A stretch of DNA of 55,109 nucleotides, from positions 1-55,109 of the forward strand of contig JAJDBK010000058.1 in assembly GCA_029261405.1 (NCBI GenBank). Direction: 5' to 3'. This document shows, piece by piece, positions 1 to 55,109 of this stretch (the first letter of the stretch is position 1; every line of letters starts with the position of its first letter). Position numbers and translations under genes: made by a program. The notes beneath the pieces are model-generated. The model worked only from the letters and a program-made list of their open reading frames with translations. It did not search any database and was not told where the DNA came from. The stretch comes from Nitrospinaceae bacterium. Lineage in GTDB: Bacteria; Nitrospinota_A; UBA7883; JAJDBK01.

Positions 1-107
1 ACTGGTGGATCGAATATTACAACACTCGCCGACCCCACTCTACGTTCGATGGGGCTACGCCGAATGAAGTGTATAATGGGCTTTGGAAAAAACCTTTGGC
101 GGCATGA
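1..107 (+). pseudogene. 3' end of IS3-family transposase (integrase core), cut by window edge
   Basis: The frame starting at base 3 reads WWIEYYNTRRPHSTF..., with its stop at 105-107. YNxxRPHSxxxxxTPxE is the hallmark C-terminus of the DDE integrase core of IS3-type transposases (OrfB). Only about 34 residues lie inside the window, so I cannot tell whether the upstream part is intact. No other IS3 copy of this type is seen here; the fragment near 39.4 kb has a different C-terminus. Confidence 0.85.
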
Positions 108-166
108 ACTTAACCACGGGTATCAACCTTAAATATGCCGCACAGATGTCCAGCAAATGGGGGCCA
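1..166 (+). mobile_element. right end of an IS3-family element (partial)
   Basis: The transposase tail is followed by about 60 non-coding bases. They include TGTCCAGCAAATGGGGGCCA at 147-166, which resembles the right terminal repeat of IS3-group elements (a TGTCCA...GGGG-type end finishing in CA). The left end lies outside the window, so the boundary is approximate and the target duplication cannot be tested. Confidence 0.55.
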
Positions 167-263
167 CCTCTAAACTTCCTGGCATTGAATAGTCAAACGG
201 CTCCGATCAGGGACTGACTATCGAGAGTGGTGATCGGTTCTTAACCTTCCGTAACAGACCGGA

Positions 264-350
264 GGCAGTGAGCGAAGCGAGCGCTACCGGAGCGAACGTA
301 ATCAGATCATCAGTTCCCAGCGGTAGTGGAACAGGCAGTGGCCCAGCCAC
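264..350. repeat. dispersed repeat, copy 1, abutting the pyk stop codon
   Basis: This 87-base segment aligns without gaps to 14385-14471; 63 of 87 positions are identical by hand count. The most conserved block is GCTACCGGAGCGA. The end next to the gene can form a 5-bp hairpin, GTGGC-CCA-GCCAC. The last base of the repeat is also the first plus-strand base of the minus-strand pyk stop codon (350-352). Upstream, at 203-237, CCGATCA and TGATCGG form a further weak inverted repeat. Confidence 0.7.
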
Positions 351-1771
351 TAGGGGATGGTTAGGACTTTTAGCATGTCGGTTGTTCCTGATTGTAGTGA
401 TGGGTAGCCTGATGTGAGGATTACCCGGTCGCCCGATTTTCCGAGTTTGTTTTCCACTATAAATTCGAGAGCCAGATCGGCGAGTTCGGTTGGTTTCTTT
501 TTCTCCTTCTCCAGTAGTGGTGCAACTCCCCAGAAGAGGGACATCTGTCTGTAGGTTTTTTCTTCGCTGGTAATCCCCACAATCGTAGCTTGAGGCCTGA
601 ACCGGGCGACTTTACGGGCTGTTTTGCCCGATTTGGATGTGACGACGATACAGGTGGCGGAAAGTTTTCTTGCCAGGTAGCAGGCCGCTTTGGTTATGGA
701 CGATCCTATGAGGCTCAAGGCGGCTGAATCGGGTTCTTTGAGCAGTAGTTTGGAGTTGATATGCGGTTCGGTGGCTTTTGCGATCTGGTGAAGTGTCCTT
801 ACAGCTTCCACCGGGTATGATCCGATGGCGGTCTCCTCGGACAACATAACGGCGCCGGTCCCGTCGAGGATGGCGTTAGCCGTATCGGTGGCCTCGGCCC
901 TTGTGGGGCGAGGATTGTCGATCATCGACCGGAGCATCTGTGTGGCTGTGATTACAGGTTTGGCGGCGCGGCGCGCGGCGGCGATTATTTTCTTTTGCAT
1001 TATCGGAAGCTCTTCGAACGGCATCTCCACACCGAGATCACCCCGGGCGACCATCAGACCATCGACAAACGCTAGTATCTCGTCAAGTTTATCTATCGCC
1101 TCAGGTTTCTCCACTTTGGCAAGAAGCAAAGGGGGATGGTCCATTTTCGTGAGTATCTCCATAATCGGAACCAGGTCTTCGACGCTCCTGACAAACGACA
1201 TGGCGACAAAATCGATACCTTCGTTCAGGCCGAATTCGAGGTCCCTTCTATCCTTATCGGTAAACGACGGAATGCGAAGTTTGGTTAGCGGCAGATTTAA
1301 TCCTTTATGGGATGAAATCTCACCTTCATTCAGCACGGTGCAATATAATCTGCCCAATTCGATCTTATCGACCCGAAGTTCCACCAGACCATCGGCCAGC
1401 AATATCCGGGCGCCGGGGGAGAGATCTTCCGCGATATGCGCGTATTGGACCGGGATGATACCGTCCTCCGCTTTATCCCCTGCTTGAAGAACGACATTTT
1501 GACCATGATTAAGTTTTAATACAGCCTGATTTAATTCTCCCAGCCTGATTTTCGGGCCGCTTAAGTCGAGCAGGATCCCGACCTGTCTACCCGCTTCCTT
1601 ACTGGCTGACCTGATTAATTCCAGAATTTTTTTATGGTTCTCGTGCGATCCGTGGGAAAAGTTTAGCCGAGCGACATCCATGCCGGCGTTTATCATTTTT
1701 ACCAACGTTTCACGGTTGGCGGAAGCCGGACCGATTGTGCAGATAATCTTTGTGCTTCTATATGCTTTCAT
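350..1771 (-). CDS. pyk: pyruvate kinase
   Basis: Catalyses phosphoenolpyruvate + ADP to pyruvate + ATP, the last step of glycolysis, in the cytoplasm. At 473 residues it has normal family length. Visible hallmarks are RLNFSHGSHENH (about 35-46), catalytic KVEKPEAID (K219, E221), VARGDLGVEMP (metal-binding region around D245) and the MLRSMIDNPRPTRAEA motif, followed by the C-terminal regulatory domain. The start ATG follows an AAGGAAAT ribosome binding site. It is last in a minus-strand run with marC and lipA, 38 bp after marC. Its stop codon touches a dispersed repeat that could act as a 3' end structure. Confidence 0.97.
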   Translation of the reverse strand: MKAYRSTKIICTIGPASANRETLVKMINAGMDVARLNFSHGSHENHKKILELIRSASKEAGRQVGILLDLSGPKIRLGELNQAVLKLNHGQNVVLQAGDKAEDGIIPVQYAHIAEDLSPGARILLADGLVELRVDKIELGRLYCTVLNEGEISSHKGLNLPLTKLRIPSFTDKDRRDLEFGLNEGIDFVAMSFVRSVEDLVPIMEILTKMDHPPLLLAKVEKPEAIDKLDEILAFVDGLMVARGDLGVEMPFEELPIMQKKIIAAARRAAKPVITATQMLRSMIDNPRPTRAEATDTANAILDGTGAVMLSEETAIGSYPVEAVRTLHQIAKATEPHINSKLLLKEPDSAALSLIGSSITKAACYLARKLSATCIVVTSKSGKTARKVARFRPQATIVGITSEEKTYRQMSLFWGVAPLLEKEKKKPTELADLALEFIVENKLGKSGDRVILTSGYPSLQSGTTDMLKVLTIP

Positions 1772-1809
1772 TTTCTGTAAATTTCCTTGTAATTATCGTC
1801 GGCGAAAAA

Positions 1810-2445
1810 TTATGGCGTTTGTATAAAGTATCCGTCGATGCCGGACAGGATAAATTCCACCCCCATGGCCATCAGTATAAGCCCCATTGCCCGAACAAGT
1901 ACCCTTACTCCGGTTTCGCCGAGCAACTTTGTCAGCGTCGAGCAGTTTTTCAATATAAGGTATGTCAGGTATATCGACGCTGTGACCGCCATGATGAGCA
2001 TAACCCACATGCCTATGTTATCTGATTTGTTTGCGCAGATCGAAACCGTGGTTATGGCCGCTGGTCCCGCCATTATCGGAATGGCAAGGGGTATGATAGC
2101 GATATCCTCTTTCTTCTCACCTTCTTCTTGTTCAGGTCTTGTGCTTCTATAAGTAAGCGATTGCCCCTCCAGCATCCTGAACGCAACCTGGAGAAGAATC
2201 AGGCCGCCTGCGATGAGCAACGCATGGATCGAAACACCGAACAACGCGAAAATATATCCACCGACAAAAGTGAAGAAGAGAAGAATCAGGAGTGAAGCTC
2301 TCGATGCGCGATACGCCTGACTTGCTCTGCTCTCTTCGGTGTCGTCGTGGGTGAGCGCCAGCATGGTGACCGCCGCTCCGAAAGGATCAAGGACCGAAAA
2401 GAGGGTAATGAAACAGCTCACAAAAAAAAGGCCAAGCTCAAGCAT
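1810..2445 (-). CDS. MarC/YhgN family integral membrane protein
   Basis: The 211-residue protein has about six hydrophobic helices. The N-terminus [23 protein letters not shown] and the block [18 protein letters not shown] are typical of the MarC (UPF0056) family, whose biochemical role is not established; it is not a proven antibiotic exporter. The reading frame is open further upstream, to 2544, but that part overlaps lipA and has no membrane character. The ATG at 2445 puts the first helix at the N-terminus and gives an 8-bp overlap with the lipA end, so I chose it. It lies between lipA and pyk. Confidence 0.88.
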
Positions 2446-3313
2446 GACTACGTTCCCTCTTTGCATTCTCGCCGAACAGTTCTCCCGCATGGTAGGAGGA
2501 TCGCACATAGGGTCCTGCGTTAACCACTGTAAAGCCGAGAGCAAGCCCTTTCTCCTTTAACGAGTCGAAGGTTTCGGGGGGAACATACTCGGTCACCTCA
2601 AGGCTCTTGCGATCGGGTTGAAGGTATTGGCCGATGGTAACGATATCGCAACCGACTGAGCGCAGGTCGTTCATTACGGCGAGAACCTCATCAATCCGCT
2701 CTCCGAATCCTAGCATCAACCCGCTTTTGGTTTTCATATCCGCGCCAGATTTTTTTTTCACCTGTTCGAGAAGGTTAAGTGATCGTCTGTAACTTGCCTG
2801 GGGCCGAACTTTTCTATAAAGTGAAGGTACGGTTTCTATATTGTGATTAAAACAGTCGGGTTCGGCGTCTATTACCGTGTCGATAGAATTATCAACGCCC
2901 TGAAAATCGGGGGTCAGGACTTCTATGGTCGAATCGGGGAGTCGGGCACGAAGGGCCTTTATAGTCTGCGCAAAAACCCCTGCGCCACCGTCGGGAAGAT
3001 CGTCCCGGGTGACCGATGTTATAACCACATGGGAAAGTTTCATCAGAAACGCCGTTTCAGCCACTCTTTCCGGCTCTTCAGGGTCGATACCGACTGTGGC
3101 TCCACGCTCCACTGCGCAAAACCGGCACGCCCTGGAACATAACTCGCCAAGAATCATGAAGGTCGCCACCCCGGCGGAATAACACTCACCCAGGTTCGGG
3201 CATCGGGCGGATTTGCAGACGGTGTTAAGACCCCCTGTGTCTATAAGGTTGCGGACCGCAAAAGTTTCTTTCGAGAAGCCAACGCGTTTTTGCAACCAGG
3301 GCGGTTTTCTCAT
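2438..3313 (-). CDS. lipA: lipoyl synthase (radical SAM)
   Basis: Inserts two sulfurs into protein-bound octanoyl groups to make lipoate for 2-oxoacid dehydrogenases and the glycine cleavage system. Both iron-sulfur motifs are present: the auxiliary-cluster CX4CX5C (C33, C38, C44) and the radical SAM CX3CX2C (C59, C63, C66). The C-terminal signature RSSYHAGE closes the protein. At 291 residues it has usual length. The ATG shares ATGA with the stop of the small membrane protein upstream, and the 3' end overlaps marC by 8 bp, so the genes are probably translationally coupled. No lipB is nearby. Confidence 0.97.
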
Positions 3314-3558
3314 CCAACAGCCTCAGTCCTCTCCAACGCTCCTAACAACACAAGCAGGATGTAGATCGATATTGCCAACGCCACAAATACATAGATCGCA
3401 CAACCCGCTATGGTCAACACCCGGAAACCTTTTTTCGGGTCGGGCGCCAACCTTTTTAAAAAATTATCGAAGTGGTCTCCGAATAACGCATACAGGACGC
3501 TCAACACTATCCCTACGGTTATCGAGACCCATAATGATGATATCGGCTCGCCGTTCAT
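3310..3558 (-). CDS. small two-helix membrane protein, unknown function
   Basis: I do not recognise this 82-residue protein. It has two hydrophobic helices (about 8-26 and 46-72) separated by a charged loop, [12 protein letters not shown]. The stop overlaps the lipA start in an ATGA, and the gene begins 9 bp after the cytochrome stop, so it sits tightly inside an operon and is probably real. The context gives no specific role. A helper or anchor for the preceding five-heme cytochrome is possible but is inference only. Confidence 0.7.
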
Positions 3559-3567
3559 CTTATCGGC

Positions 3568-4749
3568 TCATCCCGATGGCGCAACGACCACCTCTTTTTC
3601 AAAGAGTGTGTGCAGTACCGGCTCTTCATTTTCGTATCCAATTTTTACGCGCCTGTTTTCATGGAGCAGTCCATATCTTACAACAACGGAGAGGAGATAC
3701 TCACTCTTCCCTGTGGGGGCCGGAAAACTGAAATAATAATCCGCGCTCTCTTTAAACTTCAGGCGGGTATCCCAAATGTCGATGATGAACGGTCGCCAGA
3801 TCATCACCCTGTGGATGTAATTTTTCGATTCTTTCACAATTTGCCCGGCGCCATCCTTCAGAAGGAATGAAATTTCGAGCAGTCTGTCGGGAGAGCCGGT
3901 GGGAACTTTATGTTCCGAGCCTCTGTTTGTAATTCTCAGTTGAAATTTCTTCTCCGCGCTGACCGGGTCGCTCCGGTCGTCAAGCTCTATGGTCAATGCT
4001 CTTTTTACCATTTTATTGTCGTGACCACCTCGCCAGTAGTGCCTGCTCCCTCTCCTGACGGGGCCACCCTCCACGAGTTCCCTTTCGATCTTTTCCATAT
4101 GGCATTTTGCGCAATTGACAGTGTCGGAGCTATCGAAAACCTCATTGACCGTGCCACAAAGCGAAGCGCCCTGGAATATTTCGGATCTGTCGGGTGGCAC
4201 ATTATGACACGGGTCACAGACACTTTCACCGTCGGTCAACCGGTCATCTTTTTTGCTGGGATGCGCGTCGGTCTTTACACCGTAAGGACCGAGGATGACT
4301 CCATCCTTGATATGACATACTGCGCAAGTGATCCCTTCATCTTGTAGCTCCCGGCTGAATTTCGGGTTCGGAACCGTGACCGGTTCAAATTTATCCTTGT
4401 CCCGGTGGCCTGTAACCAGCCTCCTCTGCTGATTTTCCAACGGGGTGTGGCAATTCAGGCAGACCGGTTGCCCGCCATCGTACTGAAAATCCTTCTGGAA
4501 ATATGGATCAGTCCACGCTTTTGCGTGCATACTCGATTTCCACTCGTCGTAGATCACACGGTGGCAGGAGCCGCACACTTCGGCGCTTATACCTGAAAGC
4601 CCATCGGGGGTTTTTACCGACATCGGTTTTTCCAGCCATTTTGTGACGGTGAAAAATCGCATTTCACGGGTGAACCGGTACCCCAGGAAAAGGGTGATCA
4701 CCACCAAAATGGTGATTACGACCGTTCGGGGCAGTCCGCTATTTGACAT
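3568..4749 (-). CDS. membrane-anchored pentaheme c-type cytochrome
   Basis: The 393-residue protein has an uncleaved-looking N-terminal helix (about 8-24) and five CXXCH heme motifs: C59-H63, C97-H101, C142-H146, C178-H182 and C213-H217. Heme spacing and motifs such as CHxxxYDEWKSSMHA resemble the cytochrome c554 / multiheme family that carries electrons in the periplasm. The C-terminal 170 residues have no CXXCH and look beta-rich (LTIELDDRSDPVSAEKKF, ITNRGSEHKVPTG), perhaps a partner-binding domain. The electron donor and acceptor cannot be read from the neighbours (lipA, marC, pyk). The start codon overlaps the -35 region of the divergent tRNA promoter. Confidence 0.88.
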   Translation of the reverse strand: MSNSGLPRTVVITILVVITLFLGYRFTREMRFFTVTKWLEKPMSVKTPDGLSGISAEVCGSCHRVIYDEWKSSMHAKAWTDPYFQKDFQYDGGQPVCLNCHTPLENQQRRLVTGHRDKDKFEPVTVPNPKFSRELQDEGITCAVCHIKDGVILGPYGVKTDAHPSKKDDRLTDGESVCDPCHNVPPDRSEIFQGASLCGTVNEVFDSSDTVNCAKCHMEKIERELVEGGPVRRGSRHYWRGGHDNKMVKRALTIELDDRSDPVSAEKKFQLRITNRGSEHKVPTGSPDRLLEISFLLKDGAGQIVKESKNYIHRVMIWRPFIIDIWDTRLKFKESADYYFSFPAPTGKSEYLLSVVVRYGLLHENRRVKIGYENEEPVLHTLFEKEVVVAPSG

Positions 4750-4770
4750 TTGTCTCCAATGGGGTAAAAT
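4743..4770 (+). promoter_or_regulatory. promoter of tRNA-Gly
   Basis: TTGACA (4743-4748), a 16-base spacer and TAAAAT (4765-4770) form a near-consensus sigma-70 promoter. It ends 25 bases before the tRNA. The -35 box overlaps the start codon of the divergent cytochrome gene. Confidence 0.7.
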
Positions 4771-4795
4771 ATTCGCTTCGATTGAATCGCGTAAT

Positions 4796-4870
4796 GCGGG
4801 TGTAACTCAGTGGTAGAGTACAACCTTGCCAAGGTTGGAGTCGTGGGTTCGAATCCCATCACCCGCTCCA
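4796..4870 (+). tRNA. tRNA-Gly(GCC)
   Basis: Full cloverleaf of 75 bases including an encoded CCA (4868-4870). Acceptor strand GCGGGTG pairs with CACCCGC, the D-arm contains ACTCAGTGGTAGAGT, the anticodon loop TTGCCAA gives anticodon GCC, and the T-arm is GTGGGTTCGAATCCCAT. The variable loop is short, as expected for glycine tRNA. It stands alone between two minus-strand operons. Confidence 0.97.
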
Positions 4871-4878
4871 TCCCCCCC

Positions 4879-5994
4879 TTAGAATCCTGTACGGCTACCG
4901 AGCGCCACGGGAGCCTTGGAACCTGTAACGGATAAGAGGTTCAGGCGCTCCCCTTTTTCCGAATAGTAGGCCAGGAGAGCCATCAAAGCCCCCTCCACAG
5001 CCTGAGCGGGGAAACCTGCGTTATCCGAAGTTATCACCTCTATTGCAGGGCCGGTCAGATCATCTATCCGGTTCAGCAAATAACGGTTTTTCGAGCCGCC
5101 TCCGCAGATTACCACTCTGCCCCCCTCATTTCTATCCTTGAAAAGCCTGTTGGCTTCCTTGACAATAGTGACGGCGGTAAGTTCTGTCAAGGTCGCAACC
5201 GTGTCAGCGTTATATTTATAACCTTGAGAATCAAGCCTGAACCGGGCGCCAAAAACCTCCCGACCAGTCGATTTAGGTGGACGTTTCCTGAAATATGGGT
5301 GGGACAGAAATTCTTTTAACAAACTATCGTCCACTTTCCCTGATGAGGCGATTTCCCCTCCTCTATCGTATGCGCCTTTCCCCATAGCGCCGACCGCATG
5401 GTCGATAAGCATGTTTCCGGGGCCGGTGTCGTAGGCCACGATACCATCCAGAGTTTCCGCGCCCGCCGGAATAGAGGTGATGTTGGCTATGCCACCAATA
5501 TTAACCACGGCGACATTCTTTTTCTTATCGCCGAAAAGTGGCAGATGAATCACCGGGGCGAGGGGCGCGCCCTCCCCCCCTTTTGCCATGTCAGCGGAGC
5601 GGAAATCGCTCCATACGCAGGCGCCGGTCCTTTCGGCGATTATGGCCGGATCGCCTATCTGCAATGTTCTTTTTTTCCGGGGAAGATGGTGGATTGTCTG
5701 TCCGTGGGAACCGATCAGATCGATCCGTTTTTCCTGCATGGATTGTGAGCGAAGCAGTTTATTGACCGCCTTGGCAAAAAATTCTCCGATCACTCCGTCA
5801 AGTTCGCAGACCTCCCCGGTCGATCCATTCTCACCACTGACACGCAAAAGCCGTTCTTTAAGTCTCCCCGGATAAGATAGAAAGGCGGTGGCAAGCGGGT
5901 TGATCTCTATTCTTCCCCGAACCTTGTTTATTTCACACGCGACAGCGTCCACACCATCGAGGGAAGTGCCGGACATCAGCCCCACTATTATCAA
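4879..5994 (-). CDS. anmK: anhydro-N-acetylmuramic acid kinase
   Basis: Phosphorylates and opens 1,6-anhydro-MurNAc released by lytic transglycosylases, giving MurNAc-6-P for peptidoglycan recycling. The family signature GLMSGTSLDGVDA is at residues 5-17, followed by GSHGQTIHHLP, WSDFRSADMAKGGEGAPLAP (catalytic Asp region) and the ATP-binding VVNIGGIANIT and YDTGPGNMLID. At 371 residues it has normal family length. Its start overlaps the M20 hydrolase stop by four bases (ATGA). Other recycling genes (murQ, nagZ) are not in the window. Confidence 0.96.
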   Translation of the reverse strand: MIIVGLMSGTSLDGVDAVACEINKVRGRIEINPLATAFLSYPGRLKERLLRVSGENGSTGEVCELDGVIGEFFAKAVNKLLRSQSMQEKRIDLIGSHGQTIHHLPRKKRTLQIGDPAIIAERTGACVWSDFRSADMAKGGEGAPLAPVIHLPLFGDKKKNVAVVNIGGIANITSIPAGAETLDGIVAYDTGPGNMLIDHAVGAMGKGAYDRGGEIASSGKVDDSLLKEFLSHPYFRKRPPKSTGREVFGARFRLDSQGYKYNADTVATLTELTAVTIVKEANRLFKDRNEGGRVVICGGGSKNRYLLNRIDDLTGPAIEVITSDNAGFPAQAVEGALMALLAYYSEKGERLNLLSVTGSKAPVALGSRTGF

Positions 5995-7169
5995 TCGGCA
6001 AAACTTTTTTTTACACGGACCATCAACTTTGCGTCTGTCAACAGGTCGTAAACCGTCATTGCCATAGCCTTGGTCATGCCGATCATCCCCTTTTCACCCT
6101 TTTCGCTCATAACAGCTTTAAGGAAATCGCGGGAGTGATTCACCTCATGAGGGCCTCCGATAGCGTATTCAGGGTGGAGTGTAGGAACCACCTGAGAAAG
6201 ATTACCGATGTCGGATGAGCCGATCTCTTCGGTTTCGCTGAAATTTCCCTCCGTTATGCCGAGCGTGGCAATGTTTTCCCTGAACGCCTCCCCCATTACA
6301 CGGTTCGGATAGAGGGGTAGATAAGTCAGCCCTTTGGTGGCGACCTTGAGTTTGCACCCTGTGGATTTTGCGGCGCCTCTGGCGGCGTTGATAACCTTTT
6401 CTTTCAACTCTTCAAAATAATCGACATGCAACGCCCGTATGTAGAACCGAAGCACAGCTTTTTCAGGGATGATATTAGGCGCCTCACCGCCGTGGGTAAA
6501 GATACCATGGACCCTGGCTTCATCTTTCATCTGCTGTCGCAGGCACGATACCGCATTATAAAAGAGGACTCCCGCGTCCAGAGCGTTAACCCCTCTGTCC
6601 GGGAACGCCGCCGCATGAGCGGCTTTGCCGGTAAAGGTGAACTCGATGTCTGTGATGGCGTACATCCTGGCCACCACCCTTGTTTTGTTGGAAGGATGCA
6701 CCATGATGGCGGCGTCCACATCGTTAAATACACCCGATTTAATCATCTTTATCTTGCCACCGCCCCCCTCTTCGGCGGGGGTTCCGATAACGGTTATCGT
6801 ACCGGGATGGCCTCTGAACGCATTTTTTAACGCCACTGCGGCGATGCAAGAAGAGGCGGCTATCATGCTGTGCCCACATGCGTGTCCGATTTCCGGCAAG
6901 GCGTCGTACTCGGCGATAATGGCAATGTTCGGGCCTTTTCGTCTACCTCTGCTCACTGCGGTAAAAGCTGTCTTCAGTTTCGAGGTTTTAAGCGTCACGC
7001 TGTAACCGTTCTTCTCCAGATACCCGCTGGTCAGTTCGGTGGCAAACACCTCTTCGTAACAAAGCTCCGGATTCTCAAAAAGCTCCCGGTTGATTTGACG
7101 CATGTCGGGGAGAAGGCGGTCCACCTCGTTTGCGATACTGTTTTTGATCTCCATGGCGTTCTTTGCCAT
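5991..7169 (-). CDS. M20-family amidohydrolase / peptidase (AbgB-like)
   Basis: Metal-dependent amide hydrolase of the M20D type, related to aminobenzoyl-glutamate hydrolase subunit B and other N-acyl amino acid hydrolases. Visible features are IAEYDALPEIGHACGHS (metal-ligand His), GTPAEEGGGGK (catalytic Glu), the lid-domain block FTFTGKAAHAAAFPD and the C-terminal GPHEVNHSRDF. I place the start at the ATG whose A overlaps the upstream TGA (7169), giving 392 residues. A longer frame to 7229 would lie inside the HPr-fusion gene. It precedes anmK with a 4-bp overlap, so a cell-wall or dipeptide scavenging role is possible, but the substrate is unknown. Confidence 0.9.
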   Translation of the reverse strand: MAKNAMEIKNSIANEVDRLLPDMRQINRELFENPELCYEEVFATELTSGYLEKNGYSVTLKTSKLKTAFTAVSRGRRKGPNIAIIAEYDALPEIGHACGHSMIAASSCIAAVALKNAFRGHPGTITVIGTPAEEGGGGKIKMIKSGVFNDVDAAIMVHPSNKTRVVARMYAITDIEFTFTGKAAHAAAFPDRGVNALDAGVLFYNAVSCLRQQMKDEARVHGIFTHGGEAPNIIPEKAVLRFYIRALHVDYFEELKEKVINAARGAAKSTGCKLKVATKGLTYLPLYPNRVMGEAFRENIATLGITEGNFSETEEIGSSDIGNLSQVVPTLHPEYAIGGPHEVNHSRDFLKAVMSEKGEKGMIGMTKAMAMTVYDLLTDAKLMVRVKKSFAD

Positions 7170-8479
7170 CAGAGGTTTCTGCTTATTCTGAGGTATCTCA
7201 ACTCTCGTGGCACCTCCTGGTCTTCGCAATAGTTATGCTCCGAAAGAATGGCTATATCAGCCAAAACCCTGTCGTCCCCTTCAAAGACCACATGCGTCGC
7301 CCCGGAGTCGGCCAGGGCGCCACCCGCCTCCATCATTGAAAGCACAGACCGGCAGTCGTACCGCTCACCTTCGGCCACCATGAAGACATCGGTGCCATGC
7401 TCCTGAACTATCAGCGAAACGTAGGTGGAGGGTCTGGCGTGCATACCTTGCGGTTGCGGCAGGGGAAGTTTCATCGCCACCGGGTTGACGAAAGAGGAGA
7501 GAATCCGCTCAGCCGCGGTATTTCCTTCCACCAGGAAACGTCCGCAGAATTTCAGACCATAACCGACTATACATTCGTAAAGTTTTGCGTCGTCTACCAG
7601 TTCCGATATCCGGTCCTTGGCCTCCGATTGCCTCAAAGAACTCTCGTGTCGTTCGTAAAAATGGGTGAGCCACTGCAACGATTCAAAAAGGTGCATCGGA
7701 ATCGCCGTCAGACCGCGCAACTGGCGGGTGTGCGGGTTCTCCTTTTCGATATCCCCACCCCTGATATAGGAGTCGTATTCGCTCTGGATGTTGTGCAACA
7801 GACTCTCCACCTGAGCCATCATGGTTTCATTTATTACACACGGCACAAGTTCGGTCATGGTGGTGGCCTTCAGCTTTCCTTGCAACTTGTTCTGCCGGAA
7901 ATTTTTAAAAATACGCCGGTAAGACTGGGCGACGGAGATAAGCCTCTCCTCCTCTGCGGAAGTTGCGCTCCCTTCTATGGTATAGGGAAGCTGGGGAGTG
8001 ACCGTCATGCTCCATTTTTTGGTCGGGTCCTCAGAAAACTCCGCCTCAATTCCCTCAAATCCCGCCTCCTTTAAAAGCTCTTCGTAAAAATTTATCAATA
8101 CCGAAGCGAAATAATCGAGGGTTTCGTGAGTCTTCCGTGTGAACGATTTACGCAAGAAATCGTTCTCCGCCCCCAGGTACTCCGGGTAACGATCAAGAAT
8201 ATGGAATAGATGGAACCCCGCCATGGCAAAGTTCCGGACACACGCCACAAGCTCAACGAAATAGAGCCAGGAGAGGTTGCCTCTGGCGCCATGGTCGTCG
8301 AGAAACTCCTCCAGTTTTTCCGCCTCCTGCAATAGCGTGAAATAGAAGAGGCGGTTGACCGGGCTGTCGTTTCGCTTTAGCACAGACAGAACGGAGATAA
8401 TATCCCTCGACTTCTCTTTCACCAGAGGCAGGAATTCATTCTCACTGATAATCGGTGTGAGGGATGGCGCATAACCCAT
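7169..8479 (-). CDS. unknown helical protein fused to a C-terminal HPr-like phosphocarrier domain
   Basis: Residues about 335-425 look like HPr of the phosphotransferase system. QGMHARPSTYVSLIVQ carries the phospho-acceptor histidine (H347), and RSVLSMMEAGG has a serine (S378) at the place of the regulatory Ser46. The N-terminal 330 residues are mostly predicted helix, with no membrane segment and no motif I know. Stand-alone HPr is 85-90 residues, so this is a fusion. No EI, EII or HPr kinase gene is in the window. The stop overlaps the M20 gene and the MCE gene lies 18 bp upstream in the same operon. It may be a regulatory phospho-sensor rather than a sugar-transport carrier. Confidence 0.8.
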   Translation of the reverse strand: MGYAPSLTPIISENEFLPLVKEKSRDIISVLSVLKRNDSPVNRLFYFTLLQEAEKLEEFLDDHGARGNLSWLYFVELVACVRNFAMAGFHLFHILDRYPEYLGAENDFLRKSFTRKTHETLDYFASVLINFYEELLKEAGFEGIEAEFSEDPTKKWSMTVTPQLPYTIEGSATSAEEERLISVAQSYRRIFKNFRQNKLQGKLKATTMTELVPCVINETMMAQVESLLHNIQSEYDSYIRGGDIEKENPHTRQLRGLTAIPMHLFESLQWLTHFYERHESSLRQSEAKDRISELVDDAKLYECIVGYGLKFCGRFLVEGNTAAERILSSFVNPVAMKLPLPQPQGMHARPSTYVSLIVQEHGTDVFMVAEGERYDCRSVLSMMEAGGALADSGATHVVFEGDDRVLADIAILSEHNYCEDQEVPRELRYLRISRNL

Positions 8480-8497
8480 TAGCGACCCTTATTCATA

Positions 8498-10069
8498 CTA
8501 CAGAAGGCCGAGGGCCAGTTTCAGGTCGTTCTCGTCAAACATGATTCCGGCGCCGACAAGCCAGGTCTTGTAAGGCTCGTTGAGCAGTTCGTCGCCGCCT
8601 GCGTAGAGGAACATGTAGTCGAGAAAGTTCCACTGTAACCTCGCTTTCAATTGAGGTTTATCGACGGTCCCGTCGTAGCCTGAGATGTTGAATATATCAG
8701 CCGATAGAGTGACCGAATCGGAAAAAGCGTGATATTCGACTCCGGCCCCTGCGGACGATTCGATAAGACCACCCCTTATTGTCACGTCAGAATACCTTTT
8801 TGCAATCAGGATTGTGTAGAGCAGTGAGTTCAGAGTGTTCCTTGTAGTGCTCAGGTCGGTTCTTCGGGTATCCTCCGAAACCTCAAGCAGGTAGTATTTG
8901 TCTTCCCTCGGCATAATCTTCAGGGAGGCGTAGGCGTTGTTGTTATCCCTGTCTGTCTGGGACTCACCTCTGAATCCGAGAGCGAGCCTTATATTGTCAG
9001 CCTTGTTCAGGAAACTGTTGGCGCCGGACAACGCGCTGTTGAGGTTGTCGTAAACCTCCTCGTCGCTTATCAGCTTACCGATCGTCCCTTCGCCGCTTTC
9101 CACCTTGTTGCTCACCCGCTCGATCGACCCGCTCATATTTTTTATCGACTCTATGGCCGTGTCGATATTGCCGGATGCGGAGGCTATATTGGTCATGGTG
9201 GTTTTCAGGCTCTGCCGGTTCTCTTTCAGGATTTCCTTGAACTCGGCGGTAAGCTCTTCAAGGTTGCTGATACCCGCCCTGAGGCTCTCTTTGTTCTCGC
9301 CGATCATTTCTTTCAAGCCGATGGTTATATCATCCAGGTTTTTGGCCATAGCGGGCGCCTTGTCGGCGAAAGCCCCCGATATTTCAGAAAAATTGCTGAT
9401 GGTGGCTGTCAGCGTATCCCGGTTTTCATCCAGAAGCAGTTTTATGTTCTTTGCCGCCTCGTTGATGTTGGCGATGGTGGCGGATAGAGCCTCCCTGTTT
9501 TCTTTCAGGATCAGCTTGATATTTTCGGAGGAGTCGTCGATATTGGCCAGGATGTTTTTCATCCTCTCTTTCCCTTCGACGGTGCCGAAGACATCCTGAA
9601 ACGATCCGGTTACCGCCTTTACATCGTCCAGGGCGGATCCGAGCTTGTTGAGCATGTCGCTTATATCGGCGGGATCCTGGGTTTTTGCCAGAGTCTGACC
9701 ATCCTTCAGGGCGGGCGCATCGGCTGTTCCCTGAACTATTTCGATATATTTTTCACCCAGCAGACCTTCTGTCCTGATGGTGGCGATGGCGTTGGTCCTG
9801 ATGCTGGTCTTTTTGTTAAGCTTTCCCACCACCCTGGCGAAGTTTTCCTTAAGCTCAACATCGTCCACATAACCTATCTCTACACCCGACAGTCTGATTT
9901 TCGATTTCAGCTCGACTCCGGCGACGGTGTTGAAGTTCATGTAGAAGGTCATCTGCGAACCGTTACCAAACAGGGGTACGCCCGCTGTTTTCATGGAGAG
10001 GTATACCAGCGCCAATATTGTCAATAAGGTCAACATGCCGACCCTGGTTTCCGGTGTCAGGATATTCAT
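8498..10069 (-). CDS. MCE (MlaD-like) protein with long helical repeats and C-terminal beta-rich domain
   Basis: The substrate-binding component of an Mla-type lipid ABC importer is expected in the inner membrane facing the periplasm. One N-terminal helix (about 8-25) is followed by an MCE domain (about 38-115, with SGVEIGYVDDV and IRTEGLLGEKYIEI). Next is a helical stretch (about 140-345) with a recurring LKENRExLxxTIxNI unit, seen at least four times. The last 170 residues alternate in a beta-strand manner (YHAFSDSVTLSADIFNISGY, KARLQWNFLDYMFLYAGG). At 523 residues it is far longer than E. coli MlaD (about 180). The start overlaps the ATPase stop (ATGA). The tail may contact the outer membrane; that is inference. 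Confidence 0.87.
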   Translation of the reverse strand: MNILTPETRVGMLTLLTILALVYLSMKTAGVPLFGNGSQMTFYMNFNTVAGVELKSKIRLSGVEIGYVDDVELKENFARVVGKLNKKTSIRTNAIATIRTEGLLGEKYIEIVQGTADAPALKDGQTLAKTQDPADISDMLNKLGSALDDVKAVTGSFQDVFGTVEGKERMKNILANIDDSSENIKLILKENREALSATIANINEAAKNIKLLLDENRDTLTATISNFSEISGAFADKAPAMAKNLDDITIGLKEMIGENKESLRAGISNLEELTAEFKEILKENRQSLKTTMTNIASASGNIDTAIESIKNMSGSIERVSNKVESGEGTIGKLISDEEVYDNLNSALSGANSFLNKADNIRLALGFRGESQTDRDNNNAYASLKIMPREDKYYLLEVSEDTRRTDLSTTRNTLNSLLYTILIAKRYSDVTIRGGLIESSAGAGVEYHAFSDSVTLSADIFNISGYDGTVDKPQLKARLQWNFLDYMFLYAGGDELLNEPYKTWLVGAGIMFDENDLKLALGLL

Positions 10070-10845
10070 CTGCTCCTGTCCTGTATTCCCTGTGTATTTC
10101 TTATGATCTTGCCTATATAACAGAATTCGACCACTTCAGGTATCGTCGAGTCGAAAACTTCATCCGGTTTGCCTACCGCCAGGAATTTCCCTTTGTATAA
10201 CATGGCTATACGATCAGCGATTCTGTTGGCGGAGACCATATCGTGGGTTATTGTAACAGCAGTGGCGCCGATTTTATCCTGCAGATCGACGATTAATTCG
10301 TTAATCTGGTCGGCTGTGACCGGATCAAGACCGGTGGTCGGTTCGTCGTAGAGGATGATTTCCGGGTCCATGGCGATAGCTCTGGCAAGGCCGGCCCGTT
10401 TTTTCATGCCACCTGACAGTTCGTCCGGTTTAAGGTTTTCAACGTCGAAAAGCCCGACCACATTCAGTTTGTTAGTAACTATCTTTTCCCGATCCGCTTT
10501 CGGGATATCGGTATGTTCCTTTATGGCGAAGCCGACGTTTTCACCGATGGTGAGGGAGTCGAAGAGAGCGGCCCCCTGAAACAGCATCCCGAACTTTTTC
10601 CGCAGTTCGTTAAGTTCGTTCTTGCCAAGTTTAGCCACTTCGTTTCCATCGACAAAGACTTTCCCTTTGTCGGGAGTCAACAGGCCGATCATATGTTTGA
10701 TAAGAACCGATTTGCCGGTCCCCGATCCACCGATAATCACCATCGATTCGCCGCGCCTGATCTTGAGGTTAGCCCCGCTGAGCACAACCTTCGGACCGAA
10801 CGACTTGTGAACGTCCACGGCGTCGATGATTATGTCTTCAGCCAT
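10066..10845 (-). CDS. mlaF: Mla-type ABC transporter ATP-binding protein
   Basis: Powers lipid transport with MlaE and the MCE protein. ABC hallmarks are Walker A GGSGTGKS (about 38-45), the Q-loop region MLFQGAALFDSLTIGENVGF (typical of MlaF), signature LSGGMKKR, Walker B IILYDEPTTGLDP and the H-loop ITHD. At 259 residues it has normal length. It overlaps mlaE by one base and the MCE gene by four, so the three are expressed as one unit. Assigned to phospholipid transport by family and gene order; the direction of transport is not shown by the sequence. Confidence 0.94.
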   Translation of the reverse strand: MAEDIIIDAVDVHKSFGPKVVLSGANLKIRRGESMVIIGGSGTGKSVLIKHMIGLLTPDKGKVFVDGNEVAKLGKNELNELRKKFGMLFQGAALFDSLTIGENVGFAIKEHTDIPKADREKIVTNKLNVVGLFDVENLKPDELSGGMKKRAGLARAIAMDPEIILYDEPTTGLDPVTADQINELIVDLQDKIGATAVTITHDMVSANRIADRIAMLYKGKFLAVGKPDEVFDSTIPEVVEFCYIGKIIRNTQGIQDRSR

Positions 10846-11633
10846 CAGAAGAGTATCGCCGTCATAATGTAGTCCGTTACCAGGATGAGAATGGCGGAGA
10901 TGACCACGGACCGGGTTGTGGCGATACCGACCCCTTCTGCGCCACCTTGGGTGTTAAACCCCTGATAACAGCAGGTTATAGATATAATGCCGCCAAAAAC
11001 CACAGATTTTATCAGCCCGCTGTAAATATCATTCAACTCAAGAAAATCGTAGGTCTTTTTCCAGTAAACGACAGAGTTTGACTCCAGCACTCCAACACCC
11101 ACAAGAGCGCCACCGATAATTCCTACAATGTCCGCCACCACCACAAGGACTGGCAACATTAATACTCCGGCGAGAAAACGTGGCACTATCAGGTATTTCA
11201 CGGGATTGGCGGAGAGGGTGTAGAGGGCGTCGATCTGCTCGGTCACCCGCATGGTTCCAAGTTCGGCGGCCATGGCCGATCCGGCCCGACCAGCCACCAT
11301 GATTCCCGTCAGCACCGGCCCAAGCTCCCTTGTCATAGAGAGGGCGACCACAGTTCCAACCATGCTCTCGGCGCCGAACCTCTTGAAACCGACATAACTT
11401 TGAAGAGCCAGAACACCGCCTGTTGAGAGGGCCGTCAACGCCACCACCGGAACGGAGTTGTAACCAATCTCCTCCATCTGCTCGAAAATGGCCCGAAAGC
11501 GGTACGGTCTTCTGGGCAACCACATTATTATGTCAAATACGAAAAAGACCGCCCTCCCTGTGGAGTGGGAGGCCCAGAGAACCCACTCCCCGACAACCTC
11601 GATGAAGTGGAGCGGATTAAAAAAGTTCAGCAT
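10845..11633 (-). CDS. mlaE: Mla-type ABC transporter permease
   Basis: Inner-membrane permease of the MlaE family, 262 residues with several hydrophobic helices. Family blocks seen are ALSTGGVLALQSYVGFKRFG, ELGPVLTGIMVAGRAGSAMAAELGTMRVTEQIDAL and YQGFNTQGGAEGVG near the C-terminus. The one-base overlap with mlaF and direct succession of the MCE gene give the complete inner-membrane MlaFED core. Periplasmic MlaC and outer-membrane MlaA are not in the window. Confidence 0.94.
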   Translation of the reverse strand: MLNFFNPLHFIEVVGEWVLWASHSTGRAVFFVFDIIMWLPRRPYRFRAIFEQMEEIGYNSVPVVALTALSTGGVLALQSYVGFKRFGAESMVGTVVALSMTRELGPVLTGIMVAGRAGSAMAAELGTMRVTEQIDALYTLSANPVKYLIVPRFLAGVLMLPVLVVVADIVGIIGGALVGVGVLESNSVVYWKKTYDFLELNDIYSGLIKSVVFGGIISITCCYQGFNTQGGAEGVGIATTRSVVISAILILVTDYIMTAILF

Positions 11634-11634
11634 T

Positions 11635-12783
11635 TCAAGTCACCAGCCCGCCAGACAGGTAGTCGGCCATACAATAAATTTTGCCATTTTTCCGATAAAC
11701 TCTGGTTACCCGCCGTCCGATTCCACACAATACCTCGTAGGCGATTGTGTCCAGAAGTTTCGCTACGGACAAGGTGGTTACTCTTCGGCCCCCCTCTTCA
11801 CCTATGAGGGTCATAACGTCACCCATTTTGGCATTAAGTCCGGTTACGTCGAAGAGGCAGTTATCCATGCATATGGTTCCTATTTGACGGACAGTTTTCC
11901 CGTTAATAATAGCACGGGCTTTATTCGACAGGTTTCTGGGGTAACCATCGGCGTATCCTGTGGGGAGCAGAGCCACTTCCCTTGCGCCCGGACTCTTCCA
12001 GGTTCCCCCATAAGAGACACTGCTCCCCCTTGAAATTTTCCGCACAAGGGATATGCGCGATTTCAGACTCAGCGCGGGTAAAAGACCACGATCTCTACCT
12101 CCGAACGGCTGGATTCCGTATATTCCGATGCCGGGTCTGACGTAATCCAGCCTTGATTCGGGGTGGAGGAATATCGCCGAGGTGTTGGCGGCGCTCATGG
12201 CCGGGATGGAATGCCCGGAGTCCCTGATGGCGGAGACGGTTTCGCTGAAGAGGCCGGTCTGTTCCCTGGTGGTTGTAGCGTCAGCAAAGTGGGTCATAAT
12301 TCCGGCTAAACTGATTCCGCGCAACTTTGCTACCTTGGCGAACAGTGATACAGCCATCTCAGGGTCGGCTCCCAGACGGGTCATACCTGTGTTGATCTTG
12401 AAGTGGACACTGACCCGCTCCCCCTTTTTCGACCTTCGCGACAACGCCCTGGCCGAATCAAGGTCGCTTAACACAGCCTCCAGTCCATATTCAACCACCG
12501 TTCCCGCCTGCTCCGGCACGATTCCACCCAACGTGAAAATTCTTTTTTTTATGCCCGCTGACCGAAGCTCCACCCCTTCAGCCACAGTGGCCACACAGCA
12601 GGCGATAACATCCCTCCTCTGTTCAAGCTCTCTTGCGATTATCACGGCGCCATGTCCATAGGCGTTCGCCTTTATCACAGGCGCCATCGGAACCTTTGCA
12701 ACGGAGCTTATCAGGTCGAGGTTGGCGTTTATCCGGTCAAGATCGACTTCGGCAAAAGTCTGCGGGCTAGAGATCTTCCCCAT
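11635..12783 (-). CDS. alr: alanine racemase (PLP)
   Basis: Makes D-alanine for peptidoglycan by racemising L-alanine. The PLP lysine is in APVIKANAYGHG (K38 from the chosen start). The second catalytic base is the tyrosine of SVSYGGTWKS, and GYADGYPR and IGTICMDNC follow the family pattern. I use the ATG at 12783 (382 residues); an in-frame GTG lies at 12801. Either start overlaps the dnaB 3' end (by 17 or 35 bp), an alr-after-dnaB order often seen in bacteria. The stop is one base before mlaE, so envelope genes are grouped here. Confidence 0.95.
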   Translation of the reverse strand: MGKISSPQTFAEVDLDRINANLDLISSVAKVPMAPVIKANAYGHGAVIIARELEQRRDVIACCVATVAEGVELRSAGIKKRIFTLGGIVPEQAGTVVEYGLEAVLSDLDSARALSRRSKKGERVSVHFKINTGMTRLGADPEMAVSLFAKVAKLRGISLAGIMTHFADATTTREQTGLFSETVSAIRDSGHSIPAMSAANTSAIFLHPESRLDYVRPGIGIYGIQPFGGRDRGLLPALSLKSRISLVRKISRGSSVSYGGTWKSPGAREVALLPTGYADGYPRNLSNKARAIINGKTVRQIGTICMDNCLFDVTGLNAKMGDVMTLIGEEGGRRVTTLSVAKLLDTIAYEVLCGIGRRVTRVYRKNGKIYCMADYLSGGLVT

Positions 12784-14170
12784 ACCCGCCGCCCGGCCCA
12801 CCCGTGGCCATATCCTCGAACCGGGTGAAATCTTTCTGGAATGTGAGGCGGATATCGCCGAGGGGGCCGTTTCTCTGTTTGCCGATAATGAGATCGGCCA
12901 CGTTCTGGGCCTCCGGTTTTTCGGGATGATAAAACTCCTCGCGGTAAACGAAGAGGACCAGATCGGCGTCCTGCTCTATGGAGCCTGATTCGCGCAGATC
13001 GGCCAGTTGTGGTCTTTTTACCTGACGGTCCTCGACTTTTCTCGATAGCTGTGAAATGGCTATTACAGGTGTAGAAAGCTCTTTGGCTAGTTGTTTTAGT
13101 GATCTGGTGATTTCAGAAACCTCCAGAACCCGCGACTCCACTTTCCCCCTCGAACTCATGAGCTGGAGGTAGTCGATGATGATAAGGTCGAGCCGACCCG
13201 ATTCGGCTTGTAACCTTCTGGCTTTGGCGCGGATATCGAGCACGTTGACACCCGGCGTATCATCTATATAGATGTTGCAGTTATGGAGTCTGCCAGCGGC
13301 GGCGGTCAGTTTCGGCCAGTCGCTCTGCGCAAAATAACCGGTCCGTAACCGCTGACTCGATACCCTCGCCTCGGAGCAGAGCATCCTTAACACTAATTGT
13401 TCAGACGACATCTCGAGCGAAAAGATCGCCACCACCCGTTTTTCGTCGTTTACCGCGAGATTCTGGGCGATATTCATCGTGATGGCGGTTTTTCCCATGG
13501 AGGGTCGCCCGGCGATGATAATCAGATCGGACGGATGCAGGCCGGCTGTTTTTTCGTCCAGATCCTTAAACCCTGTGGGGACACCTGTAACCAACTGCTT
13601 GGATGCGTAGAGACTTTCGATGGTTTTTACGCTCTCTTTTACGATATCCCTGATCTTGACGAGAGACTTTCTGGCCCTCTCCTGGGATATCTCCATAACC
13701 ATACGCTCCACCTGGTCGAGGACCGTATCGACATCCTCCGTATCTTCGTAAGCCAGGGTTACAACCTCGCCAGCAACGGTGATAAGTTTCCTTAAAGTCG
13801 ATTTCTCCTTGATGATCTTCGAGTGGATTCTTACGTTGGCCGAGGTTGCGGAAAAATCCATCAACTCTGCCAGGTATTCGATACTGGCGCTGTCTATATT
13901 CCCTTTTTTCCGCAACTCTTCGGCGACGGTCATCATATCGACCGGCTCGTTTTTTTCGTAAAGAGAGAGCATCGCATCGAAAATGTTCCGGTGTTTCGGG
14001 TTGTAGAAATCGTCCGGGTCGGAGATTGTTTCGATGGCTTTCGGGAGGGCTTCATTGTCGAGAAGAATGGCGCCTAAAACAGAGCGTTCTATATCTTGCG
14101 ATTGAGGCGGAACCCTGGTTTTGGAACCGGTCATTGACGCTTTTGTGGTTTGGGAGTAGTTTTCGTTCAT
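12767..14170 (-). CDS. dnaB: replicative DNA helicase
   Basis: Hexameric 5'-3' helicase that unwinds DNA ahead of the replisome. The 467-residue protein has an N-terminal primase-interacting domain beginning PPQSQDIERSVLGAILLDNEAL. The RecA-like motor follows, with Walker A AGRPSMGKTA, Walker B DLIIIDYLQLM, and VIAISQLSRKVEDR and RESGSIEQDADLV. No intein is present. It is first in the minus-strand dnaB-alr-mla operon. Here dnaB is separated by 36 kb from the rpsF-ssb-rpsR-rplI cluster with which it is often linked. Confidence 0.97.
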   Translation of the reverse strand: MNENYSQTTKASMTGSKTRVPPQSQDIERSVLGAILLDNEALPKAIETISDPDDFYNPKHRNIFDAMLSLYEKNEPVDMMTVAEELRKKGNIDSASIEYLAELMDFSATSANVRIHSKIIKEKSTLRKLITVAGEVVTLAYEDTEDVDTVLDQVERMVMEISQERARKSLVKIRDIVKESVKTIESLYASKQLVTGVPTGFKDLDEKTAGLHPSDLIIIAGRPSMGKTAITMNIAQNLAVNDEKRVVAIFSLEMSSEQLVLRMLCSEARVSSQRLRTGYFAQSDWPKLTAAAGRLHNCNIYIDDTPGVNVLDIRAKARRLQAESGRLDLIIIDYLQLMSSRGKVESRVLEVSEITRSLKQLAKELSTPVIAISQLSRKVEDRQVKRPQLADLRESGSIEQDADLVLFVYREEFYHPEKPEAQNVADLIIGKQRNGPLGDIRLTFQKDFTRFEDMATGGPGGGYGEDL

Positions 14171-14341
14171 CCGTAGTTTGGTCTGTTTAAATTAAGAGCT
14201 GAATTATATCTTATAGAACCTCATCCGTACGGGTATTTTACGCGACCTTACCGCACCAGGAGTCAAAGGGGTATGTGGAATGGAAATTTAATCATTCGCA
14301 ATAGACCCAACGACAGGCTCCTACGATGATTCATTACAAAT

Positions 14342-14363
14342 CTTCATGAATTATCCGGGTTAA
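14342..14363. repeat. half copy of the TTCATGAATTATC element
   Basis: CTTCATGAATTATC followed by CGGGTTAA matches the right arm of the palindromic element at 19931-19952 with one base change in 22. A shorter related piece, TTATCCAGGTTAAT, occurs at 16621-16634. No left arm is visible next to either. Confidence 0.55.
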
Positions 14364-14384
14364 TCATCCAAAAAAAGGATCGAA

Positions 14385-14471
14385 GGCAGGGCGCAAAGCG
14401 CCCGCTACCGGAGCGACCGTAAATAGACTATAGATTCCTAGCGATAGCGTTAATCGCCGTGGCCGCGCCAC
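14385..14471. repeat. dispersed repeat, copy 2, abutting the TPR-cyclase stop codon
   Basis: Same length as the copy at 264-350 and 63 of 87 bases identical without gaps. The gene-proximal hairpin is conserved in form with a different loop (GTGGC-CGC-GCCAC). The repeat ends at 14471 and the minus-strand stop codon occupies 14472-14474. The placement is the same, to within a base, as copy 1 relative to pyk. Confidence 0.7.
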
Positions 14472-16556
14472 TTATTCCTGGGAGCCGTCGAGGGTTGGGG
14501 CGCTTTCAGGTTTGTCGTCTATTGATTGGGAGTGGACTGGCTGAGAGGTGGCGTTTTGTGATTTTATGAGAAGCTCCTGCGACTTGCGCCAGTCAACCAT
14601 GTATATGTCGTACCTGAATCCGGGCAGACCTTTAAGTTCTGACCATCCGATTTCCCGGCAGACGAGACGTTGATCGTCTTTGAGCGCGTTGTAGACAATA
14701 TACGTCGCAAAAATCCTCGACTGTTCGGGAAACTCCGATTCGTCGATAAGCAGGGATTTGAACGCATCGAGTTTTATCGACTCAAGCCTCGATGCGGCTG
14801 TAACCGAAATTCCGATCCGGTCGTTATCGCTGGTCACCCTGGTTTCCCCGGCGTCCATGCCGACTCTGATGTTGAACCGATATTTTTCGTAAGCGGTTTT
14901 GTTGTATTTTTCAAGCTCCGCCATCATGCCTACCGCCGCAATGACGGCGTTGAGACTGTTTTCGAAAACCGCCATAAACCCGTCACCGAGTCCTTTACGA
15001 TAAACACATCCCCGGTTTTTCGCGGTTTCGGTGAAAATATTGTCGAGGAGCTGAAAAAGGGAGAAGAAATGGTATGCGCCATGCTCGTTCATCAGGAGGG
15101 TGCTGTTACACATATCGACGAAGAGAGTGGTTTCGCTTCTGGTATCCTTGAAAGGGGAGACCGGCAGGGCGGGCGACGCGGCGGAGTCGATATCGGGGCT
15201 TTGGCGGATCTCCTCTTTCAGGAACTCTGTGGGCTTCCCTTCGTTTTTCGCCTTTTTGTATTCATTGACAAAATCGAGGTTTCGTTTTGCCACATGGGCG
15301 AGGGATTCATCGGCTATTTTGATAAACTCCTCGAAATCCTCAATCGCCTCTTCTTCCATGCCGATGGCGAACCGGGCTTTACCGCGATTGTGGTAGACGG
15401 TTGATCGGTCCGGGGCGAGTCTTAACGCTTCGTCGTAATCGAGCAGAGCTTCTGTATTCCTGTTCATGGCCGACAGGATATTCGCCCGGTTGTTGTAGGC
15501 GGAGACCATATTCGGATCGAGGGAGAGCGCCTGGTCGAAATCGGATTTGGCTTCTTCTTTCATGCCGAGATCAGATTTGGCGTTTCCACGGTTGTAATAA
15601 GCTGGAGCCAGACCGGGAGACCTCTTGAGAGCCTCGTTGTAATCGTCTATCGATTCCTTTTTCAGGTTCAGGTTATATTTGACGTTGGCCCGGTTGTAAT
15701 AAGCCTCGGAGAAGTCGGGCGACTGTTTCACCGCATTGTCGTAATGCTTTAATGCCTCCGCATGCATTCCAAGCCTGTCCTTGGTGTTGCCGAGGTTGTT
15801 ATGAGCTTCGGCGAAAGAGGGATCGTGTCTTATGGCGGAGGAGAAATCATCGACTGCGCCTTTTTCGTCTCCCATGCTGAATCTGGCGTTTGCCCGGTTG
15901 TAATACGCCATGGAATATCGCGGATTCAGGCGAATAGCCTCGTTATAGTCTTCGATAGCCTCGTTGTTCAAGCCGAGGTCGGTCCTGGCGTTCCCGCGAT
16001 TGTTGAAGGCTCTGGCGAAACCGGGATTGAGGCGGATGGCCTCAGTATAGTCTTCGATGGCGTGTTCTTTACGGCCAAGGGTAGACTTGGAGCCACCCCG
16101 ATTGTGGTATGTGATGGCGGCGTTCGGGTCCAGTTCGACTGCGGTATCGTAATCCTCTATAGCTTCCTCAAGCATTCCGAGGGAGGATTTGGAGTTACCC
16201 CGATTGTTGTAGGCGTTGGCGTATTTCGGTTCGAGTTCGATAGCCTTGTTATAATCGGATATCGCCTCTTCCCTCATATTAAGGGCGTCCTTGGCGTTAC
16301 CCCTATTGTTGTAGGCCACGGCGTATTTCGGTTTGATCCTTATAGCCGCATTGAAGTCCTGGATGGCTTCTTCCTTGTGGCCCAGCGCGGACTTGGCGCT
16401 ACCCCGGTTATTAAAGGCGTTGGCATGGCCCGGGTCGAGGTTGATAGCTTCGGAGAAATCCTCGATAGCCTCGGCTAACTGACCTTTCCGGTACTTATCG
16501 ACCCCTTGTTCGAAAAGCGCTTTTGCTCTCTTTTTCTTCCCCGGTTTACCCGTCAT
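14472..16556 (-). CDS. 12-TPR protein with C-terminal class III nucleotide cyclase domain
   Basis: Residues about 11-417 form twelve consecutive 34-residue TPR units with the motif AYNNRGNAKxxLGxxEEAIxDYxxAIxLxP. A linker (418-473) leads to a class III adenylate/guanylate cyclase domain (about 475-640). Metal-binding aspartates are present in LFVDMCNST (D481) and GLGDGFMAVF (D525), and the transition-state arginine in ISVTAASRLES (R590). The usual asparagine of NxxxR is threonine (T586). There is no membrane helix. It may synthesise cyclic nucleotide under control of a TPR-bound partner, or it may be inactive. Divergent from the SprT-like gene. Its 3' end abuts a dispersed repeat. Confidence 0.85.
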   Translation of the reverse strand: MTGKPGKKKRAKALFEQGVDKYRKGQLAEAIEDFSEAINLDPGHANAFNNRGSAKSALGHKEEAIQDFNAAIRIKPKYAVAYNNRGNAKDALNMREEAISDYNKAIELEPKYANAYNNRGNSKSSLGMLEEAIEDYDTAVELDPNAAITYHNRGGSKSTLGRKEHAIEDYTEAIRLNPGFARAFNNRGNARTDLGLNNEAIEDYNEAIRLNPRYSMAYYNRANARFSMGDEKGAVDDFSSAIRHDPSFAEAHNNLGNTKDRLGMHAEALKHYDNAVKQSPDFSEAYYNRANVKYNLNLKKESIDDYNEALKRSPGLAPAYYNRGNAKSDLGMKEEAKSDFDQALSLDPNMVSAYNNRANILSAMNRNTEALLDYDEALRLAPDRSTVYHNRGKARFAIGMEEEAIEDFEEFIKIADESLAHVAKRNLDFVNEYKKAKNEGKPTEFLKEEIRQSPDIDSAASPALPVSPFKDTRSETTLFVDMCNSTLLMNEHGAYHFFSLFQLLDNIFTETAKNRGCVYRKGLGDGFMAVFENSLNAVIAAVGMMAELEKYNKTAYEKYRFNIRVGMDAGETRVTSDNDRIGISVTAASRLESIKLDAFKSLLIDESEFPEQSRIFATYIVYNALKDDQRLVCREIGWSELKGLPGFRYDIYMVDWRKSQELLIKSQNATSQPVHSQSIDDKPESAPTLDGSQE

Positions 16557-16591
16557 CGTTTTACCTTTTGCCGCCTGGAACGAAAATATCT

Positions 16592-16619
16592 ATAATATTC
16601 GCTAATTCAATATTGTACA
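16592..16619 (-). promoter_or_regulatory. candidate promoter of the TPR-cyclase gene
   Basis: On the minus strand TGTACA (16614-16619), a 16-base spacer and TATTAT (16592-16597) precede the start codon at 16556 by about 36 bases. The match to a sigma-70 promoter is moderate. Confidence 0.4.
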
Positions 16620-16661
16620 GTTATCCAGGTTAATGGTCGGATTTTAATTCTAACACCTATC

Positions 16662-17348
16662 ATGAATCTTTTCGAGCAAGCCTTTACATCAACGCTAAAG
16701 ACCTCAATTGCAGGTGAGGTTGAGATTCGCCTGACCAACAACAGAAGGGCGATGATCTCCGTTAAAAGGACTCCCGGCATGATGTTCGTCAGGGTGGCAA
16801 GGTATTTCGCGCTGGCCGACCGGGATGTAACGGAAGGGCTGGTAGCCTACATAAATAATGAAATAAAAAAACCTCCACCATGCGTGATGCGGTTTGCAGA
16901 GAGTCACAGGTCACCGGATACTCTCATTAAACAGGAAAAAAGAAGAGCGAACCCGAAGGGCAAGGTCTACAACCTCAAGGAGATAACAGACGATCTTGAC
17001 CGGAGCTGTTTTAACGGAGAGTTAAAAGCGGTGATCGGGTGGCGGAATAGCCGTGTGGTCAAGGGTTTACGTTTTAAAACAAGACGGGTCACCCTGGGGT
17101 TTTACGATGGAAGTCTCGACCTTATCATGATTAACTCTGTTCTCGACAATCGACTGGTCCCCATTGAATATCTCAGGTTGGTCGTCTACCATGAAATGTT
17201 ACACAAATATCTTGGAGTAAAAACATCCCCGACAGGTCGGCGGATGGCCCACACACCCGAGTTCAGGAGGCTTGAAAGATCGTTCGAAGGTTTCGGGGAT
17301 CTGATTAAATGGGAGAAACGAAACCTTCACAAACTGTTATCGGGTTAA
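16662..17348 (+). CDS. SprT-like zinc metalloprotease domain protein
   Basis: The C-terminal half (about 105-228) has the SprT-like arrangement. [16 protein letters not shown] matches the family's N-x3-F-x-G-x-L start. [12 protein letters not shown] carries the HExxH zinc site (H177, E178, H181), and [11 protein letters not shown] supplies a likely third ligand (H197). The first 100 residues are unassigned. SprT relatives (Spartan, E. coli YggI) include DNA-protein crosslink proteases, but substrates of bacterial members are mostly unknown. It lies 16 bp upstream of nth on the same strand, so a DNA-repair link is possible. Confidence 0.75.
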
Positions 17349-17364
17349 CCAGGAATATTGTTCA

Positions 17365-18018
17365 ATGTTTGATATAGTCGCGACACTTAAGGCCGTGAGA
17401 CGGGAGGTGAAAAAGCACAAGGTTCCGATTGTAACCATGTATAGCAGAAATAATAAACGCCCCGCCTTCAAGGTGTTGATAAGTTGTCTTTTATCGTTGC
17501 GCACAAGGGATGAGCAGACATCACAGGCGTCGAAACGACTCTTCGAGGTGGCGGATACCGCAGAAAAAATCGCCGGAACACCAGTGGAAAAGATCGAGGC
17601 GCTTATCTACCCGGTCGGTTTTTACCGGAACAAGGCAATAACCGTAAGGAACGTCTGTAAAACCCTGGTAGAGGAGTATGACGGAAAGGTACCCGACAGC
17701 ATAGATGAACTGGTAAGTCTCAAGGGTGTGGGGAGGAAAACCGCCAATCTTGTAGTTACTCTCGGTTTCGGCAAACCGGGTATCTGTGTCGATACGCATG
17801 TCCATCGGATAAGCAACCTGTGGGGTTATGTGAATACCAAAACACCCGACTTGACCGAGATAGCCCTGCGAAAAATCCTTCCCCGTCGTTACTGGATCGA
17901 GTTCAACGACTTGCTGGTAACTTACGGTCAGAATGTATGTAAACCCGTATCCCCTTTTTGTAGCAGATGTCCCCTTGACGATAAATGCGAAAAAATCGGA
18001 GTAAAAAGATCGCGATGA
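17365..18018 (+). CDS. nth: endonuclease III (DNA glycosylase / AP lyase)
   Basis: Removes oxidised pyrimidines and cleaves the abasic site in base excision repair. The helix-hairpin-helix [10 protein letters not shown] carries the catalytic lysine (K125). The catalytic aspartate is in CVDTHVHR (D143). The 4Fe-4S ligands are CX6CX2CX5C (C192, C199, C202, C208). At 217 residues it has normal length. The conserved LSAQTTD loop reads [10 protein letters not shown] here, a known kind of variation in the family. Confidence 0.95.
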
Positions 18019-18092
18019 ATATATGGCGCGGGTCGGCCTGTGATACAATCGAAGCCCGATTGGGGTGTATTTAGTGTTTGCTTGAGGATTTA

Positions 18093-18821
18093 ATGAACGT
18101 CAAGGATCAATCTCTTTGTCTCTACTTTTCTGACGAAAAGGGTGGGAGCAAAATCTATCCGTTGGACAAGGAAAAACTTGTTATCGGACGGGATCATAAC
18201 TGCGATATCGTTCTTTTCGACCAGTCGATCTCCCGGAGGCACGCTGTAGTCCGGGTGGACGAGAAGGGCGCTACCACCATTTCGGATGGCGTAACAGGTG
18301 AACTTAGCGCCAACGGTGTATTTGTAGGCGACAAGAAGGTAAAAATAGAGTCCCGGCTTCATGTGGGTGATGTGGTCCGTATGGGCGTTTTTCGTTTTGA
18401 GGTAAGAAGAACCGCATCCCTTAAGGAGCCTATCGGAATAGACGAAATCGACTCGTTATTCGATTTCGAAGCGTATCTTCAAAGGGGTGACACAGCCTTG
18501 ATGAAAGACTCGGCGGTTCTTGCGATAATGGACAAGCTTGGCATAGACACTCAGGAGCGGGAGCGGGTTTTCGATATCTGTCTCGATTACGCCATGCGGG
18601 AGAATCAATTACAACGGGTGGCGATTCTTTCACGACTGAAAGGTCTTGCCTTGAAGGATAATACGGGACTTGATGAGGATATCAACGCCACACAGGAATT
18701 TTTTAATTACGAAGGGATTCCTCTCAGGAAGGGGAGCGATTCCAACCGATTGATGCTGGTCGCTTTTGTACTGGCGGTTACGGTTCTTCTTTTTGTTCTC
18801 GGTTGGAGCCTCTTTTTATAG
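18093..18821 (+). CDS. FHA-domain protein with C-terminal membrane anchor
   Basis: An N-terminal FHA domain (about 10-105) has the phosphothreonine-binding residues in LVIGRDHNCDI (R33) and SISRRHAVV (S47, R48, H50). The middle region (about 115-205) is helical and unassigned. A single hydrophobic helix (about 218-240) ends the protein, so the FHA domain would face the cytoplasm as a tail-anchored receptor for phosphorylated partners. I chose the ATG at 18093 because GAGG sits upstream of it; a TTG at 18078 is also in frame. It is 9 bp from a second FHA gene. No Ser/Thr kinase gene is in the window. Confidence 0.85.
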   Translation: MNVKDQSLCLYFSDEKGGSKIYPLDKEKLVIGRDHNCDIVLFDQSISRRHAVVRVDEKGATTISDGVTGELSANGVFVGDKKVKIESRLHVGDVVRMGVFRFEVRRTASLKEPIGIDEIDSLFDFEAYLQRGDTALMKDSAVLAIMDKLGIDTQERERVFDICLDYAMRENQLQRVAILSRLKGLALKDNTGLDEDINATQEFFNYEGIPLRKGSDSNRLMLVAFVLAVTVLLFVLGWSLFL

Positions 18822-18830
18822 GAAAAGCGC

Positions 18831-19853
18831 ATGACTGAAGAGTTATTTGACGATATTTACAACAACGAGGCGTACCGCAGACTAAAGAGCCAGGAGAAGA
18901 GGGTCTACGACCTTCTGTCACAGGCTGTCGGGTTGAAGGAATCGTTTGCCCAGTTGGAGAAGGAGTATCGGGACTCCCTGCTCGGAATAGCCCAGGAGGT
19001 TGGCCGGACGGAGGTTTCTTTCAAGATATACCCCAACCTCGCCGAGGAGATGCTGTTGATTCACGCGGACCGTCAGGGCGAGCTGATGGAAAAAATCAAA
19101 AATCTGCGCCACCAGGTGCGGCTCAACAAGTCCCGTTACAATCTTGGCGAGTATGAAAAGGATGAGTTTGCAAGGCGCCGCGAAGCCCTGATGGAGAAGC
19201 TGAAGGACAGGCTCGCCGAAAGGGCCTGGCTTGAGGATATTCACGGTCTCCTGAGAAGAATCAGGAATCGCTCGGAAAAGGTGCTCATCTCTCGCCCTCA
19301 GTCCCCGCAAAAGGAGCCGGTTTCTCCCCCGGAAGAGGAGAATGAAGGTCTCGTGGGAGGAACCCACGAGATAACTGAGCCAACCCCCAATGAGTCCTCC
19401 TGTAATCCTGGCGAGGAGGAAGAGGAGGTTGGCGCTATCGATACCTCTATAACAGGGGAGGAAGAGCCGGCGGATGAAGTGTTTGACGGTGATCAGACGG
19501 CGGTAATTCCACTGGAGCTTGTGGGTGGAGACCCGGATCGCCTGCTGGAGCCAGCTCTTCTGGTCCAGAGTGAACAAGGGTGGGAGCGTTACCCGCTACG
19601 GCATGGCGAGATCAGTATAGGGAATATCAGAAACCCGGAGAACGATATCGCGCTCTACGACACCCAGGTCTCCCGCCGTCACGTCAAAGTGATTTTCGAC
19701 AACGTGACCGAATCGTGGTATTTCGTCGATACCAACAGCACCAACGGATCGTCTGTGAACGGTAAAAATATAGAACCTCACCATCCGCTGAAACTGAGCG
19801 ACAAGGATACTGTAACCCTGGGTGACACCAAGATTATCGTATACCTTCCCTGA
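18831..19853 (+). CDS. coiled-coil protein with C-terminal FHA domain
   Basis: Residues 1-155 are heptad-like and strongly charged (coiled coil). Residues 155-225 are an acidic, proline-containing linker. The last 110 residues are an FHA domain with DTQVSRRHVKVIF and WYFVDTNSTNGSSVNG. The first FHA arginine (IGR) is replaced by asparagine (ISIGNIRNPENDI), which could weaken phosphothreonine binding. It follows the membrane-anchored FHA protein by 9 bp, so the two probably act together. A palindromic element begins at its stop codon (TGA 19851-19853). Confidence 0.82.
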   Translation: MTEELFDDIYNNEAYRRLKSQEKRVYDLLSQAVGLKESFAQLEKEYRDSLLGIAQEVGRTEVSFKIYPNLAEEMLLIHADRQGELMEKIKNLRHQVRLNKSRYNLGEYEKDEFARRREALMEKLKDRLAERAWLEDIHGLLRRIRNRSEKVLISRPQSPQKEPVSPPEEENEGLVGGTHEITEPTPNESSCNPGEEEEEVGAIDTSITGEEEPADEVFDGDQTAVIPLELVGGDPDRLLEPALLVQSEQGWERYPLRHGEISIGNIRNPENDIALYDTQVSRRHVKVIFDNVTESWYFVDTNSTNGSSVNGKNIEPHHPLKLSDKDTVTLGDTKIIVYLP

Positions 19854-19948
19854 CCCCGACAATTCATGAAGGTTCCGCTACACCGTTGGCATGGTCACTG
19901 CCAGGATTTACCACTGCGCCACTTGTAAACCTTCATGAATTATCAGGG
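19848..19948. repeat. 101-bp palindromic element (possible MITE) at the FHA gene stop codon
   Basis: AATTCATGAAGGTT (19861-19874) and AACCTTCATGAATT (19928-19941) are perfect 14-bp inverted repeats. Outside them CCCTGA (19848-19853, containing the gene's TGA) mirrors TCAGGG (19943-19948); the left arm carries about six extra bases. The 53-bp interior has its own small hairpin around TGGCA...TGCCA. Half copies are at 14342-14363 and perhaps 16621-16634. There is no coding capacity. Confidence 0.65.
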
Positions 19949-20040
19949 TTAAGAGCCGTTTTTCCAATTCCTTGACTTTAACCTTCACGAATCCCATATA
20001 GTGGGTGGAGTTGTGGACTTCTCTTTTATTTTCGGACGAG

Positions 20041-20991
20041 ATGGATAAGGATATGGCTGGTAACTATTACGACATTCTTGGCGTTGACAGAAACGCCGGA
20101 GACAAAGAGATAAAAAAAGCGTACAGGGACCTTGCAAAGATCCACCACCCGGACAAAAATCAGGATAACAAAGACTCCGAAAAGAAATTCAAGGAGATAA
20201 GCGAAGCCTACGCGGTCCTCTCCGACAAGAAAAAGCGAGCCAGCTACGACCGTTTCGGGCACGAGCAGTTCCGAAGCTCCCACAGCTCCGAAGATATCTT
20301 TTCCGGTTTCGACTTTGAGGACACGATAAAAGACCTCGGTCTCGGAAACGATATTTTCAGCTCCTTTTTTGGCAGAGGCGGCGGTGGAGGTGGCAGACGG
20401 GTAAGGTTTGATTTCGGTGGTCAGGGGGGCAACCCTTTCGGCGGCGGATTCGGTGGAGGTCAGGCGGTCTCCCGTGGAGCGGATCTTCAGACCGAATTGA
20501 GCATATCTTTTATCGAATCGGTTAAAGGGGGAGAGCGAAAGCTTACCTTGAGAACCGGGATCGGAAGCAAAAGCGTCAACGTAAAAATTCCGCCGGGTGT
20601 AATCACAGGTAAAAAGTTAAGACTGCGTGGTGAAGGGGGCGCAGGTTCCAACGGGGCGCCATCCGGCGATCTTTATGTGCTTGTCAAAGTCGAACCACAC
20701 AGGCTATTTACCCGCAGTGGTGATAATATCAGGGTTAACGCCCCGGTCCCGTATTCCACTATAATTCTCGGAGGTTCCGTGGATGTGGAGACGTTGGACG
20801 GGACAAGGTCGGTTATGGTGGCTCCAGGAACGGATCCGGGAAAAACGATACGGATAAAGTCCGCTGGTGTTCCCGCGCTCAAGGATGGCGTTCGGGGTGA
20901 TCTTTATGTGACTTTGCAAATAACGGCGCCAACAAACCCGACCGCCGAGCAGAAGAGAGTTGCGGAACAACTCAGGGAGTCGGGACTCTGA
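20041..20991 (+). CDS. DnaJ-family co-chaperone without zinc finger (CbpA-like)
   Basis: Stimulates DnaK ATPase and delivers substrates. The J domain begins [21 protein letters not shown] and contains the HPD motif (HHPDK). A Gly/Phe-rich linker follows ([26 protein letters not shown]). The C-terminal substrate-binding domains have no CXXCXGXG zinc-finger repeats, so this is the type II / CbpA form. Possible starts are GTG 20005, ATG 20041 and ATG 20053; I use 20041, giving 316 residues. The J domain begins directly after 20053, so 20053 is nearly as likely. No dnaK or grpE is adjacent. Confidence 0.92.
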
Positions 20992-21014
20992 CGATTCAGT
21001 AGGGGTGAAATAAC

Positions 21015-22538
21015 ATGACGGACGTTCTGGAAGAGAGGCTGTTTAAGGATTTCTCCGCCCTGATAGCGTCCGTCTCCGACCCGGAGGCGTTTCTCAATGT
21101 TCTGACCACTACAGCCACCCGTATTCTCGCCGTCAAGGCGTGTTCACTGATTCTTCGTCAGGAGAATGAAGGGACCCTCTATTTCCATATCACCGCAGGT
21201 AGTGGTGAAGAGGATGTGAAAAAGTTCGAGCTTGCGGAGGGTGAGGGCATTGTAGGTTGGGTGATCGAACATGGCGAACCTGTTCTGGCGCCCGATGTAA
21301 AACTCGACCACCGATGGTCGCCGAGGGTCTCTGAATCGATAGGTGTCAATGTCAAATCGATCGCCTGCGCTCCCCTCGAAGTTGAAGGGCGAGTAATCGG
21401 CGCTCTTGAGATTATCGACCGGCTCGATGGTCTGCCCCTCGACGAAAAAGACCTCCGCTTTCTCTCCGCTTTCTCCGAAATCGCCGTGGCGGCCCTGCAT
21501 AAAATGGGCAAACTGGGCAGAGCCGAGCGGGAGATTAAATCGCTCAAGGAGAAGTTGAGGGGCGGTTGTAAGATAATCGGCAGTTCGGCCCCGTTGATGG
21601 CCTCCATGGAGAGTTGCCGGAAGGTGGCTGTATCGAAAACGACCACCCTGCTTACCGGAGAGTCTGGCACAGGGAAAGAGCTTTTCGCCCGGTTGATTCA
21701 CGACCTCTCTCCCAGAAGCGATAAACAGCTCGTTTGTGTCAACTGTGGCGCCCTGCCGGAGGGTTTGCTCGAAAGGGAGCTTTTCGGGCATGAAAAGGGA
21801 GCTTTTACGGGCGCTATCGGAATGTCGCCCGGCCTGTTCGAGACAGCCGACGGTGGAACCATTTTTCTCGACGAGATCGGGGAGGTGATCCCGGCCTTGC
21901 AGGTCAAGCTTTTGCGAGTCTTGCAGGAAGGGGCCTTCATGAGGATCGGAGGTCAGGAGCTTATAAAGGTCGATGTTCGCATCGTTGCGGCTACGAATAA
22001 AGATCTGAAAAAGATGGTGGAGGAGAAGAAGTTCAGGGAAGACCTCTACTACAGGCTCAACGTGATAGAAATAAAACTGCCACCATTAAGGGACCGCCGT
22101 GAGGATATCCCGCTACTGGTAGAGTGTTTTCTGGGGAAAATATCGGAAAAAATGAATCGGCGGAAAAAAGGGATCACAGAAAGCGCAATGATGGCTCTGA
22201 TAAACGCCGATTGGCCAGGTAATATCCGCCAACTGGAAAACTCTATCGAACGGGCGTTTATCATGAGCGAATCGGAAACTATCGAAGTGAAGGATCTGCA
22301 ACCTGAAATCGCCAGCGCAGGGGGCGCAATCCACGACCATGGTGTGGTCTACATCGGCCAAACCCTGAAAACAGCGCAAAATGAGTTCAGGAAACAGTAT
22401 ATTTCACAGGTCTTGCGCCAGCATGGATCAAGTCAGGTGAAAACCGCCAGGGCGCTCGGTGTTCAACGGACGTACCTCTCCAGGCTAATCCGTGAACTGG
22501 GCATAAAAGAGAAAGAGACCCTTTCAGAATCAGGGTGA
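21015..22538 (+). CDS. sigma-54-dependent transcriptional activator, GAF-AAA+-Fis (NtrC family)
   Basis: An N-terminal GAF domain (about 1-165) senses a small ligand or partner. The AAA+ domain (about 185-420) has Walker A GESGTGKE (215-222), the sigma-54-contacting GAFTGA loop (263-268) and GGTIFLDEIGEV (Walker B). A Fis-type helix-turn-helix ends the protein (KTARALGVQRTYLSRLIREL). There is no receiver domain, so control is by ligand rather than phosphorylation, as in NorR or FhlA. Targets cannot be deduced; I did not find a convincing -24/-12 promoter next to it. At 507 residues it has typical length. Confidence 0.95.
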   Translation: MTDVLEERLFKDFSALIASVSDPEAFLNVLTTTATRILAVKACSLILRQENEGTLYFHITAGSGEEDVKKFELAEGEGIVGWVIEHGEPVLAPDVKLDHRWSPRVSESIGVNVKSIACAPLEVEGRVIGALEIIDRLDGLPLDEKDLRFLSAFSEIAVAALHKMGKLGRAEREIKSLKEKLRGGCKIIGSSAPLMASMESCRKVAVSKTTTLLTGESGTGKELFARLIHDLSPRSDKQLVCVNCGALPEGLLERELFGHEKGAFTGAIGMSPGLFETADGGTIFLDEIGEVIPALQVKLLRVLQEGAFMRIGGQELIKVDVRIVAATNKDLKKMVEEKKFREDLYYRLNVIEIKLPPLRDRREDIPLLVECFLGKISEKMNRRKKGITESAMMALINADWPGNIRQLENSIERAFIMSESETIEVKDLQPEIASAGGAIHDHGVVYIGQTLKTAQNEFRKQYISQVLRQHGSSQVKTARALGVQRTYLSRLIRELGIKEKETLSESG

Positions 22539-22622
22539 TTTTCCCTCTCCTCCGGTCCCTACATTTGATTTCATAACAAAAACGTGCAAAATAATCGCGA
22601 TGATAAATATTTAAAGGAAACT

Positions 22623-23456
22623 TTGATTCGATCCATGAACGCAGTTTCGGTTATAGCTATCGGTATTGTGGCGGCTATCCTCTATTTTGCCCGACGCGGC
22701 AATACCATCTCTCCGGGTGAGGGGAGATATGCTGGTGGCGATCGAACCGTATTGGCAAAAGAATCGGCCACCGGCCTGTTCACGGTAAAAGTCGTTGCGC
22801 TGGAGTTTGACGAAACCGGCCCGATGATATTCGTCAATGGACAGTACAAGAACCTGGGTGGCGAGTTTATGGAGATCGATTTTGTTAGCGGCTCTCTCTC
22901 CGCCCGTGGAGTGGATGTCGAGTTGGAGCCGTTTCAACCGATAGGTCGGGAGAGTGGATGTTGCGGCGGGGAGACAAGGTTTGGTCAGCTCGTCAGTCTA
23001 TTCGCTCCGGTGACCTTCTCACCGAACGAGTCGGGGCTTTTCCGGATACCGTTACACAGCGTGGCTCTGAGCGAGGATATGGCCCAGCTTTGCAAGGATC
23101 TTAAGGGGCTGGCTGGCATGAAGGTGTATGAATTCGACAAGAAGCTGGGCGAATATTCTGTTGAGGGTGAATCGCTCGAAAAGCTGATGAACGAATACCT
23201 GGACGAACCTGAAGTCCGCAGGATAACTGATAAGATGGACAACCTCTTCCCCTGGAGAAGAGGCTCTACCTCTCTACTACTTGAGTTTCACGATAGCCTT
23301 GAAGATGTGATCGATAAAATTGAGTTTAACCTTCAGCTTACCGAGGAGGAGGAGCGGATCCTGCGTGAAAATGTCGATACGGTGATAAGGAACGCTCTTC
23401 GTGAAAAACTCGACCTGGAACCTGTGCATGTTAGGGCGGTGGTGACTGAGCATTGA
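22623..23456 (+). CDS. membrane-anchored protein of unknown function
   Basis: Not recognised. One N-terminal helix (SVIAIGIVAAILYFA) is followed by about 240 residues that should lie outside the cytoplasm. The first half looks beta-rich (FTVKVVALEFDETGPMIFVNGQY) and contains a CCGG motif; the C-terminal 60 residues are acidic and helical. I use TTG at 22623, with AGGA four bases upstream. GTG 22584 and ATG 22635 are alternatives. Its TGA overlaps the TTG start of the diheme cytochrome (TTGA), so it is coupled to that gene and may share a redox or envelope role. Confidence 0.7.
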   Translation: MIRSMNAVSVIAIGIVAAILYFARRGNTISPGEGRYAGGDRTVLAKESATGLFTVKVVALEFDETGPMIFVNGQYKNLGGEFMEIDFVSGSLSARGVDVELEPFQPIGRESGCCGGETRFGQLVSLFAPVTFSPNESGLFRIPLHSVALSEDMAQLCKDLKGLAGMKVYEFDKKLGEYSVEGESLEKLMNEYLDEPEVRRITDKMDNLFPWRRGSTSLLLEFHDSLEDVIDKIEFNLQLTEEEERILRENVDTVIRNALREKLDLEPVHVRAVVTEH

Positions 23457-24301
23457 TACGAGCATTACCGGCGATTATTTTTGCATCCACCGTTTTTCAA
23501 CTCTTGTTTACAGGTAACGCCCTCGCCCGCCCGGGAGACATCGATAACGGAAAAATCCTCTACGACACCCACTGTGTCTTGTGCCACGGCCTGAAAGGGG
23601 AGGGGGACGGCGTGGCCGCTGAGCGACTGGCGCGAAAACCGCGTGATTTCACCCAGGGCGTTTTCAAGCTGAAAACCACTCCTCCCGAAGAGTTGTTGTC
23701 CCGCGACGAGGATATATTCATGGCCATAACATCTGGAAGCCCCTCTTCGGGGATGCCGGCGTGGGAAAAAGTTTTGTCGGAGAAGGAGAGATGGGATCTT
23801 GTCGCTTATGTAAAATCCCTCTCCGACCTTTACGAAGATGAGGAGAACCCGGCCCCGCTCGATTATTCCGGCCAGATAACAACCTCTCCCGGGAGCATTG
23901 CACGGGGGAAAGAGGCGTTTTTCTACTTCAGGTGTCACGAGTGCCACGGAGCCAACGGCGACGACTCCCCTCCAGACAAAGTTTTAAAAGACGATTACGG
24001 CAGAAGAATCTGGCCGGAAGATCTGACCAAACCGTGGAGGTTTCTCGGTCCCAACGATCAGGTCGGAATCTATTCACGGGTTACTGTCGGGATTCCGCTG
24101 ACACCGATGCGCTCTTTTGTGAAGGATGGTGATGATATCGCCAAAGAGGAGAAGAAGAGGTGGGATCTGGCCAACTACGTATTCTGGCTGGCCGAAGAGG
24201 CTGAGAAACGACGCATGGAGACCTACAAGATGGTCGCCGTGGTTATTCTGGTGTTGTTATTGGCCGGAGGCGCCATAATGGTTTTACGGCGCAGAAAATA
24301 A
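23453..24301 (+). CDS. diheme cytochrome c with signal peptide and C-terminal membrane anchor
   Basis: Signal peptide of about 25 residues ending FTGNALA, then two cytochrome c domains: CVLCH (41-45) and CHECH (161-165). Each is followed downstream by a likely axial methionine (SSGMPAWE and PLTPMRSF). A C-terminal helix (VVILVLLLAGGAIMVL) followed by RRRK anchors it in the inner membrane with the hemes in the periplasm. The start is TTG, overlapping the preceding stop. GxGDG and AYVKSLS-type motifs put it with small electron-transfer cytochromes. The partner enzyme is not in the window. Confidence 0.9.
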   Translation: MIRALPAIIFASTVFQLLFTGNALARPGDIDNGKILYDTHCVLCHGLKGEGDGVAAERLARKPRDFTQGVFKLKTTPPEELLSRDEDIFMAITSGSPSSGMPAWEKVLSEKERWDLVAYVKSLSDLYEDEENPAPLDYSGQITTSPGSIARGKEAFFYFRCHECHGANGDDSPPDKVLKDDYGRRIWPEDLTKPWRFLGPNDQVGIYSRVTVGIPLTPMRSFVKDGDDIAKEEKKRWDLANYVFWLAEEAEKRRMETYKMVAVVILVLLLAGGAIMVLRRRK

Positions 24302-24322
24302 TAACCGACCGGAGCGTAGAAA

Positions 24323-25852
24323 ATGACCAGACCGGTAGTATTGCTCATCCTGGACGGATGGGGAATCTCTGATGATACCGAATGGAACGCCATCCATAAA
24401 GGGGAAACCCCGGTCTTCGACCGGCTCAACACCGAACACCCGCCAGTTCCGATAGACGCCTCCGGGGAGGAGGTCGGACTGCCTGCAGGGCAGATGGGAA
24501 ACAGCGAGGTCGGGCATCTTAACATCGGCGCGGGCCGTGTGATAATGCAGGATCTACAGCTCATCAGCCACTCCATAAAGGAGGGCGCCTTCTACAGCAA
24601 CCGGGCGCTATTGGATGCGGTCCACCGGGCGGGCGAAAAAGGAACGGCGTTGCACCTGCTGGGGCTGGTCTCCGATGGTGGTGTTCACAGCCATATCGAC
24701 CATATCTCCGCACTGTTACGGCTGGCGAAAGATAATGGCCTTGCGAAAGTTTTCATTCACGCCCTGACAGATGGAAGGGATACACCCCCCGATTCGGCCC
24801 TCCGGTATATTAAACAGCTCGAAAACGAGATCAAATCCATAGGGGTGGGAGCGATAGCCACGGTGATGGGTCGATTCTACGGCATGGACCGGGACAAACG
24901 GTGGGATCGTGTCGAAAAAGCTTACAGGGCCCTCGTCCTTGGCGAGGGTAACCGTTGTGACGACTCCGTTACAGCCGTTAAGGAGAGCTACGAGCGGGAG
25001 GTATTCGACGAGTTCATCGACCCTTGCGTCATAACCGGCGCCGATGACTCTCCTCGCGCTTTATTGGCTCCCGATGACGAAGTTATTTTCTTTAATTTCA
25101 GGGCCGACCGGATGCGGGAGATAGTACGGGTTCTGACGGCTCCCGATTTTACAGAGTTCGACGTTCACCACCGTCCCCGGATGGGTGTTACATGTATGAC
25201 CGAATACCATCCCGGTTTCACGTTCCCGGTGGCTTTCGGTTCAGAGCCTCTCGTAAATGTTCTTGGGGAGGTTCTGGCTAACAACGGAATAAAACAGTTC
25301 CGCACCGCCGAGACGGAAAAATACGCCCATGTAACTTTCTTTTTCAACGGCGGGCAGGAGAAAAAGTTTGAAGGGGAGGAGCGCAGGCTGGTTTCGTCGC
25401 CTAATGTGCGAACCTACGATCTGCAACCCTCCATGAGTTGTGAAGATGTGACCGATGGTCTGATCGAGGCTATCGAGGCTGGATTGCACGGCATGATAAT
25501 CGTAAACCTCGCCAATGGTGACATGGTGGGGCATACCGGAATATGGGAGGCGGCCTTAAAAGCGGTGGAAACCATCGACACCGCTGTGGGTCGTGTTATT
25601 ACAGCCTGCGCAAAGGTTAACGCCCATCTGCTAATCACCTCCGATCACGGCAATATCGAAACCATGAAAGAGAACGGAAACCCGATGACGGCCCATACAA
25701 CAAATCAGGCGCCGATCTATTACATTGGTGATAATTCACTCAGGCTGGTCAAAGGGGGGAGGCTTGCCGATATCGCCCCGACGATTCTCCACCTGCTCGG
25801 AGTTAAACAGCCGACGGAGATGACCGGAAAAACGCTTCTGGAGGAGCAATAA
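24323..25852 (+). CDS. gpmI: 2,3-bisphosphoglycerate-independent phosphoglycerate mutase
   Basis: Interconverts 3- and 2-phosphoglycerate in glycolysis using two metal ions and a phosphoserine. LLILDGWG carries the first metal ligand (D11), and GQMGNSEVGHLNIGAG holds the phosphorylated serine (S61). HALTDGRDTPP, FNFRADRMREI and LLITSDHGNIE follow the alkaline-phosphatase-superfamily pattern. At 509 residues it has standard length. It ends one base before the ubiD GTG start. With pyk it gives two lower-glycolysis genes in the window. Confidence 0.97.
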   Translation: MTRPVVLLILDGWGISDDTEWNAIHKGETPVFDRLNTEHPPVPIDASGEEVGLPAGQMGNSEVGHLNIGAGRVIMQDLQLISHSIKEGAFYSNRALLDAVHRAGEKGTALHLLGLVSDGGVHSHIDHISALLRLAKDNGLAKVFIHALTDGRDTPPDSALRYIKQLENEIKSIGVGAIATVMGRFYGMDRDKRWDRVEKAYRALVLGEGNRCDDSVTAVKESYEREVFDEFIDPCVITGADDSPRALLAPDDEVIFFNFRADRMREIVRVLTAPDFTEFDVHHRPRMGVTCMTEYHPGFTFPVAFGSEPLVNVLGEVLANNGIKQFRTAETEKYAHVTFFFNGGQEKKFEGEERRLVSSPNVRTYDLQPSMSCEDVTDGLIEAIEAGLHGMIIVNLANGDMVGHTGIWEAALKAVETIDTAVGRVITACAKVNAHLLITSDHGNIETMKENGNPMTAHTTNQAPIYYIGDNSLRLVKGGRLADIAPTILHLLGVKQPTEMTGKTLLEEQ

Positions 25853-25853
25853 A

Positions 25854-27677
25854 GTGGGGAACAGGTTCTGTTTCGAGTCGTTGAGAGATTTCATCGCGCA
25901 CCTTGAGGTGGCCGGCGAGCTTGAAAGAATAAAAGCGTCGGTCTCATCGGAGCTTGAGATAACCGAAATCACCGACCGGGTAAGTAAATCGGCAGGGGGC
26001 GGAAAGGCGCTCCTGTTTGAAAATGTCGATAGCGGTAAAACGCCGGTCCTGATAAACGCTTTTGGTAGCGAACGACGAATGGCTACAGCTCTTGGCGTTG
26101 AGAATTTAGATGAGATAGGCGCCGACATACAGGCTCTTCTCGACATGAAACCGCCGACAACATTTGGGGAGAAACTCGGTTTTCTGCCGGAGCTGTTGCG
26201 GCTCTCTAAATGCGCCCCGAAATTAGTGGACGACCGGCGCGCTCCGTGTCAGGAGGTGGTTCTGCTCGGTGAAGATATCGACCTGGGAAAGTGGCCGATA
26301 TTAAAATGCTGGCCCGACGATGGTGGCCGGTTCATCACATTGCCCTCTGTATTCACGAAGTCTGTCGATGGCAAACGGAACGTCGGAGTCTACCGGTTAC
26401 AGGTGTTCAACGCCCGGACCACCGGAATGCACTGGCATATCCACAAGGATTCGGCCCTGTTTTACGATGAATATAAAAAACAGAACCGGAATATGGAGGT
26501 GGCCATCGCCATAGGGTGCGACCCGGCTACTGTATACGCCGCCACAGCGCCCCTTCCCCCCGGTCTCGACGAACTTTTGCTCGCCGGGTTTATAAGGGGA
26601 AAAAGTGTCGAACTCGTAAAATGCCAAACCATCGACATGGAGGTTCCCCGCACGGCGGAGATTGTCATAGAGGGATATGTAACGCCGGGGGAGAGCCGCA
26701 CCGAAGGGCCGTTCGGAGACCATACCGGTTATTATTCGTTAAGTGGTCAATACCCGGTATTTCACGTCACCGCCATAACACACCGGAAAAACCCGATCTA
26801 CCTGACAACCATCGTTGGCAAACCTCCCATGGAGGATTGTTATATGGGGAAAGCTACGGAGCGCATATTTCTGCCCCTGCTCAGGACGGTTAACCCGGAG
26901 ATAGTCGATTACGATCTGCCGTGGGAGGGGGTGTTCCACAACTGTGTCATTGTGTCGTTTAACAAACGGTACCCGGCGCAGGCGAACAAACTGATGAGTT
27001 CCCTTTGGGGAGCGGGCCAGATGTCGTTCGCCAAGATGATTCTGGCCGTAGACGCTGATATTGATGCGCACAACTACGATCTTGTGGCGAGGACCGCCCT
27101 TAACCGACTCGACGTTGATGGGGGGTATATCGTACCGGAGGGAACTCTCGACGTTCTCGATCATTCCGCCCCGAAACCGCTACATGGCTCCAAACTCGGT
27201 ATCGACGCCACCAAACCTGTGATAGGGGAGGAACGGGAAAAACCTGAATCGTGGGCCAACCGTGATCTGGCGCCTTTCACCAAAGCGGCTTCCGAAAATA
27301 AAAAAGTTGTCGCCCACGCCGTTCCTTATACCGACGTTGCCAATCCGTTGGCGATTATCGCGGTGGATAAACAAGAAGCGTTTGATGGCCGCAAAACCGC
27401 CCAGGCCGTTGCCGTGGGGGATACCGCCAATGCGATCAGAATATATCTGGTGGTGGACGGCGATGTCGATCCGAAAGAGTATCGTGTGGCCCTCTGGAAA
27501 TTTTTCAACAATGTCGATCCTTCCCGCGATATTTTTCATGAAAACCAGAGGCTGTTTATCGACGCCACCAAAAAATTGCCGGAAGAGGGGCATAAGCGGG
27601 AGTGGCCCGACGAGCTTGTTATGAGCGACGAGGTAGTTGAAAAAGTGGATACGATATGGCCCGGACTCGGCCTGTAG
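25854..27677 (+). CDS. UbiD-family decarboxylase
   Basis: Prenylated-FMN-dependent aromatic or alpha,beta-unsaturated acid decarboxylase family. At 607 residues it fits the longer bacterial branch often annotated as menaquinone biosynthesis decarboxylase. Visible blocks are KALLFENV near the N-terminus, GMHWHIHKDSA, AIAIGCDPATVYAATAPLP and EGPFGDHTGYYS. The GTG start lies inside the run of the GGAGGAGC site at the end of gpmI. No ubiX/prenyltransferase or other quinone gene is adjacent, so the substrate (ubiquinone or menaquinone precursor, or another acid) is undecided. Confidence 0.9.
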   Translation: MGNRFCFESLRDFIAHLEVAGELERIKASVSSELEITEITDRVSKSAGGGKALLFENVDSGKTPVLINAFGSERRMATALGVENLDEIGADIQALLDMKPPTTFGEKLGFLPELLRLSKCAPKLVDDRRAPCQEVVLLGEDIDLGKWPILKCWPDDGGRFITLPSVFTKSVDGKRNVGVYRLQVFNARTTGMHWHIHKDSALFYDEYKKQNRNMEVAIAIGCDPATVYAATAPLPPGLDELLLAGFIRGKSVELVKCQTIDMEVPRTAEIVIEGYVTPGESRTEGPFGDHTGYYSLSGQYPVFHVTAITHRKNPIYLTTIVGKPPMEDCYMGKATERIFLPLLRTVNPEIVDYDLPWEGVFHNCVIVSFNKRYPAQANKLMSSLWGAGQMSFAKMILAVDADIDAHNYDLVARTALNRLDVDGGYIVPEGTLDVLDHSAPKPLHGSKLGIDATKPVIGEEREKPESWANRDLAPFTKAASENKKVVAHAVPYTDVANPLAIIAVDKQEAFDGRKTAQAVAVGDTANAIRIYLVVDGDVDPKEYRVALWKFFNNVDPSRDIFHENQRLFIDATKKLPEEGHKREWPDELVMSDEVVEKVDTIWPGLGL

Positions 27678-27684
27678 ACGCTAA

Positions 27685-27906
27685 TTACTCTTTTTTGTTA
27701 AGCTCTTCCTTGAAATTTTTCACCGCCTGTTTTGCGTTGGCGGAGACATGACCTGCAATACCACGGGCGAGGTCGGAGGCGGCCCTGATCTCCGTTTCAT
27801 GATCGATAACAAACTTCCGGGCTGATTTCATAGTCTCTTTCCCCTTGTCGGAGGCGGCCCATTTAGCCACGGCGCCGATGGCGGTTACGATTTTCGGATT
27901 TGCCAT
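27685..27906 (-). CDS. small helical protein, unknown function
   Basis: 73 residues, rich in Ala and Lys, with no hydrophobic membrane stretch. A short N-terminal helix is followed by an amphipathic segment (ASDLARGIAGHVSANAKQAV). The start MANPK is preceded by AAAGGAATGAATAA, an acceptable ribosome binding site. It points against ubiD, with only 7 bp between stops. I do not recognise a family, and the short length leaves some doubt. Confidence 0.55.
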   Translation of the reverse strand: MANPKIVTAIGAVAKWAASDKGKETMKSARKFVIDHETEIRAASDLARGIAGHVSANAKQAVKNFKEELNKKE

Positions 27907-27969
27907 TTATTCATTCCTTTTTACAGCTATTATACGCCAACCGTCCTTCTTTGATATCATATTTGGCCT

Positions 27970-28944
27970 ATGAACGCATATGTAATCAGACGGCTGTTGT
28001 TAATGATCCCGATGATGATCGGTGTGACACTGATCTCGTTTACCATCATCCACCTGGCCCCGGGCGAACCGATGGCGCAACAGACCGACCTGAACCCGAA
28101 CGCCTCCCCTGAATCACTAAAACGGCTAAGAGAGCTATACCACCTCGACAAACCACTCTATGTTCAATATTACATCTGGGTGAAAAAGATCGTCGTGCTC
28201 GATTTCGGGGATTCTTTTTCGATTGACGCCCGTCCGGTCCTCGACAAGATAGCCGAGCGGATTCCGATAACCCTGACGCTCAACGCTCTCTCGCTTATCA
28301 TAGTGCTGGTGGTCTCGATCCCTATTGGAGTATATTCGGCTATCAGGCCCTATTCGCTCTTTGACAAGATAGCCACCTTCTTTGTCTTCTTCGGGTTTTC
28401 GATGCCGACCTTCTGGCTGGCTCTCCTGCTGATGCTCTTTTTCGGTGTCTGGCTCGAATGGCTCCCCATATCGGGAATTGAATCGTATAACCACGACTCC
28501 CTCTCACCAGTCGGCAGGTTTATCGACTATACAGAACACCTGCTCATGCCGGCGCTTGTGGCGGGGCTGACCAGCCTTGCGGGTCTCTCGAGGTTCACCC
28601 GCCAGAACATGCTGGAAGTTATCAGGCAAGATTATGTGGTGACAGCGAGAGCGAAAGGTTTGAATGAAAACGTGGTGGTCTATAAACATTGCCTCAAAAA
28701 CGCCATGTTGCCGGTGGTGACCATTCTGGCCCTTTCGATTCCGGGTCTTATCGGCGGCTCCGTTATCTTCGAGACGATCTACGCGATTCCGGGGATGGGC
28801 CAGCTTTTTTTCCAGTCTGTGATGTCACGCGACTATCCCCTTATCATGGGCATTCTGGTGATAGGCTCTTTCCTGACCCTGCTTGCAAACCTGCTTGCTG
28901 ATATCGCCTACGCTTTCGTCGATCCGAGGATAGCGTATGAATAA
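27970..28944 (+). CDS. Dpp/Opp-type ABC transporter permease (DppB-like)
   Basis: 324-residue inner-membrane permease of the peptide/nickel uptake class. It begins MNAYVIRRLLLMIPMMIGV, a stereotyped start for DppB/OppB/GsiC, and has about six helices. The EAA loop near the C-terminus reads VVTARAKGLNENVVVYKHCLKNA, followed by IPGMGQLFF. The 3' end overlaps the partner permease by 8 bp. No ATPase or substrate-binding protein gene is adjacent. Confidence 0.93.
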   Translation: MNAYVIRRLLLMIPMMIGVTLISFTIIHLAPGEPMAQQTDLNPNASPESLKRLRELYHLDKPLYVQYYIWVKKIVVLDFGDSFSIDARPVLDKIAERIPITLTLNALSLIIVLVVSIPIGVYSAIRPYSLFDKIATFFVFFGFSMPTFWLALLLMLFFGVWLEWLPISGIESYNHDSLSPVGRFIDYTEHLLMPALVAGLTSLAGLSRFTRQNMLEVIRQDYVVTARAKGLNENVVVYKHCLKNAMLPVVTILALSIPGLIGGSVIFETIYAIPGMGQLFFQSVMSRDYPLIMGILVIGSFLTLLANLLADIAYAFVDPRIAYE

Positions 28945-29812
28945 CGTAGCGGTACCCAAAACGTTTTCAGAGCTTTTCATATATAAATTCAAGCGCAACG
29001 TCATGGCGGTGGCGGGGGCTGTGGTGGTGTTTATTCTTTTTGTGGTAGCCGCCTTTGCTCCGGTGATAGCTCCCTACGACCCTTCGGAGATAAATACGAA
29101 GATCATTCTGCTTGCCCCGTCGATAGATCATCTTTGCGGCACCGATGATCTGGGGCGGGATGTCTTCTCGCGCATGGTATTCGGTTCGCGTATATCACTT
29201 ACCGTCGGTTTCGTTGCGGTGGGGATCGCTACCCTGATAGGCGTATTTATCGGCGCCGTATCGGGTTATTTCGGAGGATGGGTCGATTCTGCGCTGATGA
29301 GATTCGTCGATCTGATGCTCACTATTCCAAGTTTCTTTCTGATCCTGGCGGTGATAGCCTTCATGGAGCCATCCATCTATAACATTATGATCGTCATAGG
29401 TGTTACTGGCTGGATGAGTGTGGCCAGACTCGTCCGGGCGGAGTTTCTGGCGTTAAAAGAGCGCGATTTTGTCACTTCGGCAAAGGCTCTCGGCGCCACC
29501 AACAGCGTTATCATTATTCGTCATATCCTGCCGAACGCCATGTCGCCCGTCCTCGTCTCCGCCACCCTCGGAGTAGCCGGAGCGATCCTGACCGAATCGT
29601 CTCTCTCGTTTCTCGGTATCGGGGTTCAGCCTCCCACGCCAAGCTGGGGTAACATTCTGACCCTCGGCAAGGACAACATCGAATACGCCTGGTGGCTGTC
29701 GGTTTACCCCGGCATGGCCATACTGGTTACCGTCCTCGGATATAACCTTCTGGGGGAGGGTGTTCGCGACGCTCTCGATCCGAGGATAGTCATTCACTCA
29801 GAATTAGAGTAA
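28937..29812 (+). CDS. Dpp/Opp-type ABC transporter permease (DppC-like)
   Basis: Second permease of the pair, 291 residues. It has the DppC-type N-terminal helix and APYDPSEIN, then GTDDLGRDVFSRMVFGSRISL, the EAA loop FVTSAKALGATNSVIIIRHILPNA and SFLGIGVQPPTPSWG near the end. It overlaps the DppB-like gene by 8 bp. The transporter needs ATPases (DppD/F type) and a periplasmic binding protein encoded elsewhere. The substrate (peptide, nickel or other) cannot be read from the permeases. Confidence 0.93.
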   Translation: MNNVAVPKTFSELFIYKFKRNVMAVAGAVVVFILFVVAAFAPVIAPYDPSEINTKIILLAPSIDHLCGTDDLGRDVFSRMVFGSRISLTVGFVAVGIATLIGVFIGAVSGYFGGWVDSALMRFVDLMLTIPSFFLILAVIAFMEPSIYNIMIVIGVTGWMSVARLVRAEFLALKERDFVTSAKALGATNSVIIIRHILPNAMSPVLVSATLGVAGAILTESSLSFLGIGVQPPTPSWGNILTLGKDNIEYAWWLSVYPGMAILVTVLGYNLLGEGVRDALDPRIVIHSELE

Positions 29813-29864
29813 ACTGATCGTTTATATACAATCTAAACCAGGAACGGATATAACGGGAGTTTCC

Positions 29865-30197
29865 ATGGATACCTACTACAACCCGGAAGACCTTGGCAAA
29901 TTCGGAGATATGGGGAAAGACGCGCCGGAACTCGCCAAAAAGTTTTTCGAATATTACAGTAAGGTGTTTGAAGAGGGGGCGCTTACCCAGAGAGAGAAAT
30001 CCCTTATCGCCCTCGCGGTGGCCCACGCCGTTCAGTGCCCTTACTGCATAGACGCCTACACAAAAGACAGCCTTGAAAAAGGCTCCAACAAAGAGGAGAT
30101 GACCGAGGCGGTCCATGTGGCGGTGGCTATCCGTGGAGGCGCTTCGCTGGTGCATGGTGTACAGATGCGAAACGTCGCCGATAAACTCTCCATGTAA
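29865..30197 (+). CDS. arsenosugar biosynthesis-associated peroxidase-like (carboxymuconolactone decarboxylase/AhpD fold) protein
   Basis: 110-residue protein of the CMD/AhpD-like fold. ALTQREKSLIALAVAHAVQC leads to the redox-type CPYC motif (C58, C61). The start MDTYYNPEDLGKFG and the tail GASLVHGVQMRN match the small subfamily that accompanies arsS. It is 21 bp upstream of the radical SAM gene, which supports that assignment. The exact reaction is not known; a thiol-peroxidase or thiol-handling role is inferred from the CXXC. Confidence 0.88.
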   Translation: MDTYYNPEDLGKFGDMGKDAPELAKKFFEYYSKVFEEGALTQREKSLIALAVAHAVQCPYCIDAYTKDSLEKGSNKEEMTEAVHVAVAIRGGASLVHGVQMRNVADKLSM

Positions 30198-30218
30198 GAG
30201 TTTTGAGGAATATACAGA

Positions 30219-31214
30219 GTGGACACATTGAGGGGTATTGAGGAGATCGAAAGCGAAGCCGGGTATCTCCCCTTCGGGCGGGCGCTGGTCGAAAACGGCC
30301 TGACCCTTATCAGGGAAAAGACAGTAACCTGCCAGGTGAACTTGGGTTACCTGTGCAACCTGACTTGCCACCATTGTCATGTCGAAGCTGGTCCGCACCG
30401 GACGGAGCTTATGGATGAGACCACGGTAAGACAGGTTACAGCCTACATAAAACGATCCGGTTTCACCACCCTTGATATCACGGGCGGCGCTCCTGAGATG
30501 AACCCCAACCTTCCGACCCTGATTGAGCTTGTCCGGCCATTTGTCAAGACCATAATGGTCCGCTCGAACCTGACCCTTCTCACCGGCGCGAAAAAAGAGT
30601 TGCTTGAGACTTTCCAGGCGAACAAGGTGGCGATAGTGGCCTCCCTTCCTTCATTAAGCAAGGCGCAGACCGAGGCGCAAAGAGGGGGCGGAGTATTTGC
30701 AAAGAGTGTATCGGCCATTAAAATGCTTAACGAACTCGGATACGCAAAGGAAGGGAGCGGACTGGAGCTAAACCTCGTGGCCAACCCGGCCGGGGCGTTC
30801 CTGTCGGCGCCGCAGGAGAATGTGGAAAGAAGGTTTCGGACAGAACTGAAACGGAAATGGGGAGTTATATTTAACAACCTGTTCGCCCTCTCTAACGTTC
30901 CGATAGGAAGGTTTGAAAAGTGGCTACACGATTCGGGAAACCTCGATAACTATCTCCAGAGACTCGCCGAGAGTTTTAACCCGAAAGCCATATCGGGTGT
31001 AATGTGCAAAAGCCAGATTTCAGTGGCGTGGGACGGCAGTATCTACGATTGCGATTTTCATCTGGCCAAGGGGATCGACCCGCCATCTGGAAAGACTCAC
31101 GTTGGTGACACGGAAGGCCCACCACCGCCAGGATCGCCCATCGCTGTGGCGGACCATTGTTACACATGCACCGCCGGAGCCGGTTTCACCTGCGGCGGGG
31201 CGATAGAATCGTAG
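30219..31214 (+). CDS. arsS: radical SAM protein, ArsS type (arsenosugar biosynthesis)
   Basis: Radical SAM enzyme of 331 residues. The 4Fe-4S motif CX3CX2C is at C46, C50 and C53 (GYLCNLTCHHCHVEAGPHR). A cysteine-rich tail follows, CYTCTAGAGFTCGG (C314, C317, C325), typical of the ArsS branch, some members of which are selenoproteins. Here all positions are cysteine and the stop is TAG. In known systems ArsM makes dimethylarsenate and ArsS adds a SAM-derived adenosyl group on the way to arsenosugars. The start is GTG with GAGG upstream. No arsM, arsR or efflux gene lies in the window; pdxJ follows after 4 bp. Confidence 0.88.
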   Translation: MDTLRGIEEIESEAGYLPFGRALVENGLTLIREKTVTCQVNLGYLCNLTCHHCHVEAGPHRTELMDETTVRQVTAYIKRSGFTTLDITGGAPEMNPNLPTLIELVRPFVKTIMVRSNLTLLTGAKKELLETFQANKVAIVASLPSLSKAQTEAQRGGGVFAKSVSAIKMLNELGYAKEGSGLELNLVANPAGAFLSAPQENVERRFRTELKRKWGVIFNNLFALSNVPIGRFEKWLHDSGNLDNYLQRLAESFNPKAISGVMCKSQISVAWDGSIYDCDFHLAKGIDPPSGKTHVGDTEGPPPPGSPIAVADHCYTCTAGAGFTCGGAIES

Positions 31215-31218
31215 AAAA

Positions 31219-31944
31219 ATGGCGAAACTTTGTGTAAATGTCGATCATGTCGCCACAGTGCGGCAGGCCAGGATGATAACCAACCCCGATCCGCTCGAGG
31301 CGGCGTTATTGGCTGAATCGGCCGGAGCGGTCGGCATTACCATACACCTGCGGGAAGACCGTCGTCATATTCAAGACAAAGATGTGCCGAGAATTAAAAA
31401 GGGTATAAATACAAAACTCAACCTCGAAATGGCGTTGGCGAATGAGATCGTGGAAATCGCCCACAAGGTAAAACCTCATCAGGTCACCTTCGTACCTGAA
31501 AAACGGAGGGAGATTACAACAGAGGGTGGTCTTGATATCACTAAAGGCCGACGTAAAACAAAAAAAATCATTGATGGTTTCAAAGATCGAAAGATCGTGG
31601 TCTCCCTATTTATCGACCCGGACGAAGATCAGATCAGGGTGGCGCATGACCTTTCAGCGGACGCCATCGAGATCAATACCGGGGCCTATTCAGAGGCTGG
31701 AACTAAAAGAGAGATAAAATCACGGCTGAGAAAAATCGAGAAGGGGGCTATACTTGCGAACAACCTTGGACTGGCTACCCACGCCGGACATGGTCTGAAC
31801 GTTAACAACGTCGGAGCGATAGCCGCAATTTCCACTGTGGAAGAGCTCAATATCGGTCACAGTATTGTTAGTCGAGCCATAATGATCGGGTTTTCCTCCG
31901 CCGTGAAGGAAATGATCGGCGCTATTACAACCAGAATAGGATGA
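31219..31944 (+). CDS. pdxJ: pyridoxine 5'-phosphate synthase
   Basis: Condenses 1-deoxyxylulose-5-phosphate with 3-amino-2-oxopropyl phosphate to make pyridoxine 5'-phosphate in the DXP-dependent vitamin B6 pathway. Visible blocks are LCVNVDHVATVRQAR at the N-terminus, GITIHLREDRRHI, VTFVPEKRREITTEGGLD and the phosphate-binding end LATHAGHGLNVNNV. At 241 residues it has standard length. PLP made by this pathway would serve alr and the cysteine desulfurase-like protein, but there is no direct gene link. Confidence 0.97.
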   Translation: MAKLCVNVDHVATVRQARMITNPDPLEAALLAESAGAVGITIHLREDRRHIQDKDVPRIKKGINTKLNLEMALANEIVEIAHKVKPHQVTFVPEKRREITTEGGLDITKGRRKTKKIIDGFKDRKIVVSLFIDPDEDQIRVAHDLSADAIEINTGAYSEAGTKREIKSRLRKIEKGAILANNLGLATHAGHGLNVNNVGAIAAISTVEELNIGHSIVSRAIMIGFSSAVKEMIGAITTRIG

Positions 31945-31957
31945 CGGAGAGAACGAA

Positions 31958-32950
31958 ATGAATCATCAGGACGTTGAAATTCTATTAAAATCGGCCGAGG
32001 ACAAGGACGGAAACGTCCGGAAAGCCACAGCGATAGCCCTCAAAGGGGCGGAAGACTCACCCTACGCGAAAAACGCTCTTATCAAGATGCTCAAGGACAA
32101 GGTGTGGCAGGTCCGTGAGTCGGCCATAACGTCCCTCGGCGCTCTTCGTGTATCTGAAGCCGGTGATTACCTTATGGGAGTTCTTTTGGCCGAGGACGAA
32201 GGCTCCGCCAGAAAAGCGATTCTGACGTGGGCGGTGGCCAAGGGTGATCCGGCGGCGGCCAATGAGAAGAAACCGGGAGCTGTCCCCGGACTGGGCGGTT
32301 CGGCTCCGAAGCCGAAAAAGGAGGGGGAGCCGTGGCAGATAAAAAAAGCGGCGGCTCTGGCCTTGAGCAGAATCAGGCCCGATATAGCCGCTGAACCACT
32401 TATGGGCGCCTTGGGGACCGATAATGTTCCGGCCAAGACAGCCTCCATGATCGGCCTTGCCAACATAAACGCTGAGGAGGCGATTGATCCCATTATCGAA
32501 ATCCTCGGTTCCGAAGACTCCAACTTGAGAAAGGTAGCCGCCACCACCCTTGGCAGACTAAAAGCTGTTACGGCTACCGAAAAGCTGATAGGGCTTCTCG
32601 AAGACGAGAAACAATATGTCAGGATTGAGGCTGTTATCGCTCTTAACCATATCAAACCACCTGAAGCCTTGGAGGCTCTGGGAAAGATGTTCGAGTCTGA
32701 AGCGAGTTACGAGGTGCGGAAGGTGTGCGCAACGGCGCTGGGCAACCTGCGTGACCCCGCCGCCATGGAGCCGCTCTCAAAGGCGTTGAAGGACAGCAAC
32801 TGGATGGTGCAAAAGGCGGCGGTGGACGCTCTTATCAACCTGCGAAACCCCGATGTTATCGCGATCCTGTCGCCAGTCCTGACCGATGAGCACGAAGAGG
32901 TAAGGGGCTCTGCGGCTGTCGGCATTATTCGCCTGAGTACACTGGCATAA
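31958..32950 (+). CDS. HEAT-repeat protein
   Basis: 330 residues of alpha-helical repeats of about 31 residues, recognised by VRKATAIALKG, VWQVRESAITSLGAL, NLRKVAATTLGRL, YVRIEAVIALNHI and VQKAAVDALINL. After the third repeat there is an unstructured Pro/Gly/Lys linker (about 96-125). There is no signal peptide or lyase motif I can point to, though PBS-lyase-like HEAT proteins look similar. Probably a protein-binding scaffold. It sits 13 bp after pdxJ and before the REC-TPR gene. Confidence 0.87.
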   Translation: MNHQDVEILLKSAEDKDGNVRKATAIALKGAEDSPYAKNALIKMLKDKVWQVRESAITSLGALRVSEAGDYLMGVLLAEDEGSARKAILTWAVAKGDPAAANEKKPGAVPGLGGSAPKPKKEGEPWQIKKAAALALSRIRPDIAAEPLMGALGTDNVPAKTASMIGLANINAEEAIDPIIEILGSEDSNLRKVAATTLGRLKAVTATEKLIGLLEDEKQYVRIEAVIALNHIKPPEALEALGKMFESEASYEVRKVCATALGNLRDPAAMEPLSKALKDSNWMVQKAAVDALINLRNPDVIAILSPVLTDEHEEVRGSAAVGIIRLSTLA

Positions 32951-33016
32951 CTTATGTTAAACTAAGCGCCAACTGATGTAGTATCATAAAAAAAGCTTAA
33001 ATTACTGGTAAAGAAC

Positions 33017-34186
33017 ATGGTGGCCCCCAAGCCGAATTATGACTTCAAGGGCATGTCTGTCCTCATCGTAGACGATATGGCCAATATGCGCCGTACCGTT
33101 AAGGGAATGCTCCGCTTTCTCGGTTTTGAGAAAATATCAGAAGCCACAAACGGAAAAGAAGCGCTCGACAAGGCCATTGCCGCCAAGTTCGACTTGATTA
33201 TAGCGGACTGGAATATGCCGACCATGCACGGTCTGGAACTTCTGCAACATGTGCGAGCCGATTCGGCTAACAGGACCACACCTTTTGTGATGATTACAGC
33301 CGAGATGTCGGAAGCGAAAATAGTCGCCGCCGCAGAATCGGAGGTGGACGGTTATATGCTAAAACCGTTTGTAGCCAAACAGCTGGAGGAAAAGATCAAA
33401 TCCATACTCCAGCACAGGGCCGATCCTTCTCCGTTTGAAAAGCATATGCACGCGGGACAGATGCTCATGGAGGCCAATTCACCTGAACACGCCATTGACG
33501 AATTCGAGGCGGCTCTGGAATTAAGGCCTGAATCGGCGAGAGCGCAACAGGCTGTTGGTGACGCCTACCGAAGTATGGGAGATTCGCATAAGGCGGAAAG
33601 ATGCTACATGGAATCGACGAGGATCAATCCTCAATTCACAAAGGGGTACGAGGCTCTGGGAGATGTTTACGCCGAACGAGGTGAGGACGCCAAAGCGATA
33701 GAGAACCTCGAAAAAGCGACAAGAATCAGCCCCAGCAACGCCACACGTCAGATGGCCCTGGGCAAACTTTACATGAAAACCGGTGAGACGGAGAAAGCGA
33801 ACGCCGCTCTGGACATCGCCATCAAGAACTCCAGATATAACGCCGCCCTCCATACAGAGATCGGGGAGATCTTCCTGAAACAAGGGGATGATTCGAGAGC
33901 CGCTGAGGCTTTTTCAAGCTCCCTGGGCATAGACGAAAGCGCCCACGTCTGCAACCGCCTCGGAATAGCCTTGAGAAAGAAGAAAAAGTTTGACGAAGCG
34001 CTTAACGTTTACAATAAGGCAATAAAACTGGAACCGGAAAACGAGGTTATTCATTACAACATGTCCCGGCTTCATATCGAAATGGGTAACATGAAACTTG
34101 CAAGGGAGTCCCTGAGAACCGCTCTCGAAATCGATCCTGGTTTTACCGAGGCGAGGGCTCTTCTGGACAAGGTAGAGATGATCTGA
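33017..34186 (+). CDS. response regulator receiver domain fused to TPR repeats
   Basis: Residues 10-130 are a CheY-like receiver with acidic pocket D19/D20, phospho-acceptor D64 (IIADWNMP), T94 and K116 (MLKPF). About seven TPR units fill 140-389 (for example AKAIENLEKATRISPSNA, DEALNVYNKAIKLEPENEV). There is no DNA-binding or enzymatic output, so phosphorylation would act through protein contacts. A FliL-like protein follows 110 bp downstream, compatible with a motility or surface-behaviour role, but no histidine kinase is here. Confidence 0.93.
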   Translation: MVAPKPNYDFKGMSVLIVDDMANMRRTVKGMLRFLGFEKISEATNGKEALDKAIAAKFDLIIADWNMPTMHGLELLQHVRADSANRTTPFVMITAEMSEAKIVAAAESEVDGYMLKPFVAKQLEEKIKSILQHRADPSPFEKHMHAGQMLMEANSPEHAIDEFEAALELRPESARAQQAVGDAYRSMGDSHKAERCYMESTRINPQFTKGYEALGDVYAERGEDAKAIENLEKATRISPSNATRQMALGKLYMKTGETEKANAALDIAIKNSRYNAALHTEIGEIFLKQGDDSRAAEAFSSSLGIDESAHVCNRLGIALRKKKKFDEALNVYNKAIKLEPENEVIHYNMSRLHIEMGNMKLARESLRTALEIDPGFTEARALLDKVEMI

Positions 34187-34296
34187 TCCCCCTTGTAACG
34201 TTGGCCTCCAATATTTCGTTGGGCTACGTTTATATGGGCGAGATTTCCCCTGTTGTACCTCGCCACCATTGATGAACCATAATTTTCTTAACTGAC

Positions 34297-34929
34297 GTGG
34301 CGGAAAAGAAAAAACAGAGAACAGAACTCGATATCGACGATGTCGATTTTCCGGTCCCGTCAGCCCCCACCCCGGAGCCGGTCGCTCCTGCGCCGGAGGA
34401 GAAGGTCGCCCTTGTCGAAGAGGAACCTACCGAACCGAAGGAACCGTTCAAAATCACATTGGTTCAGATTCTGATCGGAATCATCGTTGTCATAGTTTTA
34501 GGGCTGATCTGGCTGATATTTATTTCCGAACCACCGGCGCCGGTCGTTATAGTTCCTGAAAAGACAGAGACTCCGGTAACCGCCAAGCCAGCGCCCGTGG
34601 AGGAGGTCATCCCCGACGCCGTAATAAAACCGGTCTACCTCTTCGAGCCATTCATCCTTCCACTAAAAGGATCAAAAGGGAAAGAGAAATATCTCAAGAT
34701 CAGTTTTGCGGCGGAGATGAGCGGCGAGGAGGTGAAAAGTGAAATCGAACGAAACCTGGTTCTTGTCCGGGAGAATATCTATCTGTTGCTGCGAGGTCTC
34801 TCCGAACGCGACTTTAACAATGAGGAGAAGAGGAAAGCGACCCTGATAAACGTAGCCATCGCCGTTAACCTCTCCATTCAGTCCGGCGCCATTACAAGAG
34901 CATTGGTTACTGAGATAACAATATTCTAG
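34297..34929 (+). CDS. FliL-like membrane protein
   Basis: 210 residues: an acidic, proline-rich cytoplasmic segment (1-50), one helix (54-77), a Pro/Val/Glu-rich linker (80-110), and a periplasmic domain ending RALVTEITIF. The domain pattern (YLKISFAAEMSGEEVKSEIE, VRENIYLLLRGLSERDF, LINVAIAVNLSIQSGAI) matches FliL, which sits around the flagellar stator. It is isolated from other flagellar genes, so it could also be one of the FliL-like proteins with non-flagellar roles. The GTG start has no strong site. The stop codon overlaps the convergent DUF481 stop in CTAG. Confidence 0.82.
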   Translation: MAEKKKQRTELDIDDVDFPVPSAPTPEPVAPAPEEKVALVEEEPTEPKEPFKITLVQILIGIIVVIVLGLIWLIFISEPPAPVVIVPEKTETPVTAKPAPVEEVIPDAVIKPVYLFEPFILPLKGSKGKEKYLKISFAAEMSGEEVKSEIERNLVLVRENIYLLLRGLSERDFNNEEKRKATLINVAIAVNLSIQSGAITRALVTEITIF

Positions 34930-35660
34930 AAGCCGTATACGAGAGTTACCGAAGTTTTTGTATCGGTCGCCTCCACTCCTTCTTTCGGTTTCGAATCGTT
35001 CCTGACCTCAAGCGCCAATCCCACGGCGACCTGCCCGACCAGCAGAGCCTTGACTGAAGTTATGGCGTCAGTGACCGTCCCCTTCTCGCCGCTTACACTT
35101 TTTATCGATTGAGAAAATTTGACACTTCCGTTTATTTTCCAGGAGAAATCGACGGCGCCGCGGAGAATTAACTCGTCCTCCACCGGCCCCGCATCCGGCT
35201 TGCTGTGTCGTCCTCCCGGACCAGCTTCAAGGAGAAACTCCATCGTTTCAGATTTGAAAAGATGTCTACCATAACCTATAACTTCATAATACCGGTATTT
35301 GTATCCGCTCTGCCGGTCGTTCTCATAAGAGAGACTCAGCAAGAGATAGTCCTTTTCGGCGATTTTGTAGTGTTCATCCAGGTTAGCGTTGAATTTTTGG
35401 GCGTTATCACCGCTATCGCTCTCCCCTGTGGAGTGATATAGCTTTGTTGCTCCTTTATGGGTCCAATTATCCGTTTCTTTTTGAACCGTAAGCCCGGCGT
35501 TGAAGTTTGTTGTGGAACTGTTTCCGCTGGTCGATATGGCGCCTAACTCCGCTTCGCTCTTCAAATCGTCAGCTGACTCTGCGAAGACAATCTGCGGGAA
35601 TGCCAGAATCATGACAAAAACCGCAATCTGGAACATTTTAAGCCCTGAATTCTTTTGCAT
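34926..35660 (-). CDS. DUF481 (YdiY-like) outer-membrane beta-barrel protein
   Basis: A signal peptide of about 27 residues ends QIVFA. The mature protein consists of alternating amphipathic strands (AELGAISTSGNSSTTNFNAG, YLLLSLSYENDRQSGYKYR) and ends with phenylalanine (TSVTLVYGF), as expected for outer-membrane barrels. The GNSS...F start and the YENDR motif are typical of the DUF481 'salt-induced outer membrane protein' family. Function is unknown. Convergent with the FliL-like gene; its start lies 27 bp from that of the divergent MetH activation protein. Confidence 0.88.
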   Translation of the reverse strand: MQKNSGLKMFQIAVFVMILAFPQIVFAESADDLKSEAELGAISTSGNSSTTNFNAGLTVQKETDNWTHKGATKLYHSTGESDSGDNAQKFNANLDEHYKIAEKDYLLLSLSYENDRQSGYKYRYYEVIGYGRHLFKSETMEFLLEAGPGGRHSKPDAGPVEDELILRGAVDFSWKINGSVKFSQSIKSVSGEKGTVTDAITSVKALLVGQVAVGLALEVRNDSKPKEGVEATDTKTSVTLVYGF

Positions 35661-35687
35661 AAAGCTGTCTATGATAAACTATTTTCC

Positions 35688-36323
35688 ATGGTCATGCAGA
35701 ACGGCAAAAAAACAGTGGTTTCCAACATCCCATTCACCATAGAACCGTTGCGGGTGATGAGGGAGATGAAAATTCCACACTTGAAAAGCCTCGAGGAGAT
35801 ACCGGAAAAACCACTGGCGGATTCGATCAGAAAAGCTATTGATACCGGTTATTCGCTTATTCACGGCAAAGGTGTATACGCCACCTACAGCCTCTCCCCG
35901 GAAGGTGACGAACCAGACCTGACTGGCCTGTTCAGCGGCGAGAAGATCGTAAAGCTGATGACCGAATGCGACTACGTCACTTTACTGGTCTGCACCATTG
36001 GTCCCGATCTTGAAACAGAGGTTGAGAAACTTCAGGAAAAAGACGGAATGTCGAGCGCCTACTCCCTTGAGATGGTAGGTGGATGGATGGCCGACTACAT
36101 GGCTGACCGACTCGACGAGCGAATCGAGCGGGACATCGTAAAAGCCGGATACGGGCGTACCATGCGTTTCTCGCCCGGATACGGGAGCTGGGACCTGTCC
36201 AGCCAACCGATGCTACTAAACCTCGCAGGGGCGGAGAAGATCGGCGTCGCCCTTACCGACACCAACATAATGATTCCCCGAAAATCGGTCTCAGCCGTCA
36301 TCGGATGGCAGAGAAAAAGCTGA
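35688..36323 (+). CDS. MetH reactivation-domain protein (stand-alone)
   Basis: 211-residue protein corresponding to the C-terminal SAM-binding activation domain of cobalamin-dependent methionine synthase. The diagnostic RFSPGYGSWDLSSQ and IGVALTDTNIMIPRKSVSA blocks are present. In E. coli this domain is part of MetH and reductively remethylates oxidised cob(II)alamin. Here it is a separate protein placed 49 bp before a metH that lacks it. I start at ATG 35688; ATG 35694 and TTG 35655 are in frame, but no site is strong. The electron donor is not evident. Confidence 0.9.
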   Translation: MVMQNGKKTVVSNIPFTIEPLRVMREMKIPHLKSLEEIPEKPLADSIRKAIDTGYSLIHGKGVYATYSLSPEGDEPDLTGLFSGEKIVKLMTECDYVTLLVCTIGPDLETEVEKLQEKDGMSSAYSLEMVGGWMADYMADRLDERIERDIVKAGYGRTMRFSPGYGSWDLSSQPMLLNLAGAEKIGVALTDTNIMIPRKSVSAVIGWQRKS

Positions 36324-36372
36324 TATAATCCTTCGCTTACCCTATTTTTACACTGCATAAAGAACGACGATA

Positions 36373-38778
36373 ATGACTCTACTTTCCGACCTGCAAAAGA
36401 GGATACATATACTTGACGGCTCCGCCGGGGCCTTGTTGCAAGACAGGGGGCTTCCCTCCGGGCATGCGCCAGACCTGTGGAACCTCGAAAATCCGCAGGC
36501 TATCGAGTCGATGCACAGGGAGTACGCGGAAGCCGGAGCCGATATCGTCATCACCAACACTTTCGGCGCGTCCCGCCTGCGCCTTGCGGAGTATGGCGCC
36601 GAGGGGAGACTTAAGGATATAAACAGGGCGGCGGTCAGGCTTGCCAGAAGAGGCGCTCCTGGTCGTTACGTCGCCGGAGACGTGGGGCCGCTCGGAGGAA
36701 TCATGGCGCCATCGGGGGAGATATCCTTCGATGAGGGGGTTTCCATATTTCGCGAACAGATATCAGTGTTGGTCTCCGAAGGTGTGGACCTTATCGTCAT
36801 AGAGACGATGTTTGATCTGATGGAGATGAAAGCCGCCGTCATAGCGGCCAACGATGTGAGGGGATCAATTCCTCTCATGGCTTCCATGACTTTCACCGCC
36901 GATGGATTGACAGATACGGGTACCGACCCTGTTACCGCGGCTATCACCCTGGAGGGGTTGCAGGTCGATATAGTGGCGGCAAACTGCTCTATAGGTCCGG
37001 GACCGATGGTCGAGGTGGTGGAGCGTCTCGCAACGGCCACACACCTTCCGGTCGCCGTTCAGCCGAACGCCGGTCTGCCGAAAAATATCGCTGGCAAAAC
37101 GGTCTTCGAGATGGGGATGGGTGAACTGGCTTCGTTCGGACCCTCCTTCGTCAAGGCTGGCGCGAATATCGTGGGTGGCTGTTGCGGCTCCACTCCCGAT
37201 TACATACGTCAGATCGCAGGCGAACTGAAAGGCCTCAAACCAGAATCAAGAGTGGTCCGGACCTCCAGCATGGCCTTCACTTCGGCAACCATGGTTGTGT
37301 ACGCCGGGGAGGGGGAGAGTTTTGTCAAGGTTGGCGAGAAGATAAACCCGACTGGCCGAAAGAAGTTTGCCGAATCGATCAAGGAAGGTCGCCTGGATAT
37401 GGTGCTGGCCGAAGCCAGAAAACAGATGGAACATGGCGCCACCGCCCTCGACGTGAACGTCGGTGTGCCGATGACCGACGAAGCCATGAACATGGGTCGA
37501 GCTATCACATCCTTGCAGAACGTCGTTCCGTTACCGCTGGTGATCGACAGCTCATATGTCTCTGCCCTGGAAGCGGGGTTGCAAGTCTATCCCGGCAAGG
37601 CCCTTGTCAACTCCATCAACGCCGAGCAGGAGCGGCTCGATGAAATAACACCGATAATAAAACGGTACGGCGCATCTGTGATTGCTCTTCTGGCAGGAGA
37701 CTTTATCCCGGAAAAAGCTATCGACAGGGTAAAGGTGGCTGAAAAGATCCTGCGTCATCTGGAGGATAACGGCGTCCCGAAGGAGAGGGTTATCTTCGAT
37801 TGTCTCGCTCTGGTGGTCTCCGCCATGCAGGAGGGGGCAAGACAGACCCTCGATACCATCAGGATGGTGAAGCAGGAGTTCGACGCGCCTACTATTGCGG
37901 GTATATCCAACGTCTCCTTCGGGCTTCCGGAACGAAAACTTATAAACAACTCGTTTCTCGGAATAGCCATAGGCGCCGGTCTCGACGCCGGTATCGTCAA
38001 TCCGTACGATCCAGACATGACACACGCTGTCGCCGCCGCTTCCCTCTTCTCCGGGCGAGACCCTTCCTGCCGATCCTTCATAGATATGATGGAGACAAAA
38101 GAGGAGGATTCACAAGAGAAGAAAACAGGACCGGTAACGACCCGCGAAAAGGTGAACCACTGCATACTCGAAGGTGACAAAGAGTCGATAGTAGCCCTCA
38201 CCCAACAGGCTCTCGATGAGGGGATCGACGCTATGGAGCTATTCGTTGACGTAATGACACCGGCCATAAGACACCTTGGAGAGCTCTTTGCGCAGAGGAA
38301 AAAGTTTATACCCCACCTCGTCTCCGCCGCCGACACCATGAAAAGAGGTGTAGCGGTTCTCGATCCGATCCTGAAAGCGGGCCGGGGCGGGAAAGAGGAT
38401 AAAGGAACCATAATATTCGCCACAGTAAAGGGTGACATCCACGATATCGGCAAGAATGTCTGTGTAATAATGTTGGAAAACTTCGGGTTCAACGTCATAG
38501 ATCTCGGCAGAAGCGTTCCGATGGAGGATATTCTGGAATCGGCGAAAGAGAACAACGCTTCCATCATCGCCCTCTCCGCCCTGATGACCACAACCATGAT
38601 GCAGATGAAAAAGGTTGTGGATGAGGTTAAAGCGGAAAACCTTCCTTGCAAGGTGATGGTGGGAGGAGCGGTCGTAACCCGTGGGTTCGCCGCCGAGATA
38701 GGGGCGGATGTTTACGTTAAGGATGTCGGGGGTGTGGTCCCCGCGACAGAAGATCTGATGAAACTGTGCCGGGTATGA
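36373..38778 (+). CDS. metH: cobalamin-dependent methionine synthase, without activation domain
   Basis: Transfers methyl from methyltetrahydrofolate to homocysteine through cobalamin. Domains in order: homocysteine/zinc domain (about 1-290, with NCSIGPG and GGCCGSTPDYIRQ zinc cysteines), pterin-binding domain (about 315-580, starting VGEKINPTGRKKF), cobalamin cap and Rossmann domain (about 600-801). The cobalamin-ligand motif is D688-IH-DIG (H690). At 801 residues it lacks the roughly 330-residue activation module, which is supplied by the preceding gene. The stop overlaps the lipoprotein start (ATGA). I see no cobalamin riboswitch upstream. Confidence 0.96.
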   Translation: MTLLSDLQKRIHILDGSAGALLQDRGLPSGHAPDLWNLENPQAIESMHREYAEAGADIVITNTFGASRLRLAEYGAEGRLKDINRAAVRLARRGAPGRYVAGDVGPLGGIMAPSGEISFDEGVSIFREQISVLVSEGVDLIVIETMFDLMEMKAAVIAANDVRGSIPLMASMTFTADGLTDTGTDPVTAAITLEGLQVDIVAANCSIGPGPMVEVVERLATATHLPVAVQPNAGLPKNIAGKTVFEMGMGELASFGPSFVKAGANIVGGCCGSTPDYIRQIAGELKGLKPESRVVRTSSMAFTSATMVVYAGEGESFVKVGEKINPTGRKKFAESIKEGRLDMVLAEARKQMEHGATALDVNVGVPMTDEAMNMGRAITSLQNVVPLPLVIDSSYVSALEAGLQVYPGKALVNSINAEQERLDEITPIIKRYGASVIALLAGDFIPEKAIDRVKVAEKILRHLEDNGVPKERVIFDCLALVVSAMQEGARQTLDTIRMVKQEFDAPTIAGISNVSFGLPERKLINNSFLGIAIGAGLDAGIVNPYDPDMTHAVAAASLFSGRDPSCRSFIDMMETKEEDSQEKKTGPVTTREKVNHCILEGDKESIVALTQQALDEGIDAMELFVDVMTPAIRHLGELFAQRKKFIPHLVSAADTMKRGVAVLDPILKAGRGGKEDKGTIIFATVKGDIHDIGKNVCVIMLENFGFNVIDLGRSVPMEDILESAKENNASIIALSALMTTTMMQMKKVVDEVKAENLPCKVMVGGAVVTRGFAAEIGADVYVKDVGGVVPATEDLMKLCRV

Positions 38779-39362
38779 ATATGAAATCGAGGTCGATGGC
38801 TCATGTCACCCAACTGATCGTGGCGGTGGTTGTAATGTTTATATTCCCGGCTTGCTCAGGAATATCGACCTATCGCTACATCAACATCTACTCCATCGTT
38901 AGCCCTAAAGAGTCCGCCGAAAAAGTCTACCAGGATCGCGTAATTAACGTTCGCTTCTGGATAGACGAAAAAAAGGTCCATTTCGAACTTGAAAACCTTT
39001 CTGATGAACAGATCATAATCCACTGGAACAAAGCGGCCTACGTCAACGTGGACGAGAAGAAATACTCCCTGTCAAACTCCGAATATGTCTTTACAAAAGA
39101 CCGGTTCAACCCGCCATCCAAGGCAGTCCCGGCGGGCGAATCGATAATCGATTATGTTGTTCCTGTAAATAACGTAGAAAAACTCGAAGAGTGGACCTGG
39201 TACATCTATCCCCTCTTTAACCTCTCTGATAAACGAGCCATCGATAACAGAGGAAAAGTTATCGGAGTCGATCTGCCAGTGGAATACGCGGGAGAAATCA
39301 GAACATACACCTTCCGATTCAAGGTAACAAACGTGACCCCACACCTCCACAAAACCCAATAG
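38775..39362 (+). CDS. putative lipoprotein, unknown function
   Basis: 195 residues with a lipoprotein signal peptide: the hydrophobic stretch VTQLIVAVVVMFIF is followed by the lipobox FPAC. The mature part looks beta-rich (VRFWIDEKKVHFELENLSDE, TYTFRFKVTNVTP) and could be an immunoglobulin-like domain. The ATG at 38775 overlaps the metH stop by four bases; a GTG at 38766 is less likely. There is no link to methionine metabolism apart from position. Family not recognised. Confidence 0.8.
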   Translation: MNMKSRSMAHVTQLIVAVVVMFIFPACSGISTYRYINIYSIVSPKESAEKVYQDRVINVRFWIDEKKVHFELENLSDEQIIIHWNKAAYVNVDEKKYSLSNSEYVFTKDRFNPPSKAVPAGESIIDYVVPVNNVEKLEEWTWYIYPLFNLSDKRAIDNRGKVIGVDLPVEYAGEIRTYTFRFKVTNVTPHLHKTQ

Positions 39363-39391
39363 GCGCGTGGCGCACGATGACCGGCCCGTAT

Positions 39392-39505
39392 TTATTGATC
39401 CACCTTCGGTGTTAGTTCAGGCTTTTTTTCCCAATTGGCAATGGCCTCTTGTGGTGTTCGATAATCCAGGTTGCTCTGGAGCCTGTAGCGGTTATATTCA
39501 CTCCT
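39392..39505 (-). pseudogene. IS3-family transposase C-terminal fragment
   Basis: On the minus strand the frame ending at the TAA (39392-39394) reads EYNRYRLQSNLDYRTPQEAI..., the integrase-core C-terminus pattern (YNxxRxxSxLxYxTPxE). It is open for only about 37 codons and is cut at its 5' side next to the IS5 fragment. It differs in sequence from the IS3 tail at the left edge of the window. Confidence 0.7.
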
Positions 39506-39521
39506 TCATTGTTAATTAATG

Positions 39522-39700
39522 ACAATCGGTTATCCTTGGCAACACCACCCCAACAGCCAGCGCGGCCAGGTAAATGTCGCTCCAGCAATGCCCATACCCT
39601 TATCAGATATATCGTGCCGCCTATGTGAGGCTGTCATATCAACCCTCCTGTTGGCCTGATATGATTCTACACTATACTATTTCGCACCTCGTGACGACAC
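39522..39700 (-). pseudogene. remnant of an IS5-family element (start region of transposase plus one end)
   Basis: Matches 54932-55103 of the IS5-type element at the right edge of the window over the whole stretch. It includes the terminal GTGACGACAC and the region coding RRHDISDK. This copy keeps the ATG start (MTASHRRHDISDK), where the larger copy has ACG. It has an extra G after AAG that breaks the frame. The rest of the element is missing and the join is beside the IS3 fragment. Confidence 0.8.
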
Positions 39701-39765
39701 TGTCTGGCGCCATATTATTTCTTCCGGCATATTTTTCTCTTCTAATTCAGATTTAAATCACTTCG

Positions 39766-40587
39766 TCAGGTTCTTGATCCACGTTTAAAAATTACCGCGA
39801 AGAAAAACAGCGTGGTGGCGCAAAGGACTATGGAGGCGCCCGATGCGAAATCGAAATAGTAAGAAAGCGTCAGGCCGCAGACTACCGATACAAAAGCCGT
39901 TACCACAGACACTACGAACTGTTTGTAATAATCATCCACCGCCACAAGGGCCACCGCGCCCGGTATTACCAGAAGGGCGGAGACGAGAACTATGCCCATA
40001 AGTTTGATCGACACCACCACTGTGATGGCGATAGTGGCCATTAGCAGGTCTTGAAGCCGATCAACGTTGACTCCCGATACCCTGGCCCACTCCTCGTCGA
40101 AGCAGTAAGCGAAAAACTCCTTGAATAAAAGGGCGATGGTCAGGATCACAACAGCGCAGGCTGTCAAGGCGACATAAAGGTCACCCGTCGATACGGCGAG
40201 AATCGAACCGAACAGGTATGAAAACAGATCGACACCGCCTCCTTCTTTCATGCCGAGGCATATAACTCCGATCGACATGGAGAAGGCAAAGATTATTCCC
40301 ACCGTAACATCTTCGTGTAAACGGTCCTTGCGGGAGAGCCATCCTATCAACAGCCCAACCATTAACGAAAAAACCAGCGCCGACAATGTCAGGTCGATTC
40401 CAAGCAACGCTCCAATGGCCACCCCGCCGAATGCGGAATGAGAGACTCCCACGCCTATAAAGGATAGCTTCTTTAATACAACGATCACGGAGAGGACCGC
40501 CAGAGTCACACCGACGATAATCCCTACCGCCATGGCGCGAACAATGAACCCGTGTTCAAACATTTCCGGCATCAGGTCGATTATCAC
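39766..40587 (-). CDS. metal (Zn/Mn-type) ABC transporter permease
   Basis: 273-residue permease of the ZnuB/MntC/TroC family with about eight helices. SFIGVGVSHSAFGGVAIGALLGI carries the conserved GxSHxAFGG pattern, and GVNVDRLQDLLMATIAITVVV and LVSALLVIPGAVAL are family blocks. It overlaps the ATPase gene by four bases. The metal is not fixed by the permease; zinc or manganese is likely. Confidence 0.92.
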   Translation of the reverse strand: MIIDLMPEMFEHGFIVRAMAVGIIVGVTLAVLSVIVVLKKLSFIGVGVSHSAFGGVAIGALLGIDLTLSALVFSLMVGLLIGWLSRKDRLHEDVTVGIIFAFSMSIGVICLGMKEGGGVDLFSYLFGSILAVSTGDLYVALTACAVVILTIALLFKEFFAYCFDEEWARVSGVNVDRLQDLLMATIAITVVVSIKLMGIVLVSALLVIPGAVALVAVDDYYKQFVVSVVTAFVSVVCGLTLSYYFDFASGASIVLCATTLFFFAVIFKRGSRT

Positions 40588-41369
40588 CCTTCGTCGTGAG
40601 GTTTTAGCGTCCGGTGGGGGACATCGTGGTGGTGCATGATAAGTTCCATCTCTTCCCCATACGATTTCCCGATCAATGCGTCAGCCACCACCTTCTCTGG
40701 TGAGTCGTGGCAGACAAGTCTCTGGTTTAAACAGAGAAGGTCGTCCACATGGGACGAGATTACACCTATATCGTGAGATACGAGGATGATGGTGATGTTG
40801 AGTTCCTTTTGCAACCGATGCAGGAGTGAATAGAATCTGTCCTGTGAGAGAGCGTCTATTCCTGTGGTCGGTTCGTCTAAAAGGAGTAGCTCCGGGTTTC
40901 CTACCAAAGCCCTTCCAATCAACGCTTTCTGTCGTTCTCCGCCTGAGAGAGAACCGAAATGCCGGTCTGCAAGATCGGTTATTCCGAGCCGGTCAGAAAC
41001 GTTTCTGACGGCGATCCGGTCTTTTTCGCCCGGAAAACGGAAAAGTCCGAGGTTCGCTAACCTCCCCATCATTACAACGTCGGAGGTTTTTATCGGAAAG
41101 TTGTAATCGGCTCTAATAGACTGTGGCACGTATCCGATGGCGCTCCGGTTCACCCCCGGTTGATTTCCGCAGATAAGGATGGAACCGATATCCGTCTTCG
41201 CAAGTCCGATCAACGCTTTAAGAAGGGTTGTTTTTCCGGCTCCGTTCGGTCCCACAAGCCCGGTAAAACTCCCCTTTCTGACAGAAAAGGTGATGTCGTC
41301 GAGGACCAGGCGCCCTGAAATGGAGATAGTAAGACCTGAGACTTCAATAGCGTTATCCCCCGACACCAT
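40584..41369 (-). CDS. metal (Zn/Mn-type) ABC transporter ATP-binding protein
   Basis: 261 residues with Walker A GPNGAGKTT, signature LSGGERQK, Walker B LLLLDEPTTGID and switch SHD. GYVPQSIRADYNFPIKTSDVV is typical of ZnuC/MntB-type ATPases. The C-terminus carries a histidine-rich stretch (MHHHDVPHRTLKPH), possibly a metal sensor. It overlaps both neighbours (1 bp with the JAMM gene, 4 bp with the permease). The binding protein (ZnuA type) is not adjacent. Confidence 0.92.
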   Translation of the reverse strand: MVSGDNAIEVSGLTISISGRLVLDDITFSVRKGSFTGLVGPNGAGKTTLLKALIGLAKTDIGSILICGNQPGVNRSAIGYVPQSIRADYNFPIKTSDVVMMGRLANLGLFRFPGEKDRIAVRNVSDRLGITDLADRHFGSLSGGERQKALIGRALVGNPELLLLDEPTTGIDALSQDRFYSLLHRLQKELNITIILVSHDIGVISSHVDDLLCLNQRLVCHDSPEKVVADALIGKSYGEEMELIMHHHDVPHRTLKPHDEG

Positions 41370-41839
41370 CAGATCCCGCTTTTGACAAAGGATTTTTCAT
41401 CAGCGTTCCAGGTGAAGATGGCAACATCCTTTACCTCCCCCTCCTTGATCGAAATCACCACGTTGGAGGCCTCCGGGAATGATGGCTCGTCGGTGCCGGC
41501 CCACATGGCGGCTTTGTGGTCTTCATCCGACCAATAAGCGTCGTGATCGGGGTGGGAGTGGTAGAAGCCTATCACTTCAAGACCCATCGAATTCGCATCC
41601 TCGAACGCCAGGCGCACATCTTTCGGGTCCATGAAATATCCGGTATCGGCGCCCCGTTCGTAGGTGTCGGGATATTTTTCTTTCAGCTTGTTCTGAATGT
41701 TGGCGCAGGGGCGCACCCGGTTTTTCGCTGGATCGTCAAGATCACCGATTATCACTCCGCAACTCTCGCTCGGATATTCACTTTTGGCGTGTTTGAACAT
41801 CGCATCAAGGTCGCGCCGCAGAAGTTTTACAGGTTTCAT
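41369..41839 (-). CDS. JAMM/MPN (M67-family) metallopeptidase
   Basis: 156 residues. Full JAMM motif: E25 in YPSESCGVIIG, then H94-S-H96-P and SDED with S104 and D107 (HSHPDHDAYWSDED). Small bacterial JAMM proteins can cleave C-terminal extensions from ubiquitin-like sulfur carriers (Mec/ThiS/MoaD type), or act in unrelated pathways. No sulfur-carrier or cysM gene is adjacent. It is first in the operon with the metal ABC transporter (1-bp overlap). A zinc supply-and-use link is plausible but unproven. Confidence 0.9.
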   Translation of the reverse strand: MKPVKLLRRDLDAMFKHAKSEYPSESCGVIIGDLDDPAKNRVRPCANIQNKLKEKYPDTYERGADTGYFMDPKDVRLAFEDANSMGLEVIGFYHSHPDHDAYWSDEDHKAAMWAGTDEPSFPEASNVVISIKEGEVKDVAIFTWNADEKSFVKSGI

Positions 41840-41874
41840 CCCATTTCCGTTAGCTTTTCATATCAGGCTCTTAT

Positions 41875-41903
41875 ACCATAATGGAGATCGATATTTCGCT
41901 CAA
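41875..41903 (-). promoter_or_regulatory. candidate promoter of the JAMM-metal transporter operon
   Basis: On the minus strand TTGAGC (41898-41903), a 17-base spacer and TATGGT (41875-41880), 36 bases before the start codon. I see no clear Zur or MntR palindrome over it. Confidence 0.4.
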
Positions 41904-41932
41904 TTAATTTTATAACAACAAACCATACCTCC

Positions 41933-42862
41933 ATGAAAACTGTAAAACTCTCCTCCCTTGACATCACACCGATCACCCTCGGAACCTGGGGTATAGGCGG
42001 TCCTCCTTTCTGGGGTGAGACCACGGAAGCTGTGGCGGTCGATACGATTCAGACCGCTATAGATTCCGGCGTGAACTGTATCGATATGGCCCCTGTCTAC
42101 GGCTTCGGAAGGTCTGAAGAGATCGTAGGGAGAGCTATCAAAGGGAAACGGGATAAGGTTGTAATCGCCACAAAATTCGGGTTGCGCTGGAAATCCCCCA
42201 AACTTGCGCACCTGTATAAGGATACTTCGGAGAACTCGATCAGGGAGGAGCTTGAGAACTCTCTGCAAAGGCTGGGTACAGACTACATCGACCTTTATCA
42301 ACTCCATTGGCCCAACCCTGATACATCGCCTGAAGAATCGATGGAGACTCTGGTCAAGCTGAAGGATGAAGGAAAAATTCGTGAAATCGGTGTCAGCAAC
42401 CTCGACAGCGCCTCTCTTGAACGTGTTTTACAATACGCTCCGGTAGCATCCTTGCAACCTTGTTACAACATGCTTCAAAGAGAGGTTGAAGATGAAACCC
42501 TTCCGTTTTGCAAAGAGAATAGAATCGGCGTTCTGGCCTACAGCCCTCTAGCTTCCGGGTTGTTAACCGGAAAATATAACGCGACAAGCGATTTTGACGA
42601 TTGGCGTGGCAAAAAAAACTTCGGTCTGTTCGTAAAAGAGAAATGGGAGCCTGCCATGAAAAAAATCTCACGACTCAATAACATCGCCGACAGGAGCAAT
42701 ATGCCCTTAAACCATATAGCCATAAGGTGGTTAACAAGGCAAGCCGGGGTGACCTCCGTTATCGTAGGCGCCAACAGTGGTGAGCAGATAAAAGAGAACC
42801 TGAAAGCATTCGATTCAACTATAAGGGAAGAGGCGTGGAGCGAGATAGAGGCTATATTATAA
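41933..42862 (+). CDS. aldo/keto reductase
   Basis: 309-residue NADPH-dependent oxidoreductase of the AKR superfamily. The catalytic tetrad is visible: D51 and Y56 (DMAPVYGFGRSEE), K81 (VIATKFG) and H125 (LYQLHWPNPD). VSNLDSASLERVL and the cofactor-binding VIVGANSGEQIKENL follow. The substrate is not deducible. Its TAA lies against the convergent DUF3343 stop within TTATAA. Confidence 0.94.
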   Translation: MKTVKLSSLDITPITLGTWGIGGPPFWGETTEAVAVDTIQTAIDSGVNCIDMAPVYGFGRSEEIVGRAIKGKRDKVVIATKFGLRWKSPKLAHLYKDTSENSIREELENSLQRLGTDYIDLYQLHWPNPDTSPEESMETLVKLKDEGKIREIGVSNLDSASLERVLQYAPVASLQPCYNMLQREVEDETLPFCKENRIGVLAYSPLASGLLTGKYNATSDFDDWRGKKNFGLFVKEKWEPAMKKISRLNNIADRSNMPLNHIAIRWLTRQAGVTSVIVGANSGEQIKENLKAFDSTIREEAWSEIEAIL

Positions 42863-43114
42863 TTCCGGCGTCCATTGACCATCTTTCGATTTTCTGAAAA
42901 AACCGACGAACCGTAAAGCCTCATCACTGATCACCGCTACCGCTGAGGCGTGTTTCTCATCAGGCAGACTGAGGGCCATCTGGCACGACGAGCTTATCAC
43001 TCTCGGTTTCATGATTGCCCTGACTTTAATTCTTCTCTCCTTGAACGCCCGTTCCGCACGCATGGTTTCGTGGGTCGATTCAAATACGGCGATCAGCTCC
43101 CCTTTTATACTCAT
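42857..43114 (-). CDS. DUF3343 family protein (putative Se/S carrier-like)
   Basis: 85 residues matching the short DUF3343 pattern: FESTHETMRAERAFKERRIK, then KPRVISSSCQMAL with the conserved cysteine (C44). Members occur beside selenium-metabolism genes and are proposed to handle persulfide or selenium. It overlaps the cysteine desulfurase-like gene by four bases, which supports a shared pathway. Biochemistry is not established. Confidence 0.78.
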   Translation of the reverse strand: MSIKGELIAVFESTHETMRAERAFKERRIKVRAIMKPRVISSSCQMALSLPDEKHASAVAVISDEALRFVGFFRKSKDGQWTPEL

Positions 43115-44241
43115 CGGTTTTTCAGAATAGAGTCGAGCGCAGTAAAAAAAGACTTGATATCTGTTTTCGTTGTGGTGGGTCCGGGACTCACCCGTACGGC
43201 TCCTTCAGGAAATGTTCCGAGAAATCTGTGGGCCGATGGAGCGCAGTGCAGGCCGGCTCTCAACGCTATACCCTGGCGTGAAAATTTTTCCGCAACCTCC
43301 GACGGGTCTTCCCCCTTTATGTTGAACGTGACAAGGCTGGCACGGGCCGACAGGTCGAATGGAGGATAGAGAATAATAGAGGAGTCGTTCGCCAGACGTT
43401 CGATAATCATGGCGCACAGAACCTTCTCTTTCTCCCTTATCGCTTCAATTCCCCGCCGCGCAATATACTCCACCCCGGCCTTCAAACCTGCAATCCCGGG
43501 GGTGTTGGGTGTTCCGGCTTCAAACCGGTCGGGCCAGTATGAAGGGAGATGGTCGCTGGCCGATTCCGACCCGGTTCCACCTTCAATCAGTGGTATTGGA
43601 TCAACCCCTTCGGCGAACCAGACGAACCCGGTTCCCTGAGGTCCGAGCAACCCTTTATGCCCGGCGCAGATGAGCGCGTCCACCCCTGCGGTATCAAATG
43701 GTATTGAACCTGCGGTCTGGGCGGCGTCAACTATCAGGAGTGTTTTTTTATTGCCGAACCTCTTGCCTAACGACCTAATGTCGGCAACCGCCCCGGTCAC
43801 GTTGCTGGCGCCGGTGGTTACCAGAGCCGACACATCGGGAATCCGGGCGGGGTCGGGCAGACCGTATCTGTCGGCGGGGGCGTGGAGCGCCCCGATACCA
43901 CGACTCTCCTCAAGCGATTTTAACGGGCGAATTACCGAATTATGCTCCAGATGGGAAATGGCTACATTGTCCATCTCCCTGAGCAATCCTTTAAGGGCGA
44001 TATTCATCCCTTCTGTTGCGTTTTTTGTGAAAACTATCCGTTCAGGATTTTTTAACCCCAGCAGTTCGGCTATGGCCATTCTGGCTGAAAAGAGGGTGCG
44101 ACTGGCTGTGAGGGCCATTTTGTGGCCTCCCCTGCCGGGACTGCCGCCGATATTCTCAAGAGCGTTTTGTATCGCTTTGATTACCGCTCTGGGTTTAGGG
44201 AAGGATGTGGCGGCGTTATCGAGATATACGGGCCTTTTCAT
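43111..44241 (-). CDS. cysteine desulfurase-like class V aminotransferase
   Basis: 376 residues, PLP-dependent. VDAAQTAG (D172) and the lysine in ICAGHKGLLGPQGTGF (K196) form the cofactor site. The C-terminal LRAGLHCAP carries the likely catalytic cysteine (C333). It fits the cysteine desulfurase subfamily found next to selD and selenium-dependent hydroxylase genes rather than IscS or SufS. No iscU or sufU neighbours are seen. It overlaps DUF3343 by four bases. selD itself is not in the window, so the selenium link is by family association only. Confidence 0.88.
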   Translation of the reverse strand: MKRPVYLDNAATSFPKPRAVIKAIQNALENIGGSPGRGGHKMALTASRTLFSARMAIAELLGLKNPERIVFTKNATEGMNIALKGLLREMDNVAISHLEHNSVIRPLKSLEESRGIGALHAPADRYGLPDPARIPDVSALVTTGASNVTGAVADIRSLGKRFGNKKTLLIVDAAQTAGSIPFDTAGVDALICAGHKGLLGPQGTGFVWFAEGVDPIPLIEGGTGSESASDHLPSYWPDRFEAGTPNTPGIAGLKAGVEYIARRGIEAIREKEKVLCAMIIERLANDSSIILYPPFDLSARASLVTFNIKGEDPSEVAEKFSRQGIALRAGLHCAPSAHRFLGTFPEGAVRVSPGPTTTKTDIKSFFTALDSILKNR

Positions 44242-44269
44242 TGGCCGGCTTTATATACAGGGTCGGCGA

Positions 44270-45727
44270 TCACAGTTCCTGTTTGCTGATTAACTGTACG
44301 AAAGTGCCGAATACATGTTTATCGAAATCGGATTCGTTCTTCGATATCAGAGAGAGAGCCTCAAACGGGGTCATAGCTTTTTTGTACGACCTTTTGGTGG
44401 TGAGGGCGTCATAGATATCCATGATGGCCGATATCCTTCCGAACAGATGGATCTGATCCGGCTGAAGTTTATTGGGATAACCACGACCGGAGAGTTTTTC
44501 ATGGTGTTGCAAGAGGGGGTAGAAAGCTCTTTCTGGAATATCCTTGTTCCCCTTGAGCATCTCGTAACCGAGGGTCACATGATTTTGCATCGCCCTAAAC
44601 TCTGAATCGCTCAGTTTCCCCGGTTTATTGATTATGTCTGATCCGACCTTTGCTTTTCCCAGATCGTGCATGATTGACCCAAGCCCGATATCGGCCAAAT
44701 CCGCTTTGTCGGTAATCCCGTGCGCCATGGCTAAAGCCAAAGACATGGTGGAGACGTTTACCGAATGGGTAAAGGTGTAGTAGTCGTGGTTGTTGATCTT
44801 CATCAGACCGTAAAATGTGTTCGGATTTTCCATGATCGACTGTGTGAGATCGGTAACGCTCTCTTTCGTTTCAGCCATGATTTTTTCCGATCGTGGATCT
44901 GCGGCCAGATCACCGACTATCATCATGGAGTTTTCCCTGACGAATCCCGCTCGAACATGAGGGTCTTTCGATTCTTTCGACGCTGAGTGCAGATAAGCCT
45001 TGTAGAGTTCATGGTCGCTACTTTTTATAAGCAGGTTGGCGTTCTTTTCTATCCAGGCTTTTTTGAACTCCTCTTCGAGCGCCTTGTCTTTTTCAAGAGC
45101 GGATCTGATCTCGTCGTTGACCTTGATGAATAGCGGGAACGGTATTTTTACGCCAGGTACGAGGGCGTTGCAGTTGATGGCTTCGTATTCTTTTAAAAAG
45201 CGGTGTTGTTCCGCCCTTTTTGCGGGGTCGGTATACTTGCCATCGTATATCCGGGCCTTTTCACTGCCTGGGCCGTCAGCAAAGATATCCCGGTAAGTCG
45301 CGTAGAGTAGCCTTTGGCTCTCAGGAATCGTGACCTGCCGTATCTCACTGCCCCTGATCACCTCCGCCACTGTGTCGGTAAGGTTGATCCCTTTTTTGAT
45401 TATGAGAGTCTGTTTCTCCCCGTTTTCGCCCCAGTAAACATCGACCGGCAGGTCTCCACCCACCACGAAATTCTTGATGTCGACCTGGAATCCCGGCTCA
45501 CCTAAATATTCTACTTTATCTACAAAGGAACCTACCTTCGCGGTTTTTGGCCCGGACTCCCTTTTTTGTACAAAGATATCCTTTCTCCCCATTTGACGGA
45601 TAGCTGAGATATCGTCACTCGACAGAGGAATCAGGGGTTTTATTCCAGCGGGCAGTGTCTGCCCGGAGACATTGGCGGCTTTCATCCCCGGCGCCAATTT
45701 GTCCACGCTTATTTCATAAAAAGACAT
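44270..45727 (-). CDS. HD-GYP domain protein with altered GYP motif
   Basis: 485 residues. The C-terminal domain (about 300-470) has the HD-GYP order: HSVNVSTM (H321), HDLGKAKVG (H354, D355), H383, then HHEKLSGRGYP (408-418). HD-GYP domains hydrolyse cyclic-di-GMP; the canonical HHExxDGxGYP aspartate is serine here (S413). The first 290 residues start with an ISVDKLAPGMK motif common before HD-GYP domains and otherwise look unassigned, with mixed strands and helices. There is no membrane helix. Probably a c-di-GMP phosphodiesterase or sensor; activity is uncertain because of the change. Confidence 0.9.
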   Translation of the reverse strand: MSFYEISVDKLAPGMKAANVSGQTLPAGIKPLIPLSSDDISAIRQMGRKDIFVQKRESGPKTAKVGSFVDKVEYLGEPGFQVDIKNFVVGGDLPVDVYWGENGEKQTLIIKKGINLTDTVAEVIRGSEIRQVTIPESQRLLYATYRDIFADGPGSEKARIYDGKYTDPAKRAEQHRFLKEYEAINCNALVPGVKIPFPLFIKVNDEIRSALEKDKALEEEFKKAWIEKNANLLIKSSDHELYKAYLHSASKESKDPHVRAGFVRENSMMIVGDLAADPRSEKIMAETKESVTDLTQSIMENPNTFYGLMKINNHDYYTFTHSVNVSTMSLALAMAHGITDKADLADIGLGSIMHDLGKAKVGSDIINKPGKLSDSEFRAMQNHVTLGYEMLKGNKDIPERAFYPLLQHHEKLSGRGYPNKLQPDQIHLFGRISAIMDIYDALTTKRSYKKAMTPFEALSLISKNESDFDKHVFGTFVQLISKQEL

Positions 45728-46063
45728 ATCACAAGAGTACTCTATTTGCTCTCATTTTATAAGCGATTTTTTTCGGGAAATGGAATCTTCTATTCCGATA
45801 AGTAGTTGAAAAACCATATGTTTTTACTTTTCGGTCGAAATTCAACATTAATGATCAATTTCAACTATGCGCCATTGCGTTACATTCTTTGCACGGCCAT
45901 AGGAAAATATGCTATAATGCGAGGTTTGGAGGTTTGGTCGGTTGACGCTGGCTGTGACAGCTATTCCACGTTTTTATCTTGCTAACTGGCCTGGCGGCGA
46001 ACTTGTCCGACGAAATGAGATGTTTTTGAGATCGCGCGAACGTGGCGGTGAAAGCGACGCTAT
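45728..46063. other. 336-bp divergent intergenic region
   Basis: Lies between the HD-GYP gene (minus) and the rpoZ operon (plus). AT-rich on the left, with a minus-strand TATAAA-like -10 close to the HD-GYP start. On the right it contains the plus-strand promoter at 45889-45918 and a leader of about 140 bases. No gene is supported. Confidence 0.6.
45889..45918 (+). promoter_or_regulatory. promoter of the zinc-finger/rpoZ operon
   Basis: TTGCAC (45889-45894), an 18-base spacer and a perfect TATAAT (45913-45918) preceded by TGC (extended -10). It predicts a leader of about 140 bases before the first start codon. The best sigma-70 promoter in the window. Confidence 0.7.
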
Positions 46064-46318
46064 ATGAATAATGACGTAACCGGGAAAGATATGAACCCTG
46101 AAGAGAAAGACGACAAGCTCGAAACCCTCCTTATATTTGAAACGGAGAAAGAGGATGAGGTGAGGTTGCGGGATGATCTGGTCATGCCCACGGCAAACAC
46201 AGACTACGGAATTTGCCTCGAATGTGGAGACCAGATTCCGAAAAGTCTGCTTGACGATCACCCGGACTCGAAATTTTGCCCCGAATGCCGGGACAAAATG
46301 GGAAACCATACCGACTAG
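46064..46318 (+). CDS. small DksA/TraR-type C4 zinc-finger protein
   Basis: 84 residues: an acidic N-terminal half, then GICLECGDQIPKSLL (C51, C54) and FCPECRDKMG (C72, C75), a four-cysteine zinc finger like the DksA/TraR C-terminus. It lacks the long coiled coil with which DksA enters the RNA polymerase secondary channel, so it is not DksA itself. It is placed 36 bp before rpoZ, so a transcription-related role is plausible. An internal ATG at 46091 preceded by GGGAAAG is an alternative start. Confidence 0.75.
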   Translation: MNNDVTGKDMNPEEKDDKLETLLIFETEKEDEVRLRDDLVMPTANTDYGICLECGDQIPKSLLDDHPDSKFCPECRDKMGNHTD

Positions 46319-46354
46319 AACATTAACGATTTACCATTAAAACAGGGAAATATC

Positions 46355-46579
46355 ATGTTTAACACAGCGCTTTACGCCTCCGCCCTCGAAAAGGTATCGC
46401 AGAAATATCTTCTGACTAAAATCGTCGCCATGCGCACTCGCCAACTTGACGAAGGCGCCGAGCCGTTGGTCGATAGTGAAGGAATGAGCAGTATGGATGT
46501 GGCTCTACTGGAAATCACGAACGGTTTCATTGTTGTCCAGACCCCGGAAGAGACGAATAGCGAAGAGATATTCGGTTAG
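46355..46579 (+). CDS. rpoZ: RNA polymerase omega subunit
   Basis: 74-residue homologue of omega, which helps assemble beta-prime and in some bacteria forms a ppGpp site. ALEKVSQKYLLTKIVAMRTRQLDEGAEPLV matches the family core (EKVxNRFxLVxxAxxRARQL). VALLEITNGFI matches the conserved ALxEIxxGxI. The N-terminal residues differ from the usual MARVTVEDC. It lies between the zinc-finger gene and DUF1844. Confidence 0.88.
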   Translation: MFNTALYASALEKVSQKYLLTKIVAMRTRQLDEGAEPLVDSEGMSSMDVALLEITNGFIVVQTPEETNSEEIFG

Positions 46580-46591
46580 GAAATCGTCGAA

Positions 46592-47035
46592 ATGAATGAA
46601 CACGAGGAGGAAAAATCGTTCTCATTTGTCGATAAACGCCGTCGGAACGATGAACCCGGGGAGGAAACAATGGGCGAAATAGTGGACGACAAGCCTCAAA
46701 GCGAGCCTGCCCCGGAAGAGGGCAAAACCTCACCGGCTACCGATGTCGATACCGCAGACCAGCCCTCCCAAAAGGCTCCCCCGCTCGATTTCGGGGGTTT
46801 CATCATCTCCTTGTACTCAACTGCGATTTACCATCTTGGTGGTTTTCAAGACCCTGTTTCGGGTAAAACATCTTTAAACCTCGACCTTGCCAAGCAGAAT
46901 ATAGACATAATCGGAATTATTGAAGAGAAAACCAGGGGCAACCTCACGCAAGATGAGGAGAGGTTGGTGAAACAAACCCTGTACGATCTCAGAATGAAAT
47001 TTATCGAAGCTCAAAAAGGCGCCAAAGCAATATAA
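46592..47035 (+). CDS. DUF1844 family protein
   Basis: 147 residues. An acidic, low-complexity N-terminus (about 1-60) precedes the DUF1844 domain: LDFGGFIISLYSTAIYHLGG, LNLDLAKQNIDIIGIIEEKT and RLVKQTLYDLRMKFIE. The function of this family is unknown. It starts 12 bp after rpoZ, so it probably shares its transcript. Confidence 0.85.
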   Translation: MNEHEEEKSFSFVDKRRRNDEPGEETMGEIVDDKPQSEPAPEEGKTSPATDVDTADQPSQKAPPLDFGGFIISLYSTAIYHLGGFQDPVSGKTSLNLDLAKQNIDIIGIIEEKTRGNLTQDEERLVKQTLYDLRMKFIEAQKGAKAI

Positions 47036-47107
47036 CGAACCACCGCTATGGCGGCATGTCGCGCCCCTTTTCGCACACCCTCATAAACCTGACGGCCACG
47101 AAAAACA

Positions 47108-48124
47108 ATGTCATTAACCGAAGGAAAAATAAGTGTCGTAGGAGCGGGAGCGTTCGGAACCGCCCTTGCGATCACTCTTGAAGCAAAGGGTGGAGAGGTT
47201 TGCCTCTGGTCCAACTCTCCTGCTGATGTCGCAACAATAAACGATACTCACGAAAACAGTCATTACCTTCCCGGGGCTCCCTTATCGGAAAGGATCGTCG
47301 CAACCCTGGATCTGGAATTTGCTGTTGAAGCGACTTCACTTCTGGTTTTTGCCGTGCCATCACACTACATGAGATGGGTGATGGAGCGGATAGGCGAATG
47401 TGTCAGTGAAAATACCGTTATAGTCACGGCTACCAAAGGGATAGAAAACAAAAGTCTCGCCCTTCCCCTCGATGTAATAAACGAAACCATGCCCGAAAAG
47501 GTTTTTTCGAGAGCCTGTGTACTGGCTGGTCCCTCCTTTGCCAGCGAGCTTTGGAAAAAGACTCCGACCGCCGTGACCATCGCCTCCGCATCGGAAGAGA
47601 CGGCGGCGTTTGTACAAAAACAGATGTCTACCCCCTGGTTCCGCCTGTACGCTCATAACGACGTTATCGGCGCTGAAATAGGAGGAGCGGTCAAAAACGT
47701 CATTGCAATCGCCGCCGGAGTGGCTGACGGCCTTGGATACGGGCGAAACACCCGCGCCGCCATTATCACAAGAGGACTCTCGGAGATGACCCGTCTCGGA
47801 GTCTCCATGGGCGCGAAAATTGAAACCTTTATGGGCCTTTCGGGTGTGGGTGACCTGGTGCTGACGGCCACCGGCGATCTTTCCAGAAACCGATCGGTGG
47901 GGTTGCGGCTCGGCAAAGGGGAGAGTCTGGATATAATCACCAAATCGATGACCGCTGTGGCCGAAGGCGTTACCACCACGCTCTCCGTCAAACTGCTGGC
48001 TGAAAAACATGGGGTTGATATGCCGATAGTCGAAGAAGTCTACAAGATTCTCTATGAAGGCAAAGGGGCTAAGGAAGCGGTAAGCGATCTTATGAACAGG
48101 CGGTTGACCACGGAATTTGAATGA
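47108..48124 (+). CDS. gpsA: glycerol-3-phosphate dehydrogenase [NAD(P)+]
   Basis: Reduces dihydroxyacetone phosphate to sn-glycerol-3-phosphate for phospholipid synthesis. Rossmann motif VVGAGAFGTALA at the N-terminus, then VTATKGIE and LAGPSFASEL. The catalytic lysine lies in GAEIGGAVKNVIAIAAGVADGLGYGRNTRAA, and MTAVAEGVTTT follows. At 338 residues it has standard length. It overlaps larB by four bases (ATGA). Confidence 0.97.
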   Translation: MSLTEGKISVVGAGAFGTALAITLEAKGGEVCLWSNSPADVATINDTHENSHYLPGAPLSERIVATLDLEFAVEATSLLVFAVPSHYMRWVMERIGECVSENTVIVTATKGIENKSLALPLDVINETMPEKVFSRACVLAGPSFASELWKKTPTAVTIASASEETAAFVQKQMSTPWFRLYAHNDVIGAEIGGAVKNVIAIAAGVADGLGYGRNTRAAIITRGLSEMTRLGVSMGAKIETFMGLSGVGDLVLTATGDLSRNRSVGLRLGKGESLDIITKSMTAVAEGVTTTLSVKLLAEKHGVDMPIVEEVYKILYEGKGAKEAVSDLMNRRLTTEFE

Positions 48125-48882
48125 ACCAAAAAACGCTCGAAAAACTGCTGAATGATCTGCACAAGGGAAAAATCAGACCAGAAACCGCCATTAAAAAACT
48201 TAAAAACTTCCCTTCGCAAAACCTGGGATTCGCCAATATCGATCATCACCGGACCTTGCGACAAGGTTTCCCCGAAGTAATTTATTGCGAAGGGAAGAGT
48301 GACCGTGAGGTTGTGACCATCGCAAGGAAACTGATCGCCACGGGCGCTCCACTGCTTGCCACCAGAGCTTCAAAAGAGCAGTACCTGAAGATTAAGAAAT
48401 TCGCCACCACAGCCGTGTTCCACGAGAAGTCCCGCGCCATTACCATGGAGCCGGACGAGAAAGAAAAACAGCGCAAATCTGGCAACGTGCTTGTGATTTC
48501 CGCTGGTACATCCGACATACCTGTAGCCGAAGAGGCCTCTGTTACAGCTAACGTCATGGGTTCAAAGGTCAAGACGATCTACGACATTGGTGTAGCAGGA
48601 ATTCATCGCCTCTTCGAACACTCCCAGGAGATAGAAAACGCAAGGGTTATAGTCGTCGTGGCGGGTATGGACGGCGCCCTGACCTCGGTAGTGGGCGGGT
48701 TGGCCCGTTGCCCAACTATAGCGGTTCCGACATCAGTCGGGTACGGGGCGTCGTTTGGCGGTCTATCCGCTCTGCTTGCGATGTTAAACTCCTGCGCCGC
48801 CGGCGTAGCGGTGATGAATATCGATAACGGTTTCGGAGCCGGAACGCTGGCCCATAAAATAAACAGCATGGAGGGAGTTTAA
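48121..48882 (+). CDS. larB: nickel-pincer cofactor biosynthesis protein LarB
   Basis: 253 residues. LarB carboxylates and hydrolyses nicotinic acid adenine dinucleotide in the first step of the nickel-pincer nucleotide used by lactate racemase and relatives. The C-terminal two thirds resemble AIR carboxylase (PurE fold): VISAGTSDIPVAEEA, YDIGVAGIHRLFEH, VVAGMDGALTSVVGGLA and PTSVGYGASFGGLSALLAMLNSC. larC, larE and larA are not in the window. Overlap with gpsA indicates co-transcription with no obvious metabolic link. Confidence 0.92.
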   Translation: MNQKTLEKLLNDLHKGKIRPETAIKKLKNFPSQNLGFANIDHHRTLRQGFPEVIYCEGKSDREVVTIARKLIATGAPLLATRASKEQYLKIKKFATTAVFHEKSRAITMEPDEKEKQRKSGNVLVISAGTSDIPVAEEASVTANVMGSKVKTIYDIGVAGIHRLFEHSQEIENARVIVVVAGMDGALTSVVGGLARCPTIAVPTSVGYGASFGGLSALLAMLNSCAAGVAVMNIDNGFGAGTLAHKINSMEGV

Positions 48883-48906
48883 CCCGGAAAAAGAGGAGGT
48901 AGACGC

Positions 48907-49407
48907 TTATTTGTTTTCCCGAATCCACACCTCGATGGCTTTTGCCCGGCGCAACCGGGTCTTGTTTTCTCTCTTCTTCTTGACCTCCTCCTCATCTCCA
49001 GCTTTTCGTTGCTCACTCATTTCGCGAATCACCTGGTCTCCCGCCTTGTACCGTTCTTTCGGGTCACTGAAGTCGAAATCGGAATACTCTCTGGTTTCGG
49101 TAATTTTGTTCATCTTTACCATGTCGGTTCTCGCCGGTTTTTTCACAAGGGGATCACCTTCATAGATAGACATATCACTCTCATTCAGGATAGCGACACC
49201 GTCTTCCGGCAACGCATCTGGATCGGTTGGAACTTCAGGGTCTTTTTTTTCCTCCTCATCCTCTTCCGCCGAAGCGGTTTTCTCGGTTCCTTCCGGATCG
49301 ATAGTCTCCTCGGTCGCTCCCATAGGTATATAGCCGAGGTATACTCCGGCCCCGGCGCCTCCGAGCAGGACTATTACCACCACCAGGAGAATTATGAAGA
49401 TCTTCAT
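48907..49407 (-). CDS. single-pass membrane protein, unknown function
   Basis: 166 residues: an N-terminal helix (about 2-27, KIFIILLVVVIVLLGGAGAG), then a strongly acidic linker (EETIDPEGTEKTASAEEDEEE), then a charged helical C-terminus (KERYKAGDQVIREMSEQRKA, VKKKRENKTRLRRAK). The architecture of helix plus acidic linker recalls FliL-like proteins, but no FliL domain is seen. Convergent with larB (24 bp apart). Not recognised. Confidence 0.7.
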   Translation of the reverse strand: MKIFIILLVVVIVLLGGAGAGVYLGYIPMGATEETIDPEGTEKTASAEEDEEEKKDPEVPTDPDALPEDGVAILNESDMSIYEGDPLVKKPARTDMVKMNKITETREYSDFDFSDPKERYKAGDQVIREMSEQRKAGDEEEVKKKRENKTRLRRAKAIEVWIRENK

Positions 49408-49812
49408 ATGTTGCTTTTAATCTTTAGTGTACTTCTTCTCGTTTAACTTTATATTACAGGAGTTTGCTCGATTTTTTATGATTCTGGTTTAAAAGAGCGG
49501 TTTGGGCCTGATTTCCACTCTTTTTACGGCTGATATAGAGTCGCTAAATATGCCGAACACTATAAAAAATGGTATCTTTTTGGCCAAAACAGGACAATTA
49601 ATTGTCATTTATTAGACATAAATAACCACTGTTTTTTACCCTGAATTCCAAAAGTTTTATTAAAAGCCTGCATTTACAACATCTTACATAGACACGGAAC
49701 TGATTCTTCTATATGGCGCCAACATTGCTACCCTTATAAACAAGGGTTATCAAAACCTTCTGCGGCGCCGATAATATAATTAAAATAAACACCACGCAGG
49801 GAGGTGTGGACA
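49408..49812. other. 405-bp AT-rich intergenic region
   Basis: No gene is supported. It contains the 14-bp perfect palindrome GACAATTAATTGTC (49593-49606). There is a 6-bp hairpin, ACCCTT/AAGGGT (49730-49747). Near the downstream gene, TATAAT (49775-49780) is a possible -10 without a good -35. A GGGAGG ribosome binding site follows. Confidence 0.55.
49593..49606. promoter_or_regulatory. 14-bp palindrome, possible operator
   Basis: GACAATTAATTGTC is perfectly self-complementary and sits in an otherwise featureless AT-rich region, 187 bases upstream of one gene and 186 bases from the start of the other (divergent). A dimeric regulator is possible; chance is not excluded. Confidence 0.3.
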
Positions 49813-50232
49813 ATGAGTAGCAATGAACGAGACAAAGATTTAAAAGTACTGTCCCACGCAATAGTGGACGCCTTGGCAAGAAATGACGATGTTATGTCGA
49901 TGCTTTCGGACCTGAAGGAGCGTAACGTTATCGACTCTTCAACATTACTGGGGCTTGCGCTGAAAATTAATGATCTGCTCGAAATTTCTGGAACCGCCTT
50001 TACCAACGAGAGTCTACGGGCCGACAGTGACGACAACGAGGAAGTCAGCCTGACAAAACCGACAGATGTGGCCCGAAAACCGGTTCAGGCCGTAAGCGAA
50101 AACCTCGAAAGTAAGACAGTGGGTATGATCGACGGAAGAAAGCTCTCCAAAAACGAAGTGGCTTTTCAGGAATGGGTGAACGGCCAATTCGACGAGAAGG
50201 GCTGGCTCTCAAGTTCCGGTCTGATCTGGTAA
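49813..50232 (+). CDS. hypothetical protein
   Basis: 139 residues with no membrane helix or known motif. An N-terminal helical part (KDLKVLSHAIVDALARNDDVMSMLSDLKER, shown here in pieces of up to 20: KDLKVLSHAIVD, MSMLSDLKERNV) is followed by an acidic linker and a conserved-looking C-terminus, SKNEVAFQEWVNGQFDEKGW. I chose the ATG at 49813, downstream of a strong GGGAGG site; a GTG at 49804 is in frame. Monocistronic by appearance, before the rpsF operon. Confidence 0.7.
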   Translation: MSSNERDKDLKVLSHAIVDALARNDDVMSMLSDLKERNVIDSSTLLGLALKINDLLEISGTAFTNESLRADSDDNEEVSLTKPTDVARKPVQAVSENLESKTVGMIDGRKLSKNEVAFQEWVNGQFDEKGWLSSSGLIW

Positions 50233-50270
50233 TATCACGACACGCTTATTCGGTCCCCAGAGTGGGAGAG

Positions 50271-50320
50271 CGCACACCCCCCTACCCCTCCAGTTCTCCT
50301 GCGCTGGGAGCCGATTTTTT
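50271..50320 (+). terminator. possible terminator before the rpsF promoter
   Basis: AGCGCA and TGCGCT can pair across a long loop, with a shorter alternative stem CTCC/GGAG inside; both are followed by a T6 run at 50315-50320. The stem is weak, so the call is tentative. Confidence 0.3.
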
Positions 50321-50322
50321 AA

Positions 50323-50352
50323 TTGCTTTATACCCTCGCTATTATATACAAT
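50323..50352 (+). promoter_or_regulatory. promoter of the rpsF operon
   Basis: TTGCTT (50323-50328), an 18-base spacer and TACAAT (50347-50352), giving a leader of about 130 bases before rpsF. Confidence 0.5.
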
Positions 50353-50362
50353 GCCCGATTGA

Positions 50363-50476
50363 ACGTACGCAAAGGTGGCGTGCGTTTACTCCTTGCTCCA
50401 GAGACTTTTATTCGCTCCGCTTCATTCGGCAACGTTTGAACAGGGTCAAAAGTCGTCCGGGGCTTGTCTATAACCC
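50363..50476 (+). promoter_or_regulatory. structured rpsF leader, candidate S6:S18 autoregulatory element
   Basis: The leader can form an 8-bp hairpin, ACGTACGC/GCGTGCGT (50363-50385). A second structure lies just before the ribosome binding site: outer stem GGGT (50443-50446) with ACCC (50473-50476), inner stem AAGTC (50450-50454) with GGCTT (50461-50465), and loop GTCCGG containing CCG. The published S6:S18-binding mRNA motif also displays CCG next to helices just upstream of rpsF. The match is by eye and not verified against a model. Confidence 0.4.
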
Positions 50477-50489
50477 GTAAGGAGGAAAT

Positions 50490-50918
50490 ATGGTTACAAA
50501 AGATTACGAAATCCTGTTCATTCTCAAACCCGACCTGACCGAGGAGGAGGTAACGGCTCAGATAAAAGGTCTGACCGATTTTATCACTTCCAAAGAAGGA
50601 GTCGTAACAGGAGAGGACAGATGGGGCAAACGCAGGTTGGCGTATCCGATGCGAAAACAGCGCTACGGATATTACACGCTCCTCCTGTTCACGCTGAAAT
50701 CGGGTTTCATTCCCGAATTTGAACGTAGCTTCCAGTTTAACGAAAACTTTCTGAAGAGCCTTGTGACTATTTTTGTCCCCGTCCCTGAGAGAAAAGAGAA
50801 TTCTAACGACGATGACCGAGACAGGGACAGAGACAGAACACCGGCCAATCAAGAAGAAAAAGTAGCGGTAGCTGAGACTGTACCCGCAGAGGCTCCCGTC
50901 GAAACTTCCGATGAGTAG
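50490..50918 (+). CDS. rpsF: 30S ribosomal protein S6
   Basis: 142 residues. Begins YEILFILKPDLTEEEV and contains GEDRWGKRRLAYPMRKQRYGYY and LKSGFIPEFERSFQFNENFL, typical of S6, which binds 16S rRNA together with S18. The C-terminal 40 residues are a charged, disordered extension (DDRDRDRDRT), longer than in most S6 proteins. A strong GGAGG precedes the ATG. It overlaps ssb by 8 bp. Confidence 0.97.
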   Translation: MVTKDYEILFILKPDLTEEEVTAQIKGLTDFITSKEGVVTGEDRWGKRRLAYPMRKQRYGYYTLLLFTLKSGFIPEFERSFQFNENFLKSLVTIFVPVPERKENSNDDDRDRDRDRTPANQEEKVAVAETVPAEAPVETSDE

Positions 50919-51318
50919 TTTGAACAAGGTCATCCTTATCGGTAACCTTACCCGCGATCCCGAACTCAGGTACACACCTTCCGGGACCGCCATGGCAAAA
51001 TTCGGTCTTGCCATGAACCGTAAGTTCAAGAAGGGGGATGAATGGACAGAAGAAGTCACGTTTGTTGATATTGTCGTATGGGCAAAACAGGCGGAGACAG
51101 CCTCCGAATACCTTTCCAAAGGCAGACAGGTCTGTATCGAAGGAAGACTCTCTCTCAACCAGTGGCAGAATGACGCAGGTGAGAAACGGAGCAAACTCGA
51201 AGTTGTGGCCGAGCGTGTCACTTTTCTGGGCAGTGGTGGCGGACAACGTGACTCTGGCGGATCCAGAGACCAGTCGTTCGATAAATCAGGCCCTTCCGAC
51301 GATGACGTGCCGTTCTAG
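50911..51318 (+). CDS. ssb: single-stranded DNA-binding protein
   Basis: 135 residues. OB-fold start SSLNKVILIGNLTRDPELRY, then FVDIVVWAKQAETASEYL and VCIEGRLSLNQW. A Gly/Ser-rich linker leads to the acidic tip DDDVPF, which binds partner repair and replication proteins. Position between rpsF and rpsR is the widespread bacterial order. It overlaps rpsF by 8 bp. Confidence 0.97.
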   Translation: MSSLNKVILIGNLTRDPELRYTPSGTAMAKFGLAMNRKFKKGDEWTEEVTFVDIVVWAKQAETASEYLSKGRQVCIEGRLSLNQWQNDAGEKRSKLEVVAERVTFLGSGGGQRDSGGSRDQSFDKSGPSDDDVPF

Positions 51319-51369
51319 TAATAAAAACAATCGGTAATCTGTAAAGAAACCGGAGAATAGAGGATAAAT

Positions 51370-51627
51370 ATGAAGAGACCAACAAGAAACGCAAGTAGCA
51401 GGCCTAAACGGAAAACCTTCTACCAGAAGAAGATTTGCAGATTTTGCGCCGATGCGATCGATGTCATCGATTATAAGGATGTGAAACTGATAAAAAACCT
51501 GCTCACAGACCGGGGCAAGATTATACCGAGCAGGATCTCTGGCAACTGCTCCCGGCACCAGAGGAAACTGACAGTTGCCATCAAGAGGGCCAGACATATG
51601 GCTCTGGTTCCGTTTACCATTTCCTGA
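51370..51627 (+). CDS. rpsR: 30S ribosomal protein S18
   Basis: 85 residues, basic. [20 protein letters not shown] and [19 protein letters not shown], then [13 protein letters not shown] are the S18 hallmarks. Four cysteines (C21, C24 and two later) suggest a zinc-binding form. Partner of S6 on the small subunit. Confidence 0.97.
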
Positions 51628-51637
51628 TCCAGACATC

Positions 51638-52588
51638 ATGACCGACAAGGAGAGAACGCTTAACCCAATATCCGTTATTGGACCGGCCTTGCTCTCCGTG
51701 TTTCTTTTTATAGGGTCAATGATTTTGCCCCCCACAGGGCTAATCGCTCCGGCGCCCCTTTATTACGTTACAGCGATGCACGGCATGGTTATCGGTTTGA
51801 TGGCTCTGCTCCTGGGGAGCGCCGTTGTGTCGGTCTCCATAGGGTTTGGGGAGAGTATTTTTTACATCGTTACCTGCGGACTGATTCCGTTGGCTTTGGC
51901 CCAGGGGTTTCTGTCGGGAATGAACCGGCAACCCGCAATCCTGAGAGCGACCATGATCTCTCTTGCAGGTGGAGCTATTGCACTGGTTCTTGCCGGTTCT
52001 TTTCTTGGCCAGAGCTCAGGTGGGCTGTTGACAGGATGGGCGGACAGTACCGTCGATATTGTGATCGAGTCGTACAAAACAGCCGGGGTGGAGAAGGAAG
52101 TAACGGCTTGGGTTGTTACGAGCAGGGATAAGCTGGTTAAAGATTTCGTTGATATCATACCGGCTCTTTTCACTATCAGCATGTTCTTTACCGCCGTTAT
52201 CAACGTACTTGTCATCAGGGTTTTTTCGTTAAAGTACGGGTGGAATATACATTTTGACCATGAGAAATTCACTTTGTGGCAGGCGCCCGACCAGATGGTG
52301 TGGGGTTTTGTCGCCGGTGGAGTCGGGCTTGTGTTGTTTGAAGGCAATGCGGCGACCATCGCCTTTAACCTGACCCTTGTTGTATGCGCCGTCTATTTCA
52401 TTCAGGGTGTGGCCTTGGCTCACTTTTTTATGACTCGATGGAAAACACCGATTATTTTCAGGGCGGTGGTCTATTTCTTTATCTTTTCGCAACCGATGCT
52501 GATGCTGGTTGCATGTTTTTTTGGCCTGACAGACGTTTGGGCCGATTTCAGAAAAATACGAGCTTATGAAACCACTGGAGAACTATGA
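51638..52588 (+). CDS. DUF2232 (YybS-like) membrane protein
   Basis: 316 residues with about eight hydrophobic helices. The family is regularly found between rpsR and rplI, as here. A GLAxGGGAIALVLAG-like segment and a final hydrophobic pair are visible; there is no catalytic motif. I start at ATG 51638, 11 bp after rpsR; the longer open frame would overlap rpsR. Function unknown. Confidence 0.85.
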   Translation: MTDKERTLNPISVIGPALLSVFLFIGSMILPPTGLIAPAPLYYVTAMHGMVIGLMALLLGSAVVSVSIGFGESIFYIVTCGLIPLALAQGFLSGMNRQPAILRATMISLAGGAIALVLAGSFLGQSSGGLLTGWADSTVDIVIESYKTAGVEKEVTAWVVTSRDKLVKDFVDIIPALFTISMFFTAVINVLVIRVFSLKYGWNIHFDHEKFTLWQAPDQMVWGFVAGGVGLVLFEGNAATIAFNLTLVVCAVYFIQGVALAHFFMTRWKTPIIFRAVVYFFIFSQPMLMLVACFFGLTDVWADFRKIRAYETTGEL

Positions 52589-52646
52589 ATCCCGTTGCGG
52601 ATGAATGGTTACCTGGAGAATTAAGCGGAAAATATATGGAGGAAAA

Positions 52647-53210
52647 ATGAAAAGCACTATAAAGGTTGTTTTGAACGATTTCGTGGAGCATCTTGGCGCC
52701 CCGGGAGATCAGGTGGAAGTGGCCAGGGGTTACGCCCGCAACTACCTCTTACCGAAGAAACTGGCGTTTGAAGCTACTGCCGCCAATATGAAAACCTTCG
52801 AAAACAACCTGAAACAGAGAGCTCGCAAACTGGCGCAGTTCCAGAGTCAGGCTGAAGCGATGAAACAAAAACTTGAGGCTCTTGATACTCTTACCTTTGA
52901 GAGAAAATCTGGCGATGAGGGTAAACTTTTCGGTTCGGTTACCAACGCCGACATCGAAACCTCCCTCAAGGAGAAAGGTTTTCAGATCGAAAGAAAACAG
53001 ATCGTCCTGAAACATCCGATCAAATCGATCACCCTTCAGGAAGTTCCGGTGAAGATTCACTCAAAGGTTACCGCTTTGATCAAGGTCGAAGTTGTCGCCG
53101 AGAAGAGTGAACAAGCGCCGGAGGAGGTTGTGGAGACAGAGGTTGTAGCCGATCCTTCCAAGGAAGAATATACTTCAGCGGATCTGGAAAAGGCTATCGA
53201 GACTGAATAG
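52647..53210 (+). CDS. rplI: 50S ribosomal protein L9
   Basis: 187 residues. The N-terminal rRNA-binding domain has VEHLGAPGDQVEVARGYARNYLLPKKLA (the L9 signature), then the long connecting helix and the C-terminal domain (KLFGSVTNADIETSL, HPIKSITLQEVPVKIH). About 40 extra acidic residues follow the usual end (149 in E. coli). ATG 52647 follows GGAGG; an upstream in-frame GTG-type extension is not needed. Confidence 0.97.
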   Translation: MKSTIKVVLNDFVEHLGAPGDQVEVARGYARNYLLPKKLAFEATAANMKTFENNLKQRARKLAQFQSQAEAMKQKLEALDTLTFERKSGDEGKLFGSVTNADIETSLKEKGFQIERKQIVLKHPIKSITLQEVPVKIHSKVTALIKVEVVAEKSEQAPEEVVETEVVADPSKEEYTSADLEKAIETE

Positions 53211-53234
53211 CGGACTGCCTTCTCCAGTGTAACC

Positions 53235-54287
53235 ATGGCCCCGATATCCCTTTGCGCCCTTAACCGATCAAACCGGTTGTTGCGGAAAGGGGATAAGGGG
53301 CGTGCGGTTGCCGAGTTAACCGCCGCCATTGAGGCCTCCAGTAAAGACCCTCGCCTTCTCATTCAACGTGGACTCGTTACAGGTAACAGTGACGATCTTC
53401 GTAACGCTGTGGAAATCGCCCCCGATCACGCCGCCACGCATATCTTTCTGGCCCTCTCCGCCCTTGCAACTGATGATTATACAACCGCTCGGAAAGAGGC
53501 TATTCTCTGTGCGGGTATCGATAAAGGTAACGTATCCGCCCCGGCGCTTATCGCGCTCCTCGATGTTATTGAGGAGAAGTGTGAACCGGCGGATTGCATT
53601 ACTAACCTTCTGAACCTGTCTCCGGGTGTCATAACTCCTGTTCGGGCCAGATCCCTTTATGAAATCGAGAAACGGATCGCATCCCTCGACCCGAGCGATA
53701 CCGGCGCCAAAGAACATGATGGAGGCTTGAAAGGCCCGATAGGCTGGATTCTGGACAGGATAGATGACGTTGCAGTCTGGATATACTGGTTTTTGCACAG
53801 GGCTATTAACCGGGTGTGGAATTTTACAAACGAAGTCAAACGAGAAACGAACCGCTATCTTCTCGACGGAATGCGCTATGAGGCTTTCGGACAGACGGAA
53901 ATCTCGGCGGAGTATTTCAGGAAAGCGCTCTTGATAGACCCCACCAACCACACAGCCCTCGAATACCTGACCCGCCACCACCTCGAAACCGGCGACCCTG
54001 ACAAAGCGGAAGAATATCTGAATCGACTCGAACCGGAACCGGGAGAAGATGGCTCCCAATATACCCGGTGGAGAGCTGATATTCTTTTCGCCAAAAATGA
54101 TCGATCTGCGGCGGCTCCGTTATATCGTGAATCTACAGAAGAAACAAAACTAGACTACTTTCCACCATACCGCCTCGGCCTCTGCCTTCTCGAAACGGGT
54201 GATAAAACCGGTGCGGTAAACGCCTTCGCAACAGCCCTATCAAGGGTAAGCCCCCGCCTTTTTGAGGAGAGAGCTAATAAACTTTAG
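53235..54287 (+). CDS. TPR-containing protein, possibly membrane-associated
   Basis: 350 residues with degenerate TPR units at the N-terminus (NRLLRKGDKGRAVAELTAAI, ATDDYTTARKEAILCAG). Clearer ones follow at about 210-345 (AEYFRKALLIDPTNHTALEYL, DKAEEYLNRLEPEPGEDG, GDKTGAVNAFATALSR). A central aromatic amphipathic stretch (about 167-195, VAVWIYWFLHRAINRVW) may touch a membrane. It lies 24 bp after rplI. An IS5-type element begins 3 bp past its stop. Confidence 0.8.
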   Translation: MAPISLCALNRSNRLLRKGDKGRAVAELTAAIEASSKDPRLLIQRGLVTGNSDDLRNAVEIAPDHAATHIFLALSALATDDYTTARKEAILCAGIDKGNVSAPALIALLDVIEEKCEPADCITNLLNLSPGVITPVRARSLYEIEKRIASLDPSDTGAKEHDGGLKGPIGWILDRIDDVAVWIYWFLHRAINRVWNFTNEVKRETNRYLLDGMRYEAFGQTEISAEYFRKALLIDPTNHTALEYLTRHHLETGDPDKAEEYLNRLEPEPGEDGSQYTRWRADILFAKNDRSAAAPLYRESTEETKLDYFPPYRLGLCLLETGDKTGAVNAFATALSRVSPRLFEERANKL

Positions 54288-54290
54288 ATA

Positions 54291-55103
54291 GTGTCGTCAT
54301 GAGATTGCCGCCCAGAGCGCAATGCACCTAATTTGAACAGCAACGAGGAATGAGGCTCTATTCCTGGCGTATCGCATTGCAATGCCGCGCCACCGCTTGA
54401 GGTGGAGAAAGACGTTTTCCACCAAATGGCGGAGCTTGTATAGATCCTCATCATAAGCTCTTTGTATTATGCGGTTTTTTCGGGGCGGGATAACAGCCGT
54501 CATCCCCTGCGCCATGGCCTGCACGATAATTGCCTCACTGTCATAGCCGCGATCAGCCAAAAGATACTCCGCTTCGATCCCTTCGATCAAGCGGCCAGCT
54601 TTCCGCTCCGGTACCTTCCGTGATAATGACTCTGACCGGCATACCATCCACGGTCAGATCTATTTTGGTGTTGAGCCCCCTTTTGTGCGGCTCATATCCT
54701 GATTGCCACCTCGCGCGCCTGTGGCATGGGGGTGGACTTTGCAATGGCTGGCGTCGATCATCAGCCATTCATAATCGGGGTCATCAATAAGAGTTTCCAG
54801 GAGTTTTTTCCACATACCCTTCTCCCGCCAACGGCAAAAACACCTCTGGACATTCTTCCAATGCCCGTAATCAGGCGGTAAATCACGCCACGGAGCGCCG
54901 GTGCGCAATATCCAGAAAATTGCATTGATAAACAATCGGTTATCCTTGGCAACTCCACCCCAACAGCCAGCGCGGCCAGGTAAATGTCGCTCCAGTAACG
55001 CCCATACCTTATCCGATATATCGTGTCGCCTATATGATGCTGTCGTACCAACCCTCCTGTTGGCTGATATAATTCAGCGCTATTTCTCATCTCGTGACGA
55101 CAC
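54291..55103 (-). mobile_element. 813-bp IS5-family (IS427-like) insertion sequence
   Basis: The ends are inverted repeats: GTGTCGTCATGAGAT at 54291 and, read from the other end, GTGTCGTCACGAGAT (14 of 15 identical). Both sides are flanked by TA, the target duplication expected for the IS427 group. The transposase lies on the minus strand. A 179-bp remnant of a related copy is at 39522-39700. It is inserted 3 bp after the stop of the TPR gene. Confidence 0.88.
54297..55046 (-). pseudogene. IS5-family transposase, frame-broken
   Basis: Three pieces can be read. The first (55046 to 54660) codes RRHDISDKVWALLERHLPG, then WILRTGAPWRDLPPDYG and WLMIDASHCKVHPHATGARG, the DUF4096-type N-terminal domain and first catalytic Asp; it ends SRTKGGSTPK-stop. 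The middle (GLNTKIDLTVDGMPVRVIITEG) is in the -1 frame after an AAAAGGGGG run, possibly programmed frameshifting as in IS427-type elements. The last piece (LIEGIEAEYLLADRGYDS to IRCIALWAAIS) is back in the first frame, which needs a second shift near 54605. The start codon seen in the 39.6-kb remnant is ACG here. Probably inactive. Confidence 0.8.
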
Positions 55104-55109
55104 TATTTA

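Follow-up and report, generated by a model that had tools for sequence, protein, structure and literature searches.

An HPr domain fused to an undescribed helical domain as the probable phosphate carrier of the regulatory PTS of Nitrospinota and relatives

The gene that follows mlaD in the window (the whole 55,109-nucleotide stretch of Nitrospinaceae DNA analysed here) encodes a real and conserved fusion protein, in which an HPr domain is built onto a large helical domain (Table 1). The fusion probably serves a regulatory phosphotransferase system (PTS) of the PTS-Ntr type as its NPr/HPr-type phosphocarrier, receiving phosphate from enzyme I (EI) and passing it to PtsN, and we put the probability of this reading at roughly 0.7. 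The argument draws on the domain make-up, predicted fold and conservation of the protein, on its single origin, on its co-occurrence with EI and on the absence of free HPr from many of the genomes that encode it. Regulatory PTS chains link carbon, nitrogen and envelope physiology with one another, and the best known of their inputs acts on EI, through the GAF domain of PtsP. In the phylum Nitrospinota, which includes marine nitrite oxidisers, this relay seems to pass through a carrier that has an undescribed domain built into it, and the fusion thus offers a single gene for asking which signals the PTS reads there, or what it governs.

Table 1. Positions, in the window, of the fusion gene, its parts and the adjoining M20 gene.
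Feature	Positions	Strand	Remarks
Whole fusion gene (helical domain + HPr domain)	7169..8479	(-)	436 aa, ATG start, stop codon included
Helical N-terminal domain, residues 1-330	7490..8479	(-)	Eight long helices, family undescribed
HPr domain + conserved C-terminal tail, residues 332-436	7172..7486	(-)	PF00381/TIGR01003, PDB fold
H347 codon, predicted phospho-acceptor in GMHARP	7439..7441	(-)	Alignment, AF2 model
S378 codon, HPr Ser46 equivalent, helix N-cap	7346..7348	(-)	Alignment, AF2 model
M20 amidohydrolase	5991..7169	(-)	TIGR01891, PF01546; ATG overlaps fusion stop

The first-pass annotation, made from the sequence alone, had recognised a C-terminal HPr domain and had named its placement outside the HPr family by a fold search as the outcome to be feared. 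Residues 341-386 score 20.2 bits (hmmscan) and 23.4 bits (genome search) against PF00381, for which the cut-off is 23, and 26.2 bits (E 5.7e-6) against TIGR01003, under its cut-off of 47.9; PF00381 is matched by 13 of the 14 sequences of the first homologue alignment. The full-length AF2 model, built from an alignment of 79 sequences (pLDDT 91.6, pTM 0.88), gives residues 334-414 the element order of HPr, strand-helix-strand-strand-helix-strand-helix, with H347 directly preceding the helix 348-361. HPr, Crh and NPr proteins were the sole PDB matches at probability 1.00, with TM scores, normalised to the target, of 0.66-0.79. By its fold, the HPr domain is genuine.

According to established PTS biochemistry, EI requires an HPr acceptor. 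The earlier remark that no PTS genes lie near the fusion holds within the window, where nothing else was found homologous to the EI, HPr, EIIA-Man or PtsN that this genome encodes, but it does not hold for the genome (99.5% complete), whose contig C43 carries a complete regulatory PTS set, rpoN-hpf-ptsN-EIIAMan-HPr-EI, by lpt genes. EI is present in 28 of 29 fusion-bearing genomes; free HPr was not found in 10 of these and is kept in 19, the window's own genome with its divergent copy included. One fusion-bearing genome of 98% completeness (G012) yielded no EI and no free HPr; its assembly may have a gap, or its fusion may work without EI. Among 77 Nitrospinota genomes EI was found in 71 and free HPr in four, which belong to a single family and include no high-quality genome; among the 31 high-quality genomes the counts are 31/31 for EI and 0/31 for free HPr. 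The fusion passes PF00381 in 28 of the latter, the other three having been searched for it by PF00381 only. For most Nitrospinota no HPr other than the fusion was found, and, judged from sequence, it appears to be the sole one left. As a control, EI and HPr were detected in the same seven of 14 genomes.

The absence of free HPr is not merely a profile miss, since EI operons could be read that contain no HPr gene. Six loci (L140, L142, L143, L144, L185, L186) show the order rpoN-hpf-ptsN-EI, with a space between ptsN and EI that is too small for HPr; the gap in the ptsN-EI region of L149 is at most about 166 bases, and in L145, L150 and L187 EIIAMan is retained and HPr alone is gone. The arrangement ptsN-EIIAMan-HPr-EI is retained in L151, L159, L188 and L189. 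In the simplest history, lineages that had the fusion would have lost free HPr more than once, in some cases along with EIIAMan. In the window's own genome and in L140-L145, L149-L151 and L185-L189, ptsN lies in the rpoN operon and EI is present, that of L141 being a fragment; by Pfam, PtsN is intact, and the EI of the window's genome and of two Nitrospinota comprises the three EI domains without GAF. None of the loci read has the fusion gene inside its EI/ptsN operon. In L141 (CP070799.1, a chromosome-length Nitrospinaceae MAG) the EI at about 7219-8200 aligns over its first 70 residues only, probably through sequencing or frameshift errors.

Where free HPr is absent, the obvious acceptor for EI is the fusion, and as the sole HPr of Nitrospinota that have EI and PtsN it is most likely the working phosphocarrier. 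The link to a PTS relay proposed in the first-pass annotation is upheld by the same two observations, the presence of EI in nearly all fusion genomes and the status of the fusion as only HPr in most Nitrospinota. In the chain envisaged, PEP would phosphorylate EI, EI would phosphorylate H347, and the fusion would hand the phosphate to PtsN and, where present, also to EIIA-Man. Most Nitrospinota would have lost the ordinary HPr gene, leaving the fusion as sole carrier, and in the window's own genome it would work beside a diverging free HPr. The helical domain, using a polar site located on its helices 3, 6 and 7, would probably supply the sensory input or the output of the relay, since these EIs do not carry the GAF sensor domain of PtsP. 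Several observations speak against the reading: the HPr part has low profile scores and a long branch, the free HPr kept by 19 of the 29 genomes could be the one that serves EI in them, G012 has no EI match, and the fusion gene lies outside the EI/ptsN operon.

The closest known counterpart is NPr (PtsO) of the PtsP-PtsO-PtsN chain, with which the fusion shares the HPr fold with its active histidine, a genome with both EI and PtsN, the latter encoded in an rpoN-hpf-ptsN operon accompanied by lpt genes, and a role for which no sugar permease is needed. It differs from NPr in being fused to a 330-residue helical domain and in being encoded outside the rpoN operon, and the EI concerned differs from PtsP in having no GAF domain. 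Proteins of the FruB/FPr and DhaM (EIIA-HPr-EI) types, as reviewed in a 2008 phylogeny of HPr and EI (PMC2405797), also hold HPr within a larger cytosolic protein, but there the partner is a PTS domain (EIIA, EI), whereas the present fusion joins HPr to an undescribed helical domain and includes neither EIIA nor EI. Such a fusion goes unmentioned in the passages searched of that phylogeny and of a 2026 review of PTS-Ntr (PMC13104625), and in the collection of papers searched none pairs Nitrospina with HPr or phosphocarrier.

The helical domain had been described as having no recognisable motif, and this agrees with the zero family matches obtained for the N-terminal 330 residues with Pfam and NCBIfam profiles. 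Modelled alone (AF2; pLDDT 92.3, pTM 0.90), it consists of helices 13-35, 43-62, 69-102, 108-141, 176-196, 218-238, 249-278 and 297-329; fold searches against PDB and BFVD gave no significant match, and hhalign found no internal duplication of the two helical halves. Near-invariant polar residues are found on helix 3 and at its start (N68, E76, R82, H93, R97), on helix 6 and at its start (E218, H229, Q232, D236) and on helix 7 (R255, H263, H273, E276, R277, H278), with a further one, D61, closing helix 2. The intervals between them, of three, four or seven residues, place most of them on one helix face, and we infer that they form one pocket. By profile and alignment, the domain represents a new family of protein domains, marked by a polar site that hardly varies. 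An identity with the CHAD (conserved histidine alpha-helical) domain was considered and rejected, as there is no Pfam match and the fold match is weak: the polyphosphate-bound CHAD structure 6qva ranks fourth in the PDB search (Foldseek probability 0.87, TM 0.30) at an E value of 0.17, which is not significant and makes the resemblance a lead only. Both have many long helices and conserved histidines and arginines, but the domain described here differs in having conserved acidic residues too; no CHAD protein was found in the 77 Nitrospinota genomes.

Tentatively, and at somewhat less than even odds, we would go further and propose that the regulatory PTS was rebuilt in Nitrospinota and their relatives, with a new helical ligand-binding or catalytic domain on the phosphocarrier acting as sensor in place of a GAF domain on EI, and with free HPr displaced by this fused carrier nearly phylum-wide. 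The polar site could also be read the other way round, the helical domain being an enzyme or effector that is switched by the phosphorylation state of HPr, with the EI step in common and the relay to PtsN secondary. We consider this possible but rather unlikely. The near-invariant His, Arg, Glu and Asp residues of helices 3, 6 and 7 do resemble a site, and NPr has targets of its own, such as LpxD (PMC4635465; passages of PMC13104625); in E. coli it is dephospho-NPr that acts on LpxD, and NPr touches the envelope and envelope stress (PMC4635465). A candidate partner would be the M20 hydrolase, which adjoins the fusion in 26 loci, all of the window's wider clade, and is the sole neighbour kept there, with an overlapping start codon available in about half of them. 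However, the domain matches no enzyme family by sequence or fold, neighbours differ between clades, and where Nitrospinota have EI, PtsN and no HPr but the fusion, a relay role is indicated as well.

H347 is a histidine in 81/81 aligned proteins, across phyla at about 30% identity, so that the loss of the active-site histidine in homologues, feared at the outset, did not materialise; the HARP motif is nearly invariant (R349 in 80/81 and P350 in 81/81 sequences). The HPr part is more conserved than the helical part, with a mean entropy of 1.38 versus 1.91 bits. In a tree, the fused HPr domains form one clade (SH-aLRT 100), separate from the free HPrs that these genomes encode, in keeping with a single fusion event; the branch of this clade is long (2.15). 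It is on this branch length and on the low profile scores that one could build the case for a mere binding module, no longer phosphorylated by EI, which would act elsewhere, for example directly on PtsN, as observed for PtsP in P. aeruginosa without PtsO (passages of PMC13104625). Such a case is improbable: it sits poorly with a histidine invariant across phyla in a nearly invariant motif, with an HPr part that has changed less than its helical partner, and with the fact that the checked lineages without free HPr all carry the fusion.

The fusion is widespread in the window's phylum and in Nitrospinota, occurs in part of the Planctomycetota and is rare elsewhere. It was found in 23/23 same-phylum relatives tested, 25 homologues were found among 60 genomes, and a scan of one genome per species gave 104 encoding stretches, of which the best 80 (listed as named loci) are nearly all from Nitrospinota, the remainder coming from Planctomycetota and from a few bins that bear the label Proteobacteria or Deltaproteobacteria. 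A broad sample gave the fusion in 36 of 385 genomes, mostly from the groups already mentioned, and about 58 of 294 sampled Planctomycetota genomes have a long fusion match; among viral contigs no relative was found. The long stop-to-stop frames preceding the planctomycete copies L104 and L107 were judged to be GC-rich frame artefacts and not extra domains. A planctomycete subgroup, with members at L174:5990-7549 and L175:6285-8036 and split matches in G188, G288, G387 and G407, has an insertion of about 70 residues in the HPr domain past about residue 390 and retains the active histidine.

As the first-pass annotation had pointed out, a serine occupies the Ser46 position of HPr, and S378 is a serine in 81/81 aligned proteins. 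Its further suggestion that the carrier is doubly regulated fared less well. HprK was searched for with two models, PF07475 and TIGR00679: the window's genome (G000) matched neither, a result to be taken with care since the B. subtilis control was also unmatched although B. subtilis has HprK, which makes the sensitivity of the search imperfect; only one of 55 genomes exceeded the cut-off (G070, where the contig also carries a free HPr with KSI). In E. coli, which is not known to have an HprK, both HPr and NPr have a serine at the Ser46 place. In the AF2 model S378 precedes the helix 379-391, at the N-cap position, and its role is likely structural, double regulation of the fusion being unlikely. 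Compared with Firmicutes HPr and Crh, the fusion likewise keeps both the histidine and the Ser46 equivalent, but here HprK was not found. The HPr-insertion subgroup of Planctomycetota has Ala or Phe at position 378 and keeps the active histidine. The free HPrs of the window's phylum (L029:9746-10021 and others) are fast-evolving, and at position 46 most of them carry Asp, His, Lys or something else instead of serine, as if those beside the fusion had become relaxed or specialised.

The gene neighbours had been given correctly as an MCE transporter (mlaE/F/D), an M20 hydrolase and anmK, to which alr and dnaB are to be added. The fusion starts 18 bases past the mlaD stop, and its own stop overlaps the ATG of M20 (TGATG, 7171-7167), so that alr-mlaE-mlaF-mlaD-fusion-M20-anmK looks like one putative operon. 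Yet mla and anmK are near the fusion in a minority of loci, in near relatives only; Nitrospina-type neighbours are genes for an HNH nuclease, an FAD oxidase, NUDIX, CvpA, an aminotransferase and CoaE, and in the planctomycete loci read the fusion is near a metallophosphatase and parB. Being lineage-specific, gene order was ruled out as a sign of mla/anmK function, and the variation between clades ties the fusion gene to no single envelope pathway: of the proposed PTS-linked sensor tied to wall recycling or lipid transport, the PTS link stands and the tie is weak. An HPr regulated by both EI and HPr kinase and dedicated to anmK wall recycling or Mla transport is thus very improbable, for the invariant S378 and the adjoining mla, M20 and anmK genes of this and some near relatives are outweighed by the HprK result (qualified as above by its control), the N-cap position of the serine and the different neighbours of most fusion carriers. 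Also in the window, between lipA and anmK, a gene at 3568-4749 (-) encodes a multihaem cytochrome c with MtrC/MtrF-like and cytochrome c7-like matches.
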